Below are positions 1 to 64,000 of a stretch of 64,000 bases of DNA, piece after piece. The notes below the pieces were generated by a model. It worked only from the letters and a program-made list of their open reading frames with translations. It was not told the DNA's origin and made no database searches. Every line of letters begins with the position of its first letter. Position 1 is the first letter of the stretch. Source of the stretch: Saccharopolyspora aridisoli (GTDB taxonomy: Bacteria > Actinomycetota > Actinomycetes > Mycobacteriales > Pseudonocardiaceae); assembly GCF_004348445.1 (NCBI RefSeq), contig NZ_SMKV01000008.1:1-64000 (forward strand), written 5' to 3'. A program made the translations under genes and the position numbers.

Positions 1-89
1 GGGTGTTGACCGGGGGCTGGGGGTGGAGAAGGGTTCGGAGTGCGGTCTTGGGGGCCGTGTTCGTCAGGTCCGTCGGCAGGAGGAGAGCC

Positions 90-1271
90 GTGAGCAGGAT
101 CCTTGCGGCGCAAACCGGAAGTCTGATCCGTCCGACCGAACTCCTGTCATTGCTGTCCGCGAAGGCCAGAGGTGCGGTCGTGGACGAGGACGCCTACCAG
201 CTCCGCCTGTCCCAGTCCGTCGACGACGTCGTCCGCAAGCAGGTGGAGGCGGGTGTCGACGTCGTCGACGACGGCGAGATGGGAAAGGCCAGCTGGATCA
301 CCTACCTCTACGAGCGGGTCAGCGGTCTGGAGTCGCGTCCGATCGAACTCGAAGGCCCGAGCATGCTCCCGCCCAGTCGCGACCGGCAGGCCTTCCCCCG
401 CGCCTACGCAGAACTCGACGCGCTGGACGAGGCGGCCGTCCGCAAGAGCAGCACGCAGGAGCAGACGCCGTCGGCCTGGTACTGCACCGGCCCGCTGCGC
501 TATGACCGGACCGCGATCGACCGCGACATCGCGAACGTGAAAGCCGCTGTGGCGCAGCACGAAGGGATCGAGGGGTTCCTGCCGGTGGTCGCGCCGGCGA
601 GCGCCTACTGGCTGACCAACGAGCACTACGACTCCGAGGAGGAGTTCGTCTTCGCGCTGGCCGACGTGCTCAAGCAGGAGTACCGGGCGATCGTCGACAG
701 CGGCCTGCTGCTGCAGGTCGACGACGCGGTGCTGATGCACGAGTGCGACACGATCCTGTCCGGGGGAGGTTCCTACGACGACTACCGCCGCTGGGCGGAG
801 CTGCGCGTGCGGGCCCTCAACCACGCGCTGGAGGGATTGCCGGAGGACCGCGTCCGGTACCACGTCTGCTTCGGCAGCTGGCACGGTCCGCACGCGTTCG
901 ACCTCCCCCTGCGCGACGTCATCGACCTGATCCTGCAGGTCAACGCGGGCGCTTACGCGATGGAGCAGGCCAATCCGCGTCACGAGCACGAGTGGCGGGT
1001 GTGGGAGGACGTGAAGCTGCCGGACGGCAAGAAGCTCATCCCAGGCGTGGTCACGCACCACACCAACGTCGTCGAGCACCCGGAGTTGGTGGCGCAGCGG
1101 CTCGTTCGGCTGGCGGGTGTCGTCGGGCGGGACAACGTGCTCGCCGGAACCGACTGCGGTTTCGCGCAGGGCGCCTTCGTGAAGAGGGTCCACGAGGAGA
1201 TCCAGTGGGCGAAGCTCTCGGCCCTGGCGGAAGGCGCGCAACTGGCGTCGCAGCACCTCTGGAGTCGTTAG
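90..1271 (+). CDS. Cobalamin-independent methionine synthase (MetE) C-terminal-domain-like methyltransferase
   Basis: A 393-aa TIM-barrel-type protein resembling the stand-alone MetE C-terminal / UROD-like family that transfers methyl or alkyl groups to thiols using a zinc site. The zinc-ligand pattern is visible as HVCFG (His-x-Cys) near the middle and a late Cys in GTDCGFAQ. The N-terminus has the family-typical QTGSLIRP and DGEMGK segments. I chose GTG at 90 because AGGAGAG lies just upstream; upstream in-frame codons lack a ribosome site and encode Arg-rich junk. The true substrate cannot be read from sequence. A second family member lies at 5193-6326. Family is secure, reaction is inferred. 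Confidence 0.85.
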   Translation: MSRILAAQTGSLIRPTELLSLLSAKARGAVVDEDAYQLRLSQSVDDVVRKQVEAGVDVVDDGEMGKASWITYLYERVSGLESRPIELEGPSMLPPSRDRQAFPRAYAELDALDEAAVRKSSTQEQTPSAWYCTGPLRYDRTAIDRDIANVKAAVAQHEGIEGFLPVVAPASAYWLTNEHYDSEEEFVFALADVLKQEYRAIVDSGLLLQVDDAVLMHECDTILSGGGSYDDYRRWAELRVRALNHALEGLPEDRVRYHVCFGSWHGPHAFDLPLRDVIDLILQVNAGAYAMEQANPRHEHEWRVWEDVKLPDGKKLIPGVVTHHTNVVEHPELVAQRLVRLAGVVGRDNVLAGTDCGFAQGAFVKRVHEEIQWAKLSALAEGAQLASQHLWSR

Positions 1272-1622
1272 TCCTCCTGGGCCGCTTGGTGTTCCGGCAG
1301 GATGGATGGGAGGTGTTGCTCGTTCGGTGCGCGACGATGACGGTCTGCTGCAGGTGCTCGACGAGATCATCCTGGCGCCAGATCACCGCTCCCAGCCGCG
1401 ACCGGGGTGTCCCGTTCTTCGCCGCCCAGCCGGACGACACCGCCGACGAGCTGCGGGACGTCTTCGCCGATCTGACCCCCGTGGAGGTCCGGCCGATGCG
1501 AGCCCAGCCGCCGGAGTCGCCGGTCTTCGGCGTGGACTTCCTCCAGGTCGGCCTCTTCCAGCGCCGATGAGTTCGGGGGTTGCGTCGAGTCGACACTCGA
1601 ACGATGTCGAAGGAGGACGACG
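1272..1622 (+). pseudogene. Gap with possible remnant of a small gene
   Basis: No intact gene is visible. Two short stretches in different plus frames look protein-like: DDDGLLQVLDEIIL around 1335-1376, and a stretch ending in FGVDFLQVGLFQRR that runs to a stop at 1568-1570. They could be parts of one frame-shifted small gene. I recognise no family. The end of the gap carries the strong AAGGAGG ribosome site of the downstream hydrolase gene. Confidence 0.25.
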
Positions 1623-2765
1623 GTGGGATTCGATCGAGCCAGGCTGGCGCGGATGCGCGGCGTCATGGACGGCTACGTCGCCGACGGCACGCTCCCCGGC
1701 GCGGTGACCGCGGTCAGCCGCGGCGGAGAAACGCACATCGCGTCGTACGGGAGGCTGTCGATCGACGGCGAGCCCGTGGGGCGCGACACGATCTTCCGCA
1801 TCGCCTCGATGACCAAGCCCGTCACCGCCGCGGCCGTGATGAGCCTGGTGGAGGAGTGCGTGCTGCGGCTCGACGACCCGGTCGAGGAGTTGCTGCCCGA
1901 ACTCGCCGACCGACGTGTGCTGACCAGCCCGGACGCGCCGCTGTCGGACACGGTCCCCGCGGCTCGGCCGATCAACGCGCGAGACCTGTTGACCTTCACC
2001 TTCGGGCTCGGCGCCGTGCCCGGTGACGTGCCGATCGCGAAGGCGATGCACGAAGCGGGTCTGTCACCGTCCCCGGTCGACCCGGGCGTCGCTCCCGACG
2101 AGTGGATGCGGCGGCTCGGCGAACTCCCGCTGGCGTACCAGCCCGGTGACCAGTGGCTCTACCACACCGGATCGGACGTGCTCGGCGTGCTGATCGCCCG
2201 CGCGACCGGGCGGAAGCTCGCGGACCTGCTGCGCGAACGGATCTTCGAACCGCTCGGGATGCGCGACACCGGCTTCCACACCTCCGCCGAATCCCGCGTT
2301 CCCACCGTCTACATGCCCGACGACGGCGTGCTCGTCCCGTTCCCCGCGTCCGCTTCCGAGGAGCCCGCTTTCGGTTCGGGAGCCGGAGGACTGCTGTCCA
2401 CGGCGGACGATCTACTCGCGTTCTACCGGATGCTGCGCAACGGCGGGAAGCACGGGAGAACCCGCGTGCTGTCCCGCGCGTCGGTCGAGCTGCTCACCAC
2501 GGATCGTCTCGTCGAGTCGCAGAAACCCGATCCCGCAGCCACTCTGCCCGAAAACGTCGGCTGGGCGTTCGGGCAGAGCGTGGTGACCCGGCGGGTCGGC
2601 CTGGCAGGCGTCGGCCAGTTCGGCTGGAGCGGCGGCTTCGGCACCACCGCTTTCGCCGAACCGGCCGAGGGGTTGATCGCAATCTTGCTCACGCAGCGCG
2701 CGCTGACCGGCGGCGCACCGCACTTCCAGGACTTCGAGACGACCACCTACCAGGCCCTCGCCTGA
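1623..2765 (+). CDS. Serine hydrolase of the class C beta-lactamase family
   Basis: A 380-aa penicillin-binding-protein-like hydrolase (esterase/DD-peptidase/beta-lactamase fold). The catalytic SxxK motif is SMTK near residue 60, preceded by the typical FRIA. The second motif region reads LYHTGSDVLG, with Tyr present and Thr where many members have Asn. A GWSGGFGTT segment near the C-terminus occupies the KTG-like position. No signal peptide is visible, so it is probably cytoplasmic and esterase-like. GTG at 1623 has AAGGAGG 9 bases upstream. Substrate is unknown. Confidence 0.85.
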   Translation: MGFDRARLARMRGVMDGYVADGTLPGAVTAVSRGGETHIASYGRLSIDGEPVGRDTIFRIASMTKPVTAAAVMSLVEECVLRLDDPVEELLPELADRRVLTSPDAPLSDTVPAARPINARDLLTFTFGLGAVPGDVPIAKAMHEAGLSPSPVDPGVAPDEWMRRLGELPLAYQPGDQWLYHTGSDVLGVLIARATGRKLADLLRERIFEPLGMRDTGFHTSAESRVPTVYMPDDGVLVPFPASASEEPAFGSGAGGLLSTADDLLAFYRMLRNGGKHGRTRVLSRASVELLTTDRLVESQKPDPAATLPENVGWAFGQSVVTRRVGLAGVGQFGWSGGFGTTAFAEPAEGLIAILLTQRALTGGAPHFQDFETTTYQALA

Positions 2766-2772
2766 GCGGAGG

Positions 2773-3315
2773 TCAGGAGCACAACGAGGGGATCGCCCGG
2801 CCCAGCCCCGCGTGGTGCAGGACGGTGAGGTCGTGAGCGGCGCGGACGTAGGCGCTGAGCAGCTGGCCGTCGCAGGACGGGCCGTCGCGCAGCTCGTCGG
2901 TGTCGCGGAGCTGCAGCAGGATCGCCTCCCCCAGGCGGTCCAGCTCGGGGCGGATTTCGCCTAGATCGGGCCGCTCGGTGGGTTGCTCGTCTGGATTGGC
3001 GCGCCAGTGCTCGTGCAGCCCCCGCTGCACGAGCTTGCTGGCCTCGATCTGGTCGCGGAAGATCCGCTTGGCCTCCTCGGGGTCGAGCCCCAGCTCGGCC
3101 GCCTCCTCCGCGACACCGTCGAGCACCTGCTGCTCGCGCTCGGGGTCTTCGATCGGCGACTCCGTTCCCCACTTGGCCGCCGCGACCTGATCGGCCAGCG
3201 CCACGCGCTGCGCGGCCGAACCCACCAGCGGGTCCAGCGCGCCTTCCGCGCTCGCCGGAAGACCCAGCCCCAGAACAGCGATGACAACAGCACTTCCGAC
3301 GATCAGCGAACGCAT
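2773..3315 (-). CDS. Secreted chorismate mutase (AroQ gamma class)
   Basis: A 180-aa exported all-helical chorismate mutase, converting chorismate to prephenate outside the cytoplasm. The N-terminus MRSLIVGSAVVIAVLGLGLP is a signal peptide ending near ASA-EG. The mature part has the family pattern AAQRVALADQVAAAKWG followed by DPEREQQVLD, including the active-site Arg and Lys. Two late Cys (in SCDGQ and at the C-terminal LCS) match the disulfide known in the mycobacterial secreted enzyme. ATG at 3315 has a GGGAGGGG ribosome site. It is convergent with the serine hydrolase. Its physiological role is unclear in this family generally. Confidence 0.88.
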   Translation of the reverse strand: MRSLIVGSAVVIAVLGLGLPASAEGALDPLVGSAAQRVALADQVAAAKWGTESPIEDPEREQQVLDGVAEEAAELGLDPEEAKRIFRDQIEASKLVQRGLHEHWRANPDEQPTERPDLGEIRPELDRLGEAILLQLRDTDELRDGPSCDGQLLSAYVRAAHDLTVLHHAGLGRAIPSLCS

Positions 3316-3487
3316 CGCAGACCCCTCCCAGGAGATCAGTACCCACCCACTCATACACCCGGCTCGCGGTGCCCGGTAACGGCTTTCCGCTGAGTCCATG
3401 ATTCGATCGCGTTGAGGACCTTTCGGAAAATCGCCGCCGCGGCCGGTGTGCCGGGCGATGCTCGAGAATCCGGTTAGGGTGGGTGTG

Positions 3488-4060
3488 GTGGATTTCAGCT
3501 CCGAGTTGTTCCGTGTCATCGCGGGGTGGGGTGTGGCTTCTCCGGCCTGGGTGCAGGCCGTCGCGGTGGTGCTGACCGATGCCCTGCTGCTCGCGTTCGT
3601 CCCCGTCGCGGTGTTCGTGTGGTGGAGGGTCGACCGGCGGATTCGAGCCATGCTGGCGATCTTGCTCTCCGGTGGCTCCACGTGGGTGCTCAACGGCTTG
3701 GTCAAGGAGATCATCGAACAGCCGAGGCCGTGCTTCGCGATGCCCATCCCCACGGTCGAGCACTGCAGCGAGGTCGGGATCTTCTCGCTGCCCAGCGGGC
3801 ACTCGGCCACGGCGGCGGCGTTCGCGGTGACCGTGGCCGCGCTGTGGCGGCGCGCCGCCGCGGTGGTCGCGGTCGTGGCGCTGCTGGAGGCGTTCCTGCG
3901 GGTCTACATCGGCGTGCACTACCCGCACGACGTGGTCCTCGGTCTGCTGTTCGGAGTGCTCATCGGCACGATCGCCGCGGTGGCGGGCAAGCCCGGTGCC
4001 AGGCAGCCCCCGGCAGCTCGCGCCGACACCGCTGCGGCCACGACGTCGGCGGCGTCCTGA
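3488..4060 (+). CDS. PAP2-family membrane phosphatase (undecaprenyl-diphosphatase-like)
   Basis: An integral-membrane lipid phosphatase, about 190 aa with five or six hydrophobic segments. All three PAP2 signature motifs are present in order: KEIIEQPRP, PSGHSA, and RVYIGVHYPHDV with the catalytic His and Asp. By family it removes phosphate from lipid pyrophosphates such as undecaprenyl-PP. The start is uncertain: GTG 3488 follows a GGGTGGG stretch, while ATG 3461 or GTG 3446 would add a short non-conserved leader. It is convergent with the IMPACT-family gene, one base away. Confidence 0.85.
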   Translation: MDFSSELFRVIAGWGVASPAWVQAVAVVLTDALLLAFVPVAVFVWWRVDRRIRAMLAILLSGGSTWVLNGLVKEIIEQPRPCFAMPIPTVEHCSEVGIFSLPSGHSATAAAFAVTVAALWRRAAAVVAVVALLEAFLRVYIGVHYPHDVVLGLLFGVLIGTIAAVAGKPGARQPPAARADTAAATTSAAS

Positions 4061-4061
4061 T

Positions 4062-4676
4062 CTACATCTCGGCGTGGACGAGCGGGCCTTCGACGGCCTG
4101 GGCGGCTCCGCCGGTGCTCTCGGCCAGCCAGGCGTGGAACCCGTCGACGTCCTCCACCGGCACGTGGACGTGGAAGCGGACCGCGGCGTCGTAGGAGGTG
4201 TCGGCGACCTGGTATCCGGCCGACCGCAGATCGTTGTCGAGCCTGCCCGCCAGCACGTGGTCGACCTCGATTAGCAGCACCCGCACCGGTCGTCGCTGAA
4301 GGGTTCCGACGTGCTCCAGCGCCGCCGACACCGCGCCCCCGTAGGCGCGGACCAAACCGCCCGCGCCCAGCAGCACCCCGCCGAAGTAGCGGGTCACCAC
4401 GGCCACGGAGTTGGTGATCTCGTTGCGGCGCAGCACTTCCAGCATCGGCACTCCGGCCGTGCCCGCGGGTTCGCCGTCATCGCTGGACTTCTGGATCTCA
4501 CCGGAGTCGCCGAGCACGAACGCCGAGCAGTGGTGCCGGGCGTCGTGGTGCGTCTTGCGCTGGAGCTGGATGAACTCCCGCGCATCGGACTCCTCGGTCA
4601 CCCGCGCCAACGAGCAGATGAACCGGGACTTGCGCACCTCGATCTCGTGCTCGCCCGACCGCTTGATCGTCCGCAT
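4062..4676 (-). CDS. IMPACT/YigZ family protein
   Basis: A 204-aa member of the UPF0029/IMPACT family, often tied to translation stress or peptidase-like annotation but without an agreed reaction. Recognisable motifs are EIEVRKSRFIC, DARHHCSAF, DDGEPAGTAGVPML and VTRYFGGVLLGAGGLVRAYG. The C-terminal part is the ferredoxin-like DUF1949-type domain. ATG 4676 is preceded by GGGGGAGGG four bases away. An ATG at 4694 is possible but has no proper spacing. Confidence 0.88.
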   Translation of the reverse strand: MRTIKRSGEHEIEVRKSRFICSLARVTEESDAREFIQLQRKTHHDARHHCSAFVLGDSGEIQKSSDDGEPAGTAGVPMLEVLRRNEITNSVAVVTRYFGGVLLGAGGLVRAYGGAVSAALEHVGTLQRRPVRVLLIEVDHVLAGRLDNDLRSAGYQVADTSYDAAVRFHVHVPVEDVDGFHAWLAESTGGAAQAVEGPLVHAEM

Positions 4677-4792
4677 CAACCCTCCCCCGGCCATCCTCCC
4701 ACCTGGTGGTTCGACGATCAGCGTGTGGTGATTTTCATGGAAGGGACGGGCGATTTCCGCCTTGTCGGTGCCGCCACGTACCGTCCACCCTC

Positions 4793-4993
4793 ATGGAGCA
4801 ATCATCGAGCCCGTTTGAACCAGGCGTGCGGGTGCGTGCCACGTTCGGCCGGTTCCGTGATCAGGAGGGCACGGTGGTGGAGACCGCCACGGGTCTCCCG
4901 CAGGTTTTCGAAGGTCCCGTCCTCTGGGTGAGGTTCGACGGCGCCGAAGAACCGGGCCTGGTGGCTGGCCGCTTCCTCGAAGAAGCGGCCTGA
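4793..4993 (+). CDS. Small protein with a KOW-like motif
   Basis: A 66-aa acidic protein. The central GVRVRATFGRFRDQEGTVVE resembles a KOW/SH3-like beta module as found in NusG or ribosomal proteins, and a conserved-looking VLWVRFDGAEEPGLV follows. No ribosome site is obvious upstream of ATG 4793, and it may be leaderless. Function is unknown. Confidence 0.55.
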   Translation: MEQSSSPFEPGVRVRATFGRFRDQEGTVVETATGLPQVFEGPVLWVRFDGAEEPGLVAGRFLEEAA

Positions 4994-5192
4994 GACCCAT
5001 CTGACGGTGGTCGCCGTGCGTGGCGGTGCCGGTAGCAGGACCTGAGCGGCTCCATGGACTGCGGGTGCCGTCGCCCGTGCACGTCCGATGCACGACGCGA
5101 CGGCGTCCTCGCCACGAAGCCGCTCAGAACCTGCGGCGGTGCGAGTTGCTCTGGTGGGGCAGTACGAGCACCGAGCAACCGCCCGCGAACGA

Positions 5193-6326
5193 TCAGCCCC
5201 AGACCTCCTGGGCCGTTTCCACGACCAGGCGGAGCTTGGCCACTTCTTCCTCGTAGGTCAGGGCGTTGCCGTCCTTGGTCGAGGCGAATCCGCACTGCGG
5301 CGACAGGCACAGCTGGTCGAGGTCGACGTACTTGGCGGCCTCGTCGATGCGGCGCTTGAGGTCGTCCTTGGACTCCAGCTCACCGCGCTTGGTCGTCACC
5401 AGGCCCAGCACCACGTGCTTGCCCTTGGGCACGTACCGCAGCGGGGCGAAGGTGCCCGAGCGCTCGTCGTCGAACTCCATGAAGAAGCCGTCGACCTCCA
5501 GCCGGCCGAACAGCGCCTCGGCGACGAAGTCGTAGCCGCCCTCGGCGACCCACGACGACCGGAAGTTGCCACGGCACATGTGCGTGGTCACCGTCAGCGT
5601 GTCCGGGCGGTCGCGCAGCGACTCGTTGATCAGTTCGATGTCCTTGACGTGCGCGTTCTCGCCGTCCTCACCTCGGGCGTTGAGCATCTCGCGCTGCTTC
5701 GGGTCGTTGAGGTAGGCCAGGCTGGTGTCGTCGAGCTGCAGGTAGTGGCAGCCCAGGTCGGCCAGCGCGCGCACCTGCGACCGGTACGCGGCGGCCAGGT
5801 CGGCGCGGAACTCGGCCATGTCCGGGTAGACGCTGGAGTCGACGGCCGCGGGACCGCCCCGGTAGGTGAGCATGCCCGGTGAGGGGATGGTCAGCTTCGG
5901 CGTGTTCTTGGTGGTCTTCGAGGCCAGGAACCTGAAGGCGTCGGCGAAGATGGTGCCCGAGAGCTTGATCTTGTCGGTGACCTTCAGGTCGGGGGTGATG
6001 AACTCGATGTCACCCTGGGCGTTGTGGAACTGGACCTTGAGGCTGTTGTCGTCGACGCGCTCGACGCCGTCCAGCTGGTACAGGAAGTCCATGTGCCATG
6101 AGCTGCGGCGGAACTCGCCGTCGGTGGCGCTCTGCAGGCCGATGTCCTCCTGCATCTTGACGACCTGGGTGATCGCCTCGTCTTCGATCCCGCGCAGCTC
6201 GGCGTCGTCGATTCGGCCGACCGCGTGCGAGTCTCGGGCTTCCAACAGGCGCTCGGGGCGGAGCAGGCTGCCGACGTGGTCGGCCCGGAACGGTGGTGCA
6301 ACACGTGGGCTCATGGCACGCAACAT
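5193..6326 (-). CDS. MetE C-terminal-domain-like methyltransferase (second copy in window)
   Basis: A 377-aa MetE-C/UROD-like barrel. FRADHVGSLLRP at the N-terminus and DGEFRRSSWHMDF are typical of the 5-methyltetrahydropteroyltriglutamate-homocysteine methyltransferase-like group. Zinc ligands appear as THMCRGN (His-x-Cys) and LSPQCGFAS (late Cys). It is only distantly similar to the protein at 90-1271. ATG 6326 and ATG 6314 are both possible, neither with a strong ribosome site. The gene stands alone, divergent from the FAD monooxygenase. Confidence 0.87.
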   Translation of the reverse strand: MLRAMSPRVAPPFRADHVGSLLRPERLLEARDSHAVGRIDDAELRGIEDEAITQVVKMQEDIGLQSATDGEFRRSSWHMDFLYQLDGVERVDDNSLKVQFHNAQGDIEFITPDLKVTDKIKLSGTIFADAFRFLASKTTKNTPKLTIPSPGMLTYRGGPAAVDSSVYPDMAEFRADLAAAYRSQVRALADLGCHYLQLDDTSLAYLNDPKQREMLNARGEDGENAHVKDIELINESLRDRPDTLTVTTHMCRGNFRSSWVAEGGYDFVAEALFGRLEVDGFFMEFDDERSGTFAPLRYVPKGKHVVLGLVTTKRGELESKDDLKRRIDEAAKYVDLDQLCLSPQCGFASTKDGNALTYEEEVAKLRLVVETAQEVWG

Positions 6327-6483
6327 AGTTCTCGGGTACCCCGGTGCCTAGGCAAGTTTTCATTTTTCGAAAACCTGTCCCGATCGGGTGCGGCTGGGTC
6401 GTTCACGGCGTGTGACCAAGGACAATTCGGTACATACGGTCGAGTGGATAAAATTGTCGGGGCAGCTACGTCGGGGATGACGG

Positions 6484-7644
6484 ATGGAGACGATGCGAGT
6501 TCTCGTGATCGGAGCCGGAGTCGGGGGACTCGCAATCGCCAACGGATTGCTCGGCAAAGGCCATGACGTGCAAGTTTACGAGCACCACGACGCCTTGAGG
6601 ACGTCTGGCGCGGGCATCACGGTGTGGAGCAACGGCACGGCGGCGCTGCGCGAGCTGGGGGTGGACATCACCGACCGCGGGCATCAGCTCGACAGCCTTC
6701 GGTCACTCGCCGAATCCGGCCGGTTGCTCTGGGAAGCCGATCTGGACGAGGTCACCGAGCGGCTCGGGTCGCCGACCGTGCAGATCCCGCGCCGCGAGCT
6801 GATCGCGGAGATGGCCACCGCGCTGCCTCCGGGCGCGCTCCAGTTCGGTCGGCGCTGCGTCTCGGTCAGCGAGCACCCCGATCACGTGCGGGTCGAGTTC
6901 GCCGACGGTTCCAGCGCGGTCGGCGACGTGCTCATCGGCGCCGACGGGCAGCGCTCGGTGGTGCGCCAGCAGGTCCTCGGCGGTGATCCCGCGAAGCCCA
7001 CCGGGTGGGCCAGCTGGCAGGGCCTGACCCGCAGCGACCTGCCGGTCGCGACGGGCAGGCAGACGCTCAACATCGCCGGGCGCAACGCGCACTGCGGGCT
7101 CATCCCCACCGGCGACGGGCTGCTGCACTGGTGGTTCGACGTGCCGTGGAAGGAAGGCGACCGCGTCCACACGGTCGCCGAGCTGCGCGAGATGTTCCGC
7201 GGCTGGCCGGGTCCGGTCGAGGCGCTGCTGGCCTCCGTCACTGACGACGACCTGGGCTTCTTCCCGCACATCCGGCACAAGGTCCCGCACATCTGGGGCG
7301 GGCCGCGCAGCACCCTGCTCGGCGACGCCGTGCACGCGATGCCGCCAGCGGTCGCCCAGGCGGCCAACCAGACGCTCGAAGACGCCTGGCTCCTCACCCA
7401 GTACATGGCCGACGCCGAGGGTTCCCCGGCCGAGCGACTGCGCGCCTACGAGTTCGAACGCCGCCCGCGGGTCCTCAAGGTCTCCCGCACGGCTGCGCTG
7501 ACCTCGGCGCAGCGCCGTACCCCGATCCAGCGCCTCGCCCGCTTCCCGGGCTGGCTGGCCACCCACAGCCAGGTCGTTTCGCTGCGCTCCGGCAGCAACG
7601 TCCTGCGCTCCCTGTCCCCGAAGCCGCGCCTCCGCGTCGCCTGA
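6484..7644 (+). CDS. FAD-dependent monooxygenase (PHBH/salicylate hydroxylase type)
   Basis: A 386-aa group A flavoprotein monooxygenase that would use NAD(P)H and O2 to hydroxylate a small, probably aromatic, substrate. The FAD-binding GxGxxG is VIGAGVGGLAIANGL at the N-terminus. The middle DG motif reads LIGADGQRSVVR, and the second FAD motif is TLLGDAVHAMPP. ATG 6493 is an alternative start with GGATGGAG just upstream. A stem-loop terminator follows at 7654. Substrate unknown. Confidence 0.87.
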   Translation: METMRVLVIGAGVGGLAIANGLLGKGHDVQVYEHHDALRTSGAGITVWSNGTAALRELGVDITDRGHQLDSLRSLAESGRLLWEADLDEVTERLGSPTVQIPRRELIAEMATALPPGALQFGRRCVSVSEHPDHVRVEFADGSSAVGDVLIGADGQRSVVRQQVLGGDPAKPTGWASWQGLTRSDLPVATGRQTLNIAGRNAHCGLIPTGDGLLHWWFDVPWKEGDRVHTVAELREMFRGWPGPVEALLASVTDDDLGFFPHIRHKVPHIWGGPRSTLLGDAVHAMPPAVAQAANQTLEDAWLLTQYMADAEGSPAERLRAYEFERRPRVLKVSRTAALTSAQRRTPIQRLARFPGWLATHSQVVSLRSGSNVLRSLSPKPRLRVA

Positions 7645-7653
7645 CCGCGAGAA

Positions 7654-7686
7654 GGCCCTTGACCTGCGAAGGTCAAGGGCCCTTTT
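7654..7686. terminator. Bidirectional rho-independent terminator
   Basis: A perfect 12-bp stem (7654-7665 with 7670-7681) with a four-base loop, followed by TTTT. It lies between the convergent monooxygenase and aldo/keto reductase genes and can serve both. Confidence 0.8.
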
Positions 7687-7705
7687 CAGCGGCGAAGCCG
7701 TCGGC

Positions 7706-8530
7706 TCACATCTCGTCCGGGTCGGGGCCGACTCGGACGCCCGTCTCGAGGGCGGTGATGGCCTTGATGTCGTCCTGGGCGAGCTCGAAGTCGAAGACCT
7801 CGATGTTCTCCTTGATGCGCGACGGCGTGACCGACTTCGGGATGGTCACGTTGCCCAGCTCGATGTGCCAGCGCAGCACGATTTGAGCCGGGGTCTTGCC
7901 GTACTTCTCCGCCAGGTTGGCGACCGTGGCGCTGTCCAGCAGACCGTTGTTGCGGCCCAGCGGGCTCCACGCCTCGGTGGCGATGCCGTGCTCGGCGTGG
8001 AATGCGCGCAGCTCGGCCTGCGGCAGGTTCGGGTGCAGCTCGACCTGGTTGAGCGCCGGCACGATGCTGGTCTCGTCGAAGAGGCGCTCCAGGTGCGAGA
8101 CCTGGAAGTTCGACACGCCGATCGCCTTGGCGCGGCCGCTGTTGTAGATCTTCTCGAACGCCTTCCAGGTGTCGACGTAGGCGTCCTGGCTCGGAACCGG
8201 CCAGTGGATCAGGTAGAGGTCCACGTAGTCGAGGGCCAAGCGGGACAGGCTGTCGTCGAACGCCTTGAGCGTGCTGTCGTAGCCCTGGTCGTCGTTCCAC
8301 AGCTTGGTGGTGACGAAGAGGTCCTCACGCTTGACGCCCGAGTCGGCGATGGCCTTGCCCACGCCTTCCTCGTTGCCGTACACCTTCGCGGTGTCGATGC
8401 TGCGGTACCCGGCGTCGATCGCTGCGCGGACCGGGGCGATGACCTCGTCGGCCGGAACCAGGAAGACGCCGTAACCCAGCTGAGGCATGGAAGCACCGGT
8501 GTTCAGCGTGACGTTCGGAACCTGAGTCAT
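7706..8530 (-). CDS. Aldo/keto reductase
   Basis: A 274-aa NADPH-dependent (beta/alpha)8 reductase. The catalytic tetrad is visible: Asp and Tyr in DTAKVYGNE, Lys in TTKLW and His in LIHWPVP. The C-terminal cofactor motif IPKSVTPSRIKEN is present. The length and sequence fit the 2,5-diketo-gluconate reductase-like AKR5 group, although the natural substrate cannot be told. ATG 8530 has GGAGG upstream. The MFS exporter gene lies 115 bp upstream in the same direction. Confidence 0.9.
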   Translation of the reverse strand: MTQVPNVTLNTGASMPQLGYGVFLVPADEVIAPVRAAIDAGYRSIDTAKVYGNEEGVGKAIADSGVKREDLFVTTKLWNDDQGYDSTLKAFDDSLSRLALDYVDLYLIHWPVPSQDAYVDTWKAFEKIYNSGRAKAIGVSNFQVSHLERLFDETSIVPALNQVELHPNLPQAELRAFHAEHGIATEAWSPLGRNNGLLDSATVANLAEKYGKTPAQIVLRWHIELGNVTIPKSVTPSRIKENIEVFDFELAQDDIKAITALETGVRVGPDPDEM

Positions 8531-8645
8531 GTGCGTGTTTCCTCCACCCGATCGGGATTGGTCTTGCCAAGGGGCCCCGGTCGTCTGGAACTGATTCAGG
8601 GCCCCTTGCATTCCAGAGCACTCGTGTGAGCTGAGCAACCGCAGA

Positions 8646-9854
8646 TCAGGCGGTGAGCTCGGATTCGGTCGCGGGAGATGCCTGGTGCGAGGCCACGACG
8701 CCGCTCCGCTTCGGGCGGCTGTCCAGCCGGCCCGACAGCACCGCGAAGCCCAGTCCGACCAGCGCCAGCAGCGCGCCGATCCAACTCGGTGAGACCAGCC
8801 CGAACCCGGCGGCGATCACCACGCCGCCCAGGTAGGCGCCCAGCGAGTTGGCGATGTTGAACGTGGACTGGATGCTCGCCGAACCCAGCGCCGGGGCCTC
8901 CTTGGCCTCGTCCAGGATGCGGGCCTGGATGCTCGGGATCGCGGTGAACCCGGTCGCGCCGATCAGGAAGACCATGATCGGGGCGATGATCGGGTTCTGC
9001 GCGGTCAGCGCGAACACCACCAGCGACACCGCCAGCGCGGAGATGCCCACGCACAGCGTCTTCACCGGCGAGCGGTCGGCGAGCCGGCCGCCCACCGCGG
9101 TGCCGACGGTCATGCCGACGCCGAACACGGCCAGCAGCGGGGTGACCGCTGTGGCGCTGAAGCCGGCCACGTCGGTGAGCACCGGCTTGATGTAGCTGTA
9201 GAAGGAGAAGATCGCGGCGAAGCCGAACACGACGACGGCGAAGGCGAGCCACACCTGCGGGCGGCGGAACGCCCGCAGCTCACCGCGGAGGCTGACCTCG
9301 GTGGGCTTGGGCTGCTTGGGCACCAGCACCGCCACGGCGGCCAGCGCGACCACGCCGATCACGGCGACCAGGCCGAACGCCCAGCGCCACCCGAAGGCGT
9401 GCCCGAGCTGGGTGCCGATCGGCACGCCGACGATGTTGGCGATGGTGAGGCCGATGAACATCATCGAGATCGCCTGCCCGCGCCGGTCGGCGGAGACCAG
9501 TCCGGCGGCCACGACCGCGCCGATGCCGAAGAACGCGCCGTGCGGCAGTCCGGAGATGAACCGGGCGACCAGCAGCGTCTCGTGGTTCATCGCGAACGCC
9601 GAGAACAGGTTCCCGGCCGTGAACAGCACCAGCATGTGCAGCAGCATCGTCTTGCGGCGGGAGCGCAGGCCGATCATGGTGAGCGCGGGCGCGCCGATGA
9701 CGACGCCGAGTGCGTACAGCGAGATGTAACCTCCGGCGTCGGGGATCGACACCTGCAGGTCGGTGGCCACTTCAGGCAGCAGCCCCATCATCACGAACTC
9801 GGTCGTTCCGATCCCGAATGCGGCGATGGCCAGAGCCAACAGGGCAATGGGCAA
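8646..9854 (-). CDS. MFS transporter, DHA1/AraJ-like drug or sugar efflux
   Basis: A 402-aa membrane protein with 12 predicted helices. The N-terminal GIGTTEFVMMGLLPEVA is typical of the AraJ/chloramphenicol-resistance branch of the major facilitator superfamily, and GLRSRRK fits the loop 2-3 signature position. A proton-driven exporter by family; substrate unknown. The 198-bp stretch between this gene and the ctaD stop contains nothing I recognise. Confidence 0.85.
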   Translation of the reverse strand: MPIALLALAIAAFGIGTTEFVMMGLLPEVATDLQVSIPDAGGYISLYALGVVIGAPALTMIGLRSRRKTMLLHMLVLFTAGNLFSAFAMNHETLLVARFISGLPHGAFFGIGAVVAAGLVSADRRGQAISMMFIGLTIANIVGVPIGTQLGHAFGWRWAFGLVAVIGVVALAAVAVLVPKQPKPTEVSLRGELRAFRRPQVWLAFAVVVFGFAAIFSFYSYIKPVLTDVAGFSATAVTPLLAVFGVGMTVGTAVGGRLADRSPVKTLCVGISALAVSLVVFALTAQNPIIAPIMVFLIGATGFTAIPSIQARILDEAKEAPALGSASIQSTFNIANSLGAYLGGVVIAAGFGLVSPSWIGALLALVGLGFAVLSGRLDSRPKRSGVVASHQASPATESELTA

Positions 9855-10052
9855 GGAAGTCCCCCGTGTGGTGAAGAAGGTGGTGGTCTGTTCCGCGCGC
9901 GCTGCGCTGCACGGCGTGTCAGGCGGTCATCGCCTCGTGGGTGCGCGGTCGACGGGAACGATTCAGTCCCGGCGCCGATGGCGCTTCACACGTGTTCAAC
10001 AGTACGCAGGCCTGTGCTCTTCCTCGTCCAGGTATGAAACGCGCCACGGAGG

Positions 10053-11765
10053 TCATCGCCCGTTCGGCCCACGGGCGCGGTGCACGAGGGCGTCCGCCTC
10101 GGTCTCCAGGCGCTTGGCCATGTGCGGGTAGTGCAGCTCGAAGGCCGGGCGGATGGACCTGATGCGCGGCAACGCGGTGAAGTTGTGCCGCGGCGGCGGG
10201 CACGACGTCGCCCACTCCAGGGAGTTGCCGTGGCCCCACGGGTCGTCCACGTCGACCGGCGTGCCGAAGCGGTAGCTGGTGAGGACGTTGTAGAGGAACG
10301 GCAGCATCGAAGCGCCGAGCACGAACGCGCCGATGGTGGAGACCGTGTTCAGAGCCGTGAAACCGTCGGTGACCAGGTAGTCGGCGTAGCGGCGCGGCAT
10401 CCCCTCGTCGCCGAGCCAGTGCTGCACCAGGAACGTCAGGTGGAACCCCACGAACGTCAGCCAGAAGTGCAGCTTGCCCAGCCGCTCGTCGAGCATTCGT
10501 CCGGTGATCTTCGGGAACCAGAAGTAGACCCCTGCGAACACCGCGAACACGATCGTGCCGAACAGCACGTAGTGGAAGTGCGCCACGACGAAGTAGGTGT
10601 CGGTGATGTGGAAGTCCAGCGGCGGTGAGGCCAGCAGGACCCCGGTCAGGCCGCCGAGCAGGAACGTCACCAAGAACCCGATCGAGAACAGCATCGGTGA
10701 CTCGAACGTCAGCTGCCCACGCCACATCGTCCCGATCCAGTTGAAGAACTTGATGCCCGTCGGGACCGCGATCAGGAACGTGGCGAACGAGAAGAACGGC
10801 AGCAGCACAGCCCCGGTGGCGAACATGTGGTGCGCCCACACGACCGCGGACAGGCCCATGATGACCATGGTGGCCAGCACCAACCCGGCGTAGCCGAACA
10901 GCGGTTTCCGGCTGAACACCGGCAGGATCTCGGTGGCGATCCCGAAGAACGGCAGCGCCACGATGTAGACCTCGGGATGCCCGAAGAACCAGAAGAGGTG
11001 CTGGTAGAGGATCGCTCCGCCGTGGGCCGGGTCGAAGACGTGCCCGCCGAGGTGGCGGTCGACCAGCAGCCCGAACAGCGCGGCGGTCAGGATCGGGAAC
11101 GCCATCAGCACCAGGATGCTGGTGGCCAGGATGTTCCAGGTGAAGATCGGCATCCGCCACATCGTCATCCCCGGGCAGCGCAGGCACACCACGGTCGTGA
11201 TCATGTTGACCGCGCCCAGGATCGTGCCCAGACCGCTGACGATCAGCCCGGCCGCCCACAGGTCGCCGCCGGGCCCGACGCTGTACGCGCCGCGCGACAG
11301 CGGTGCGTACGCGGTCCAGCCGAAGTCGGCCGCGCCGCCGGGCATCAGCAACCCGCTGATCACGGTCAGCCCGCCGAACAGGAAAAGCCAGTAGGAGAAG
11401 GCGTTCAGCCGCGGGAACGCCACGTCCGGCGCGCCGATCTGCAGCGGGAGGATCACGTTGGCGAAGCCGAACACGATCGGTGTGGCGAACAGCAGCAGCA
11501 TGATCGTGCCGTGCATGGTGAACAGCTGGTTGTACTGCTCCTGGGACAGGAACTGCAGGCCGGGGACGGCCAGTTCGCCGCGGATCAGCAGCGCCATCGC
11601 TCCGCCTGCGATGAAGAAGGCGAACGAGGTGATCAGGTACAGGACCCCGATGTCCTTGGGGTCGGTGGTCCGCAGCCAGGGCACCAGCCGCGCGCCCTTG
11701 CGCGGGCGTCTTCCGGCCGCGGTCCTGGTGGGCACCGCCGTCGGTTGGATCTGGGTGGTTGCCAT
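10053..11765 (-). CDS. ctaD: Cytochrome c oxidase subunit I
   Basis: A 570-aa catalytic subunit of the aa3-type terminal oxidase, which reduces O2 to water and pumps protons. Heme and copper ligands are clear: TMHGTIM for low-spin heme, [11 protein letters not shown] containing the CuB His and cross-linked Tyr, AHHMF for the CuB His pair, and [10 protein letters not shown] for the heme a3 and a ligands. About 12 transmembrane helices. The N-terminal 30 residues are a basic cytoplasmic tail as in actinobacterial CtaD. No other oxidase subunit is adjacent, which is common for ctaD in this phylum. Confidence 0.96.
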
Positions 11766-11955
11766 GCCAGCCTCCGGCCTTCGCGGGAGCGACCTGTACC
11801 GACCAATGCTCCGCCCTTAACCGCGGATCCGCCTACGCAACCTTCGTCCCGCGCGCAGGGCGCCGGGCAGCCGAACGGTTGTTGATCAAGCGCGGTTCGG
11901 GCCAGCGCCGTGCCCGGTGGCACCCCGTCTCCACGATCCGGAGCCCGGCGGGGGT

Positions 11956-12525
11956 TCAGATCGCTGCGATGGCCCCGTGCGCCATGTCGCGGAGGAGTCG
12001 CGACATGGCCGAGGTGTCCAGGTGAGCGCTGAACGGGGTCGAGTTGATCAGGCCGAACACCGCGTGCGCCGCCGCGCGGGCGCGGGGCCGGTCCAGCTCC
12101 GGGCGGGCGTCGCGCAGCACCGCGACCCACACTTCGACGTAGAGCCGCTGGGATTCCCGGACACGGCGGTGGTCGCGGTCGGAGAGGGAGTCCAGGTCGC
12201 GCATGTGCACCGTGATCAGCGCCGGGTTGTGCAGCGCGAACTCCACGTGCCAGCGCACCAGGCGGTCCAGGGCGTCCTGCGAGCCGGAAGCGGCGTCGAC
12301 CCGGTGCTTGCCGCCGAGCAGCAGCCGGTCGCTGATGCCTGTCAGCAGCTCGGCCAGCATCGCGTCCTTGCTGCGGAAGTGCCGGTACAGCGCGGGTCCG
12401 GAGATGCCCACGGCGGCTCCGATGTCGTCGATGCCGACGCCGTGGAAGCCGGCGCGGGCGAACTTCTCCGCCGCCGCGGTCAGGATCTGCTCGCGCCGGG
12501 TCGGTTTCGCCGCATCGGTCGACAT
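11956..12525 (-). CDS. TetR-family repressor of the acyl-CoA carboxylase operon
   Basis: A 189-aa TetR regulator. The N-terminal helix-turn-helix runs RREQILTAAAEKFARAGFHG through GISGPALYRHFRSKDAML, followed by a helical ligand domain. It is divergent from the carboxylase/dehydrogenase operon, with GTTAAC-containing repeats in the shared intergenic region. By analogy with mycobacterial and pseudomonad leucine-degradation loci it probably represses the operon until an acyl-CoA ligand binds; this is inference. Confidence 0.85.
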   Translation of the reverse strand: MSTDAAKPTRREQILTAAAEKFARAGFHGVGIDDIGAAVGISGPALYRHFRSKDAMLAELLTGISDRLLLGGKHRVDAASGSQDALDRLVRWHVEFALHNPALITVHMRDLDSLSDRDHRRVRESQRLYVEVWVAVLRDARPELDRPRARAAAHAVFGLINSTPFSAHLDTSAMSRLLRDMAHGAIAAI

Positions 12526-12548
12526 GCTGCTCGATACTAGACGATTCG

Positions 12549-12580
12549 GTTAACCGCCGTTAACATGGAGTCAAGTTAAC
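12549..12580. promoter_or_regulatory. Probable TetR operator (GTTAAC repeats)
   Basis: Three GTTAAC hexamers occur at 12549-12554, 12559-12564 and 12575-12580, the first two forming a symmetric GTTAAC-CGCC-GTTAAC element. They lie between the tetR start and the carboxylase start, where a repressor would block both promoters. An in-frame ATG at 12582 lies next to the last repeat and is therefore less likely as the start of the carboxylase gene. Confidence 0.6.
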
Positions 12581-12614
12581 GATGACTAACCGAGCCAAGC
12601 GGAAGGTGTGCCCC

Positions 12615-14228
12615 ATGGATGCGCCCGTTCTGCGCACGTCGGTGGACCCGGACTCGCCGGAGTTCGCGCGCAACGCCGAGCAGCACGCCAAGCTCGTCGA
12701 CGACCTGAACGCGCAGCTGGACAGAGCCCGTGCGGGCGGGTCGGAGAAGGCGCGCGCCAGGCACGTCGAGCGCGGCAAGCTGCTGCCCCGGGACAGGGTT
12801 GACGCGCTGCTCGACCGCGGCTCGCCGTTCCTGGAGCTCTCGCCGATGGCCGCCCACGGGCTCTACGACGACGAGGCACCCTCGGCGGGGATCATCACCG
12901 GAGTCGGCCGGGTGTCCGGTCGTGAGTGCGTGGTGGTGGCCAACGACGCGACGGTCAAGGGCGGCACCTACTACCCGGTGACGGTCAAGAAGCACCTGCG
13001 CGCGCAGGAAGTCGCGCTGCACAACAACCTGCCCTGCTTGTACCTGGTCGACTCTGGCGGCGCGTTCCTGCCCAGGCAGGACGACGTGTTCCCCGACCGC
13101 GAGCACTTCGGCCGGATCTTCTACAACCAGGCCACGATGTCCGCTCGCGGCATCCCGCAGATCGCCGCCGTCCTCGGCTCCTGCACGGCCGGCGGTGCCT
13201 ACGTGCCGGCGATGAGCGACGAGGCCGTGATCGTCCGCGAGCAGGGCACGATCTTCCTGGGTGGTCCGCCGCTGGTGAAGGCTGCGACCGGGGCCGAGGT
13301 GACAGCCGAGGAGCTGGGCGGCGGCGAGCTGCACTCGCGCACCTCGGGGGTCACCGACCACCTCGCTGCGGACGACGCCGACGCGCTGCGCATCGTCCGC
13401 AGCATCGTGAGCACGCTCGGTCCGCGCGAGCCGCGCCCGTGGGAGGTCGCGCCGGGCGAGGAGCCCGCGGTCGATCCCGACGAGATCTACGGCGCGGTGC
13501 CCACCGACTCCCGCACCCCCTACGACGTGCGCGAGGTGATCGCGCGGATCGTCGACGGCAGCCGCTTCGCCGAGTTCAAGCACGACTACGGCCAGACGTT
13601 GGTGACCGGTTTCGCCCGCATCCACGGCCAGCCGGTCGGCATCATCGCCAACAACGGAATCCTGTTCAGCGAGTCCGCCCAGAAGGGCGCGCACTTCATC
13701 GAGCTGTGCGACAAGCGCTCTACCCCGTTGGTGTTCCTGCAGAACATCTCCGGGTTCATGGTCGGCAAGGAGTACGAGGCCGGAGGCATCGCCAAGCACG
13801 GCGCGAAGATGGTCACCGCCGTCGCCTGCGCCCGGGTCCCGAAGTTCACCGTGGTCATCGGCGGCTCGTTCGGCGCGGGCAACTACTCGATGTGCGGCCG
13901 GGCGTACTCGCCGCGGTTCATGTGGATGTGGCCCAACGCCCGGATCTCGGTGATGGGCGGTGAGCAAGCAGCGTCGGTGCTGGCCACCGTCCGGCGCGAC
14001 CAGCTCGACGCACGCGGCGAGCAGTGGCCCGCCGCGGACGAAGAAGCGTTCAAGCAGCCGATCCGCGACCAGTACGAGCACCAGGGCCACCCCTACTACG
14101 CGACGGCCCGGCTCTGGGACGACGGCGTGATCGACCCGAAGCAGACCCGGGACGTGCTGGGCCTGGCCATCTCCGCGGCGGGCAACGCGCCGTTGGAACC
14201 GATCTCCTACGGCGTTTTCCGGATGTGA
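12615..14228 (+). CDS. Acyl-CoA carboxylase carboxyltransferase (beta) subunit, methylcrotonyl-CoA type
   Basis: A 537-aa carboxyltransferase that moves CO2 from carboxybiotin to an acyl-CoA. Family hallmarks include [34 protein letters not shown] and [20 protein letters not shown]. Overall it matches AccD1/MccB rather than the propionyl- or acetyl-CoA paralogues. ATG 12615 is preceded by GGAAGG. It is followed three bases after its stop by the alpha subunit region. With the downstream acyl-CoA dehydrogenase, it suggests leucine or branched acyl-CoA breakdown, as in the mycobacterial accD1-accA1-fadE19 cluster. Confidence 0.92.
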
Positions 14229-14237
14229 GGGATGAGC

Positions 14238-16247
14238 ATGTTCGACACCGTGCTGGTCGCCAACCGCGGGGAGATCGCGGTTCGGATCGTCCGCACCTTG
14301 CGTGAAATGGGCATCCGCTCGGTCGCGGTGTTCAGCGACGCCGACCGCGATGCCCGCCACGTAGCCGAAGCCGACACGTCGGTCCACATCGGACCCGCGT
14401 TGGCGACCGAGAGCTACCTCAACGGCAAGCGGATCCTCGACGCGGCTCGGGAAACGGGTGCGCAGGCGATCCATCCTGGTTACGGGTTCTTGGCCGAGAA
14501 CGCCGACTTCGCACGCGCCTGCGAGCAGGCCGGCGTGGTGTTCATCGGCCCGCCCGCGAGCGCGATCGAGTCGATGGGCGACAAGATCCGCGCCAAGCAG
14601 GCCGTCTCGGCAGCAGGGGTTCCGGTGGTGCCGGGCCGCAGCGACACCGGCATGACCGACGCCGACCTGCACCGGGCCGCGCTGGGCGTCGGGTTCCCCG
14701 TGCTGATCAAGCCCTCGGCGGGCGGTGGCGGCAAGGGGATGCGGCTGGTGCACGCCGAAGCCGAGGTGGACGACCAGATCGCCTCGGCGCGCCGCGAGGC
14801 CGGTTCGTCCTTCGGTGATGACACCCTGTTCGTCGAGCGGTTCGTCTCGCGGCCCCGGCACATCGAGGTCCAGGTCCTCGCCGACTCGCACGGCAACGTC
14901 GTGCATCTCGGCGAACGGGAGTGCAGCCTGCAGCGGCGGCACCAGAAGATCATCGAAGAGGCGCCGTCGCCGCTGCTCGATGCCCAGACGCGCGCCCGGA
15001 TCGGGGCCTCGGCGGCCGACGCCGCGCGCGCGGTCGGCTACACGGGCGCCGGCACGGTGGAGTTCATCGTCTCGGCCGACCGGCCGGACGAGTTCTTCTT
15101 CATGGAGATGAACACCCGCTTGCAGGTCGAGCACCCGGTGACCGAGCTGGTCACGGCGGTGCGCGGCGAGCGAGGTGTGGACCTCGTCGAGCAGCAGGTC
15201 CGGGTGGCCTCGGGCCAGCCGCTGACCTGGGAGCAGCAGGACCTGACGCTCGACGGTCACGCCGTCGAGGCCCGCGTCTACGCCGAGGACCCGGCCCGCG
15301 GTTTCCTGCCCACCGGTGGTGAGCTCCTCGCCGTCCACGAACCCACCGGTCCCGGAATCCGCGTCGACTCCGGCATCCGCCCCGGCGGCAGCGTCGGCTC
15401 GGACTACGACCCGATGCTGGCCAAGGTCATCGCCTGGGCTCCCGACCGGGCAGACGCCCTGCGCCGTCTCGACAAGGCCCTCGCCGACGCCACGATCCTC
15501 GGCCTGAACAGCAACATCGCCTTCCTGCGCGCCCTGCTGCAGCACGCCGACGTCCTCGCGGGCAACCTCGACACGGGCCTGGTCGAACGCGACCTGGAGT
15601 CGTTGACCGAGAGCGCGGTGCCCGAGCACGCCTACGTCGCAGCAGCGATGGGACGGCTCATCGCCGCCCAGCCGAGCAGTGGGTCCACTCCCTGGGACGC
15701 GCTCACCGGCTGGCGCCTCGGTCGCCCGGCGTGGAGCACCTGGCGCTTCACCGGAGACCTCAAGGTCCACCTCCGGGGCGCCCCGGAGCGCGCGGAGGTC
15801 GCGGTCGAGAACGGGGACACGACGGCGTCGGCGGAAGCCTCTGGCCACCTCCGAAGCGACGTCCTCACCGTCACCTACCAGGGACGGACCCGCTGGTACC
15901 GGTGCGCGCACGTCGACGGCACCACTTGGCTGGCCGCGGACGGGCACACCTGGGCGCTCACCGAGCACCGGCTGCTGGCCGAACGCGGCGACGCCGCCGG
16001 CCGCTCCGACGGCGTCGTCACCGCCCCGATGCCGGGAACGGTGCTGGTCGCCGACGTCACCCAGGGCCAGCAGGTGAGCAGCGGCCAGCGGCTGTTCGTC
16101 GTCGAGGCGATGAAGATGGAGCACACCGTCACCGCCCCGATCGACGGAACCGTCACCGAAGTCCACGCGAGGAAGGGGCAGTCGGTCGGGCTCGATCAGC
16201 CGCTGGCCGTTCTCACCGCCGAAGGGGAGGGAAGACGCGATGGTTGA
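14238..16247 (+). CDS. Acyl-CoA carboxylase biotin carboxylase/BCCP (alpha) subunit
   Basis: A 669-aa biotin-dependent carboxylase alpha chain. The N-terminal biotin carboxylase domain starts [19 protein letters not shown], with the ATP-grasp glycine loop [11 protein letters not shown] and [14 protein letters not shown]. The C-terminal biotinyl domain carries EAMKMEHTV with the biotinylated Lys. ATG 14238 has GAGGG six bases upstream; ATG 14232 is possible. The stop overlaps the next gene by eight bases, indicating translational coupling. It pairs with the beta subunit just upstream. Confidence 0.93.
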
Positions 16248-17397
16248 CCACCGGCTCAGCGAGGAGCACGAAGCGCTGCGCGAAAGCGTGCGGGAGTTCG
16301 CGCGCAAGGAAGTAGCCCCGGTCATCGCCGACTACTACGAGCGGGAGGAGTTCGCCTACCCGCTGGTGCGCAAGATGGGTGAGATGGGCCTGTTCGGCCT
16401 GCCGGTTCCGGAGGAGCACGGCGGCATGGGCGGCGACTACTTCGCGCTGTGCCTGGCGTTGGAGGAGCTGGGGCGCATCGACCAGTCGGTGGCCATCACC
16501 CTCGAAGCCGGGGTGTCGCTGGGCATCATGCCGATCCTGCGCTTCGGCTCGGAGGAGCAGAAGCGCACGTGGTTGTCCAAGCTGGCTCAGGGCGAGGCGT
16601 TGGGCGCGTTCGGCCTCACCGAACCCGACGGCGGCTCCGACGCAGGCGCTACCCGCACGACGGCGGTGCTCGACGGCGACGAATGGGTGATCAACGGATC
16701 GAAGGCGTTCATCACCAACTCCGGCACCGAGATGACCGGGTTCGTCACGGTCACCGCCGTCACCGGTGAGCGTCCGGACGGCCGCAAGGAGATCTCGGCG
16801 ATCCTGGTGCCCTCGGGCACCCCGGGCTTCACGGTCGCCAAGAAGTACTCGAAGGTCGGCTGGAACGCCTCCGACACCCACGCCCTGTCCTTCGACGACT
16901 GCCGGGTCCCGGTGGCCAACCTCGTCGGCGAACGCGGTCGGGGTTACGCCCAGTTCCTGGCCACGCTCACCGAGGGCCGGGTGGCGATCGCCGCGCTCGG
17001 CGTCGGCACGGCCCAGGGCTGCGTCGACGAGTGCCTACGCTACCTGGGAGAGCGCGAGGCGTTCGGGCACAAGATCGGCGAGTACCAGGCGATGCAGTTC
17101 AAGGTCGCCCAGATGGAGCTGCGGGCCCACACGGCCCGGCTGGCCTACTACGACGCGGCTTCGCGGATGGTGCGCGGCGAGCCGTACAAGAAGGAGGCCG
17201 CGATCGCCAAGCTCGCCTCGTCGAACGCGGCGATGGACAACGCCCGCGACGCCACGCAGATCTTCGGCGGCTACGGCTTCATGAACGAGACGCCCGTGGG
17301 TCGCTTCTACCGCGACTCCAAGATCCTGGAGATCGGTGAGGGCACCAGCGAGGTGCAGCTCATGCTCATCGCCAGGGAGCTCGGCCTACCAGCCTGA
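16240..17397 (+). CDS. Acyl-CoA dehydrogenase (isovaleryl-CoA/FadE19-like)
   Basis: A 385-aa FAD-dependent acyl-CoA dehydrogenase that introduces a 2,3-double bond. Motifs are [14 protein letters not shown] for FAD contacts, [11 protein letters not shown], and [11 protein letters not shown] near the C-terminus. Position in an operon with methylcrotonyl-CoA-type carboxylase subunits suggests isovaleryl- or other short branched acyl-CoA as substrate, supplying the carboxylase; the exact substrate is inferred. It overlaps the alpha subunit by eight bases and is followed by a strong stem-loop. Confidence 0.9.
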
Positions 17398-17407
17398 GCA
17401 AGAACGA

Positions 17408-17452
17408 GAGGTCGTGGTCGCGAGCGGGGGGCTTCGCGGCCACGACCTCTTC
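17408..17452. terminator. Stem-loop terminator between convergent genes
   Basis: A 15-bp stem (17408-17422 with 17435-17449, one G-U pair) with a 12-base loop, followed by a short pyrimidine-rich tail TTCC. It separates the carboxylase operon from the convergent ribbon-helix-helix gene. Confidence 0.7.
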
Positions 17453-17462
17453 CTTCGCCGTC

Positions 17463-17924
17463 TCACATGGGTCGATAGCGGTCGACCGGGACGGTCATCT
17501 CTTCGGTCTGCTCGACGTCGGGGATTCCGCCGGCGAGTCGTGCTTGCATCGGGTCGGGGGTGTTGTCGGGATGGGGGCCGTCCTGACCGGGCCACGCGGG
17601 TGCCTGAGCCATCGGCTGCTGCTGCGCCTGCGGCTGGGCCGCGTGCTCCTCTTCGGCGATCTCGAGGTGCTGCATCACCCAGTCCCGCGCGAGCGAGGCC
17701 GGGGATGTTCCCTGCTTGAAGGCGAGCTCGCGGAGACGCTCGTTTGCCAGCAGCGGCAGCCGCAGCTGGTACACCTGAGCGGCACCGAAGCGACGCCCTG
17801 ATCCGGTGGTTTCGGGGCTTTCCTCCGGGTCAAGCGCAGCCAGGTACGACTCGAATTCGGGGTCCGGTTCGGCTTCTTCGGCTGAATTGCGCTGCCGATT
17901 CGCCTTCGTTCGTCCTAGAGCCAC
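17463..17924 (-). CDS. Ribbon-helix-helix-like DNA-binding protein
   Basis: A 153-aa protein. The central VYQLRLPLLANERLRELA, followed by GTSPASLARDWVMQHL, has the strand-helix-helix layout of Arc/MetJ/CopG regulators. The N-terminal third is acidic; the C-terminal third is Gln/Pro/Ala rich and probably disordered. GTG at 17924 is the likely start because the reading before it is Arg-rich and lacks a ribosome site. Targets unknown. The gene stands alone. Confidence 0.65.
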   Translation of the reverse strand: MALGRTKANRQRNSAEEAEPDPEFESYLAALDPEESPETTGSGRRFGAAQVYQLRLPLLANERLRELAFKQGTSPASLARDWVMQHLEIAEEEHAAQPQAQQQPMAQAPAWPGQDGPHPDNTPDPMQARLAGGIPDVEQTEEMTVPVDRYRPM

Positions 17925-18453
17925 GCGGACACGATAACGGTTGTATTGCGGCCTGCCTATCGTGGCGACCTCGGAGTTCGGCTCGCGGTTCTGGGCGCGG
18001 GGCCGCCACCAGCGAGTGTTCCGATCGAGTGAGATCTGGCGAAAACCCGCTCTGACGTGGAAGGCCCCCGCGCCAGGGGGAGGAGCACGGGGGCTGGAGG
18101 GATCTCCACAGGTGCTGACCGGGGGGTGTGTCAGCGCCGCCGATTGTGGCACGCGCCTCCCCCTCGCGGGGAGCGTTGCGACCACGATTCGTGCATCCGG
18201 CACGGTCCGCATGCGGCCGGTCGGCGGTCTCGCTCGCCCGCTGCGGAACACGAGATCGCGATGATCCGGAATGCGAGCGGCGTCCCGTTCGTTGTCCGGG
18301 GTGGACGCACGGTGTGACGCAGGCAATATCCGAAGTGGATCGACCCACGCACGCGATTACTCTCAGTTGATGTCGAATCACTCTCTGGGGGGCTGCGGCT
18401 GTTGACAACCTGTGGATAACCTGCGGCCGGAACCCGAGGGCCTGGGAGGCGTC
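17925..18453. other. Intergenic stretch of about 530 bases
   Basis: No convincing gene on either strand. One perfect TGTGGATAA (complement of the DnaA-box TTATCCACA) lies at 18411-18419, next to TTGACA at 18402. It is a single copy, so it is not evidence for an origin. Confidence 0.4.
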
Positions 18454-18693
18454 ATGTACGGGTCGCTGGATGTACGAAAGTTCTTGTGGCAGCAGGAAGA
18501 CGGGCAGTCGCGGCAGCAGTCCGCGGTGCCCGGGCAGCGCGTCGGCGAGCCCTCGCGCATCTCGGACGAGCAAGTGCACCGAGCCAGGATCGCGGTCGCT
18601 CGCAGTGCCGAGAGCGCGGAGGACTGCCGCCTGCTGCTGGACATGCTGGGCCTGGTCCCGGACGAGGACGGGCAACCACCCGTGGCGCGCTGA
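18454..18693 (+). CDS. Small conserved-looking protein of unknown function
   Basis: A 79-aa polar protein starting MYGSLDVRKFLWQQ, with a Gln-rich middle and a helical C-terminal half (EQVHRARIAVARSAESAED). GGGAGG lies six bases before ATG 18454, which decides the start. Its first residues, with the upstream Val codon, share the string VMYGSLD with the end of the short ORF at 34584-34727 in the mobile element. No family is recognised. Confidence 0.5.
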   Translation: MYGSLDVRKFLWQQEDGQSRQQSAVPGQRVGEPSRISDEQVHRARIAVARSAESAEDCRLLLDMLGLVPDEDGQPPVAR

Positions 18694-18924
18694 CCTGGAC
18701 CGCGTCGTGGCTGGACCCCGTGTGGGCCGGTCTTGGAGGCGCGGTGAGCTCGCTGCCGAACTCACCGTCGGCAGGCGTTCTACGAACGTGTGACACCCAG
18801 GTGTTCCGCTGGGCGAACAATGCGCATCCGGGGTAACTTCCGGTGGCATATTTGATCAACCGTTCGGGCGTGGTGTCGCCCGCATGGGCGGTCATGCATG
18901 GCCACCGGGGGTCGGAGTCGATCA

Positions 18925-19515
18925 ATGGCACAGCAGCACCGGGCGCATCTCACCCGTCACTCGATCATGGTCGCCGCGGCGGAGGAGATCGACGAGGTCG
19001 GTTACGAGGCGGCCAGGCTCAGCGCGATCCTGCGCCGCTGCGGAACCACCAAGGGTGCGTTCTACTTCCACTTCAGCGGCAAGCAGGAGGTGGCCCACGC
19101 GCTGGTCGAGCGCTACCGCGAGCACCTCGCTGAGCTGAGCACCCGCTGGTACGAGCGCGGGCAGGACCCGCTGGCGACGATGGTCGGCCTCACCTGCGAC
19201 ACGGCTCGCCGCTTGGAGGAGGACGTGCTGCTGCGCGCGGGCCTGTCCCTGGCCTGCAACCACGTCGGCACGGAGACGGACGGCTGGGAGTTCCTGTTCG
19301 ACGACCTGATCGGCCGCGCCGCCGACCACGGCTTGCTGCGTCCGGGCGTGGACCCGGCCGCGACGGCTCGCCTCTGCTACGCGGTGGCCGTCGGCACGAA
19401 CCTGCTCGTGGCGGGCGACCCGCGACGTCTCGCAGCCCGCTTGGAGGAGTCGTGGCGGGTCCTGCTCCCGGGTCTGGCCGTGGACGGCACCCGGGTGGCC
19501 GCAGCAGTCGGCTGA
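18925..19515 (+). CDS. TetR-family regulator of the ArpA/gamma-butyrolactone-receptor type
   Basis: A 196-aa regulator. The N-terminus has HLTRHSIMVAAAEEIDEVGY, then LSAILRRCGTTKGAFYFHFS. This matches the DNA-binding signature of ArpA/ScbR-like gamma-butyrolactone receptors better than generic TetR proteins. ATG 18925 has GGAG seven bases upstream. No butyrolactone synthase gene is nearby, so it may be an orphan pseudo-receptor controlling secondary metabolism or morphology. Ligand and targets unknown. Confidence 0.75.
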   Translation: MAQQHRAHLTRHSIMVAAAEEIDEVGYEAARLSAILRRCGTTKGAFYFHFSGKQEVAHALVERYREHLAELSTRWYERGQDPLATMVGLTCDTARRLEEDVLLRAGLSLACNHVGTETDGWEFLFDDLIGRAADHGLLRPGVDPAATARLCYAVAVGTNLLVAGDPRRLAARLEESWRVLLPGLAVDGTRVAAAVG

Positions 19516-19827
19516 TCATGAGTCGTGGATCACAAAATCCCACCACGGCCCGATTTGACCGTTCCTGGGCCTGGCGGGGCCCCTCGGTCTCCTTGGTGCG
19601 GCACGCAGGGCGCCTCGGATGATGGTGGCGATTCGGCAGGTCAGGGGACTAGTATCGGCCTCGGGCGCGGAGCGCTGGGGCGGTCCGCGACGGTGCCGCG
19701 CGGCTGAAGGGGCCCCCGGTTCAGGTGGCTGGAAGCGTGTGTCGTAAGCTTTCATCACTGCCAACGGGGCGCCCCGAAAGGGAAAGCCGGTTGGAGGCGA
19801 AGGCCGGACCGGTTTCGGATCGGTCAA

Positions 19828-19900
19828 GCCCCCATCGTCTAGCGGCCTAGGACGCCGCCCTTTCAAGGCGGTAGCGCGGGTTCGAATCCCGTTGGGGGTA
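19828..19900 (+). tRNA. tRNA-Glu (anticodon TTC)
   Basis: A 73-base cloverleaf. The acceptor stem GCCCCCA pairs with TGGGGGT. The anticodon arm is CCGCC-CTTTCAA-GGCGG with anticodon TTC, and the T-arm GCGGGTTCGAATCCCGT is standard. CCA is not encoded. First of a three-tRNA cluster. Confidence 0.95.
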
Positions 19901-19923
19901 CGAACAACTGAAGATTGAAGCAT

Positions 19924-20000
19924 GGCCCAGTGGCGCAGTTGGTTAGCGCGCCGCCCTGTCACGGCGGAGGTCGCGGGTTCGAGTCCCGTCTGGGTCGCCA
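19924..20000 (+). tRNA. tRNA-Asp (anticodon GTC)
   Basis: A 77-base gene including an encoded CCA. The acceptor GGCCCAG pairs with CTGGGTC, the anticodon loop CTGTCAC gives anticodon GTC, and the T-arm CGGGTTCGAGTCCCG is canonical. Second in the cluster. Confidence 0.95.
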
Positions 20001-20029
20001 AGGCGAACGGCAGCACGCCGGACGCTATC

Positions 20030-20103
20030 GGCCAGGTAGCTCAGTTGGTACGAGCGTCCGCCTGAAAAGCGGAAGGTCGGCGGTTCGACCCCGCCCCTGG
20101 CCA
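20030..20103 (+). tRNA. tRNA-Phe (anticodon GAA), AICE attachment site
   Basis: A 74-base cloverleaf. The acceptor GGCCAGG pairs with CCTGGCC, the anticodon loop CTGAAAA gives GAA, and the T-arm is CGGCGGTTCGACCCCGCC. Its 3' half from 20062 is part of a 49-bp direct repeat found again at 36456-36504, so the 3' half is probably supplied by the inserted element, leaving the tRNA functional. Confidence 0.95.
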
Positions 20104-20110
20104 CCGCTCA
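20062..20110 (+). repeat. attL core of element 1 (49-bp direct repeat)
   Basis: Identical, base for base, to 36456-36504. It covers the anticodon loop to just past the 3' end of tRNA-Phe, the usual attB segment for actinomycete tyrosine integrases. After one mismatch the match continues for 11 more bases. Confidence 0.9.
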
Positions 20111-20123
20111 TAGCTGCGAGAAC

Positions 20124-20149
20124 AGCCCCCGTCGATCTCGACGGGGGCT
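20124..20149. terminator. tRNA-Phe terminator
   Basis: A 12-bp inverted repeat, AGCCCCCGTCGA with TCGACGGGGGCT and a two-base TC between arms, just after tRNA-Phe. A closely similar hairpin follows the third att-like site at 42 kb. Confidence 0.75.
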
Positions 20150-20154
20150 TCTTC

Positions 20155-20172
20155 GTCTCATTTTTCGTCTCA
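20155..20172 (+). repeat. Paired GTCTCA repeats, possible integrase arm sites
   Basis: GTCTCA occurs at 20155-20160 and 20167-20172, exactly 12 bp apart, about 45 bp beyond the att core. The same pair, at the same spacing, is found at 36332, 36549 and 42067 beside the other att sites. Confidence 0.5.
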
Positions 20173-20501
20173 GTTCCTTCGTGTGGGGCGGGGCAACGGG
20201 CGTGGCGCCGAGGTGCCGCTAGCCCTGTGGCTGTCACCCACGAAGTGGAGCTGCTGAGTATGAGCTCATCGCATTGGCGCAAAGAACGACACGCCGATCG
20301 GGACGCTTGTGGCGCGGCCACATTTTCAAGAAAACAGCAGGTCAGGTGGCATATTTGGCGGCCAATTTTCTGTCAATGCTGTGTACTATGAGCGGAACAG
20401 CTCGATCTGGCTTTCATCATGATGATGGCCAGGTGACGTGGCCAACGCCCGGCACGCAGAGGCCGGGCGCGGAGCTGCCACTCCGGCCCGGCCAACTGCT
20501 G

Positions 20502-20645
20502 TTAGCTGTGGAAGTCGCTCATAAAGATCCACAGCAGTATGCGAACCAGCACGGCAAGAAGCGTCTGGGTGCTAAAGCCCAGGCGCTTCTTGTTGGTACG
20601 GGGTTCGTTTCCCCGGCGCCGTCGCTGCTTCTTCCTGTGAGCCAC
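20502..20645 (-). CDS. Small basic single-pass membrane protein
   Basis: A 47-aa ORF. The first 22 residues are extremely basic (HRKKQRRRRGNEPRTNKKR), followed by one hydrophobic helix TLLAVLVRILLWIF. GTG 20645 is preceded by GAGAGGAG with good spacing, which supports translation. It lies left of the integrase with the same orientation, and a GC-rich hairpin (about 20461-20493) follows it. No family is recognised; it could be a transfer-associated peptide. Nothing else convincing is seen between 20173 and 20501 or between 20646 and 20825. Confidence 0.55.
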   Translation of the reverse strand: MAHRKKQRRRRGNEPRTNKKRLGFSTQTLLAVLVRILLWIFMSDFHS

Positions 20646-20825
20646 ATTGGCTCCTCTCGGTAGGCGGCTTACTGAGTACCCACCGAGGCCGTTCGACCCC
20701 GGCAGGTAGCTACGCCGCCGGGATCAAGCAGTCCCCCAAGGTTAGAAGCAACTCGCGATGCGAATGTCGATTCGACCCGGCGAGTCGCAACCTCAAGATC
20801 GCTCGCTTCCTCGGTTGCAGATCAG

Positions 20826-20861
20826 TGAGGGGACCCCCGTCTCTTGGCGAGGGTCCCCTCA
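20826..20861. terminator. Terminator after integrase
   Basis: A perfect 11-bp stem (20826-20836 with 20851-20861) and a 14-base loop, immediately past the integrase stop codon. There is no long U tract, as is common in this phylum. Confidence 0.65.
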
Positions 20862-20863
20862 GC

Positions 20864-22177
20864 TCAGTTCATGCCCCAGAAGTACGTGTTGAGGCGGACG
20901 GCAACGTCGCGCCTGAGCGCGTCCGTGACGTGCATATAGCGCTGCTTCATTGAGATAGTCGACCAGCCCATGAGGTCCATGACCGTTCGGTCGGGAACGC
21001 CCAGGATGAGAAGCACCGTTGCGGCAGTGTGCCGAGCATCGTGCAACCTGGCTTCTCGGACATGGGACTCCGCCAACAAAGATTTCCACTCGTCGAGGTC
21101 ACGGCGGGGATCCAGTGGCCGGCCGTTCGGTTGGGCGAACATCCAGCCCTCCTCGTGCCATTCGTTGGCTGCCCTCTCGCGTTCGGTGTTCTGAACATCT
21201 CGGTGCCGCAGGATGAGTTCGAAGAGCTCGTCGGGGAGCGAGATCGTCCTGCGGCCAGCCTTCGACTTGACGTCGACCTCGACCAAGCCTCCCCCTTTGC
21301 GCTGGGGGCACCAGCGGGCGTGATCGGTGCAATCCGCGGAACAGGGTGGTGGGCACGCGCGAGTGTGGCGCTTGCACGCGGGCGGGCACGGCTTCGTCTT
21401 GTGGTACTTCTGCCCGCACTGGTGCGGGTCGTCGCACCCGTGCTGCCATGTCTGCCGTTGGAGAGCCCTCTTGATCCGCAGGGTTTTCCGCCGCTCGTCG
21501 AGGCAGTCCCACTTCAGAGCAAGTGACTCGCCTTGCCGAGTGCCGAGGGCCAACGCGATGACGAAGCGGACGCCGTTTCGGCGGCCCAACGCGACCTTGA
21601 GGATCTGCTGAACCTCTTCGGCATCCAGTGGCTCGATCTCTTCCTCGTCGACACGAGGCGCTTTGGCGATCTCCAGGGGGTTACGCACGATATAGCCGCG
21701 CTTCATCGCCTCGCCGAAAGCCGTGCGGGCAGTCCGGTGCACCTGGTGCGCCGTACCAGGCTTCAACCCGGACTCCATCATCTTCAAGTACAGCTTCTCG
21801 AACAGCTCCGGGTGGTGCTGGATGCGCTCCATCTTGTGGGCACCCAGGCCGGGGATGAGGTGCTTGTAGACCGCCGTTTTGTAACCGCGCATCGTCTTGT
21901 AGCGGCTGGTCAGCGGCGCGATTTCCTCAACCCAGTGGATCAGCCAGCGCTCGACCTTCCAGCTACGGCCCTTCCTGCGCACCGTGCCGGACTCACGCTC
22001 GGCTTCGAGCCGCCCGACCTCGGCAACGACCTCGTCGCGGTCGAGTCGTTGGACGTGCCGTCGGTCCGGTCGGCCGTCGTCGCCGATCCCCACGGTGACC
22101 CGCCCGTGCCAGTAGCCATCGCTACCGAAGTAGATCGAGGAGCGGCCGTTGGGGTTTCGCGTCTTGTTCTCTTCCAC
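20864..22177 (-). CDS. int: Site-specific tyrosine integrase of AICE 1
   Basis: A 437-aa tyrosine recombinase that integrates and, with Xis, excises the element at tRNA-Phe. It has an N-terminal arm-binding region, a SAM-like core-binding domain around residues 70-180, and a catalytic domain with Arg214 (GTRQGE), His379-x-x-Arg382 (HDARH) and the nucleophile Tyr414 (RYMHVTD). A Cys/His-rich insertion at about 245-300 (for example CPPACKRH and CPPPCSADC) is typical of long actinomycete AICE integrases. GTG 22177 has a GAGGAGG site. It lies downstream of xis, 10 bases apart. Confidence 0.93.
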   Translation of the reverse strand: MEENKTRNPNGRSSIYFGSDGYWHGRVTVGIGDDGRPDRRHVQRLDRDEVVAEVGRLEAERESGTVRRKGRSWKVERWLIHWVEEIAPLTSRYKTMRGYKTAVYKHLIPGLGAHKMERIQHHPELFEKLYLKMMESGLKPGTAHQVHRTARTAFGEAMKRGYIVRNPLEIAKAPRVDEEEIEPLDAEEVQQILKVALGRRNGVRFVIALALGTRQGESLALKWDCLDERRKTLRIKRALQRQTWQHGCDDPHQCGQKYHKTKPCPPACKRHTRACPPPCSADCTDHARWCPQRKGGGLVEVDVKSKAGRRTISLPDELFELILRHRDVQNTERERAANEWHEEGWMFAQPNGRPLDPRRDLDEWKSLLAESHVREARLHDARHTAATVLLILGVPDRTVMDLMGWSTISMKQRYMHVTDALRRDVAVRLNTYFWGMN

Positions 22178-22187
22178 CTTGGCCTCC

Positions 22188-22481
22188 TCAGGCGTTCCGC
22201 TGGCTGATGAGTCGGTTGGCGTAGTCCTCGATCGCGGCCTTGGGCACGCGGCGGAGTCGGCCGATCTGGACGGATTCGAGCTCGCCGGCCTTGACCAGTG
22301 CGTAGGTCTTGGTCCGGCCGATGCCGAGCTGTTCGGCTGCTTCCTCGACGGTCAGCAGCACGCGGTCTGGCATCTTGCGGGCGGGTGGTGCCGGTGCGGC
22401 TGGTTCGGGGATCTCCTGCTCGGCGAGCATCGCTGCGAGTGAGGCGAGGGTGGCGGCGAGTTGTGCGGTGTTCGCTGTCAT
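22188..22481 (-). CDS. xis: Excisionase / helix-turn-helix protein (Xis)
   Basis: A 97-aa protein with a MerR/excisionase-like winged helix: LLTVEEAAEQLGIGRTKTYA, then VKAGELESVQIGRLRRVP. Such proteins bend att DNA and bias integrase to excision. ATG 22481 has GGGGGA upstream and overlaps the rep stop as ATGA, so translation is coupled. It differs by one residue from the copy at 37236-37529. Confidence 0.88.
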   Translation of the reverse strand: MTANTAQLAATLASLAAMLAEQEIPEPAAPAPPARKMPDRVLLTVEEAAEQLGIGRTKTYALVKAGELESVQIGRLRRVPKAAIEDYANRLISQRNA

Positions 22482-23773
22482 GCGATCCCCCTGGTGTTGA
22501 TGGTGCGTGGGGTAGCCGTCCCAGCCGTCCCATCCGTCCCAATGCAGGTCAGGCTGGGACGGCTTGGGTCGCTGGGACGGCATTTGCCGTCCCACGGGAC
22601 TGGGCCGGTGATCTGGGTGGGACGGCTTGAGCCGTCCCAGTCGGCGTTGCCGTCCCGCGCTGACCTGGGATGGGACGCTTGGGACGGCTGGGACGGCTCC
22701 TCCGGGGTCGCCTCCGGCGGGCAGTAGCGGGCCCAGGCGTCGGCGAAATCGGCGCGGCGGTAGCCCTTGGCCTGAGATCCGTCGGGGAAGCGCACGTTCG
22801 CCGACCGGATCTCGAACTCGGCGAGCAGCTTAGAAAGCTTTGCCGGGCTCAACCCGCCAGGTCCGTAGTCGCGCCACGGGGCTTCGAGGTCGGAGTTGAG
22901 CTGCCGGAGCAGGTCAGCGGTGGAGATGACCTGTGCGTCGTTGAACGCGGTTCGGCAGTCGACGAGCAGCCGAGTGCGGATGGTGCCTTGGTCGTTGTCG
23001 GTCGCTTCGGCCAGGAGGTCAACTGCGGCTTGGCGTGCGCGGTCCGGCCAGCTGCCGCCGGCGTGGTCTGCCACTGCGATCAGCGGCTCCCACGTGTCCG
23101 CCGCTCGGTCTTCGAGCGGCATCTCCGGTTCGGCGCGTTCGAGAAGGTTGAGGTCGCCTCGAAGCCAGGCGGTCATCTGGTCGCCCAAGTGCGTTAGGGC
23201 CGGGCGGTCGCGGCGGTGGCGGTAGGGCGAGACGGACTCGCCCGGAGCGCGTCGCCGCATCCGGACGACTACCGCGCGGTCCTCGATGGTGTCGGGCATG
23301 GCGCCGATGCCGGCCAACGCGGCCATAGCGAACGTGGGAATGGCTTCGACCTTGCGGGTGTTGGCGTCGTACCGGATGGCTGGGCGGTTGCGCTGGTGAC
23401 CGGCGTTGAGCAGACCTCGCAGGTCTTCGTTGCTCGCGGCCTCGGCGCCGAAAATCGTGTCGGCTTCGTCAACCAGCATCGTGGGCGGGTCGTCCGTGAT
23501 GGACCGGTAGATCGCCGACGGCGAGGCGTTGACGGTGATCAGCGGCTCGTAGCAGACGGCCTCGACCACGTCGAGCAACCGGGATTTCCCACAGCGCTTC
23601 TCCGGTGCACGGATCACCAGTCGCGGGGCGTGCGCCCATGCGGGCTGGGCGTGGGTCGCGGCGATCCACAGCACCACCGCATCCACAGCTTGCGGGCTGG
23701 GCAGGATCACGTAGCGGGTCAACGCCTGGTGGAGCTGGTCCAGGAGCTCAGCGCCTGTGGTGGGTGCCGTCAT
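22478..23773 (-). CDS. DUF3631-type Rep-like ATPase of AICE 1
   Basis: A 431-aa protein. Its middle resembles the DUF3631 P-loop-like domain found in AICE replication proteins: RAPEKRCGKSRLLDVVEAV as nucleotide-binding segment and MLVDEADTIFG as Walker B. It probably acts with the upstream Prim-Pol as the replication initiator/helicase of the excised circle. The last about 70 residues are Ser/Pro/Gly/Trp-rich because the DNA there is an iteron-like repeat array. ATG 23773 has AAAGGAG at good spacing; ATG 23806, overlapping the Prim-Pol stop as ATGA, is an alternative. Confidence 0.78.
   Translation of the reverse strand: MTAPTTGAELLDQLHQALTRYVILPSPQAVDAVVLWIAATHAQPAWAHAPRLVIRAPEKRCGKSRLLDVVEAVCYEPLITVNASPSAIYRSITDDPPTMLVDEADTIFGAEAASNEDLRGLLNAGHQRNRPAIRYDANTRKVEAIPTFAMAALAGIGAMPDTIEDRAVVVRMRRRAPGESVSPYRHRRDRPALTHLGDQMTAWLRGDLNLLERAEPEMPLEDRAADTWEPLIAVADHAGGSWPDRARQAAVDLLAEATDNDQGTIRTRLLVDCRTAFNDAQVISTADLLRQLNSDLEAPWRDYGPGGLSPAKLSKLLAEFEIRSANVRFPDGSQAKGYRRADFADAWARYCPPEATPEEPSQPSQASHPRSARDGNADWDGSSRPTQITGPVPWDGKCRPSDPSRPSLTCIGTDGTAGTATPRTINTRGIA
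22516..22696. repeat. Iteron-like array of TGGGACGG/CCGTCCCA
   Basis: About ten copies of the octamer TGGGACGG, in both orientations, within 181 bp (for example 22516, 22525, 22534, 22555, 22573, 22587, 22618, 22632, 22680, 22689), plus near matches. It lies inside the 3' end of rep and just upstream of xis. A replication origin or control region is a reasonable guess. A related array is at 37564-37735. Confidence 0.65.
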
Positions 23774-23802
23774 CGAGCTGTCTCCTTTCGTGTCGGTGGG
23801 GT

Positions 23803-24801
23803 TCATGCGGCGCCGCGTCCGAGCAGGGATTCCGGGCCGTCGTGGGTTCCGCGCTCCCAACCACGGATGGCGTTGCGGCGGGCGGCAGCGGGTTCGAGGG
23901 GCTTGCCGGTGCGTTCCCGCCGGCGGAGTGCGGCAGTGGTGAGGGCGTCGATCGCCTCGGTGGCTGACCATGGGGCGGTGTCGTGGGTGGCGAGGTTGGC
24001 CAGGCGGCGAGCGGCGGCGTAGACCAGGCGCCAGCGCTCCCCCGGCTCGGTTTCGACCTTGGTCAGCTGGCCTTCCCAGACGCGCTGCCAGTAGCCCGGT
24101 GCGTGGCTGCCCGGCTGACCCTCCCCGGGGTTGGGAGCCACCGGCATCGGCGCGGCCGACGGCGTGACCCGGTGTCGCAGCCAAGCAGGCAGTTCGGCGA
24201 TCTCGGTCGTCGACGAGATGCGGCTGTAGGTGCCGGCGATCTCCTCCGGCGGGTTGGAGATCGCGCAGCCCGGAGCGACGACGTAGCCGCCCTGGGCGCG
24301 GACGTCGATCTGATGTCCCACTCGGCCGGTGGCGTCGCTTGGAACCTTCAGCCCACCGGCCTTGAAGTACAGGTGCCGGCCGCCGGAGGGAGTGGCGACA
24401 GTGAGCGTGGCCGGCCAGGTCGCTCCGGCGGCAATGGCCAGGGCGTCGAGGGCTTCCAACCCGTCGCCGACCGGGCTGGGCACGTCGTGCGCGGCCGGCG
24501 CTGGTGGCTTGGGTTTGCGGTCGAGGTCGAGCACGACCAGTCCGGACGGGCCGGCGGCGATGCCGACGCCGGCGTTCGGGGTGCGGGCCCACCACTGCCG
24601 GATCAGCGCGGGGTTGGTTGTGGCCGCAAGCAGCCCGTGGCAAGGGCGTTCGGCCGTCAGGCACTCGCAGGCGGCCGGTGCGGCGTGGCTGGCCTTGCAG
24701 TGCGGGCAGTTGCCGAAAGGGCGCTTGCTGCCCGGCCGGAGCGGAAAGACGTGCAGGGCTTGGGCGGCGAGCCAGGTGGCGATGTCGAATGTGGTGCTCA
24801 T
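23803..24801 (-). CDS. Bifunctional DNA primase/polymerase (Prim-Pol)
   Basis: A 332-aa archaeo-eukaryotic-type primase of the Prim-Pol family. It shows an N-terminal HVFPLRPGSKRP, catalytic acidic motif LVVLDLDRKP, SGGRHLYFKAGG and a GHQIDVRAQGGYVVAPGC segment, all family hallmarks, with a C-terminal helical extension. It would prime and extend DNA for element replication. A Cys/His cluster (NCPHCKASH, CECLTAERPCH) near the N-terminus may bind zinc. It is followed directly by the Rep-like ATPase gene. Confidence 0.88.
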   Translation of the reverse strand: MSTTFDIATWLAAQALHVFPLRPGSKRPFGNCPHCKASHAAPAACECLTAERPCHGLLAATTNPALIRQWWARTPNAGVGIAAGPSGLVVLDLDRKPKPPAPAAHDVPSPVGDGLEALDALAIAAGATWPATLTVATPSGGRHLYFKAGGLKVPSDATGRVGHQIDVRAQGGYVVAPGCAISNPPEEIAGTYSRISSTTEIAELPAWLRHRVTPSAAPMPVAPNPGEGQPGSHAPGYWQRVWEGQLTKVETEPGERWRLVYAAARRLANLATHDTAPWSATEAIDALTTAALRRRERTGKPLEPAAARRNAIRGWERGTHDGPESLLGRGAA

Positions 24802-24824
24802 GCGGGATCGGGTCCTTCCTGACG

Positions 24825-25079
24825 TCAGTGGCGGCGGTGGGCGCGGTGAACGCGGAGCAGGGCGTTGTAGGCCTTGCGCCCGACGCGCGGCCGGAGTCCG
24901 GTGGCGTTGCAGGCGGGGCAGAGTCGGATGGCTCGCAGGAACGGGGAACGCAATTTCCCGGCTCCTCGGCAGGTGCGGCACGCCTTGAACGGCCAGAGCC
25001 AGCAGGTCGCGGCGTAACCGAGCGTGAACACCGCGAGTGCGACGAACAGGGTGACGCTCGTGGGGTCGGTGGGGGTCAC
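24825..25079 (-). CDS. Small membrane protein with DnaJ-type zinc motifs
   Basis: An 84-aa protein. One hydrophobic helix (LFVALAVFTLGYAATCWLW) is followed by CRTCRGAGK and CPACNATG, a pair of CxxCxGxG-like zinc-binding motifs. GTG 25079 has GGAGG seven bases upstream. It sits between traB and primpol in the same direction. Function unknown, probably element-specific. Confidence 0.65.
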   Translation of the reverse strand: MTPTDPTSVTLFVALAVFTLGYAATCWLWPFKACRTCRGAGKLRSPFLRAIRLCPACNATGLRPRVGRKAYNALLRVHRAHRRH

Positions 25080-25170
25080 AGATGGCCTCCGGGGCGTTTT
25101 TTGGGCGCATTCGGCCCGGCGCCTCTAGGGACTAGGGCACTGGTGACAAGCGGGATGGGGTTCTAGCGGG

Positions 25171-25210
25171 GTCTCTAGACCTAGAGGCGGTGTCGTCTAG
25201 GTCTAGAGAC
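25171..25210. repeat. Perfect 15-bp CTAG-rich inverted repeat downstream of traB
   Basis: Arms 25171-25185 and 25196-25210 are exact complements with a 10-base loop. Each arm also contains TCTAGGTCTAGA or its match, so the sequence is palindromic at two scales. Further CTAG copies lie at 25131-25136 and 25161-25166. It may terminate traB transcription or bind a protein. Confidence 0.6.
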
Positions 25211-25220
25211 CCGGCGAGGG

Positions 25221-27413
25221 CTAGCCGGCACTGTCGCGGCGGTTACGTTCCGCGACTTCCTTGGTGATGTCGGCGCGGGTGATGCCGATGCGGCTGGCGC
25301 CCTTGCCGTCGTCGGTGGTGCCCCACACCTGCCCGGTCCGGATGCCGTGCCGCTTCAAAGCCGCGGTGAGGTCGGCCGACTCGGTGTAGGTGCCGTAGAC
25401 CTCCGGCTTGAGCTCGTAGAGCCGGGCGATGACACGCTCGTTCCAAACCTTCTTCTCGGTCCCGCCTACCACAGCGAGGATGTCTTCGAGCAATGTGTCC
25501 TTCTTGGACACTGAGTCGTCGACCTCGGGGGTTTCGCCGATGGCGTGGCCGGTGAGGGTGCCGGCTTGTTCGCGGAGGGTGCGGGCGTAGGCGGCGACCT
25601 TCTCCGACGCCGGACCGTCCAGGCCGGCCACGGTGCGCACGATCTGTGCATCCGAGCCTTCGCCGACCAGGTAGCCGATGCCTTTGTCGGCCCAGGCGAA
25701 CGTCGTCGCGCGGACGCCCTGCTTGTACTTGCTGGTGCCGAGGACCATGTCGTTTTCGGTCTGGCCCTGCACCTTCAGGCAGAAGCGGGTGGAGACGTTC
25801 GCGGAGATGCCGGTGGGCAGGCTTTTGGCGTCGGGGCGCTGGGTGGCCAGCATGATGATGATCCCGAGCGCGGGTCCGCGTTTGACCAGGTCGGTGCAGA
25901 TGGCCTCGAACTCTTCGCCGTGGTCAGGGTGCTCGAACCACACCTGGCACTCATCCACACCGATCACGATCGGGTGCAGACCCAAGCTCTTCTTGCCGGC
26001 TAGCTCCGGGGTGACCTTGTTCTCCGGGGCGAGACCCTGCTTTGCCAGGTCTCGGATCAGTTTGGCGCGGCGTCGGAGCTCGTCACGGAGTTTCCGCAGG
26101 TCACTAATGGCCTTCTCGATTTCCTCGTCTTCGTCGCCGACGCCGTGGGCGTGGGTGACTTTCTCCAAGGGGTCGAGATCGCCGGTGCCCTTGAGATCGT
26201 AGGTATGCAACTCCGCGCGCGGGTCCAGCGCGGCGATGAGCAGGAGCTCACGCAGGGCGAAGGTCTTGCCCATGCGCGGGATCGCCCCGATCGCCACGCT
26301 AGTGAACATCAACCGCAGGTCGACCCACCGTCCACGCTGATCAGTCCCGAAGGGCTGCGGCTGGAACAGGTCCACGCGCACGCCCTTGCGCAGCGTCCAG
26401 GCGGGCTGCTTGGCCTTGCGCATGTCCTGATCCCCCACCCACAAGATGAGGCGGCCGGCGTGTTCGCCGTTGTCGGCCTCGGGCCACACACAGCCCAGCG
26501 GCCGGCGGAGACCAGAGGCGAGCTTTTCGCGGCGGTCCATGATGTCGCCCGGCGTGACACCGTGCGGGAGGTCGACGTCGGCGCGCCATCCCTTGCCGTC
26601 ACGCGAGATGGGCTTGGGGAATCCGACGCCCTCGCCGCCCTTGGCCATGGCCTGGTTGATGCCGGAGATGCCGAGGGCGGACAGGGCGATTTCGACGGCG
26701 TTGCTGGTCAGCTTCGGCACCTTCGTCGCCTCCACCGCTCGCGAAGCGATCGGCTGATCCGCCGGAGCACCCAACCAACCCACCGCGCCCAGGGCACCGG
26801 CCACGATCGCGTACTGCACCAGTTCCGGCAGCATCGCCCGGCCCAGGAAGAACGCCGCCAGGGCAGCTGCGCCCAGGCCAACCGTGGTGTAGACCCGGCC
26901 TCGAACCCGGTTATCACGCTGTCCGGACAGGCGCAGGTACTCGGCGGCATCGGCTCGGTGAGCGGCATCGGAGCGAACGGGCCGGCCTTCGGCGTCGGTC
27001 ACCCACCGCAGGAAACCGCCCAGCAGGCGCAGGGTGCCTTGCGGAACCCGCAGCAGGATGCGGCCCATGTAGACCGGGCAGCGCACCGTGTGGAACGCCA
27101 GCGTGTGGCCGGCGTAGCCCACCGCCCACTTCGCGGTCTCACGGAACTCGTCGACGTCGCTCGCCCACTTCGGCAGCACGGGCTCGCGCTTCTCGTGGCG
27201 GACCAGACCCGAACCCGACTCCGTCGCGGCGGCCTGGTCGACCTGCGGGGCCTGGTCGGCGTCGTCGACCAGCTCGCCGTCGATCACCTGCGGCTCGCCG
27301 GTGGCCTGATCGTCGTTGAGTCGTTCGGAGGGGAAGCGCAGCACCCGCGCCTGTTCCTCGGCCTGGTGCTCGTTGTCGTCGTCGGGCTTGGGGATGTGGG
27401 GCTGTTCGGTCAT
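25221..27413 (-). CDS. FtsK/SpoIIIE-type conjugative DNA translocase (TraB-like)
   Basis: A 730-aa motor that moves double-stranded DNA between mycelial cells in AICE and Streptomyces-type conjugation. The N-terminal 60 residues are acidic. Membrane segments lie near residues 80-240. The Walker A GAIPRMGKTF is near residue 380 and Walker B PIVIGVDECQVW near 485, followed by IIMLATQRPDAKSLPTGI typical of FtsK. The C-terminal winged-helix domain (LYELKPEVYGTYTESADL) would recognise the transfer locus. ATG 27413 has GGGAGG upstream and overlaps the preceding stop as ATGA. Confidence 0.88.
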   Translation of the reverse strand: MTEQPHIPKPDDDNEHQAEEQARVLRFPSERLNDDQATGEPQVIDGELVDDADQAPQVDQAAATESGSGLVRHEKREPVLPKWASDVDEFRETAKWAVGYAGHTLAFHTVRCPVYMGRILLRVPQGTLRLLGGFLRWVTDAEGRPVRSDAAHRADAAEYLRLSGQRDNRVRGRVYTTVGLGAAALAAFFLGRAMLPELVQYAIVAGALGAVGWLGAPADQPIASRAVEATKVPKLTSNAVEIALSALGISGINQAMAKGGEGVGFPKPISRDGKGWRADVDLPHGVTPGDIMDRREKLASGLRRPLGCVWPEADNGEHAGRLILWVGDQDMRKAKQPAWTLRKGVRVDLFQPQPFGTDQRGRWVDLRLMFTSVAIGAIPRMGKTFALRELLLIAALDPRAELHTYDLKGTGDLDPLEKVTHAHGVGDEDEEIEKAISDLRKLRDELRRRAKLIRDLAKQGLAPENKVTPELAGKKSLGLHPIVIGVDECQVWFEHPDHGEEFEAICTDLVKRGPALGIIIMLATQRPDAKSLPTGISANVSTRFCLKVQGQTENDMVLGTSKYKQGVRATTFAWADKGIGYLVGEGSDAQIVRTVAGLDGPASEKVAAYARTLREQAGTLTGHAIGETPEVDDSVSKKDTLLEDILAVVGGTEKKVWNERVIARLYELKPEVYGTYTESADLTAALKRHGIRTGQVWGTTDDGKGASRIGITRADITKEVAERNRRDSAG

Positions 27414-28240
27414 CGCTGCACCTCCCGGTGGTTGTCTTTGATCAGGTGGGCCAGACCTGCACCCATGCCGAGTACGGCGACGGGCAGGCAGGCGACCGCG
27501 GCGGTGATGAGCCAGGGCGCTTCGGTCATGCCGGCGGCCTTCATCAGGTGGAAGGCGATCTGCCCCAACGCCCCGAGAGCGAGGGAGCCGAGGGCGGAGT
27601 ATTTGGCGAACCGGCGGGCACGCGGCGGGACCTGTCCGGACAGCCAGACCCGCAGGGCGTAAGCGGCGTAGGTCTCCACCCCGATCGGAAGCGTGATCGC
27701 CGTGTTGATCGCGAACCCGTCGGCGATGCCCGGAAGCGGGTGGACGATGCCGAACCCGGTGAGCTGGCCGAGTCCGACCCAGCCGGACCAGATCGCCACG
27801 AACGCCGGCAGTGCCAGCAGCATCACCGGCCACACCGCCACCGACTTCACCGCCTGATCGTCGGCGGGCTTGTCCGGGTCTGCGGCCGCCGTGATCGGCT
27901 CCGACACCGTTCCGCCTACCGGCTCCGACTCCTCAGCCGGAACCGGCTCGGACTCGGCCATCGGCTCTACCTCGGTGGACTCGGACTGGGTGTCGGCCGG
28001 GTTGTCGTCGTGGGTCTGGGTGGGTTCGGTGACGACGTGCAGCCCCGCCGGGTTGGAAGCCTTTGCCGGGGTCTCCTCTGCCAGGCGCTCCAGGATCTCG
28101 CGGGCCTTGGGAGCCCCGATCCGCAGCGTGGTCATCAACTGGTTCCGGCTCGGTGTGCGGCCCAGCTCGGTGGCCAGGTCGCGGGCCTGGGGAAGCAGCT
28201 CGTCGACCGGAACCGGGTAGGCGCTCTTCGCGGCGGTCAT
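27410..28240 (-). CDS. Membrane protein with N-terminal DNA-binding-like helix (spread-type)
   Basis: A 276-aa protein. Residues 10-50 form a helical module (RDLATELGRTPSRNQLMTTL) as in DUF2637-like AICE proteins. A long acidic Glu/Pro/Ser linker follows. The second half has four transmembrane helices (VMLLALPAFVAIWSGWVGL onward). By position between traB and other membrane proteins it probably takes part in intramycelial spread. It overlaps traB and its upstream neighbour by ATGA junctions, indicating one tightly coupled operon. Confidence 0.65.
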   Translation of the reverse strand: MTAAKSAYPVPVDELLPQARDLATELGRTPSRNQLMTTLRIGAPKAREILERLAEETPAKASNPAGLHVVTEPTQTHDDNPADTQSESTEVEPMAESEPVPAEESEPVGGTVSEPITAAADPDKPADDQAVKSVAVWPVMLLALPAFVAIWSGWVGLGQLTGFGIVHPLPGIADGFAINTAITLPIGVETYAAYALRVWLSGQVPPRARRFAKYSALGSLALGALGQIAFHLMKAAGMTEAPWLITAAVACLPVAVLGMGAGLAHLIKDNHREVQR

Positions 28241-28521
28241 CGGGCCACCCCCGACCCGAACCGCGGAACGGGCACCCACGCGCCCACCCGCTCGATGCCG
28301 GCCATCACCACACGCAGCGCCGCACCCAGTAGGAACAGGCCGACACCCACCGTGCGAACGGCACCGGAGGCCACAGCGAGGGCGAACACCACGGCCACGG
28401 GTAGAACGGTGACGACGGTGAACCGCAGCAGGCCGGCGAAAGCCAGCAGCACCAGCGGCAGCACCACGAGGACGGTCAGCTCGATCAGGACGTACAGCGC
28501 GCCCATGAGAAGGGTCTTCAT
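28237..28521 (-). CDS. Small hydrophobic membrane protein
   Basis: A 94-aa protein composed of three hydrophobic stretches (LIELTVLVVLPLVLLAFAG, VVTVLPVAVVFALAV, VGVGLFLLGAALRVV). It overlaps the following gene by ATGA. Probably part of the transfer/spread membrane set; no family assigned. Confidence 0.6.
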   Translation of the reverse strand: MKTLLMGALYVLIELTVLVVLPLVLLAFAGLLRFTVVTVLPVAVVFALAVASGAVRTVGVGLFLLGAALRVVMAGIERVGAWVPVPRFGSGVAR

Positions 28522-28595
28522 CGCACACCCCCAACGGGGCTGGTGGCGATCCGTAGCATCAGAGATCTCCTAACGGTTTGGTGATCGGTGGGAGA

Positions 28596-28638
28596 CCCGG
28601 CCCAGCAGTTGGTTTGGCGACTGTCCTGCTGGGCCGGG
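28596..28638. terminator. Strong hairpin in the element 1 operon
   Basis: A perfect 13-bp stem (28596-28608 with 28626-28638) with a 17-base loop, just past the end of the 59-aa gene at 28645-28824. It probably terminates the upstream small-gene transcript. Confidence 0.6.
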
Positions 28639-28644
28639 GCGAAA

Positions 28645-28824
28645 CTAGGAGCCCCGCTTCTGCACCCACTCGCCGCTGCACTGGCTGCACAGCACGTGCC
28701 ACTCGCCGTAGTCGTTGGGCGTCGCGGAGTACGCCTCGTGGCTGCACGACGGGTCCGGCTTCGTCGGCCCAGGCGTCCCGACACCGCCGCTGTCCTGCTG
28801 GTTTCGCTTTCCGAACAAACGCAT
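28645..28824 (-). CDS. Small Cys-containing protein
   Basis: A 59-aa protein starting MRLFGKRNQQDSGG. The second half contains CSHEAYSATPNDYGEWHVLC then SQCSGEW, a possible single zinc-binding unit. ATG 28824 has GAGAGGAA upstream. No known family. Confidence 0.55.
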   Translation of the reverse strand: MRLFGKRNQQDSGGVGTPGPTKPDPSCSHEAYSATPNDYGEWHVLCSQCSGEWVQKRGS

Positions 28825-28850
28825 TTCGCTGTTCCTCTCCTCGTGATTGG

Positions 28851-29030
28851 TCAGTTCGGCGAGGTGGTGTTGCCGCCGTCGGCGCGCTCGGCGGCCTCCC
28901 ACAGGGCGTCGGCCGTGCCGACGTCGTGGCGGTGATCAGCCACGTAGGCCACGTTTCGTGCGACGTGCGGGCCGTGCTGCTTGACGAACTCCTCGGCCTG
29001 CTTGTCGCTCATCTGCTTGCGCTCGGACAT
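28851..29030 (-). CDS. Small helical protein of unknown function
   Basis: A 59-aa hydrophilic protein (MSERKQMSDKQAEEFVKQHG at the start). ATG 29030 has AAGGGG nine bases upstream; ATG 29039 lies too close to it. It belongs to the minus-strand gene run of element 1. Confidence 0.5.
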   Translation of the reverse strand: MSERKQMSDKQAEEFVKQHGPHVARNVAYVADHRHDVGTADALWEAAERADGGNTTSPN

Positions 29031-29059
29031 GAAACTCATCCCCTTCGGTATGACGGTGG

Positions 29060-29518
29060 TCAGAGGGTGGTGATCAGGGCTGCGACGAACAGCCACAGCC
29101 AGTGCCAGGACTGATCCAGGACATAGGCCCCGGTGCCCAGCGAGGGGTTGTCGTCGTGGCCGGTGCGCGGGGCTCCGAGCCGGTAGAAGCTGCCGTTGCC
29201 GGTGATCTCGGCGAGCTGGGCGAGGGTGTGGCGGCGGTCGGCCCAGTAGTGCGTCACCGCCGAAACCAACTGGCCAACTGCGAACGCCACCGGGTGGATC
29301 GGCAGACCCAGCACCGCCCACACCAGGCCAACCGCGCTGGCCGTGGTGGCGGTATAGGTGGCCACGTGCTTCAAGCACGCCCACCGACCCGACCAGTCCG
29401 GGATGCCCTTCGTCGCGGCCTGATGCGAGGTCTGCACCCAGTGATCAGCCACGTTGTGCGCCACCAACAGCGTCGGGAGCACGACAGCGAACACGAGGGC
29501 GGACTTCAGGTCCGACAT
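29060..29518 (-). CDS. Membrane protein, DUF3307-like
   Basis: A 152-aa protein with four hydrophobic segments. LVAHNVADHWVQTSHQAATKG and LVSAVTHYWADRRHTLAQLA contain conserved-looking His/Asp/Trp residues within membrane helices, as in the DUF3307 type proteins often found in AICEs. It overlaps the upstream gene's stop by one base (TGATG). Function unknown. Confidence 0.6.
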   Translation of the reverse strand: MSDLKSALVFAVVLPTLLVAHNVADHWVQTSHQAATKGIPDWSGRWACLKHVATYTATTASAVGLVWAVLGLPIHPVAFAVGQLVSAVTHYWADRRHTLAQLAEITGNGSFYRLGAPRTGHDDNPSLGTGAYVLDQSWHWLWLFVAALITTL

Positions 29519-29844
29519 CAGGCGGCCTCCCCCGAGTTGGAAGCCTCGTCGGCCTCGGTCGTGATCAGCCGCAGCGTCGCGCCGGCCTCGCGGCGGTCGT
29601 AGCGGCGCAGCCGAGTGCGCTCACGGGTCCCCAGCTCGGACCAGGCGAACGGCGTGGTCGGCAGCGCGGACGCTCCCAACTCCTCGGCGATGACCTGCTC
29701 CCAGTAGTTCTGCACCGCCTGCTGTCCGAACTCGTTCAGCTCGGCCTCGCAGTGGGCGAGCTCGGCGCCGAACGAGTCGAAGTCCTCGGTGCCGTGCCAT
29801 CTGTCGAGGTCAGGGGCGAACGCGTCGTACTTGTGAGAGTCCAT
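29518..29844 (-). CDS. Hypothetical acidic protein, first gene of the minus operon
   Basis: A 108-aa soluble protein (MDSHKYDAFAPDLDRWHGTE). ATG 29844 has AAGGAG eight bases upstream, a strong start. It is the first gene of the run that reads through the membrane proteins toward traB, and is divergent from the HTH gene at 30010. No family recognised. Confidence 0.6.
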   Translation of the reverse strand: MDSHKYDAFAPDLDRWHGTEDFDSFGAELAHCEAELNEFGQQAVQNYWEQVIAEELGASALPTTPFAWSELGTRERTRLRRYDRREAGATLRLITTEADEASNSGEAA

Positions 29845-29877
29845 CTCTCGGGCTCCTTCCTTGAGCGATGCGAGAAC

Positions 29878-29985
29878 ATTAGCGCAACTATTAGCGCTAC
29901 GGAAGCGTTGGGGGATGGTCACGGAAAACTCCGGCTTGGGATTTTTCGGGGAACGTGGAACTTCAGCGCTAGGATTTGCGCTGAT
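29878..29985. promoter_or_regulatory. Divergent regulatory region with AGCGC boxes
   Basis: ATTAGCGC is repeated at 29878-29885 and 29890-29897, 12 bp apart, near the minus-operon start. AGCGCT at 29965 and TGCGCT at 29977, again 12 bp apart, lie near the plus-strand HTH gene. This is a plausible set of operators for that regulator controlling both directions. Confidence 0.5.
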
Positions 29986-30009
29986 AGGAGTGGGTCAACG
30001 GGAGGTGTC

Positions 30010-30339
30010 GTGGGCAAGGACTGGGACGCAGTAGCGACCGCAATCAACACCCGATTGGCGGAGCTCGACCTGACGCAGCGGGAGCTCGCCGAGCGGTCTG
30101 GGGTGAGCACCGCGACTCTGCGACAGCTCCAGAACAACTACGAGCCGCGTCGTCGTAGTCCGCGCTTGCTGGCTGCCATCTCCGAAGCGCTCCGCTGGCC
30201 GTCCGACCACCTGGCCCAGGTCCTCGAAGGCGAGTCCCCCGAAGAGGAAGCGGACCTTCGCGCGGAAGTCGCCCGCCTTCGCAAGGACGTGGCTGAGCTG
30301 CGGGAACGCCTCGGCGTTCTGGAGGAGAAGCAGGCCTGA
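30010..30339 (+). CDS. HTH transcriptional regulator with C-terminal coiled coil
   Basis: A 109-aa protein. The helix-turn-helix spans LTQRELAERSGVSTATLRQL, and the C-terminal 35 residues form heptads (EEADLRAEVARLRKDVAELR), suggesting a dimer. GTG 30010 has GGAGG four bases upstream. Divergent from the transfer operon and beside repeated AGCGC boxes, it probably represses transfer genes, like KorSA-type controls in pSAM2-like elements; this is inference. Confidence 0.75.
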   Translation: MGKDWDAVATAINTRLAELDLTQRELAERSGVSTATLRQLQNNYEPRRRSPRLLAAISEALRWPSDHLAQVLEGESPEEEADLRAEVARLRKDVAELRERLGVLEEKQA

Positions 30340-30345
30340 CATCGG

Positions 30346-30549
30346 TCAGCCGCCGATCGCCTGGAGGAAGGTCGCCAGGGCGTCGCCGGCGCCGGCGAAC
30401 TTCGTCCACAGGTCGCCGATCAGGTGGGCCGACTCGACCGGCTGCTTGATGATCATCGATCCGACTGCGAACAGAACCAGGAAGCCGATCAGCTTCGGCA
30501 TCACGCCGCCGCCGGACTGCGGCATCATCGGAAACGCGTTCTTCGCCAT
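30346..30549 (-). CDS. Small single-pass membrane protein
   Basis: A 67-aa protein (MAKNAFPMMPQSGGG...) with one hydrophobic helix VMPKLIGFLVLFAVGSMII. ATG 30549 has a strong GAGGAGG site. It is convergent with the HTH gene, six bases apart. Element-specific; function unknown. Confidence 0.6.
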   Translation of the reverse strand: MAKNAFPMMPQSGGGVMPKLIGFLVLFAVGSMIIKQPVESAHLIGDLWTKFAGAGDALATFLQAIGG

Positions 30550-30735
30550 AGTTGCCTCCTCGGTCAGCCCCGCCGCCGATTTGGTGGTCGGGGGTTTTTC
30601 CGTCTCTGGCAACAAGTTCACCGCGAAACCGCGGACGTTCCCACGGGTATTTCCGGGTCGGTTGCAGACGTCCTCGCAGCTCTATACCGTCTGCTCGACG
30701 TCCCAAAAAATCCTCAAAACGTCCCCGGGGTAGAG

Positions 30736-31476
30736 ATGGCGAACGAGCGTCTTCGCGCAGCGGTGCGCGCGGCCGGCCTCACGATTGAGCAGGTCGCCGC
30801 CAAGGTGCGAGTCGATGAGAAGACTGCCGGACGCTGGATCACCAAGGAGCGGAAGCCGCACCCGCAGACCCGGAGGAAGGTCGCTGAGCTGCTCGGCACG
30901 TCCGAGGTCCAGCTCTGGCCGTCCCTGGCGGAGGACCCGCACACCACGCCGAACCAGGACGTTGAGCTGGTGCACCTGTTCCCGTCTCGCTCAGCTGTGC
31001 CGTTCGAGCTGTGGAACGAGCTGATCCACGGCGTCCAGGAGCGCATGGAGGTGCTGGTCTTCTCGGGGCAATTCCTCGTTGAGCAGCACAACATCCTGCC
31101 CGTGATCAGGCGGAAAGCCGAAGAGGGCACAGTTTTTCGCTTCGCGGTGGGGGATGAGACCTCGCCGGCGGTCATCCAGCGCGCGGTCGAGGAGGGTACG
31201 ACCGGAGGCTTGGAAGGCCGGATTCAGATGATGCGGCGCTATCTGAGCAAGGTCGCGGAGTTGGACAACGTCGAGATCCGGACCCACGGGACGATCCTCT
31301 ACAACTCCATCTACCGCTTCGACGATCAGATGCTGGTCAACGGGCACGCCTTCGGCTCCCTCGCCGGTGAGAATCCCGTTCTGCACCTGCGTCAGGTGGA
31401 CGACGGACCGATGTGGGAGCACTACCTGCGGTCGTTCGAGCGCGTGTGGCAGGAAGCCACTCCGGAAACCGTCTGA
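30736..31476 (+). CDS. XRE-type regulator with DUF5919-like C-terminal domain
   Basis: A 246-aa protein. The N-terminal helix-turn-helix (LTIEQVAAKVRVDEKTAGRW) is followed by a larger domain with VLVFSGQFLVEQHNILPVIR and FRFAVGDETS, a pattern I associate with DUF5919 proteins, which look like degenerate phospholipase-D or sensor folds. It lies 11 bases before the Nudix gene, in the same direction. Likely a regulator of the Nudix/HD unit. Confidence 0.7.
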   Translation: MANERLRAAVRAAGLTIEQVAAKVRVDEKTAGRWITKERKPHPQTRRKVAELLGTSEVQLWPSLAEDPHTTPNQDVELVHLFPSRSAVPFELWNELIHGVQERMEVLVFSGQFLVEQHNILPVIRRKAEEGTVFRFAVGDETSPAVIQRAVEEGTTGGLEGRIQMMRRYLSKVAELDNVEIRTHGTILYNSIYRFDDQMLVNGHAFGSLAGENPVLHLRQVDDGPMWEHYLRSFERVWQEATPETV

Positions 31477-31487
31477 GGAGCACAACC

Positions 31488-31964
31488 GTGGCCCGCGTGG
31501 ACTACTTCAACGACCCCAATGCACCGGCGGCCAACTCGGTCGTTCCCTCGGTGACCGCAGCCATCCGCAACGACGCTGGCGACATCCTGCTGATCCACAA
31601 GATTGACAACGACCTGTGGGCGCTGCCGGGCGGTGGCCATGACGCCGGCGAATCCCTCACAGACACTGTGGTTCGCGAGGTCAAGGAGGAGACCGGCCTG
31701 GATGTCGAGGTCGTGCGCTTGGTCGGCACCTACACCAACCCCCAGCACGTCATGGCCTACGACGATGGGGAAGTGCGGCAGCAGTTCTCGCTGTGCTTCG
31801 AGGCCAAGTGGGTCAGTGGCCAGCCGCGCGAAGACGGCAGCGAAACGAAGGAGGTCCGCTGGGTCGCCCCAGCGGACCTCGATCGCCTGAACATCCACAC
31901 CTCGATGCGTCTGCGCATCGATCACGCGCTGGACGAGACGCGTACGCAGCCCTACTTGGGCTGA
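31488..31964 (+). CDS. Nudix hydrolase (Pif-like)
   Basis: A 158-aa enzyme with a full Nudix box: GGGHDAGESLTDTVVREV continuing KEETGL, with all conserved Glu residues. It would cleave a nucleoside diphosphate-linked substrate. GTG 31488 has GAGGAG upstream. In pSAM2 the Nudix protein Pif blocks redundant transfer between element-carrying cells, so a similar immunity role is plausible here; the sequence itself does not show this. It overlaps the convergent HD gene by 13 bases. Confidence 0.82.
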   Translation: MARVDYFNDPNAPAANSVVPSVTAAIRNDAGDILLIHKIDNDLWALPGGGHDAGESLTDTVVREVKEETGLDVEVVRLVGTYTNPQHVMAYDDGEVRQQFSLCFEAKWVSGQPREDGSETKEVRWVAPADLDRLNIHTSMRLRIDHALDETRTQPYLG

Positions 31965-32500
31965 GCGGCCAAGCGCTGTTCGGTTCGCTGGACTGCCTCA
32001 GCCATGACAGGACGCGCCTTCACCCACGTGCGGTGAACCGGGTCTTCGGGCGCGTACCGGCTGAAGATCTCTTCGATCCGCTCGTCGTAGTCCAGGCGTT
32101 GCCCCGCCGGCCCCGTGGTGAGGTCGGCCATGACCAGCGCATCCAGCAATGCCGAGTCCTCGAACGGGAACTCGGCCAGCTCGTCGGACATGCCGCGCTC
32201 GGCCGCCTCGAAACGCGCCCCGGAGTGGTGCGCGACGAGGTTCACGATCACCTCGGGCCACTCCTCTTCCCGGAGGTACCGGGCACCGTCGAGCGGGTGG
32301 AACTTGGTGTGACCGATCTCGGGGGCGTATCCGATGTCGTGCAGCCAAGCCGCGGCGACCAAGGTGTCACGGTCCTGCGGTGGCACGGCGTCGCTGAGCT
32401 CAGCCGCTCGTGCGGCGACTGCCTGAACATGCTCCCAACGGCGCCCCAGCGGGGCCACGAAGCGTTCGGCGGTCTCGGCGGCTTGCTGGACCAGCTCCAT
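31952..32500 (-). CDS. HD-domain phosphohydrolase
   Basis: A 182-aa protein with the HD metal site: His in WEHVQAVAARA, His-Asp in AAWLHDIGYAP, and later His residues in VNLVAHHSGARF. This is the arrangement of nucleotide phosphohydrolases. It pairs convergently with the Nudix gene, and Nudix/HD pairs recur in AICEs. Substrate unknown. Confidence 0.8.
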   Translation of the reverse strand: MELVQQAAETAERFVAPLGRRWEHVQAVAARAAELSDAVPPQDRDTLVAAAWLHDIGYAPEIGHTKFHPLDGARYLREEEWPEVIVNLVAHHSGARFEAAERGMSDELAEFPFEDSALLDALVMADLTTGPAGQRLDYDERIEEIFSRYAPEDPVHRTWVKARPVMAEAVQRTEQRLAAQPK

Positions 32501-32731
32501 GTGCGCTCACGCTACCTTTCACGGTCTCAAACGGTCATCGGCGAGTTGGGTTGTGCATCGGAGCTCGGCGATTACGGAGCGCTGTGCCGGGCTCTCGCGG
32601 ATCTTTCGGGGAGGCGTGGCCTTGTCCTTGCCTCGCTGGTCAGTGAAGGTGTTGGCGATTTCAGGGCGCGCTGAGAGCGCCGTACGCGGCTTGTTCGGGC
32701 ACGTCCGGAGGGGTGGGAGGGGTGTGGAACA

Positions 32732-32770
32732 CCGAGGGGCGCGGAGTTCGGGGCCATCCGCGCCCCTCGG
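32732..32770. terminator. Hairpin terminator
   Basis: A perfect 14-bp stem (32732-32745 with 32757-32770) and an 11-base loop, just beyond the stop of the minus-strand 64-aa gene. The 230 bases between here and the HD gene hold nothing I recognise. Confidence 0.65.
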
Positions 32771-32773
32771 CGG

Positions 32774-32968
32774 CTAGGGGATCTCGGATGCAAGGCGTTC
32801 GGTGATGCAGTTGCGGCAGGCGCGGGCGGAGATCGGGCGGTTGCTCTCGCCGGCGTTGAGGTCGCAGAGGGTCCGGCCGTGGTCGTTGTGGTGGCGTTCG
32901 TGCGCGACGCCGAGGTGATCGGTCCACACCTGGGCGTAGCGCTGCTCGGACTTTGTCGGGGCGCTCAC
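32774..32968 (-). CDS. Small Cys-containing protein
   Basis: A 64-aa protein with RTLCDLNAG and ARACRNCITERL, spaced as a possible zinc site. GTG 32968 overlaps the upstream stop as GTGA and has GCGGAG upstream. Translationally coupled to the 76-aa gene; function unknown. Confidence 0.55.
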   Translation of the reverse strand: MSAPTKSEQRYAQVWTDHLGVAHERHHNDHGRTLCDLNAGESNRPISARACRNCITERLASEIP

Positions 32969-33195
32969 GATTCGCTCCGCTTCCGGCACATGAGGTCGCA
33001 GGCGTAGATGCGTGCGTACTCGCGCAGGCTCACCGCGACGCAGTCGTCGCAGGCGTGGGTGGGTTGGGTGCCGTAGTTGCCGACGGGTTGGCCGCAGAAG
33101 GTGTTTCCGGTGCCGGCGTTGCGGATGTGGACGCAGCCGTCAGGGCTGGTCCACAGGCCCGCGTCGAGCGGTGGCGTTGGTCGTGCCGCATCCAT
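32965..33195 (-). CDS. Small Cys-rich protein
   Basis: A 76-aa protein with Cys residues in DGCVHIRN, TFCGQPVGN, HACDDCVAV and YACDLMCRK, a likely zinc-binding fold. It overlaps the following small gene. Both lie downstream of the XRE-TPR regulator, separated from it by a 14-bp inverted repeat. Confidence 0.55.
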   Translation of the reverse strand: MDAARPTPPLDAGLWTSPDGCVHIRNAGTGNTFCGQPVGNYGTQPTHACDDCVAVSLREYARIYACDLMCRKRSES

Positions 33196-33241
33196 GCACC
33201 CAACGCTGCCGAAACGCGACCGCGAGTGATCGGAAATGCGG

Positions 33242-33278
33242 GGCTATGCGCATCAACGATGGGCTGATGCGCATAGCC
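33242..33278. repeat. 14-bp perfect inverted repeat with two ATGCGCAT palindromes
   Basis: Arms 33242-33255 and 33265-33278 with a nine-base spacer. Each arm contains the self-complementary octamer ATGCGCAT, centres 23 bp apart. It sits upstream of the small Cys-rich genes and just past the XRE-TPR gene end. Operator or terminator; no U tract. Confidence 0.55.
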
Positions 33279-33285
33279 ATGCTGG

Positions 33286-34494
33286 TTAGCGGCTGGTCAT
33301 GGTCCGGTAGGAGTCCTGGAGCTCGCCTGCGGTTGGGAGCTTTCCTGCGGTGACGTGGTTGACGACTTCGCGGACGCGCCACCAGTTGGACGGGGCGACC
33401 TGCCCGGATTCGATGGCGGTGTGGGCGGCGTCGGCTGCTTCGTCGAGGCGGCCGTTGCGGGCTGTGCACAGGGCGAGATCGACGTGGGCGGTGGCGTAGC
33501 GGCGGGGCCAGGGTTGGGAGTCGTTGGTGGGCCGGAAACGCTCGATGACCTGGCGGGCGTGCTGTTCGCCTTCGGGGTCGCCGAGCCAGGCCAGGGTGGT
33601 GGCGGTGTAGGCCGCGGCTTTGCCGGGGTCGTAGCGGTAGTGGTGTTCGGCCGGCACCGGCTTCGGCAGGTGTGCCGAGAGCGAGTGGACGCGTTCGACG
33701 GTGCGGTAGGTGGCATCGGCTTCACCAAGCCGTGCCCACGCGCGGCCTTCCTGAGCGGTCGCCTGGATCTCCGCCGAGCTGCCGGACGGGGCGATCGACT
33801 GGGCGTGCTGGGAGAGCTCGGCGGCGCGTCGGTAGTCGCCGCCGGTCAGCGTGCGCCAGGCTTCGGTTTCGTAGCACCAGGCGCGGATCTCGTCCTGCTC
33901 GGCGTGGGTGGCAAGGCCTGCGGCGGTGCGTAGCCGGGCGGTGGCCGGCGCGTGCTGATTCAGATCGATGTGCACGGTGGCGGCCAGCAGCGAGAACCAG
34001 CCGCCAAGCACCAGCAGGTGGCGGTGGGCGGCGAGGGTCTTGCGGGGCGCGTCGATGAGCTGGGAGATGTAGCCCAGGTGCTCCCGCAGCCGCGGCAGGA
34101 GATCGTGCGGGCTCGACGCGGGGTAGGCGGTGGCCAGATCGTCGAAGGCCATTTCCAGCTGGGCCAGCGTCTCGGTGCTGATGTCGGAGGCCGCGACCCT
34201 GCGGGCCAACTCCATCGCATCGGTCTCATCACTCGGATGGATCGCACCGGCGGCCGGGATTCCCCTGGTCGCGGGCTGCGGGGTGGTGGCGTTGGCCAGG
34301 GCGCGGAGCTCGCCGCCGGCGCACAGGAGCGCGTCTAAGGCGCGCACGGTCGCGGGCTCGGGGCGTTGCCGGTCGTTTTCGTACCGGGAGAGATTGCCCT
34401 GGTCGAGGTGAAGTTCCTGGGCAAGTTGGGCTTGAGACAGGCCGGCCGCACGACGATGCCGCCGCAAGGCCTGCCCGAAAGACTCCTCGGACAT
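33286..34494 (-). CDS. XRE-family regulator with TPR-like C-terminal domain
   Basis: A 402-aa protein. The N-terminal HTH reads LSQAQLAQELHLDQGNLSRY. The remaining 300 residues are helical repeats (for example ARAWCYETEAWRTLTGGDYR-like pairs and GRLDEAADAAHTAIESG), a layout of quorum-peptide or ligand-sensing regulators. ATG 34494 has AGAGGACC upstream. A divergent 47-aa ORF lies 90 bp away, raising the possibility of a peptide-regulator pair. Confidence 0.78.
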   Translation of the reverse strand: MSEESFGQALRRHRRAAGLSQAQLAQELHLDQGNLSRYENDRQRPEPATVRALDALLCAGGELRALANATTPQPATRGIPAAGAIHPSDETDAMELARRVAASDISTETLAQLEMAFDDLATAYPASSPHDLLPRLREHLGYISQLIDAPRKTLAAHRHLLVLGGWFSLLAATVHIDLNQHAPATARLRTAAGLATHAEQDEIRAWCYETEAWRTLTGGDYRRAAELSQHAQSIAPSGSSAEIQATAQEGRAWARLGEADATYRTVERVHSLSAHLPKPVPAEHHYRYDPGKAAAYTATTLAWLGDPEGEQHARQVIERFRPTNDSQPWPRRYATAHVDLALCTARNGRLDEAADAAHTAIESGQVAPSNWWRVREVVNHVTAGKLPTAGELQDSYRTMTSR

Positions 34495-34583
34495 GGTCCT
34501 CTACCTTCCCGCCGGAAACCCCCACCGGCGCCCCCAGAGCGTCCCCTGGGGGCTAACACCTCCGGCGGGAGGCAAGATCGAGC

Positions 34584-34727
34584 ATGCCAGCACCACTACG
34601 TGAGATCGAGAGCAACGCCAAAACAGGCAGCCCCCAAGCTGATTTCGACACCTGGAAACCAGGTGTGCACCAGCCCCTACCTGAGATCCAGAAGGTCATG
34701 TACGGGTCGCTTGACGAATCAGCGTAA
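34584..34727 (+). CDS. Short 47-aa ORF divergent from the XRE-TPR regulator
   Basis: MPAPLREIESNAKTGS at the start and EIQKVMYGSLDESA at the end; no stops, balanced composition, and GGGAGG upstream at 34567. No signal peptide or membrane helix. The terminal VMYGSLD string also occurs at the start of the chromosomal gene at 18454, with 17 identical bases. Divergent placement next to a TPR-type XRE regulator suggests a small partner or signal. No family recognised. Confidence 0.5.
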   Translation: MPAPLREIESNAKTGSPQADFDTWKPGVHQPLPEIQKVMYGSLDESA

Positions 34728-34801
34728 AACGCATGCTCCGATATGCGTAGTTGTTGCATGATACAGCCGTGTCTGAACGAGAAGACGTAAAGCGGAGTGG
34801 G

Positions 34802-36139
34802 ATGAAGCCCATGACGCGCCGATCTGAAGCAGCCGTAGTCGCCGGGGCAGTTGCTCTTACGAGTGGAATTCTAGCTGCCGCCATCATTTGGATTCGGGCC
34901 AGCGTGGATCCGGGGATGTTGCGTGTGCAACTTGAGGCGGTTCGCACGGCGCTTACTTTCGGCGCAAGTGCCGGCGGCGGTATCGCGCTCTGGCTAGCGG
35001 TGCGCCGTCAACGTTCAACGGAATTAGATCTCGCCCAAAAAGAGGAGTCCGCAGAGGACCAGAGGTACGATGCGACGGAACGCCGTATCACCGAGATCTA
35101 TACGAAAGCTTCCGAGCAGCTCGGCGCGGAAAACTTTACGATGCGAATGGCTGGGATCCACGCCCTTGAAAGGCTAGCGAAGGACTACCCGGCAATGCGT
35201 CAAACGGTGACAGATTTGCTGTGTTCCTATATTCGAATGGCGCCTCCGCGCGCTCACGTCCAATTGCCGGAAAACTCCACCAAGTCAATGGCGATATCAT
35301 CGAGGAATCAGGTTGCTGGTATGGCACGGAAAGTCGCTGGGTGGAGTGGCGGTCTGTCTAGGGAGCACGAAGCGGAGGCTCTGCGCATGGTGCAGCGAGT
35401 CCTCCTCAGGCATCTTGCCCCCAAGAAAGCTCAGCCTTACCCGGTGCCTGGATTTACGGCCGAGGACGATCCTAGTTTCTGGGGAGAGATTGATATTGAT
35501 CTCTCGGGGGCGGTCCTTAAGGATTTTGACTTCGAAGGGTGCAGGGTTGCCAATGCTGACTTTCGCGGCACAACCTTCGCTAGGGGGCACTCGTTCGAGT
35601 TCGCAGAATTTTCGGGGAAAGTTGACTTTACTGGCGCAAGGTTCAAGGGTGACGCCCAGTTCTTTAAGGCTAAGGCGGCCCGTGCTGACTTCTCCCTGGC
35701 TAGTTTCGAGGATGATGCACGGTTTGACGAGTTCGATGCTGAGTCCGGTTCCGTTAACTTTGATTCGACCATCTTCGATGGTCTTAGCTGGTTCGAGGAC
35801 GCGAGATTTGGTTATGTGAGCTTCCGAGATGCACGCTTCTCTAGGGAGAGCTGGTGGCACCGTGCCAATTTTGCAGAATCTGCTGACTTCTATCGGACGG
35901 ATTTCAGTATCAAGGCAAGATTTGAAGGGTGTCATTTCAGTGGTCGCGGCCAGATTTCGATGACAAGTGATGTCCCAACTTTGAGTGGCGTGACGGTCGG
36001 TAAGTTTGATAGAAGAAGGCATTCTTGGCCTGAGTCCGTCAAAGTGGAGGAGAATGGCGACGGAACTGCCGTCCTCAAACAGGATTACTACCGCAACCCA
36101 AACAGTGAACAAGAAGATGGACAGCCGCATAAGCCCTAA
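34802..36139 (+). CDS. Membrane-anchored pentapeptide-repeat protein
   Basis: A 445-aa protein, cargo at the right end of element 1. Two hydrophobic helices lie near the N-terminus (VVAGAVALTSGILAAAIIWI and ALTFGASAGGGIALWLAV). A helical domain follows with YTKASEQLGAENFTMRMAGI and HALERLAKDYPAMRQTV. The C-terminal about 170 residues are pentapeptide repeats with central Phe/Leu (ADFRGTTFARG, VDFTGARFKGDAQFF, ANFAESADFYRTDF). DNA is markedly richer in A and T than its neighbours, a sign of separate acquisition. Such proteins are often genomic-island cargo; the function is unknown. Confidence 0.78.
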   Translation: MKPMTRRSEAAVVAGAVALTSGILAAAIIWIRASVDPGMLRVQLEAVRTALTFGASAGGGIALWLAVRRQRSTELDLAQKEESAEDQRYDATERRITEIYTKASEQLGAENFTMRMAGIHALERLAKDYPAMRQTVTDLLCSYIRMAPPRAHVQLPENSTKSMAISSRNQVAGMARKVAGWSGGLSREHEAEALRMVQRVLLRHLAPKKAQPYPVPGFTAEDDPSFWGEIDIDLSGAVLKDFDFEGCRVANADFRGTTFARGHSFEFAEFSGKVDFTGARFKGDAQFFKAKAARADFSLASFEDDARFDEFDAESGSVNFDSTIFDGLSWFEDARFGYVSFRDARFSRESWWHRANFAESADFYRTDFSIKARFEGCHFSGRGQISMTSDVPTLSGVTVGKFDRRRHSWPESVKVEENGDGTAVLKQDYYRNPNSEQEDGQPHKP

Positions 36140-36455
36140 CTGCGACGTGGCCTTATTGCTGTTGCGTGGTGCATCGCTCGCGTGAGCCTGCAAGTTAGCT
36201 GTCTCAGGCGGCCGGGCCGTCTTTTAAGTCGCACGGTCCCGGTCGGCGAGAACGGGGAGGAAAGTCCTTGCGGCGCTGGTGTAGTGGCAGGCGAGACACT
36301 GCGACCGGGGCACCTGCGGATCAGCTGCATGGTCTCAGTTTTGGTCTCATTCGTCAGGGTTCACGGCAGTTCGAAGGTGGCTTCGGATGTTCGGCGCGAT
36401 CCGTTGACCAGCTGGTTTGCTGTCAGTGGCCCCCGCTGAACCGGTGATCGTAGAA
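36140..36455. other. Right end of element 1, non-coding
   Basis: No gene seen. Contains the paired GTCTCA motif at 36332-36337 and 36344-36349, spaced 12 bp as at the left end. This is likely the right arm for integrase binding about 110 bp from the att core. Confidence 0.5.
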
Positions 36456-36504
36456 CTGAAAAGCGGAAGGTCGGCGGTTCGACCCCGCCCCTGGCCACCG
36501 CTCA
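36456..36504 (+). repeat. attR of element 1 / attL of element 2 (49-bp direct repeat)
   Basis: Identical to 20062-20110 in tRNA-Phe. It is only a tRNA 3' fragment, with no complete tRNA here. It marks the junction of two stacked elements. Confidence 0.88.
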
Positions 36505-36515
36505 GAGCTGCGAGA

Positions 36516-36546
36516 AGGCCCCTCCGGATCCCGGAGGGGCCTTTTT
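36516..36546. terminator. Rho-independent terminator beside att
   Basis: A perfect 12-bp GC-rich stem (36516-36527 with 36531-36542), three-base loop and a T-run overlapping the end of the stem. It differs in sequence from the hairpins at 20124 and 42038. Confidence 0.8.
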
Positions 36547-36548
36547 GG

Positions 36549-36566
36549 GTCTCGGTTTGGGTCTCA
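36549..36566 (+). repeat. Paired GTCTC(A/G) repeats, possible integrase arm sites
   Basis: GTCTCG at 36549-36554 and GTCTCA at 36561-36566, 12 bp apart, about 45 bp from the att core as in element 1. Confidence 0.45.
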
Positions 36567-36624
36567 GTTGGTTGTCGATGATGGCGCGGCCCCGGGTCGG
36601 AGGGGGCTCGTAGAGGTGGTTCCC

Positions 36625-37224
36625 TCAGACGGAACGACAGCCACGGTGCCAGATTCGCTGCACGTCCTCAGCATCGAGAGATTCGATCTCCTCTTCCTCC
36701 AGGCGAGGCGCCTTGGCGATCTCCAGCGGATTCCTGTTGTAACCCCGCTTGTACGCCTCACCGAAAGCGGTCCGTGCCGTGCGGTGCACCTGGTGCGCGG
36801 TGCCGGGCTTGAGGCCGGCGTCGAGCATTCGGCGGTAGAGCTTTTCGAAGAGCTCCGGGTGCTTCTCGATGTAGTCCAGCCGGTGAGCTCCCAACCCGGG
36901 GATCAGGTGCTTGTACACGGCCGTCTGGTAGCCGCGCATGGTCGTGTACCTGGTCGTGAGCGGCGCGATGTCCTCCACGCAGTGAGAGAGCCACCGCTCG
37001 ACTTTCCAGCTACGGCCCTTCTTACGGACCTTCCCGGAGGATCGCTCGGACTCCAGTTTGCTGACCGCAGCGGCAACCTCGTCCCGGTTCTTCCGCTTGA
37101 TGTGTCGACGATCCGGCTTCCCGTCGTCACCGACACCCATCGTCACGCGGCCGTGCCAGAGGCCGTCGTTGCCGAAGTAGATCGAGGAGCGGCCGTTGGG
37201 GTTTCGCGTCTTGTTCTCTTCCAC
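36625..37224 (-). pseudogene. Truncated integrase of element 2
   Basis: 199 residues remain, closely matching residues 1-190 of the element 1 integrase (EENKTRNPNGRSSIYFG, GRSWKVERWL, TAVYKHLIPGLGAH). The catalytic Arg, His-x-x-Arg and Tyr are all missing. The sequence ends in an unrelated tail IWHRGCRSV before a stop. It cannot catalyse recombination but might still bind arm sites. GTG 37224 has AAGGGGG upstream. Confidence 0.85.
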
Positions 37225-37235
37225 CTCGGCCCCCT

Positions 37236-37529
37236 TCAGGCGTTGCGCTGGCTGATGAGTCGGTTGGCGTAGTCCTCGATCGCCGCCTTGGGCACGCGGC
37301 GGAGTCGGCCGATCTGGACGGATTCGAGTTCGCCGGCCTTGACCAGTGCGTAGGTCTTGGTCCTGCCGATGCCGAGCTGTTCGGCTGCTTCCTCGACGGT
37401 CAGCAGCACGCGGTCGGGCATCTTGCGGGCGGGTGGCGTCGGGGCGGCCGGTTCGGGGATCTCCTGTTCGGCGAGCATTGCCGCGAGTGAGGCGAGGGTG
37501 GCGGCGAGTTGTGCGGTGTTCGCTGTCAT
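37236..37529 (-). CDS. xis: Excisionase copy of element 2
   Basis: 97 aa, differing from the Xis at 22188-22481 at one residue (PAAPTPP versus PAAPAPP). The DNA is also nearly identical. The gene is intact although its integrase is broken, so it could act in trans with the element 1 integrase on either set of att sites. ATG 37529 overlaps the end of the rep remnant as in element 1. Confidence 0.85.
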   Translation of the reverse strand: MTANTAQLAATLASLAAMLAEQEIPEPAAPTPPARKMPDRVLLTVEEAAEQLGIGRTKTYALVKAGELESVQIGRLRRVPKAAIEDYANRLISQRNA

Positions 37530-37988
37530 GCGATCCCCCTGGTGTTGATGGTGCGTGGGGTTGCCGTCCCAGCCGTCCCAATGCAGGTCAGGCTGGGACG
37601 GCTTGGGTTGCTGGGACGGCTTTTGCCGTCCCATGGGACTGGGCCGGTGATCTGGGTGGGACGGCTTGAGCCGTCCCGGTCGGTGTTGCCGTCCCGCGCT
37701 GACCTGGGCTGGGACGCTTGGGACGGCTGGGACGCCTACCCGGGGGTGGGCTCGAACGGGCAGTAGCGGGCCAAGGCGTCGGCGGAATCGGCGCGGCGGT
37801 AGCCCTTGGCCTGAGTCCCGTCGGGGAACCGAACGTTCGCTGACCGGATCTCGAACTCGGCCAGCAGCTTGGAAAGCTTCGCCGGGCTCAATACGCCAGG
37901 CCGTAGTCGCGCCACGAGGCATCAAGGTCGGAATTAAGCTGGCGCAGCAGATCAGCGGTGGAGATGACCTGTGCGTCATTGAACGCGG
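37526..37988 (-). pseudogene. Rep remnant (C-terminal part) of element 2
   Basis: Matches 22478-22950 of element 1, including the iteron-like end, but carries small indels that break the frame and lacks everything before about the last 155 codons. It ends at a sharp junction with the traB fragment at about 37988. Confidence 0.75.
37564..37735. repeat. Iteron-like TGGGACGG array of element 2
   Basis: About eight copies of TGGGACGG/CCGTCCCA and near matches in both orientations. It corresponds to 22516-22696 but is slightly shorter at the left. Confidence 0.6.
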
Positions 37989-37989
37989 G

Positions 37990-38036
37990 CTAGCCGGACC
38001 CCTTACGACGGTTACGTTCAGCGACCTCTTGGTTCG
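37990..38036 (-). pseudogene. Fragment of traB 3' end
   Basis: CTAGCCGG, then GGTTACGTTC and GCGACTTC-like sequence, aligns with 25221-25265, the last codons of traB. It is joined directly to the rep remnant, showing an internal deletion of about 2.3 kb relative to element 1. The next 45 bases lead into the glycosyltransferase gene. Confidence 0.65.
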
Positions 38037-38083
38037 GGACAACCTCTAGAAACGTCCCGCGGAACGAGACCCGATTCGGTGGA

Positions 38084-39313
38084 TTGTGCAATCGCAGGCT
38101 GCCCCGCGTGCTGTTTGGCCGTAGCGTCGCGCGCGTGCAGCGATCAGCGACGAATAACCGCCCGCGGGTTGTCCACATCTCGACCGCACACCCGTGGGAA
38201 GACAACCGGATCCTCCAACGGGAATGCCGCGCGTTGTCGCAAAGCGGTTACCGGGTCGAACTCATCGCGGGCACCGAAGTCGAGCGCGAGGTCTACGGAG
38301 TCCACATCCATCCCGTCCCGCCAGAACGCGGACGATTTCGGCGTATCACGAGAGGAGTTCCGCGGGCGCTTCTGATCGCTCGGGGCCGCCGCGCCGATGT
38401 CTACCACCTGCATGATCCTGAACTGATTCCGCTGGCACCGCTGCTGCGCCGGAGCGGTGCCAGCGTCATCTTTGATGCGCATGAAGACCTTCCGAACCAG
38501 GTCCTTGACAAGCATTACCTGCCGCGGCCCACGCGCAAGGCGGCCGCGGCCTTCGCGAAGGCGTTGTATTGGTTTGCCGGGTACAGTTGCCACCAAGTGA
38601 TAGCTGCTACGAATACAGTCGCCAACCGATTCCCCTCGCATCGGACGACGGTCGTCCGCAATTACCCACAGCTGCGGCAAGATGTCGAGGGGGAATATGC
38701 TGACACGACTGCTAATGGGCTGCGCAGGAATTTGCTCGTCTATGTCGGTGAGATATCAGTAGATCGCGGTATCTACGAAATGCTGGCCGCGATGAAGTAC
38801 ATGCCAGAGAGTTGGCGGTTGACCTTAGCCGGTCCAGTGCATCCGCCCACGCTACTCGATTCCTTGCGGCGTGAAGCTGCGTGGGGGCGTGTGGACTACT
38901 ATGGCCACGTTTCCCCAGGCGAAGCACGGAACCTGGTGGCCAGGTCAAGGATCGGCATAGTGGTGCTGCATCCGACACGCGCCTATGTCGACGCTCTTCC
39001 GACAAAGCTTCTCGAATACATGGCAGAAGGTATTCCTGTGGTCGCGTCAGATTTTCCTTATTGGCGCGGGATTGTCGAAGAAGAGAGTTGTGGTCTGCTG
39101 GTGGATCCACTGGATCCGAAGGTGATTGGCGAAGCCATGAGCGGGCTCGCTGCCGAGCAGGCAAGGGCCGAGGAGATGGGCGCAAACGGCCGACGTGCCA
39201 TTGTTGAGGAGTTCAATTGGGGCCGCGAAAAAATACGCCTGCTAACTATGTATCGATCGCTAACGGGATTCGACGATATTTGTGGGGATGATGACGAGGT
39301 TGAGCACGATTGA
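38084..39313 (+). CDS. GT4-family glycosyltransferase
   Basis: A 409-aa GT-B fold enzyme. The N-terminal domain has VVHISTAHPWEDNRILQREC and DVYHLHDPELIPLAPLL. The C-terminal domain shows the family pattern PTKLLEYMAEGIPVVASDF followed by GLLVDPLDP, with the donor-binding Glu. It would transfer a sugar from a nucleotide sugar to a lipid-linked glycan at the cytoplasmic face. GTG 38084 or GTG 38135 is the start; neither has a clear ribosome site. First of three overlapping glycan genes. Confidence 0.85.
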   Translation: MCNRRLPRVLFGRSVARVQRSATNNRPRVVHISTAHPWEDNRILQRECRALSQSGYRVELIAGTEVEREVYGVHIHPVPPERGRFRRITRGVPRALLIARGRRADVYHLHDPELIPLAPLLRRSGASVIFDAHEDLPNQVLDKHYLPRPTRKAAAAFAKALYWFAGYSCHQVIAATNTVANRFPSHRTTVVRNYPQLRQDVEGEYADTTANGLRRNLLVYVGEISVDRGIYEMLAAMKYMPESWRLTLAGPVHPPTLLDSLRREAAWGRVDYYGHVSPGEARNLVARSRIGIVVLHPTRAYVDALPTKLLEYMAEGIPVVASDFPYWRGIVEEESCGLLVDPLDPKVIGEAMSGLAAEQARAEEMGANGRRAIVEEFNWGREKIRLLTMYRSLTGFDDICGDDDEVEHD

Positions 39314-40688
39314 CTCCATGGCTGTCGAGACTGAAGTGGATCAGCGCAACCCGTGGCTCGCTGACGGGTTCATCACCGGATTGATTGTCGCGCTCCTCAA
39401 CAGCAGTGTTCTGGGAAGCCTGCCGGTCTTCAGCTCTTTGCCGGTCGACTTGACCGCACTTGTCGGGTTCACCCTCGGCGTGACTACTTTGCTGACGCTC
39501 TGCGCCCGCATGCAGTGGCTGACCGGATTCGCGCCGGTCGCTGTTTTGTTTGCGACCTGCATTCCCGCCGTACTGCTGTCCTCTTTCAATGAGTATGGAC
39601 AAACAAAAATACCATCATTCTTCTTCATCACCTGCCTCGCCACGGCAGCAGCTGTAACACTCGTCCGTACCCGCCCCAGAATCCTATGGTTGCTGTGGTG
39701 GTTCGCACTGGCTGGGTTGTTGGAAATCATTATTGCCCAAGCGCAAGCAGTCGGGATGGGTGAAGAGCGTCTTGCACTGGTGGGATCCAACACCGTCCAC
39801 CTCGGCAGGGCTGCGGGTGCAGCCATATGCGTGATCGGAGTGTTGATACTGCACCTGCAGCGGCGACGCGCGCGCGGTTGGATGTGGGGCATCATGGGCT
39901 GCGGCGTGGTGGTGGCGTTCCTGGCCGGATCGGCCTTTGCCACAGGGTCACGCGGCCCGCTGATTGCGCTGGCCGCGGCGGTCATCCTCGTCGCGATCTC
40001 GGTGCCAGGCACTCCGATACGTCGCGCCGCACGGCTAGCACTCGCGACCGTAGCGCTGTTGATTTTCGCCTTGTGGGGCCTGTCAAACGCGCCAGAACTA
40101 TCGGAGCAACGGATCAAAGGGATTATCGACGGGAATGAGGACGCTTCTGCGCTCGCTCGTGCACGTCTTTACTCGGCCACCTTGGCCCTTGCTGTGCTGC
40201 GTCCACTCGGTGTTGGTTGGGGTGATCTTTCGGCGGAGCTTCCTCCCTGGGCTCAGCTGGACAGCGGACTGCGCCAATATCCTCACAACATCTTTGTTGA
40301 GGTTGGAGTCGAAGGTGGATGGATCGCTGCTGCCGCACTGGTTGCCGTGGTGGTGCTGGCGCTCACACGCGCACGCGCGCTGCTGCGCCAGCTGGAAGGC
40401 ATTGGTGTCATGTCCCTGCTCTGGTTCTTCCTGCTCAACGCTTGCCTTTCCGGTGATGTCAACGACAACCGAGCCTTCTTCGTAATGCTTGGGGTAGCGC
40501 TTGGCCTGCCCGCAGTCCGGCGAGAACTACATGCCAGTTCCCCACCCGCCGGCTGGGTGGTCGCCCGTCCATCGGTTGTCCGCCGCAGCTATGGATTTAC
40601 CACTTTCGGGGCGACCTCGTCGCTGAACGGTTTCCTCAAACCGTCCGAAGCGGACGACGCTAGCTTCCGCCGCGAACAATTGAGGTGA
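39291..40688 (+). CDS. O-antigen ligase/Wzy-type polysaccharide polymerase
   Basis: A membrane protein of about 465 aa with ten or more helices. The Wzy_C-type signature appears as GSRGPLIALAAAVIL and, after the large loop, YPHNIFVEVGVEGGWIAAA, the conserved His-containing motif of O-antigen ligases. It would polymerise or ligate glycan repeat units on the outer face. The start is uncertain (39282, 39291 or 39318). It overlaps or abuts the GT4 gene upstream and overlaps the next by GTGA. Confidence 0.8.
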   Translation: MTRLSTIDSMAVETEVDQRNPWLADGFITGLIVALLNSSVLGSLPVFSSLPVDLTALVGFTLGVTTLLTLCARMQWLTGFAPVAVLFATCIPAVLLSSFNEYGQTKIPSFFFITCLATAAAVTLVRTRPRILWLLWWFALAGLLEIIIAQAQAVGMGEERLALVGSNTVHLGRAAGAAICVIGVLILHLQRRRARGWMWGIMGCGVVVAFLAGSAFATGSRGPLIALAAAVILVAISVPGTPIRRAARLALATVALLIFALWGLSNAPELSEQRIKGIIDGNEDASALARARLYSATLALAVLRPLGVGWGDLSAELPPWAQLDSGLRQYPHNIFVEVGVEGGWIAAAALVAVVVLALTRARALLRQLEGIGVMSLLWFFLLNACLSGDVNDNRAFFVMLGVALGLPAVRRELHASSPPAGWVVARPSVVRRSYGFTTFGATSSLNGFLKPSEADDASFRREQLR

Positions 40689-41905
40689 CCGTGCATTGCT
40701 TGTCGCCCTCCATCCTGGTGCTTAACCAGTTCGCCAAACCGCGCAGCGAAACTGGCTGCACCCGACACGTCGAGCTGTTCGAACGGTTGCGCGGACGGTT
40801 CCGTATTATCGCCGGCGACCGTGACTTCTACAGCCGACGCAGGTTCTCCGTCCGAGAGCCGGGATTTACCACCATCAGAGTCAGCAGTTACAATCGCAAC
40901 GACCATCGTCGGGTCCTCAACTGGCTCAGCTACTGTGTTGGCACAATCTGGTCCGGCATCCGATGCGAGCGTCCAAGTGTCGTGTACGCGGTGTCACCGC
41001 ACCTACTCACCCCACTCGTCGGCTGGCTGCTTGCCCGACTGTGGCGTTCCCGCTTCGTCTTCGAGGTTCAAGACCTCTGGCCGAGATCATTGGTTGAGCT
41101 CGGCCACTTGCGCGAAGGTTCCATGCTGCACCGGGCCCTATCCACACTGGAGCGGTGGCTTTACTACAGGGCCGACCATATTGTGATCGTCACTGACGGT
41201 TGGCGTCCCTACTTTGACCAGCTGGGCATAGATCTGCGGCGGGTAACGACGATCAGCAACGGCGCCGAGCCCGACGACTTCCAGCCCGATCCTTCGATGA
41301 CACCTCTGCGAGAACGCGTTCCAGTGAACGGCCGACTGATCGTGTTCGCCGGAGCACACGGCGTCAAGGACGGTGTACAAGCGGTGTTGGAGGCGGCTGC
41401 TGAACTCCAGGAGCATACTTTCGTGCTCATCGGCGACGGGATGGACAAGTCCCGGCTCGTCGAACACGCGCGCGAAGAGGAACTGTTCAATGTTTACTTC
41501 CTGGACATGCTGCCCAAAAAAGAACTGTGCGGAATCCTCGGTGGAGCCGACATCGGAGTGCATGCAGTCGCCAATCTGCCGCTGTTCCGCCTAGGAATGA
41601 GCCCGAACAAGCTCTACGACTACTTGGCGGCTGGTCTGCCCGTGGTCACAAATGCCAAAGGCGAACCGCACGCGATCGTCCAAACCTCCAACGCCGGCCT
41701 CGGCGTCGCCCCGGGAGACCTCGCTGATGGCATACGCGCACTGGCCAACCTGGACGATAAGATGCTCGCGCAGATGCGGGACAACGCTGTGGCATACATG
41801 CGTGAGCACAAATCCAGATCCGTACAAGCGAAACGTCTGCAGTCCGTGCTGGACGAGCTCGTCGGATATACCAAGGGAGATTGCCACCAGTCGGCAATCC
41901 ACTGA
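40685..41905 (+). CDS. GT4-family glycosyltransferase (WbuB-like)
   Basis: A 406-aa GT-B enzyme. It has VFEVQDLWPRSLVELGHL, typical of WbuB/colanic-acid-type transferases, ISNGAEPDDF, and the C-terminal GMSPNKLYDYLAAGLPVVTN carrying the donor-binding region. GTG 40685 overlaps the polymerase stop as GTGA, showing a three-gene operon. Probably acts in the same surface polysaccharide pathway. Confidence 0.85.
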   Translation: MTVHCLSPSILVLNQFAKPRSETGCTRHVELFERLRGRFRIIAGDRDFYSRRRFSVREPGFTTIRVSSYNRNDHRRVLNWLSYCVGTIWSGIRCERPSVVYAVSPHLLTPLVGWLLARLWRSRFVFEVQDLWPRSLVELGHLREGSMLHRALSTLERWLYYRADHIVIVTDGWRPYFDQLGIDLRRVTTISNGAEPDDFQPDPSMTPLRERVPVNGRLIVFAGAHGVKDGVQAVLEAAAELQEHTFVLIGDGMDKSRLVEHAREEELFNVYFLDMLPKKELCGILGGADIGVHAVANLPLFRLGMSPNKLYDYLAAGLPVVTNAKGEPHAIVQTSNAGLGVAPGDLADGIRALANLDDKMLAQMRDNAVAYMREHKSRSVQAKRLQSVLDELVGYTKGDCHQSAIH

Positions 41906-41999
41906 AGCTGAAGAGAGTTGAGTTGTAAGGATCGTGTTTGCAGCGCGTTTCAGAATGATCGACGTGTCTGATTTCGGGTGTTTGATCAACTTCGGTCAC

Positions 42000-42090
42000 A
42001 CCCCGCACCTGGCCACCGCTCAGCGCTGCAAGAACAGCCACCGCCGATCTCGACGGGGGCTTCTTCATCTCGTTTTTCGTCTCAGTTCGT
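42000..42090 (+). repeat. Third att-like site with terminator and GTCTCA pair
   Basis: About 90 percent identical to 20088-20178: the last bases of tRNA-Phe, the downstream hairpin, and the pair ATCTCG 42067 / GTCTCA 42079 at 12-bp spacing. The tRNA part upstream of 42000 is lost. The next 280 bases (42091-42368) hold no recognisable gene. Confidence 0.7.
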
Positions 42091-42368
42091 TCTCGTAGTC
42101 TTGGGTGTCATCGACAGGTATCGCCGCTCGGTCAGCGGCGGGGGGTGCGGTGGTCGATCGGCTGCTGCTGAGCAACTCGGGAAGAGCGTCGACGAGGTCG
42201 GCCTGGAAGCATCTGCACGGCTGGACGTGATGATGCGTGCTGCGCGAGCTCAGCGAGCAGCATCAGCCGGCGAGCGAGTTCCGCCGCTGGGGACGGGTGG
42301 GTCGGCCGCTGCCGGCCCCGAGTGCGGCGTGGTCGCGTCCACCGCGCCTGCGCGTCAGTTGACAGGGT

Positions 42369-43916
42369 TCAGCGAGTCAGTGCGGTGTCGAGGAGTATGA
42401 GGGTGCGCGGTTGCTCGGCCGAATCCAGCACCTGCCAGCGAGCCACTTCCCGACCGGACGGAAGCCCGACACCAATGAACGCGAGCTGGTAACGCGGTAG
42501 TGGCGTCGGAGTCAATGTTTCGCGGTGGGCCCAGTTCCACCGCAGCAAGGTCTGCTTGATCGGCCCGGCATCACGGTAGCGTTCATCCAGCAGCGGCCGG
42601 GTCAAGGCCGGGTGGGTGAGGTAGTCCACGACGGGGACCGGCGCGTGGAAAGCCAACGCACCTACTTCCCCAGGGCTGCCGACGGGCTGTCCGCCGGTGA
42701 GTCGCCCGAGATCCGCGGCGACGGCGGCGTACTGCGGGGTGCGGGCATTGTTTCCAGTCAGGTAGGCCATTGTCCAAGGAACTGGCAGCGACGCGACCAG
42801 CGATCCGGTAGCTAGCACGAGAGCGGCTACGAAGGTGGCGAGCCCGAGACGGTTCGAGGAGTACAGACTGAGTGCCGTAGCCAGGATCGAGCAGGCCACC
42901 AATGGCGCGAAGTACCAAAATTGCGGGTAGGCCCCACCCAGCCACATCATCGCCCAATGCGCCCAACCCGCAATGAGCGCTGCCAACACAACGCGCGCAT
43001 GACGGCCACCCCGGGTCAGAGCCCACACGCCGCAAGCCAAGGCCATCGCCACCGGCAGTGAGGTCAAAAACGTCGCGACCGGCCACCCGGCGAAGTAGTA
43101 CGAGCCCACTGACGTCGCCATTGTGAGCGACGCGCCGCTGCTGCTCTTGAGCCATGTCGTGTCCGGCACCGCACCGCCGAGGGCGAACCACGACCACACG
43201 TGCCACGGCACGACCACCACGGCGCCAACGGCGGTCGCTGGAAATGACCGCCGCCACGGCAGCAGAGCGAAGATCAGCACGGCCACCGGCACGATCATGT
43301 CGAGTCGAGTCAGCAGCGCCGCACCTGCGACCACTCCGGCGGCCGCGGCACGGTCGGCGGCCGCGTAGCGGGCGACACCAGCGAGGGTCGCGACCCCGAG
43401 GTAGGTCTCGAGACCCACGGTGGATGTCAACAGGGGTGAGCACGCCACCAAGGTCAACGCAAGGTACGGCGCTGCCCAGTGAAGCCCGAGACAACGGCGC
43501 AGCCCTTCGGCCCACCGGCCGGTCACAGCGAGGGTCAGGGGGAGAACGATCCCGACGGCATGCACCACGCGACCATCGGCGAGAAGGCTCCCTGCGGCCA
43601 GCAGCCACATGTTCAGGGGTGAGCTCTGCGTGTTCGCCGTAACCCCGGGCAATGCGCCCCACACCCCGTGCTCAGCGAGGTTCCGAGCATAAGTCAGCGT
43701 GATCATCGCATCGTCCGACATGGCTCGGTGCGTGACCAGGAACAGCGCCAGCCCGAGCACAGCGCCGTACATGGCGGAACCCCACTGGCTCCACCTACGC
43801 CGCCACCAACGGGCCGAACTACCACCCTCTGGGACTGCGGGTGCTGGCAACTTCTTTACCAGTGCGCTCACCCAGCGAAGGATCCGCGTGGAGTTCCTCA
43901 TAAAGCCGCAGGTCAC
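42369..43916 (-). CDS. GT-C-type polytopic membrane glycosyltransferase
   Basis: A 515-aa protein with about 11 membrane helices and a C-terminal soluble part. The first extracellular loop carries MSDDAMITLTYARNLAEHG and NTQSSPLNMWLLAAGS, the pattern of GT-C enzymes using polyprenyl-phosphate sugars, such as mycobacterial arabinofuranosyltransferases (AftB-like); the Asp pair is the likely catalytic site. Probably acts on cell-wall or surface glycan outside the membrane. ATG 43901 is an alternative start. Paralogous to 44418-45935. Confidence 0.72.
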   Translation of the reverse strand: MTCGFMRNSTRILRWVSALVKKLPAPAVPEGGSSARWWRRRWSQWGSAMYGAVLGLALFLVTHRAMSDDAMITLTYARNLAEHGVWGALPGVTANTQSSPLNMWLLAAGSLLADGRVVHAVGIVLPLTLAVTGRWAEGLRRCLGLHWAAPYLALTLVACSPLLTSTVGLETYLGVATLAGVARYAAADRAAAAGVVAGAALLTRLDMIVPVAVLIFALLPWRRSFPATAVGAVVVVPWHVWSWFALGGAVPDTTWLKSSSGASLTMATSVGSYYFAGWPVATFLTSLPVAMALACGVWALTRGGRHARVVLAALIAGWAHWAMMWLGGAYPQFWYFAPLVACSILATALSLYSSNRLGLATFVAALVLATGSLVASLPVPWTMAYLTGNNARTPQYAAVAADLGRLTGGQPVGSPGEVGALAFHAPVPVVDYLTHPALTRPLLDERYRDAGPIKQTLLRWNWAHRETLTPTPLPRYQLAFIGVGLPSGREVARWQVLDSAEQPRTLILLDTALTR

Positions 43917-44417
43917 TCGAAAGAGGGCATGTCAGTCAGATGGGGCGGCAGGCTGCCATGTCGGGACGGGCGGTGGGATGGTGCCGGTTTGCCCGCTTTT
44001 GATGATCGCTTGACGCACGGGCAGATCTAGTGGAACCCCTCGTCGCGGAACTGGTCCCGCAGCTCCTCGACGACTTCCTGCCGCTGGGTGTCCTCGGGCC
44101 ACGGGGCGAGCTCGTAGGCGCCCAGCACTCTGCGCACGGTGCTGACACCAGCACGACTCGGGCAACGCCCGCATATCGAGTGACACGCTTGGGATTGGCC
44201 GACATGTCCAGCAGCAGAACCGTCCCCCGGTGTCCTGCTGGCCTGGCACCGAACCATCACTGGCTACTGGTGGGCACTCGTCACCCTTCGAACTAACCCA
44301 CCGCTCGGGAAGACCTAGCCTCGTGGTGACTCGACCGCCCGCGAAGCCGTCAGACCGCGGTGAGACCGGCCCCTCGTGCCGAGTCGTGGTTCGCGAGAAC
44401 CGGTCCGGTTCGGTCGT
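43917..44417 (-). pseudogene. Gap with possible frame-shifted small gene
   Basis: Two minus-strand fragments look coding but lie in different frames: MSANPKRVTRYAGVARVVLV (from 44205) and LGAYELAPWPEDTQRQEVVE continuing ELRDQFRDEGFH to a stop at 44027. A single frameshift near 44145 would join them into a protein of about 60 aa. No family recognised. Confidence 0.3.
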
Positions 44418-45935
44418 TCAGGGTGCGTGATGGAATGGGACGAGCCGCATTCGTACATGCGCGTCCGGGTCGGTGGGCAACCGCGCTGGCCACTGATCGG
44501 GACCGTTGGCAGGTCGGTTCTCCCACTCCATGTGGTACTGGGCCGGTACCGCTTCAGCCGGTGATCGGTGCAAGTAGTTGATGGTCAGCAAGGTCCGGGT
44601 CAACGGTCCGGCTCGGTCGAGTTGCCGGGAGATGTACTTCGCGGTGCGGCCGGGGTCGGACAGATCGTCGACGATCTGGCATTGGCAGTAGTAGGCGAGC
44701 GTTCCCACCTCGGCCGGGCTCACGATCGTCGAGCCGGGTCTTGTGGCGGAGATCGACTCGGCCATGCGCTGGTACTGGCTCGCGGTTGCCCAGTTGCCGT
44801 TGAGAGGTGCGGTGGCCCACGGGAGCCCGTGGCCGATGTCGACGCTGAGTGCGCACAGCACTGGGAGGGTCGCGATACTGAGCACAACATCGCTGCGGTC
44901 GTGCTGTCGCACGAGGGTCGAGACCGCGACTGCTGATGCGAGGGCGAATCCTGCGACGACCGGACCGTAGTACCAGTGGGCAGGTGGTGGCGCGAGCAGC
45001 ACGAACGCCATCGCGTGGGCGGCGCCGCCAACTGCGAATCCCAGCGTCGCCTGGGCAGGGGCAGCGCTGCGGGGTTTCCTCCTCGCCGACCAAGCCCAGC
45101 AGGCAGACACGAGCCCGCACAGCAGCAGCAAGAAGGTCGTGCCGATTGCTGTTGTCCAGTGCTGGAAGTACCAGACGAGCCCGGTGGCGTAGGTCGCACC
45201 CCAGGACTCGCCCATTCGCGTCATGAGCGTGTCCGGCAGCGCCGATCCCAGGGTGAGCCAGCTCAGCACGTGCCACGGCAGGGCGATTGCCGAAGCCACG
45301 AGCGCACTGCGCAGGGCGCGACGACGAGCTGCCGAGATGGTCAGCACGACAGCTAGATCGATGATTGCGAAATCGGGGCGGGTCAAGACCAGCGCTCCGG
45401 CGACCACGCCCGTGGCCACCCAGTTCCCCGGGAGCGCGTGCCGTACCAATGCGATCAGCAGTGCAACCCCGAGATAGGTCTCCATGCCCACCGTCGAGGC
45501 CAGCAGCGGGTTCGACACCAGCAGCGCTACTCCGAGCAGAGGCAGGACCCGTCGCGGTAGCCCCGTCAGATCCGCGATCCGGTAGAGCCACACGCCCGAG
45601 GCTGTCGTCGTGATCACCAGCAGCAGCCCAACTGCCATGATCGGCGCACCGGTGCCTGCCGTGAGGAGCGCGAGCAACCAGACCTGCAAAGGTGATGTCG
45701 CGGTATTCGCCGTCTGCGTGGGAATGATCCCCCAATGCCCGAAGAAGGCGAGGTTGCGGGCGTAATCAACCGTGATGTAAGCGTCGTCCCCGAGGCCACG
45801 ACGTGCGATCAGGAACATGAGTGCACCGGCCAACGCACTCATGGTCGCGACCAAGGCCAGCTGCGCGTGTTGTGGCCATTGTGGCCACACGCGGGTTGTC
45901 GCTGCTGTTCGCCGCTCACCGCTTGCCTGGACCAT
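44418..45935 (-). CDS. GT-C-type polytopic membrane glycosyltransferase (paralogue)
   Basis: About 505 aa with 11 or so hydrophobic helices. It shares the layout of the 42369-43916 product: LGDDAYITVDYARNLAFFG, NTATSPLQVWLLALLTAG, GMETYLGVALL, a TRPDFA segment and a C-terminal region with SPAEVGTLAYYCQCQIVDDL. The Asp pair again marks the presumed catalytic loop. GTG 45992 is an alternative start. Function likely in cell-envelope glycan assembly. Confidence 0.7.
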   Translation of the reverse strand: MVQASGERRTAATTRVWPQWPQHAQLALVATMSALAGALMFLIARRGLGDDAYITVDYARNLAFFGHWGIIPTQTANTATSPLQVWLLALLTAGTGAPIMAVGLLLVITTTASGVWLYRIADLTGLPRRVLPLLGVALLVSNPLLASTVGMETYLGVALLIALVRHALPGNWVATGVVAGALVLTRPDFAIIDLAVVLTISAARRRALRSALVASAIALPWHVLSWLTLGSALPDTLMTRMGESWGATYATGLVWYFQHWTTAIGTTFLLLLCGLVSACWAWSARRKPRSAAPAQATLGFAVGGAAHAMAFVLLAPPPAHWYYGPVVAGFALASAVAVSTLVRQHDRSDVVLSIATLPVLCALSVDIGHGLPWATAPLNGNWATASQYQRMAESISATRPGSTIVSPAEVGTLAYYCQCQIVDDLSDPGRTAKYISRQLDRAGPLTRTLLTINYLHRSPAEAVPAQYHMEWENRPANGPDQWPARLPTDPDAHVRMRLVPFHHAP

Positions 45936-46385
45936 GTCCGTGATGATCCGACACTGATCTCGGCTTGGGCCCGGCCAAGGGGTGATGTTCACGAGGCCGT
46001 GTTACTGCCATCGACACGGAAGCTGCTGCGCAAGCTCGAGCGAGAGTTGATCACGCTGAGTGGGTGGTTGGTTGCCCCCATCACACGCATCTCGACCAGG
46101 CGTTCCAGCGTGTCGTGGCCGTAGGGGACTAGAGGAATCCGTTGATGCCCTTGAAGGTGGTTCGGGTAGTACCACCGGCATGACCCACCCGACCACGACC
46201 GTTCGGTGCGGTCCCGGACAGCACCCGAGGGCCCGTGACATCCTCCGGTGACCAGGTCGTCTCGATGCGAACGCGCCATGACGACAGGCTCCTGCCCGGC
46301 GGCAGGCGGCAAGGCCCCCACAGTGGACCTCAGCCGGCGCACCGATCGAAAGTGCCTGGCACGCCCCGGTTTCCTCAGATCACCG
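45936..46385. other. Intergenic stretch of 450 bases
   Basis: No clear gene. A minus-strand reading with WYYPNHLQGHQRIPLVPYGH (near 46160) has a protein-like look but no proper start or family match; possibly a remnant. Confidence 0.3.
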
Positions 46386-47051
46386 TCATGCGACGAAGGT
46401 GCGGACGTCTTGCGACACGCCGTCGTCGGTGAGGAAGCCGAGGTGCGTGATGCACCCGGTCTGGGTGTTGCGCGCACCCGCGACAACGGTGCTGTCGTCG
46501 GGGTCGATGGTCTCGTCGCAGGTCGACCACCACGTGCCGTAGGTGACCGCGCCCGGTGACTCGTCCCCGTCGTTGAGGGTGGTCAGGAACTCCGACCCCG
46601 GCCGCATTTCCACGCAGGACGCGTCGAAGCAGGAGTTCGCCGACGTGGTGCCGTGGTTCGGCCCGGCGAGCGAAACCCAGTCGTCGACCTCGTCGGCTCC
46701 ACCGGCGAACTTGAGGTACCAGCGGCTGTTGAGCCCGCCCATCGAGTGCGTGACGATGTCGACCTTGGTTGCGCCGGTCCTGGCGAGCACGTCGTCGACG
46801 ACGGCGGAGAGCTGATCGGCGGTGGTCTTGTTCGACTGCGCGGTGTTGTAGTTCCAGGCGGTGAGCTCGCCATCGGTGTAGCCGTCGGCCTTGAAGTCGG
46901 CCACCAGCTCGTTCCAGTTGGAGGCGCTGCCGTTCCAGCCGTGCACGAAGATCACCGGATCGCGTTCGACTGCTGTTGCGGGGGCTGCGGTGAGGGGCAG
47001 AGCGGTAGCTGCCGCTAAGGCGGCGGTCACGAGCAGACGGGTTCCACGCAT
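46386..47051 (-). CDS. Secreted lipase/esterase (alpha/beta hydrolase)
   Basis: A 221-aa exported lipase. The signal peptide (MRGTRLLVTAALAAATALPL) is followed by an AxA-type cleavage region (TAAPATAVE). The oxyanion segment is VIFVHGWNGSASNW, and the nucleophile elbow reads THSMGGLNS with the catalytic Ser. A later His lies in ITHLGFLTDDG. This fits the small family I lipases of the Bacillus LipA type. ATG 47051 has AAGGGGAG upstream. Substrate chain length unknown. Confidence 0.85.
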   Translation of the reverse strand: MRGTRLLVTAALAAATALPLTAAPATAVERDPVIFVHGWNGSASNWNELVADFKADGYTDGELTAWNYNTAQSNKTTADQLSAVVDDVLARTGATKVDIVTHSMGGLNSRWYLKFAGGADEVDDWVSLAGPNHGTTSANSCFDASCVEMRPGSEFLTTLNDGDESPGAVTYGTWWSTCDETIDPDDSTVVAGARNTQTGCITHLGFLTDDGVSQDVRTFVA

Positions 47052-47487
47052 GGGCTCCCCTTCGCTTGGAGGCAACATCACCGGGCGGATGTACCAACGG
47101 GTTGGCCATCGCGGGAGGTGCGCCTGTCGGGTCCTCACCACCCCGATGGCCGCTAACCGCGTTATAAGCCGTTTCCGGGCGCGCCTGCGAAGAGCCTGGT
47201 CGCGCGTGATGGGCGCCCGAAGCGGTGCACATCTCGCCGGAAAGGGATGGCCGCGGAGGAACTCGGTGTTCGCAGTGCCCGCGGCGCAGCGCTGAGCAAC
47301 GGCAGTGTCCTCCCGATCTCGGAAGGGGGACTCCTCCACGAGGGCGTGTCCTTGGTCTGCTGCACTGTCGACAAAGCCCCGCTGCCACGAGTGCGACGGC
47401 ACCCCTGCGTTCGCCGCTGTCGGGCCTGCTGCTTCAGCGCGCCCTCATGCAGCCGGTCGTGGCGAGGGTGTGCACCACGTCGGGTGC
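47052..47487. other. Intergenic stretch of 435 bases
   Basis: No gene or clear signal recognised on either strand. Confidence 0.3.
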
Positions 47488-49839
<2,352 letters not shown>

Positions 49840-49850
49840 CGCGGCTCCGT

Positions 49851-50261
<411 letters not shown>

Positions 50262-50271
50262 GTCAATCACG

Positions 50272-50757
<486 letters not shown>

Positions 50758-50770
50758 CCCGGGACCCGGA

Positions 50771-51358
50771 TCAGGGTTCGCGGCCGGTGAAGGCCAACAG
50801 CTCCTCGAACGGGCTCGCGTCCTGGGGCGCCGACGTTGCCGCGCCGAACATTCCTCCGGTGCGCAGCTCGTCCTCGCTGCTCTGGGACTGGAACCGCATG
50901 ACGGCGTCGACGGCGGCGTCGTCCGGCGAGTACGGCAGGTCGACAGCGCGGGCCAGGTCCCAGCCGTGGATCACGGCTTCCGACAGGCTGATGTTGGCGA
51001 CCACCCAGCCCGGCGTCGGGCCGAACGCGAACGGGAGCTGCTGATCGAGAACCCCCGGCCTGCTGAAGGCGGCCAGGTTGAGCCGCGCTGCTTCGGCGAA
51101 CGCCGTCGCCACCTCGTCGACGGGGATTCGCGGGTCCTCGGCGGGCAGCCCGGTGGCCTGCCCCGCCGCTACCTGCCCGAAGTACCTCGCACCACCGACG
51201 AGATGACTGCCGACCTGGCCGGCGGTCCACCCGTCGCAAGGACTCGGATTTCCAAACCGCTGCGACGGCACCGCCTGCAGCACCGCCGAGGTGGCCTCGA
51301 AGGCCCCCTCCAACAACCCGACCAGCTCAGAACCCGTCACCGGTTCGCGCTTCTGCAT
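50771..51358 (-). CDS. TIGR03086/mycothiol-dependent maleylpyruvate isomerase-like protein
   Basis: A 195-aa DinB-like four-helix protein. NPSPCDGWTAGQVGSHLVGG and SEAVIHGWDLARAVDLP supply the usual metal-binding His positions and WD motif. Such proteins are thiol-dependent (mycothiol) transferases or detoxification enzymes. ATG 51358 has GAGGAGGAG upstream. First gene of the operon leading to araC, VOC and the UvrA-like ATPase. Confidence 0.82.
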   Translation of the reverse strand: MQKREPVTGSELVGLLEGAFEATSAVLQAVPSQRFGNPSPCDGWTAGQVGSHLVGGARYFGQVAAGQATGLPAEDPRIPVDEVATAFAEAARLNLAAFSRPGVLDQQLPFAFGPTPGWVVANISLSEAVIHGWDLARAVDLPYSPDDAAVDAVMRFQSQSSEDELRTGGMFGAATSAPQDASPFEELLAFTGREP

Positions 51359-51755
51359 GCCCGCTCCTCCTCTCGGACTGTCGCAGAGGTAGACCGGCGA
51401 TCCGCTGGGAAGTCATCGCCGCGACGGCCTCCCGCGTTCGTCGGTGGCCGCCGGTAGCGTTCGGATGATCGAGGGCGGGGAGGGATCGTGGTGGGAGACC
51501 ACAGCGCTGCCGTCCGATGTGTTCGACCCGGTGGTGCTCGTCCACCTCGGCCGCCCGGCGGCACCGGCAGAACGCGCTGCTGCGAGCGCTGAGCAGGGTG
51601 GATCGGGCGGTGTCCGCGGTCGAACGCGATCCAAACGTAGCGACGCCCCCGCGCTCAACCGGCCTGGGGGTTACCGGGAGTGCGGGGGCGTCAAGGTCCA
51701 CCCCTGGGGGTCAGGTGGACGGCGTCAATGCTACTGCGTGGTATCCGAGATGTCT
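51359..51755. other. Intergenic region with hairpin
   Basis: No convincing gene. A long-loop hairpin has an 11-bp perfect stem, GACGCCCCCGC at 51642-51652 with its complement at 51682-51692. A second GTCCACC/GGTGGAC pair follows at about 51696. Possibly the terminator for the yczE-like gene reading from the right. Confidence 0.4.
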
Positions 51756-52403
51756 CTAGGGGCAGAGATCTTTTTTCACTCGCACGGCGGTGAACCGCAG
51801 GCAGGTCTGTGTGAGTGGACCGATCGCCACCGCGTAGAGGACCGTCCCCAGGCCCGCAGTGCCGCCGAGCAGCCATCCGGCTGCGAGCACGCAGACCTCG
51901 ATGGACGTCCGCACCAGACGCACCGACCAGCCCGTTCGCGCGTGCAGCCCGGTCATCAGGCCGTCCCGAGGGCCCGGTCCGAGGCGGGCGCCGACGTAGG
52001 TCGCGGTCGCCAGGGCGTTGAGCACGATCCCTGCGATCAGCAGCGGAACCCGGACCCCCAGGCCCTCCACCGGAGGGAGCAGGGCGAGGGTGGCGTCCAC
52101 CGCGACCGCGATCAGCAGCACGTTGGCGATCGTGCCCACGCCCGGCCGCTGCCGCAGCGGTAGCCAGGAGAGCAGGACCGCGACGCCCACCACCGCGCTC
52201 GCCATCCCCATGCTCACGCCCAGCCGCTCCGAGATCCCCTGGTCGAGCACGCTCCACGGCGACAGGCCGAGGTCGCCGCGCACCATGAGCGCCAGACTCG
52301 CCCCGTAGAGCAGGAGGCCGCCGAGGAGCTGCGGGAACCGTGCGTGCGGGCGGAAGCGCATCGACAGCGGTGAGAGGTCCAGTGGAGCGGGGATCGAAGC
52401 CAT
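51756..52403 (-). CDS. YczE-family membrane protein
   Basis: A 215-aa protein with five or six membrane helices: LLLYGASLALMVRGDLGLSP, VPLLIAGIVLNALATATYVG, GARLGPGPRDGLMTGLHART and GWSVRLVRTSIEVCVLAAGW are characteristic of the YczE/YitT-like family. Divergent from a MocR-type regulator, a known pairing for yczE genes. Transported substrate unknown. Confidence 0.82.
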   Translation of the reverse strand: MASIPAPLDLSPLSMRFRPHARFPQLLGGLLLYGASLALMVRGDLGLSPWSVLDQGISERLGVSMGMASAVVGVAVLLSWLPLRQRPGVGTIANVLLIAVAVDATLALLPPVEGLGVRVPLLIAGIVLNALATATYVGARLGPGPRDGLMTGLHARTGWSVRLVRTSIEVCVLAAGWLLGGTAGLGTVLYAVAIGPLTQTCLRFTAVRVKKDLCP

Positions 52404-52422
52404 GCTCCCTTCTTACCGGTGA

Positions 52423-52463
52423 ATTGGACTTCATATCGATAGCCAATGTGGCTAGATTGGACT
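52423..52463. promoter_or_regulatory. MocR-type direct-repeat operator
   Basis: ATTGGACT occurs at 52423-52430 and 52456-52463, exactly 33 bp (three helical turns) apart, with an inverted AGCCAAT at 52441-52447 between. MocR regulators typically bind direct repeats on one face. The second copy is two bases from the mocR-like start codon. Confidence 0.55.
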
Positions 52464-52464
52464 C

Positions 52465-53910
52465 ATGTTGCCGACACCGGGCGCTCACATCTACGGCCAG
52501 AAGCTCGTCGATCTCCTCGGGTCCTGGCCCGGCACGTCCCGACCCTCCTCGCAGCTGCTCGCCGAGGGCATTCGCCAGCTGGTGCTCGACGGACGGCTGC
52601 CGCCGGGAACCCGGTTGCCCGCCGAGCGCGAACTCGCCGCCGCTCTCGACGTGAGCCGGACCCTGGTCACCAGGGCGATCGAGCGGTTGCGGGAGGACGA
52701 CTTCGTGGCGAGTCGCCGAGGTGCCGGCTCGTGGGTGAAGCTGCCGGATTCGCGGCGGGGCAACGAGATGCACGGCGGCTGGTTCCCGTCCAACGACCCG
52801 GGCGTGATCAACCTGGCCCAGGCGACCCCGGGCGCTCCGCCCGAGATGCGCGGAGCCGTGGAACGCGCGCAGGTGCGCCTCGCCGAGCAGCTCGGGGACC
52901 ACGGTTACCAGCCGCACGGGCTCCCCGCGCTGCGCACCCGCATCGCCGAGCGGTACACCGCGCGCGGTCTGCCGACCAACCCCGAGCAGATCTTGGTCAC
53001 CAACGGTGCTCAGCACGCGTTCGCGCTGGTCCTGCGGACGCTGGTCGCACCGGGCGAGCGGGTCCTCGTCGAACACCCCACCTACCCCAACGCCGTCGAG
53101 GCGCTGCGTGGTCACGGCGTGACCCCGGTGGCCGTGCCGATGACCGACGACGGCTGGGACCTGGAGCTGCTCACCGCCACGCTGCGCCAGACCGCGCCCC
53201 GGCTGGCCTACCTGATCCCCGACTTCCACAACCCCACCGGTGTGCGGCTGGACGCCGAGGGCCGTTCCAGGCTGGCGACGGCCCTGGCGAGGACCTGCAC
53301 GAACGCGGTCATCGACGAGACGCTGATCGACATCGACCTCACCGAGGAGGGACCGCCGCCGCCGATGGCGAGCTTCACCGAGCGCGCCATCACCATCGGC
53401 TCGGCGGGCAAGTCGTTCTGGGGAGGGCTGCGGCTCGGCTGGATCCGGGCCGGCGAGGAGTTCGTGCAGCGACTGGTGCTCGGGCGGGCGGCCATCGATC
53501 TGGGCACCCCGGTGCTGGAGCAGCTGGTGCTCGCGGAACTGCTCGAGGACGCCGAACCGGTTCTGGCCCGGCGGCGGGAGGAAACCCGGCAGCGGCTTGC
53601 GGTCTTGGTCGCCGCGCTGCGAGAACACTTGCCGGAGTGGCGTTTCCGCCTGCCCGACGGCGGGCTGTCGCTCTGGTGCGACGTCGGCGAACCCGTCTCC
53701 AGCAGGCTGGCGGTCGCGGCCGAGGCGCACGCTGTTCGGTTGGCGCCGGGAGCTCGCTTCTCGGTGAACGGATCACTGGAGCGCTGGATCCGGGTGCCCT
53801 ACACGTTGCCGGGTGAACGGCTGGTCGAAGCCATCCAGCGGCTCGCTGCGGCAGCGGGTTCGGTGCGGCCAGGACCAGCACCGAACCCGCTCACCGTTCC
53901 GATCGCCTGA
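52465..53910 (+). CDS. MocR/YczR-type regulator (GntR DNA-binding plus aminotransferase domain)
   Basis: A 481-aa fusion. Residues 25-90 are a GntR winged helix (LPPGTRLPAERELAAALDVS). Residues 110-460 are a fold type I aminotransferase domain with IPDFHNPTGVRL and SAGKSFWGGLRLGWI, the Lys being the pyridoxal-phosphate site. It probably senses PLP or an amine and controls the divergent yczE-like gene. The mRNA may be almost leaderless, since the operator abuts ATG 52465. Confidence 0.88.
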   Translation: MLPTPGAHIYGQKLVDLLGSWPGTSRPSSQLLAEGIRQLVLDGRLPPGTRLPAERELAAALDVSRTLVTRAIERLREDDFVASRRGAGSWVKLPDSRRGNEMHGGWFPSNDPGVINLAQATPGAPPEMRGAVERAQVRLAEQLGDHGYQPHGLPALRTRIAERYTARGLPTNPEQILVTNGAQHAFALVLRTLVAPGERVLVEHPTYPNAVEALRGHGVTPVAVPMTDDGWDLELLTATLRQTAPRLAYLIPDFHNPTGVRLDAEGRSRLATALARTCTNAVIDETLIDIDLTEEGPPPPMASFTERAITIGSAGKSFWGGLRLGWIRAGEEFVQRLVLGRAAIDLGTPVLEQLVLAELLEDAEPVLARRREETRQRLAVLVAALREHLPEWRFRLPDGGLSLWCDVGEPVSSRLAVAAEAHAVRLAPGARFSVNGSLERWIRVPYTLPGERLVEAIQRLAAAAGSVRPGPAPNPLTVPIA

Positions 53911-54293
53911 AGCTGACACCCCTCGTAGAAAGCTTCAGGCCCACGCCGGTGGAATTCGTGCGAGTTCCTGTGCGCGCTTCGCACGGACCCGCACCCAGGA
54001 GTAGTCGCCGGCCGCCCGTCGGCACGGCCCCTCGACGTGCCGACGGGCGGTGCGGCCAGAGGGCGCCACCCCGGCGCCGCAGGGGCAATTGCGGCACCGG
54101 GGCCAGAGCCAGCCTTACTCTCAGCAGGTCAGAAACGCTTGATCAGCGATGTTCTTGATCGACGCTGCCGGACAGGCTGGTGGCGCCCCGTTCCGATCCG
54201 GTCGGGCGCAGACGTCCGGATCGGAGTTCATCGGGTGGTGTTGACACCAGGGTCACCGCAGGAGCGGTGATGCGCAGGCCGGAACGGCCGCGA
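53911..54293. other. Intergenic region with strong hairpin
   Basis: No gene recognised. A perfect 13-bp stem, 54014-54026 with 54036-54048, nine-base loop, about 100 bp past the mocR-like stop; a likely terminator. A second GC-rich imperfect repeat (CCCCGGCGCC / CACCGGGGC) follows. Confidence 0.45.
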
Positions 54294-55274
54294 TCAGTCA
54301 GGCGACGCCGTGGTTTCGGCCGATCGGGTGCAGACGTTCGGTCCGATGTCGCGCTGAGCCACCAAGGTGGCAGCGCTGCCCGAGAGGTCGGGTGCGGTGG
54401 GCAGGATGGCAAGAGCTTGGCGCAGGCCACCGACACCACCGACGCTCGCCGTGGTCAGCGCGCTCGCGGGAGGCGAGCAGGGCGACGGCACGGCAGGGCT
54501 CGGGCTGTCCGAAGGGTCGCCGTCCGGCGTTTCGTCCGCATCAGGTGCCCGGGGCCGTGCATCATCGCGAGTGGTGCTGGTTCCCGACGCTTTCACCGAT
54601 TCGCGGACCGTCGGCCCCGTGAAGGCGGCGCTGGACGGTGCGCTCGACTGCTCGTCGGCGACGGCGTGGGTGTTCTTGTGACGTGCGCTGCTGCCCTTGC
54701 CCAGCGAATCGCGCTCGCTCTGGGTACCGGAATTCGCTTGGGCCGAGCTCCCGTTGGACGAGCAGTTGGCGTTCGCGGAGGCGTCCCCGCTCGAGGTCTC
54801 GTTCGCGTTGGCGTTCGCCGACGCGTTGTCGGGGACCGCGGGAGTCGTGACCGACGGTTCGGCGGGTTCGCCGGGTTCGGCCTTCTCCGGTTTCGCCGGA
54901 TCGGCCTTCTCAGGCCTTTCCGGCTGAACCCTTTTCGGCGGGTCGGGCTCCTCGGTCTCGACCGCCTTCTGGGGCCCGGGGGTCCTCTGCTGGGAGAGCT
55001 TCCCAGCGGGCTTCGACGATTCTCCAGACCCCGAGCCCGTGGCCATTGATCCGGGAGAGTGATCAGCGGAGTCGGGCTTACTCGACGCTGATGCCGAAGC
55101 GGACTGCTGCGATACGACCGGTTTGTCGGCGTGCGCATTCTCGCCGGCTGAAGCCGCGGTCGCACCGCCGACCGTCACCCCCAGGCACAAACCGCTGAAG
55201 AGAGAAGCCTTGACCAGGAACGCAGCGGTGCGCGAATGGGGACCGCGCACTGCGCGAATTCCCTTCACGGTCAC
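54294..55274 (-). CDS. Secreted low-complexity Ser/Ala/Pro-rich protein
   Basis: About 326 aa. The N-terminus has a basic stretch then TAAFLVKASLFSGLCLGVTV, ending near ATAASAGENA, a signal peptide. The rest is disordered: Ser/Ala repeats, a PEKADPAKPEKAEPGEPAEP stretch, and an Asn/Ala segment (NASANANANETSSGDASANA). Likely wall- or matrix-associated. The start could be GTG 55277, 55274 or 55268. The reading frame on the opposite strand lacks such structure. Confidence 0.6.
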   Translation of the reverse strand: MTVKGIRAVRGPHSRTAAFLVKASLFSGLCLGVTVGGATAASAGENAHADKPVVSQQSASASASSKPDSADHSPGSMATGSGSGESSKPAGKLSQQRTPGPQKAVETEEPDPPKRVQPERPEKADPAKPEKAEPGEPAEPSVTTPAVPDNASANANANETSSGDASANANCSSNGSSAQANSGTQSERDSLGKGSSARHKNTHAVADEQSSAPSSAAFTGPTVRESVKASGTSTTRDDARPRAPDADETPDGDPSDSPSPAVPSPCSPPASALTTASVGGVGGLRQALAILPTAPDLSGSAATLVAQRDIGPNVCTRSAETTASPD

Positions 55275-55527
55275 CACCGCCAATTCCGGTCGAGTCGCGC
55301 CGCGTGGCGCGGTGGAGCAACGGCTGCACCATGATCGGCGCCTCCGGCTGACATTCAACCACCCCAGGGGGCGATTTCGGACCACCTTGAGCGACGATCA
55401 CGACAGTTGGGCCAGCATTCTCCATGCATTTGGAGGACTCCGGAAGGGGCCAAATGTTGTCGTTAAGGATGATCCCCTTTCCCCGAAGGGGTCTCGTCCG
55501 CTGTGGACCTAGCCCGAAAGCGGCACA

Positions 55528-56694
55528 GTGTCCGCTGTGGATCAGGATCAGAATCAGGAACAGCTGGGTCTAGAAGAACTCCACCGCATCTGGACGTCCT
55601 ACGGGCACGAGATGCTGCTGCACGATCTCGGCGGCGATGGCGAATGCCTGGTCAGGCGCGGTGAATTGCTGGCTCCGGCGGACTCGCTGGACCCGGTGCT
55701 CGACCGGTACCGCAGGTGGATCGATCGGGTGCACCACGACGAAGACCTGCTGCTCGCCAGAATTCGGCTCCGCGATGCCGAACGCGACCATTGCGTCGAC
55801 CTGGCAGGAGAGGGTGCCGGTGCCTCGGTGAACAACGTCCACGTCGGCAGTCCGGTCATGTTCGGAACTCCGGTGATGTTCGGTACCGGGGACGAACCGG
55901 AATTCACCCTTCCATTCGCAGCGCCGCCTTCGGCCGAATGGGAACCACCGGTGTTCGTCGGCGTGCTCGACACCGGTTGTGATCGGCATCCCTGGTTCAC
56001 CGGCCGCCCGGATTTCGAAGCGGTTCCGGAGGAATTGGACGCCGATGATGACTCCGGTCAGGACCGGCAGGCAGGGCACGGCACTTTCGTCAGCGGAATC
56101 GTCCTGCAGCACGCACCGGGCGCGGTCATCCGGCCGCAGCGCGTGCTGTCCTCGCTGGGATTCACCGACGACTGCACCGTCGCCTCCGGACTGCGCGCCC
56201 TGCGGCGCTCGGCGCAGCGCCGGGGCGAGTCGATCGACGTGGTCGTGCTGACCTCCGGCTGCCACACCGCCGACGACCGCTGCCCGGAGGTCCTGGCCTC
56301 AGCGCTGCGCGCGATGGACCCGGCCGTCGTGGTGGCCGCGGCCGGCAACCACGGCCGGACCCGGCCCTTCTGGCCTGCCGCCGCGCCCGAGGTGCTGGCC
56401 GTTGCCGCGACCGGGGCCGACGGCAAGATCGCGTCGTTCTCCAACACCGGCGGCTGGGTCGACGCCGCGGCCCCCGGCGTGGACGTGCGCAGCTGCTTCG
56501 TCCAGATGGCGCCCGGCGGTGACCGCGACTTCGGCTACGCGCGCTGGAGCGGGACGTCCTTCGCCGCGCCCAGGGTCGCCGCCATGATCGCCACGGCCCT
56601 GCAAGCGGAGCGGGTCCCCGCGCGGGCCCGCGAGCTCGTCGAGCACTGCTACCCGTACGACACCGCGTTGCCTGAGCCCGTCGCGGCCGAGTGA
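55528..56694 (+). CDS. S8 subtilisin-like serine protease, apparently cytoplasmic
   Basis: A 388-aa protease with the complete subtilase triad: Asp148 (GVLDTGCD), His184 (GHGTFVSG) and Ser344 (SGTSFAAP), with oxyanion Asn274 (AAGNHG). No signal peptide. The N-terminal 125 residues are a helical acidic domain, with a short duplication (PVMFGT twice) just before the protease core. It precedes the sigma/CHAT operon by 122 bases in the same direction, so a joint signalling role is plausible. Confidence 0.85.
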   Translation: MSAVDQDQNQEQLGLEELHRIWTSYGHEMLLHDLGGDGECLVRRGELLAPADSLDPVLDRYRRWIDRVHHDEDLLLARIRLRDAERDHCVDLAGEGAGASVNNVHVGSPVMFGTPVMFGTGDEPEFTLPFAAPPSAEWEPPVFVGVLDTGCDRHPWFTGRPDFEAVPEELDADDDSGQDRQAGHGTFVSGIVLQHAPGAVIRPQRVLSSLGFTDDCTVASGLRALRRSAQRRGESIDVVVLTSGCHTADDRCPEVLASALRAMDPAVVVAAAGNHGRTRPFWPAAAPEVLAVAATGADGKIASFSNTGGWVDAAAPGVDVRSCFVQMAPGGDRDFGYARWSGTSFAAPRVAAMIATALQAERVPARARELVEHCYPYDTALPEPVAAE

Positions 56695-56816
56695 TTCAGT
56701 ACCGCGATTCTTGACCCGATCGTGCGGTATCCACCGCCAACTGAATCTTTGAGCCCCCCTTCGTCCTCTTACTCGGTGGGAAGGAAGAGAGACACCGAGC
56801 TCCGGAGGTGCTGGTC

Positions 56817-57344
56817 GTGTACGAGGTCGGAGAAGCCGGTCCGGCTGCGGTGCTGCTGAATCGGGCAGCGTCCGGGGACGAACAGGCGTGGCGGGAGCTG
56901 GTGGACTTGTACACGCCGGTGATCTGGGGTGTCTCGCGGGCGTACGCCGGCAACACCGCGGACGCCGAGGACGTCTGCCAGGCGACCTGGTTGTCGCTGG
57001 CGGAGAACCTCGAACGCATCCGGTTGCGCCGCGCGCGGGCGCGGGAAGCGCCCGTCGGCCTGGACACCGATCACCTGGGCGCGACCGAGCACTCCGAGGC
57101 CGCCGAGAAGCTGGCGCTGCGCGTGGTCTCCGGTACCCGGTTGGCGCAGGCGTTCGGCGCGTTGCCGCAGCGTTGCCAACAGCTGCTGCGGGTCTTGGCC
57201 GTCGCGCCGGAGACCACCTACGCGCAGGTCAGCGAGGCGTTGGGGATACCGAGAGGAACGATCGGCCCGAAGAAGAGCCGGTGCTTGGCTGAGCTGCGCA
57301 GGCGGTTGGTCAGCGCCGACCTGCCCGAGGAGGTGGCGGGATGA
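56817..57344 (+). CDS. ECF-like RNA polymerase sigma factor with a shortened region 2
   Basis: A 175-aa sigma-70-family protein. Region 2.1-2.2 is present (AWRELVDLYTPVIWGVSRAY, DAEDVCQATWLSLAENLERI) and region 4 is intact (TYAQVSEALGIPRGTIGPKK). After Arg69, however, the expected D-P-x-x-x-x-x-W-L-x-x-T-A-R-R-E stretch of about 18 residues, which melts and reads the -10 element, is absent. GTG 56817 has GGAGG eight bases upstream. It overlaps the next gene by ATGA. Confidence 0.8.
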   Translation: MYEVGEAGPAAVLLNRAASGDEQAWRELVDLYTPVIWGVSRAYAGNTADAEDVCQATWLSLAENLERIRLRRARAREAPVGLDTDHLGATEHSEAAEKLALRVVSGTRLAQAFGALPQRCQQLLRVLAVAPETTYAQVSEALGIPRGTIGPKKSRCLAELRRRLVSADLPEEVAG

Positions 57345-57814
57345 AGCAGCGGATTCCGGCGGAATTGCGCCGACTGCGCGAACTGTTCCAGAACCAGGAC
57401 CCGGTCCCGGACCGAGTGCTGGCCGGCTCGTACGCGGCGGTCGCGATGCGCGCGGCGCGCGGTGACAGGGGCGAGCTCAAGCTCGTCGGTGACTCCGCGG
57501 ACGAGCGCATCGGCGTGCGCACCGGCGGCTCGCAGTCCCGCGTGCTGACGTTCGCGATGCCCGGCCGGGTGCTGGAGATGGACGTGGTGCCCACGGCGGC
57601 GGGCCTGGTCCGGGTGTCCGGGATGGTGCTCAACCGGTCCGGGCAGGCACCGCCGACCGGCGAGGTGGTGTTGCGCCACCCGTCCGGCGAGCGCAGCGGG
57701 GAACTGGACCGGCACGGCGCGTTCCAGGTGGCCGACGTACCGCGCGGGCCGCTGAGCGTGGTGTTCCGCCCCGAGCGGGCCGAGCCCGCCATCGCGGATT
57801 GGCTGGTCTGTTGA
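57341..57814 (+). CDS. Protein with a carboxypeptidase-regulatory-like beta domain
   Basis: A 157-aa protein. The N-terminal helix (AELRRLRELFQNQDPVPDRV) looks like a sigma- or partner-binding segment. The C-terminal half (LVRVSGMVLNRSGQAPPTGE, LDRHGAFQVADVPRGPLSVV) resembles a CarboxypepD_reg/SpaA-like beta-sandwich. Overlaps both neighbours by four bases, so it is made in step with the sigma factor and CHAT protein. It might be an anti-sigma factor or a protease substrate; this is inference. Confidence 0.6.
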   Translation: MKQRIPAELRRLRELFQNQDPVPDRVLAGSYAAVAMRAARGDRGELKLVGDSADERIGVRTGGSQSRVLTFAMPGRVLEMDVVPTAAGLVRVSGMVLNRSGQAPPTGEVVLRHPSGERSGELDRHGAFQVADVPRGPLSVVFRPERAEPAIADWLVC

Positions 57815-60423
57815 GCGCGGCGACGGCGGTGGCGCCGCCGGGTGCGATCGAGGCCGCGCTGCGGTGGCGCGACGAGGCGACCGCGGCACCGCACGACGCG
57901 TCGCGAGAGGCCGAACGACTGCTGTCGGGTGCGGCTCCGGACGGTGAGTTGCGGGTGCTGGCCCGGCACATCGCCGCGCTGGCGGCGGTCGAGCTCGGCC
58001 GCGTCGACGAGGCGCGCAGGCACGTGCGGCTCGGGCTGTCCACCGCGCAACGCGGTGGCTGGTCCAAGCGGGCCGCGCAGCTGCAGCTGACGCTGGCGTG
58101 GATCGAGCTGGAACGAGGCGCCACCGGAGCGAGCTGGGCGAACCTCGCCGCCGCCGAACCGCACCTGCCCGCCGAAGACCGGCCCAGGGCGACGTGCCTT
58201 CGCGGGTTGCTGCACTGCCAGCGCGGCCACCACCGGGACGCGAGACTGCGCTTGACCAGCGCTCTGGTCCACCTCGACGGGGATCGGCGGTGGAAGGCCA
58301 ACGCGCTGCTCGGTCGCGGCCTGGCCAACCTCTACACCAACAGGCTGGAGGAGGCCGAGCAGGACCTGGCCGACGCCGAGCGGATCTTCATCGACGACGC
58401 GCGCGGTGCGCGCGCCGCAGGCTGCCGGCACAACCGGGGCTGCGTGGCGTTCCGGGCGGGCGATCTGCCCCGGGCGCTGCGGCTCTTCGAGCAGGCGGAG
58501 GCGGCCGGGCTCGACGTCACCGCGAACCCGGAAGCCTCTGTGGACAGAGGTGAAGCATTGGCGGCGGCGGGACTGACCCGGCACGCCCGCGCGGTGATGG
58601 AACAGGCGGCGCAGCGCTTGGCCGCCACCGGACGGCAGGGCCGGCTCGCCGAAACCCGGCTCGCGCTGGCCGAATGCGCGCTGCGTGACGGCGACCCGGC
58701 TGCGGCGGCGGAGGCGGCGAGCGAGGCGAGGCGGTTGTTTCGCGGCCAGAAGCGGCCTGCCTGGGCGGCGTTGGCGTCGGCGATCGTGTGGCAGGCGAAG
58801 CTGCGGTCCGGGCAGAACACGCGGTACGCCCTGTCAGCGGCGCGACGAGCCGCCAACGCGTGCGAGGACTTCGGGTGGCGCGCAGCCGCCGCCGAGCTCC
58901 GGCTCACCGCAGGGCGCACCGCGCAGCTGGCGGGCCTGACCTCGGTGGCGCGCAAGCTGCTCGGGCGCTGCGCTGATCTGCGCGAGCTCGCCGTGCCACC
59001 ACAGCTGCGAGCCCTGGGCTGGTTGGCCGAGGCGCTGCTCGCCGAGCAGGAGGGCAACACCGCCCGGCTGCTGCGGGCGTGCCGAGCCGGGCTCAAGGCC
59101 GTCGACGGCCAGGCGGTCGGCATGGCCGCCTTCGAGATGCGGGTGCACGCGCTGGGACTGGGCGACGAGCTCGGTGAGGTCGCGGTGCGCGCCGCACTGC
59201 GCATCGGAGACCCGCAGCTGGTGCTGCGCTGGACCGAACGCTCGCGGGCCAGCGCGCTGCACCGCCGGGCGCTGCGACCGCCGTCGGACCCGCGGCTGAA
59301 CGCGGCCTTGGTCAGGCTGCGCGGTGCGGTGCTCGACGCGCAACGCGCGGCGGACCCGAAGCGGGCCTTGAACACCGTCGCCGAGCTGGAAGAACAGGTG
59401 CGGCACCAGGCGATGCTCGTGGAGGGTCGCACGGACCGGCTGCGGGCGGCGGCCGAGATCGGGGAGATCAGCGCCGCACTCACGGACGCCGTCCTGCTGA
59501 GCCTGTTCTCCGAGAACGGCAGGCTCTTCGCGGTGTCCATCGTGGACGGTGAGGCTGCGCTGCACGTGCTCGGACCGGAGACAACGGCGGAGGGCCAGGC
59601 CGTCCGCCTCCGCCACCTGCTCGCGCGACAGGCGTGCGGCGTGGACTCCCGCGCGGCCCCGATGTTCGAGCACGGAGTCGAGCTGGCCGCGGCCGAACTC
59701 CAAGCGCAGCTGTTGGCACCCGTCCTCCCAGCCCTGAAGCAGGGGCGCGAACTCGTCGTGGTGCCCACCGGTCGGCTGCACCTGCTGCCGTGGGCGGCGC
59801 TGCCCGCGTGCCGGGGCAACCCCGTCACGGTCAGCCCGTCGATCCGCTGCTGGCTGGGAGGCGCCGAGCGGGCACGTGAGGCGGATCCGCACGGCGGCAA
59901 GGCGTGGATCGCCGGGCCGCGTTTGGACCACGCCGAACGCGAGGTCCGCACGCTGCACCACCGCGGAGGCGGGCGGCTGCTCACCGGATCAGGCGCGAGA
60001 ACCGACCGCGTTCTGTCCGCATTGGACGGAGCCCGCGTAGCGCACCTGGCCGCGCACGGCCACTTCCGTGACGACCAACCGCTGCTGTCCTGCTTGGACC
60101 TCGACAACGGCCCGCTCTACGCGCACGACCTCGACGGCCTCCGCCGCAGCCCCACCACGGTGGTGCTGTCGGCCTGCGACGTCGGGAAGTCCGCGATCAG
60201 CAGGGGTGATCAGCTCAGCGGGCTGACCGCGACCCTGTTGGACCGGGGCACAGCGACGGTGATCGCCAGCGTCGTCCCGGTCCCCGACGAGCGGACGGTG
60301 GAGGTGATGCTGTCGCTCCACGACGGGCTCGACGCAGGCGTGCCGCCTGCCGCTGCCCTGGCCGAAGCCCAAGCGCGGCACGGCGAAACCGGGTTCATCT
60401 GCATCGGGTACGGAGGTGGTTGA
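57811..60423 (+). CDS. TPR-CHAT caspase-like protease
   Basis: An 870-aa protein. Residues 1-500 are TPR-like helical repeats (RVDEARRHVRLGLSTAQRGG, RLEEAEQDLADAERIF). The C-terminal 250 residues are a CHAT domain with catalytic His749 (LAAHGHF) and Cys789 (LSACDVG), as in separase/caspase-like peptidases. The TTG 57811 start overlaps the preceding stop. With a sigma factor, a small beta protein and a subtilase upstream, the operon has the parts of a proteolytic signalling or suicide switch. Physiological trigger unknown. Confidence 0.82.
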   Translation: MSAATAVAPPGAIEAALRWRDEATAAPHDASREAERLLSGAAPDGELRVLARHIAALAAVELGRVDEARRHVRLGLSTAQRGGWSKRAAQLQLTLAWIELERGATGASWANLAAAEPHLPAEDRPRATCLRGLLHCQRGHHRDARLRLTSALVHLDGDRRWKANALLGRGLANLYTNRLEEAEQDLADAERIFIDDARGARAAGCRHNRGCVAFRAGDLPRALRLFEQAEAAGLDVTANPEASVDRGEALAAAGLTRHARAVMEQAAQRLAATGRQGRLAETRLALAECALRDGDPAAAAEAASEARRLFRGQKRPAWAALASAIVWQAKLRSGQNTRYALSAARRAANACEDFGWRAAAAELRLTAGRTAQLAGLTSVARKLLGRCADLRELAVPPQLRALGWLAEALLAEQEGNTARLLRACRAGLKAVDGQAVGMAAFEMRVHALGLGDELGEVAVRAALRIGDPQLVLRWTERSRASALHRRALRPPSDPRLNAALVRLRGAVLDAQRAADPKRALNTVAELEEQVRHQAMLVEGRTDRLRAAAEIGEISAALTDAVLLSLFSENGRLFAVSIVDGEAALHVLGPETTAEGQAVRLRHLLARQACGVDSRAAPMFEHGVELAAAELQAQLLAPVLPALKQGRELVVVPTGRLHLLPWAALPACRGNPVTVSPSIRCWLGGAERAREADPHGGKAWIAGPRLDHAEREVRTLHHRGGGRLLTGSGARTDRVLSALDGARVAHLAAHGHFRDDQPLLSCLDLDNGPLYAHDLDGLRRSPTTVVLSACDVGKSAISRGDQLSGLTATLLDRGTATVIASVVPVPDERTVEVMLSLHDGLDAGVPPAAALAEAQARHGETGFICIGYGGG

Positions 60424-60426
60424 GGA

Positions 60427-61596
60427 CTACCGCAGCTTGTGCAGCCGGCGGATGCCTTCGTCGAGGACCTCGTCCTTCTTGCAGAACGCGAAGCGCACCA
60501 GGTGCTGGAAGTCGCCCGGGTTGTCGCAGAACACCTGCACCGGGATGGCGGCGACTCCCACGCGCTCGGGGAGCGAGCGGCAGAAGTCGGCCCCGTCGGT
60601 GAAGCCCAGCGGTCTCACGTCGGCGCAGATGAAGTAAGTGCCCTCGCTGTCGAGCACGTCGAACCCGGCCTCGCTGAGGCCGTCGGAGAGCCGGTCCCGC
60701 TTGCGCTGCAGGTCGGCGCGAAGCTGGTCCACCCACGCCAGCTCATTGCGCAGCGCGTGCGCGACGGCTGGTTGGAACGGCGCGCCGCCGACGAAGGTCA
60801 TGAACTGCTTGGCAGCTCGCACGGCGGAGACCAGCTCGGACGGGCCGCAGACCCAGCCGATCTTCCAGCCGGTGGCGCTGAAGCTCTTGCCGACGCTGGA
60901 GATCGACACGGTCCGCTCGGCCATGCCCGGCAACCCGGCCAGCGGGTGGTGCGCGCGCCCGTCGAACAGCAGGTGCTCGTAGACCTCGTCGGTGACCGCG
61001 ATGACGTCGTTGTCCCGGCAGACCTCGGCGATCGCGGCCAGCTCCGCATCGGTGAACACGGTGCCGGTCGGGTTGTGCGGCGAGTTGAGCACCAGCGCGC
61101 GGGTCTGCGGGCCGACGACCGACCGCAGCTGGTCGAGGTCGAGCTCGAAGCGGTGGTCGGGGCCCTGGCGCAGGCCGACGGTCTTGCGAACGCCACCGGC
61201 CATGGCCACCGCGACCGGGTACGAGTCGTAGTACGGCTCGACGAGTACGACCTCCTCACCGGGCTCGACAAGGGCCATCATCGTCGCGGTCAGCCCCTCG
61301 GTGGCACCGACGGTGACCAGCACCTGACCTCCCGGGTCGTACTCGGTGCCGTAGCGGGCGGAGCGGTGCTCGCTGATGGCAGCGCGCAGCTCGGGCTCAC
61401 CGGCCCCCGGCGGGTACTGGTTCACGCCGCCCGCGATCGCTTCCTGCGCGACCCGCAGCATGCTCTCCGGGCCGTCGGTGTCGGGGAAGCCCTGGCCGAG
61501 GTTGACCGCGCCGGTGCGGCGGGCCAGCTCGGTGATCTCCGCGAAGATCGTGGACGTGAACGGCCGGAGGCGGGAGGTCAGAGCAGGAGTGCGCAC
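60427..61596 (-). CDS. PLP-dependent aminotransferase class I
   Basis: A 389-aa fold type I aminotransferase. NLGQGFPDTDGPESML and VNQYPPGAGEPELRAAI fit the YbdL/kynurenine-aminotransferase and DapC-like group. VLNSPHNPTGTVF and SSVGKSFSATGWKIGW mark the substrate and PLP Lys sites, and the C-terminal LVRFAFCKKDEVL carries the carboxylate-binding Arg. GTG 61596 is the likely start; the longer upstream reading is not conserved in style. Convergent with the CHAT gene, three bases apart. Confidence 0.88.
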   Translation of the reverse strand: MRTPALTSRLRPFTSTIFAEITELARRTGAVNLGQGFPDTDGPESMLRVAQEAIAGGVNQYPPGAGEPELRAAISEHRSARYGTEYDPGGQVLVTVGATEGLTATMMALVEPGEEVVLVEPYYDSYPVAVAMAGGVRKTVGLRQGPDHRFELDLDQLRSVVGPQTRALVLNSPHNPTGTVFTDAELAAIAEVCRDNDVIAVTDEVYEHLLFDGRAHHPLAGLPGMAERTVSISSVGKSFSATGWKIGWVCGPSELVSAVRAAKQFMTFVGGAPFQPAVAHALRNELAWVDQLRADLQRKRDRLSDGLSEAGFDVLDSEGTYFICADVRPLGFTDGADFCRSLPERVGVAAIPVQVFCDNPGDFQHLVRFAFCKKDEVLDEGIRRLHKLR

Positions 61597-61844
61597 GCCT
61601 CCGGATGCTAATGCATCGGACGAAGCCGATGACCAGCGTTTTAGCGGCCCGGTGGTCGTCCCGCGTGGCGGGACCGGAGTCGGCTCGGGGCGCGCCGACG
61701 CGTTCTCGCCAACGCACGTCCGCACCGCAGCACCGGTTCCGAGCAGCCGCTCGGGGGCCTCACCAGGTCGTCGTCGCTGCTGTTAGCAGAGCCACGTGGT
61801 CGCGTTCGCCCCGGCTTGCCCGGAATCGCTGCAACAATCGATGC

Positions 61845-63104
61845 GTGCACCCCACATCGGTTCCCGACTCGGAAAAGCGCCGGAGTCTTCGGCGGATGAA
61901 GACCGTCGCCACCGCATTCCTGCTGCTGGCGGCGGTGGTCTACTTCTTCGCTCGCTGGCAGGAGACCGCCGGAGCCGGGCCGTGGGCGGGCTACGTCCGA
62001 GCCGCGGCCGAGGCGGGCATGGTCGGTGCGCTGGCGGACTGGTTCGCGGTGACCGCGCTGTTCCGGCACCCGCTGGGCCTGCCGATCCCGCACACAGCGA
62101 TCATCCCGACCCGCAAGGACACCATCGGCCGCAGCCTCGGTGACTTCGTCGGCACCAACTTCCTCACCGAGAAGGTGGTGCGCGACAAGCTGCGCAGCGC
62201 GGGCATCAGCCGCCGGGTCGGGCACTGGCTCGACGACGCCGACCACGCCGAGCGGGTCACCTCCGAGCTGGCGACCGCCGTGCGCGGTGCCGTGCAGGTT
62301 CTCCGCGACGACGACGTGCAGGCGATCATCGAGCACGGTGTCGTGCGCAAGCTGGTCGACCAGCAGTGGGGCCCGCCGCTGGGGCGGATCCTGGGCCAGG
62401 TGTTCACCGACGGCTCGCACCACAAGCTCGTCGACCTGGTCTGCGACCGCGCCTACGACTGGGTGCGCGACAACCACGAGACCGTGCTGCGGGTGGTCAG
62501 CCAGCGGGCGCCGTCGTGGTCGCCGAAGTTCGTCGACGCGATGCTCGCCGACAAGATCTACGCCGAGGTGCTCTCGTTCGCCTGGGCGGTGCGGACCGAC
62601 TCCGAGCACCCGATGCGCCAGGCCGTGGACCGATTCCTGGTCGAGTTCGCCCACGACCTGCAGCACGACGAGAAGACGATGGCCAAGGCCGAGCAGATCA
62701 AGCACCAGGTGCTGGAGCACCCCGAGGTGCAGAACCTGGTGTCCTCGGCCTGGGGCACGGCCAAGAAGATGCTGCTCGACGCCGCGGAGGACCCCTCCAG
62801 CGAGCTGCGGGTGCGGGTCCGGGACGGCCTGCGCTCGCTAGGCGCCCGGCTGCACACCGAACCCGAGCTGAGGGAGAAGGTCGACGGCTGGTTGGAAGGT
62901 GCCGTCACCTACGTCGTGTCGAACTACCGCGACGAGCTGACCACGCTGATCACCGACACGGTGGAGCGCTGGGACGCCCAGGAGACCTCGCGCAAGATCG
63001 AGCTGCAGGTCGGCCGCGACCTGCAGTTCATCCGCATCAACGGCACCGTCGTCGGCGCCCTCGCCGGCCTGGCGATCTACGCGATCTCGGACCTGCTGTT
63101 CTGA
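61845..63104 (+). CDS. DUF445 family membrane-anchored protein
   Basis: A 419-aa protein. The N-terminal RRMKTVATAFLLLAAVVYFF is one membrane helix, then GMVGALADWFAVTALFRHPL and PHTAIIPTRKDTIGRSLG, hallmark of DUF445. A long alpha-helical middle follows, and the C-terminus closes with a second membrane helix (VVGALAGLAIYAISDLLF). GTG 61845 fits the usual start for the family. Function unknown, possibly envelope-related. Confidence 0.82.
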   Translation: MHPTSVPDSEKRRSLRRMKTVATAFLLLAAVVYFFARWQETAGAGPWAGYVRAAAEAGMVGALADWFAVTALFRHPLGLPIPHTAIIPTRKDTIGRSLGDFVGTNFLTEKVVRDKLRSAGISRRVGHWLDDADHAERVTSELATAVRGAVQVLRDDDVQAIIEHGVVRKLVDQQWGPPLGRILGQVFTDGSHHKLVDLVCDRAYDWVRDNHETVLRVVSQRAPSWSPKFVDAMLADKIYAEVLSFAWAVRTDSEHPMRQAVDRFLVEFAHDLQHDEKTMAKAEQIKHQVLEHPEVQNLVSSAWGTAKKMLLDAAEDPSSELRVRVRDGLRSLGARLHTEPELREKVDGWLEGAVTYVVSNYRDELTTLITDTVERWDAQETSRKIELQVGRDLQFIRINGTVVGALAGLAIYAISDLLF

Positions 63105-63168
63105 ACGCGCATTGCGCGTTCAGCGGCGTAGCCCGAGGCGTGGAACCCCCTCGCAGCTCGTACCGCTC

Positions 63169-63714
63169 TCAAGCCGGCGTGTGCCTTTCGCGCCAGGAAC
63201 GAGCCTTCTCGCGGTTGCCGCAGACGCGCATCGAGCACCAGGTGCGCGATCTGTTGCGCGAGCGGTCGTAGAACGCCCACAGGCAGTCCTCGGCCGGGCA
63301 GATCTTGATCCGATCCCAGTGCTCGGTGTGCACCAGCCGCGTGGCGGCGACCAGCACGCTGCCCAGCGCGTCCACCCCGACCAGCGAGGGGATGCCGTTG
63401 CGCAGCTGTACCTGCACGGGCCACGTCGTGTTCGCCAGACCGGAGGGGCGCATCCCGTAGGTCACCGCTGACCGCATCGTGTCGCGGATTTCGCGGGCGG
63501 CTTCGACTTCGGGAACCACGCCCAGACCGCGCGCGGTGCACCACCGCTGCCATTGGGCGCGATCGTCGAGGACTTCGGTGCCCTTCTCGGCGTCGCAGGT
63601 GTTGAGGAAGGCCAGGACTAGCTCGATGTCGTGGTCGAAGTCGAGTTCGACCGCCTCCAGCACAGGCGCTCGGCCCACTTCCGGAGCGACAGCTCTGCTG
63701 TTCACGGACACCAT
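63169..63714 (-). CDS. ABATE/CGNR zinc-finger protein
   Basis: A 181-aa putative regulator. An N-terminal ABATE domain (DIELVLAFLNTCDAEKGTEV) is followed by the C-terminal CGNR zinc finger: CPAEDCLWAFYDRSRN and WCSMRVCGNREKARSW, four Cys ligands and the CGNR signature. Such proteins are stress-linked transcription factors. ATG 63714 is the first good start. Targets unknown. Confidence 0.85.
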   Translation of the reverse strand: MVSVNSRAVAPEVGRAPVLEAVELDFDHDIELVLAFLNTCDAEKGTEVLDDRAQWQRWCTARGLGVVPEVEAAREIRDTMRSAVTYGMRPSGLANTTWPVQVQLRNGIPSLVGVDALGSVLVAATRLVHTEHWDRIKICPAEDCLWAFYDRSRNRSRTWCSMRVCGNREKARSWRERHTPA

Positions 63715-63816
63715 CGTAAGCCAGTAGGGGGTTGCGGCCGACCCCTGTAACCAGCATTCTGCTTGTCGGCGGTTAGTAACTGCCAAAACGTCGAGACTGG
63801 TTCGAGAGGGAGTGCG

Positions 63817-64000
63817 ATGAGTGCGTTGAAGCTCGCCGCGTACGCGATCGACTGCGCCGACCCGCGTCGGCTCGCCGAGTTCTACGGGAGGCTGCTGGGC
63901 TGGCAGATCGACGAGGAGGAGTCCGGGGATCGCTGGGTGGAGCTCGCCGACCCCGCGGGCGGTGCTCCGCTGGCCTTCCAGCTCGACCCCGATCACCGGC
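63817..64000 (+). CDS. VOC-superfamily protein, cut by window end
   Basis: The first 61 codons of a glyoxalase-like protein: KLAAYAIDCADPRRLAEFYG then LLGWQID and WVELADPAGGAPLAFQ. ATG 63817 has GAGAGGGA upstream. The second half lies beyond the window. Substrate unknown. Confidence 0.8.
   Translation, partial: MSALKLAAYAIDCADPRRLAEFYGRLLGWQIDEEESGDRWVELADPAGGAPLAFQLDPDHR

Follow-up and report, generated by a model that had tools for sequence, protein, structure and literature searches.

A cassette of four genes occupies positions 55528..60423 of the plus strand in the 64,000-nucleotide stretch of Saccharopolyspora aridisoli DNA that we analyzed (the window). In order, the open reading frames encode a subtilisin-like protease (SUB), an ECF sigma factor (SIG), a 157-aa small protein (BETA) and a TPR-CHAT protease (CHAT). 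Our preferred reading, about which we are evenly divided, is that SIG is an ECF54-type actinobacterial sigma factor whose activity would be set inside the cell by proteolysis through BETA, CHAT and SUB.

The cassette and its proteins

All four ORFs were found at their places on a single strand. SUB lies 5' of an overlapping trio, SIG, BETA and CHAT, in which each overlap is 4 nt: ATGA between SIG and BETA, and TTGA between BETA and CHAT if CHAT starts at TTG 57811, a junction that was seen again in close relatives. The coordinates and junctions thus bear out the first-pass annotation, which had described four same-strand genes with three overlapping by four bases. Values of dN/dS between the window and two close relatives were 0.07-0.28 across SUB, SIG, BETA and CHAT.

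SUB (55528..56694, plus strand; 388 aa) matched PF00082 (Peptidase_S8; E 4.5e-25), with catalytic residues D148, H184 and S344 (codon 56557-56559), and its D/H/N/S residues were invariant in 100/100 aligned relatives. CHAT (57811..60423, plus strand) has 870 aa from TTG 57811, or 874 from TTG 57799. It matched PF12770 (E 7.1e-34), and its TPR matches fell below their cut-offs. Its catalytic His749 (60055-60057) and Cys789 (60175-60177), numbered in the 870-aa form, were invariant in 103/103 aligned relatives. The earlier assignment of Cys789 and Ser344 as protease catalytic residues was therefore correct. Short stretches were left out of the alignments, which used 103 of 107 CHAT, 100 of 101 SUB and 132 of 137 BETA sequences. 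Because the two genome sets share a few contigs, there is some dependence among the combined counts of 139 SIG, 103 CHAT, 100 SUB and 132 BETA stretches.

Neither a signal peptide nor a membrane stretch was apparent in SUB (19-residue hydropathy maximum 1.48, N-terminus 0.09), and by hydropathy all four window proteins look cytosolic. N-terminal of its catalytic domain, SUB carries the tandem hexapeptides GSPVMF-GTPVMF (residues 107-118; 55846..55881, plus strand). Tandem hexads were present in 23 of the 72 testable relatives (101 in total), in up to 12 copies.

The SIG ORF (56808..57344, plus strand) scored 55.3 bits against TIGR02937 (cut-off 42.9; E 5.9e-15) and exceeded the Sigma70_r2 cut-off (E 2.1e-7), with Sigma70_r4 just below its own, which is the ECF sigma2-sigma4 architecture shared with ECF54. 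GTG 56817 is the more likely start (175 aa), given GGAGG at 56804-56808. Alignment with relatives placed a 57-nt in-frame deletion at 57016..57017 (plus strand), on which the first-pass annotation was silent. It removes 19 aa of region 2, which we take to be the region 2.3/2.4 helix that recognizes the -10 element. The segment was kept in 28/28 aligned relatives, being missing from the window copy only, and every one of the 139 SIG stretches inspected retains it, 116 of them as judged by pattern and 23 by eye. From the alignment, the window SIG would be either defective or misassembled at this point; since it lacks the -10 helix, the switch may be broken in the sequenced strain, or the assembly may be wrong.

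Upstream of SIG, the motif TGAATC-N18-CTCTTA (56742..56771, plus strand) recurs across the window's family, a relaxed form being present at 21/21 of its loci (L031-L051). The copy at SIG is the sole exact match in the 6.0-Mb genome, and the motif was not found at distant loci outside the family. SIG is thus preceded by a putative self-promoter in the window's family.

Linkage of the four families

We surveyed neighborhoods with SIG alone as the query and took as loci the best 80 of 532 confirmed matches. By their record titles these 80 are presumably all actinobacterial, bar one labelled only 'bacterium', an occurrence that the cassette shares with ECF54. BETA was directly downstream of SIG on the same strand at 67 of the 80 loci, and within the DNA examined CHAT was near SIG in 50 and SUB in 47. 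The 13 loci without BETA directly downstream had neither CHAT nor SUB; at one of them (L176) BETA lies 162 nt after SIG. A second, CHAT-centered survey covered the surroundings of 28 of the 51 CHAT-positive genomes, those with the strongest matches, many of the weaker ones having a CHAT domain only. Among the 32 CHAT genes of these stretches (L060-L089), SUB was near 30, SIG and BETA were near 26, and all were near 25. The linkage of sigma factor, small protein and CHAT was accordingly upheld, and CHAT homologues without the sigma or 157-aa gene, which the first-pass annotation had set as grounds for doubt, were the minority among these strongest matches.

In BETA-centered counts, 29 of the 32 BETA places outside the window were covered with 20 kb, and all four families were present in 23 of these 29 stretches; this, together with the dN/dS values, indicates that the cassette is more than a chance arrangement. 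CHAT was found in 28 of the 32 BETA-positive genomes compared to 51 of 396 overall, without correction for phylogeny. Distance correlations between families made no pair stand out.

SIG-BETA and SUB-CHAT are separable, tight pairs. In four genomes (G293, G176, G144 and G220) SIG-BETA was at one site and CHAT at another, with SUB beside CHAT in three of the four. SUB is not needed everywhere: it was not found at L050, L051, L054 and L057. These arrangements bear on an unlikely alternative, in which CHAT and SUB act on SIG itself and keep its level low, BETA being an adaptor or helper rather than an inhibitor. Such a scheme is closest to the ECF54 proposal in the available text of PMC8999054, proteolytic control without an anti-sigma factor, and both proteases are linked to SIG in our surveys. 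Six BETA genes in 5 of 40 stretches (L060-L099) lacked a same-strand SIG within 700 nt (L079, two in L080, L090, L091 and L099), and those of L079 and L080 sit beside CHAT and SUB. However, the nearest neighbor of SIG is BETA and not a protease at those 67 of the best 80 loci, and BETA remains with SIG in the four split genomes.

Within the window's family the chromosomal site of the locus is constant: the downstream flanks were identical in kind at 24/24 of its loci (L031-L054). BETA was present in 22/22 genomes of the genus. Both observations are unlike a mobile defense gene, and they weigh against a cell-death or anti-phage device in which the proteases would be the effectors and SIG would merely raise expression of the cassette.

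CHAT proteases elsewhere serve cell-death and anti-phage roles, which speaks for such a device. Contractile-injection genes lay 3' of CHAT on the same strand at 8 of the best 80 of 532 SIG loci, all in a Catellatospora-type group. Tail-tube genes were commoner in CHAT-positive genomes (17/51) than in the others (22/345), a comparison that ignores genome size and ancestry. The device reading can draw on both of these associations; however, tail-tube genes occurred in only 13 of the 22 genus genomes, so there is no general coupling to the cassette. PADLOC matches were weak or generic: for SUB, a generic subtilase model (E 8.5e-14, the best) and IetS models (E 0.0012 or worse); for CHAT, BovA (E 2.2e-4); and for SIG and BETA, no matches. 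We regard a cell-death or anti-phage device as distinctly unlikely.

BETA and the proposed switch

BETA (57341..57814, plus strand) was modeled by AF2 (mean pLDDT 84.7) as two N-terminal helices followed by a beta-sandwich. PF13620, a carboxypeptidase regulatory-like domain, matched the window protein at E 0.0025, under the Pfam cut-off, and matched 16 of 52 BETA members at E <= 0.01 (best 2.8e-7). No enzyme domain was found by Pfam in the window protein or the members. Arg60 (codon 57518..57520, plus strand), in the loop joining strands 1 and 2, was R in 130 of 132 aligned BETA sequences and a gap in 2. Residues 55-66 were without secondary structure in the model, and this loop is a candidate cleavage site.

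BETA is a candidate anti-sigma factor of SIG. A small protein directly downstream of an ECF sigma gene is most often its anti-sigma factor, which argues against BETA being an activating cofactor for SIG or a structural part of the proteases. We consider that reading improbable; the SIG-BETA adjacency fits it equally, and the data do not tell an inhibitor from an activator. BETA had no sequence match to known anti-sigma factors, and structure searches were swamped by common beta-sandwiches. No natural SIG-BETA fusion occurred among 70 match pairs. When SIG and BETA of a relative were modeled as one joined chain, the pTM was 0.41 and no placement was defined, with only 7 of 32 alignment rows covering BETA. 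These points count against the switch that we prefer, as do the BETA genes that lack a nearby SIG, the SIG loci without adjacent BETA, the four loci at which SUB was not found, the promoter motif missing from distant loci and the flat distance correlations.

In the switch that we prefer, BETA would bind SIG, probably via its N-terminal helices, and keep it off RNA polymerase. The TPR part of CHAT would read a signal and so render the caspase-like protease active; active CHAT would then cut BETA, possibly at the invariant Arg60 loop, and SIG would be freed. SUB may be a second or upstream protease of the same pathway. In the window's family, freed SIG would drive TGAATC-N18-CTCTTA before its own operon.

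Comparison with known systems

The literature already describes this gene set as the surroundings of ECF54 sigma factors. The review PMC8999054, which cites Casas-Pastor 2021 and Huang 2015 for the group and takes its example from Geodermatophilus, describes carboxypeptidase, subtilase and CHAT proteins around these sigma factors and proposes proteolytic control. We liken the cassette to ECF54 through that description of the neighbors, and judging by PF13620 the 'carboxypeptidase' is probably BETA. In its available text the review gives ECF54 proteolytic enzymes and no anti-sigma factor, whereas here SIG has as its closest partner a small protein that shows no enzyme domain. Among the available portions of PMC8999054, PMC10028731, PMC8195603 and PMC7159879, only those of PMC8999054 report the set. 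New here are BETA as probably the 'carboxypeptidase' and a candidate anti-sigma factor, the separable SIG-BETA and SUB-CHAT pairs, the putative SIG self-promoter, the invariant BETA loop arginine, and CHAT abutting contractile-injection genes in the Catellatospora-type group.

The first-pass annotation had likened the cassette to type III-E CASP (Craspase; Cas7-11, Csx29, Csx30 and CASP-sigma), in which, in the available text of PMC10028731, Csx30 inhibits the sigma factor and Csx29 cuts Csx30. The likeness appears to be one of plan only, a TPR-CHAT protease (with catalytic His-Cys here) beside a sigma factor and a third protein; in that plan CASP offers a worked precedent for the switch that we prefer. 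Csx30 has 565 aa compared to 157 for BETA, the cassette adds a subtilase, and no Csx29 or Csx30 chain was among the matches listed in solved structures (E to 0.001, 1 and 10). In line with the first-pass annotation, a scan of five flanking proteins gave no cas gene, Cas7-11 included, and there was no CRISPR-like array in 50-64 kb of the window. Neighborhood conservation supports the earlier idea of a stand-alone proteolytic switch without CRISPR, and the overall reading is upheld in part. PMC8195603 describes neighborhoods of caspase, ECF sigma and TPR (DUF1822) genes with TRADD-N and EACC2. As in the cassette, the genes for an ECF sigma factor and a TPR protein there adjoin one for a caspase-like protease; however, the adaptor domains differ (TRADD-N, EACC2), and in the available text there is neither the word CHAT nor a BETA-type protein.

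More tentatively, and with more doubt than belief, the cassette may be a CRISPR-free counterpart of the CASP switch, widespread among actinobacteria. BETA would be a soluble anti-sigma factor of a new type, cut by TPR-CHAT at the invariant arginine to free an ECF54-type sigma factor. The second protease would be a cytosolic subtilase that carries repeats, and in one lineage the output would be a contractile injection system. Three proteins suffice for a direct test of the switch. If true, ECF54 sigma factors would gain the anti-sigma factor that they reportedly lack, and freeing a sigma factor with a caspase-like protease would rank as a general signaling principle of actinobacteria, the CRISPR-linked switch being one instance of it.

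The four genes and their conservation

The cassette is real and conserved. The first-pass annotation had described four same-strand genes, three of them overlapping, and this arrangement was confirmed, with all of them on the + strand: a subtilase gene (SUB, 55528-56694), an ECF sigma gene (SIG, 56808, more likely 56817, to 57344), the gene for a 157-aa small beta protein (BETA, 57341-57814) and a TPR-CHAT protease gene (CHAT, 57811, or 57799, to 60423). The junctions are ATGA for SIG/BETA and TTGA for BETA/CHAT, and the gap between SUB and the listed start of SIG is 113 nt. Hydropathy revealed no apparent signal peptide or membrane stretch in any of the four products. Values of dN/dS were 0.07-0.28 across the set, and purifying selection acts on all four genes. 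The catalytic His and Cys of CHAT were invariant in 103 of 103 aligned sequences, as were the D, H, N and S of SUB in 100 of 100. Tandem hexapeptides precede the SUB catalytic domain, with two copies in the window (55846-55881); of 101 sequences, 72 could be tested and 23 of these had two to 12 copies, and the units varied by lineage (NPAYQG, NPGYQG, GVPFWV, PSPGGT and others, with loci L071, L073, L075 and L089 among the carriers).

BETA was found in all 22 genus genomes; overall, 31 of 61 searched genomes had it. The window aside, there were 32 BETA places. Stretches of about 20 kb were taken at 29 of these (L031-L059), and all four gene families were present in 23 of the 29. SUB was not found in L050, L051, L054 or L057; its absence from L056 is of little weight, as that contig begins near SIG. 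L059, a weak second BETA match, had none of the four families. At L050, where no subtilase was found, CHAT (8177-9787) is shortened, with much of its N-terminal TPR part gone. Aminotransferase and DUF445 genes lie downstream of the cassette in 24 of 24 loci of the family (L031-L054) and a GntR-type gene lies upstream in 22 of 24, so the locus has one chromosomal place within the family; these flanking genes were not shared by L055-L059.

Linkage across the phylum

We drew 396 genomes across the phylum and detected CHAT (profile A2, E <= 1e-20) in 51, BETA (profile A1, E <= 1e-3) in 32 and both in 28. Forty stretches were taken, 30 at the strongest CHAT matches, which came from 28 of the 51 genomes with CHAT, and 10 at BETA places or contig remainders. 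Within 8 kb of the 32 CHAT genes at the strongest matches (L060-L089), SUB was present for 30, SIG with BETA for 26 and all three for 25. Four genomes were split, with SIG and BETA paired (L093, L094, L095, L098) and CHAT apart (L061, L065, L076, L088); SUB accompanied the separate CHAT in three of the four. The SIG-BETA pair (L096, L097) and the CHAT match were on different contigs in genomes G365 and G374, and six BETA genes lacked a nearby SIG (L079, two in L080, L090, L091, L099).

A survey centered on SIG was a fair test of linkage because BETA, CHAT and SUB played no part in the search. Profile A7 gave at least 532 confirmed places, and the best 80 of these were analyzed, from genera including Solirubrobacter, Catellatospora, Dactylosporangium, Amycolatopsis, Saccharothrix, Streptomyces, Kribbella, Salinispora and Pseudonocardia. 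BETA was directly downstream in 67 of these 80, CHAT was present in 50 and SUB in 47. For the 57 of the 80 whose flanks extended 5 kb or more upstream and 5.5 kb or more downstream, the counts were 50 for BETA, 39 for CHAT, 38 for SUB and 34 for all. Neither CHAT nor SUB occurred, within the stretches examined, at any of the 13 loci among the best 80 not counted as SIG-BETA, so these may represent another sigma subgroup.

Eight Catellatospora, Rhizocola and Allorhizocola loci (L118, L121, L122, L125, L126, L134, L136, L137; at about 3.5-6.2 kb in each) had a CHAT match followed, after 10-98 nt, by a same-strand open frame and then a tail-tube gene. The open-frame protein presumably resembles Pvc16/DUF4255; Pfam did not find that family in the L136 protein. 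At L136, which comes from the same genome as L137 and was the sole locus of the eight scanned, Pfam identified a CarboxypepD_reg domain in the open frame, and sheath and baseplate proteins as well. The window's genome has three tail-tube (PF06841) genes elsewhere (contigs C26, C22 and C45), which suggests that contractile structures may be present in this strain, though not adjoining the cassette.

Putative promoter, damaged sigma factor and BETA

The SUB-SIG gap of the window contains TGAATC-N18-CTCTTA, and a relaxed form precedes SIG in the window and at all 21 family loci from L031 to L051. The exact pattern had a single match in the window's genome, where allowing one mismatch added one more. 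The 22 genus genomes had 18 exact matches, 15 upstream of SIG and 3 elsewhere, with none in six genomes; a reversed control pattern gave 0 matches. The motif was not found in L052-L099. We infer that SIG reads this putative promoter. A palindrome-like GTACGA-N7-(T/C)CGTAC, perhaps an operator, was seen just upstream of SIG in family f18 (L068, L069, L070, L072, L074, L083).

SIG of the window has a 57-nt in-frame deletion (19 residues) at 57016/57017. The absent segment, which we take to be part of region 2 reading the -10 element, is present in 28 of 28 aligned relatives and was retained in all 139 surveyed SIG stretches (116 by pattern, 23 by eye). The deletion was seen in no relative examined and, because the remaining SIG is under strong constraint compared to L031 (dN/dS 0.066), is either a recent loss (a strain defect) or an assembly error.

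The AlphaFold2 model of BETA (52 rows; mean pLDDT 84.7, pTM 0.69) predicts helices at 7-19 and 24-38, then nine strands. Pfam CarboxypepD_reg was matched by 16 of 52 members (best E 2.8e-7), and no peptidase family was matched by any of the 52 at E <= 0.01. Among 132 aligned members, position 60 is arginine in 130 and a gap in 2; the region around Arg60 has no secondary structure in the model, and this residue is a candidate site of CHAT cleavage. A joined SIG-BETA chain of the relative L060 gave a pTM of 0.41, with BETA covered by only 7 of 32 rows.

Relation to ECF54 loci

The cassette is best filed with ECF54-type loci. PMC8999054, citing Casas-Pastor 2021 and Huang 2015, gives the proposal that ECF54 is under proteolytic control without an anti-sigma factor, on the basis of a conserved carboxypeptidase, subtilase and CHAT context; the gene set was therefore already known. 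Type III-E CRISPR offers a working precedent: according to PMC10028731, CASP-sigma is inhibited by Csx30, which the CHAT protease Csx29 cuts. What is apparently new, within the literature searched, is the two-module architecture (SIG-BETA and SUB-CHAT), the invariant arginine of BETA, the putative promoter, the damaged SIG of this strain, and the case for BETA as the candidate missing anti-sigma.
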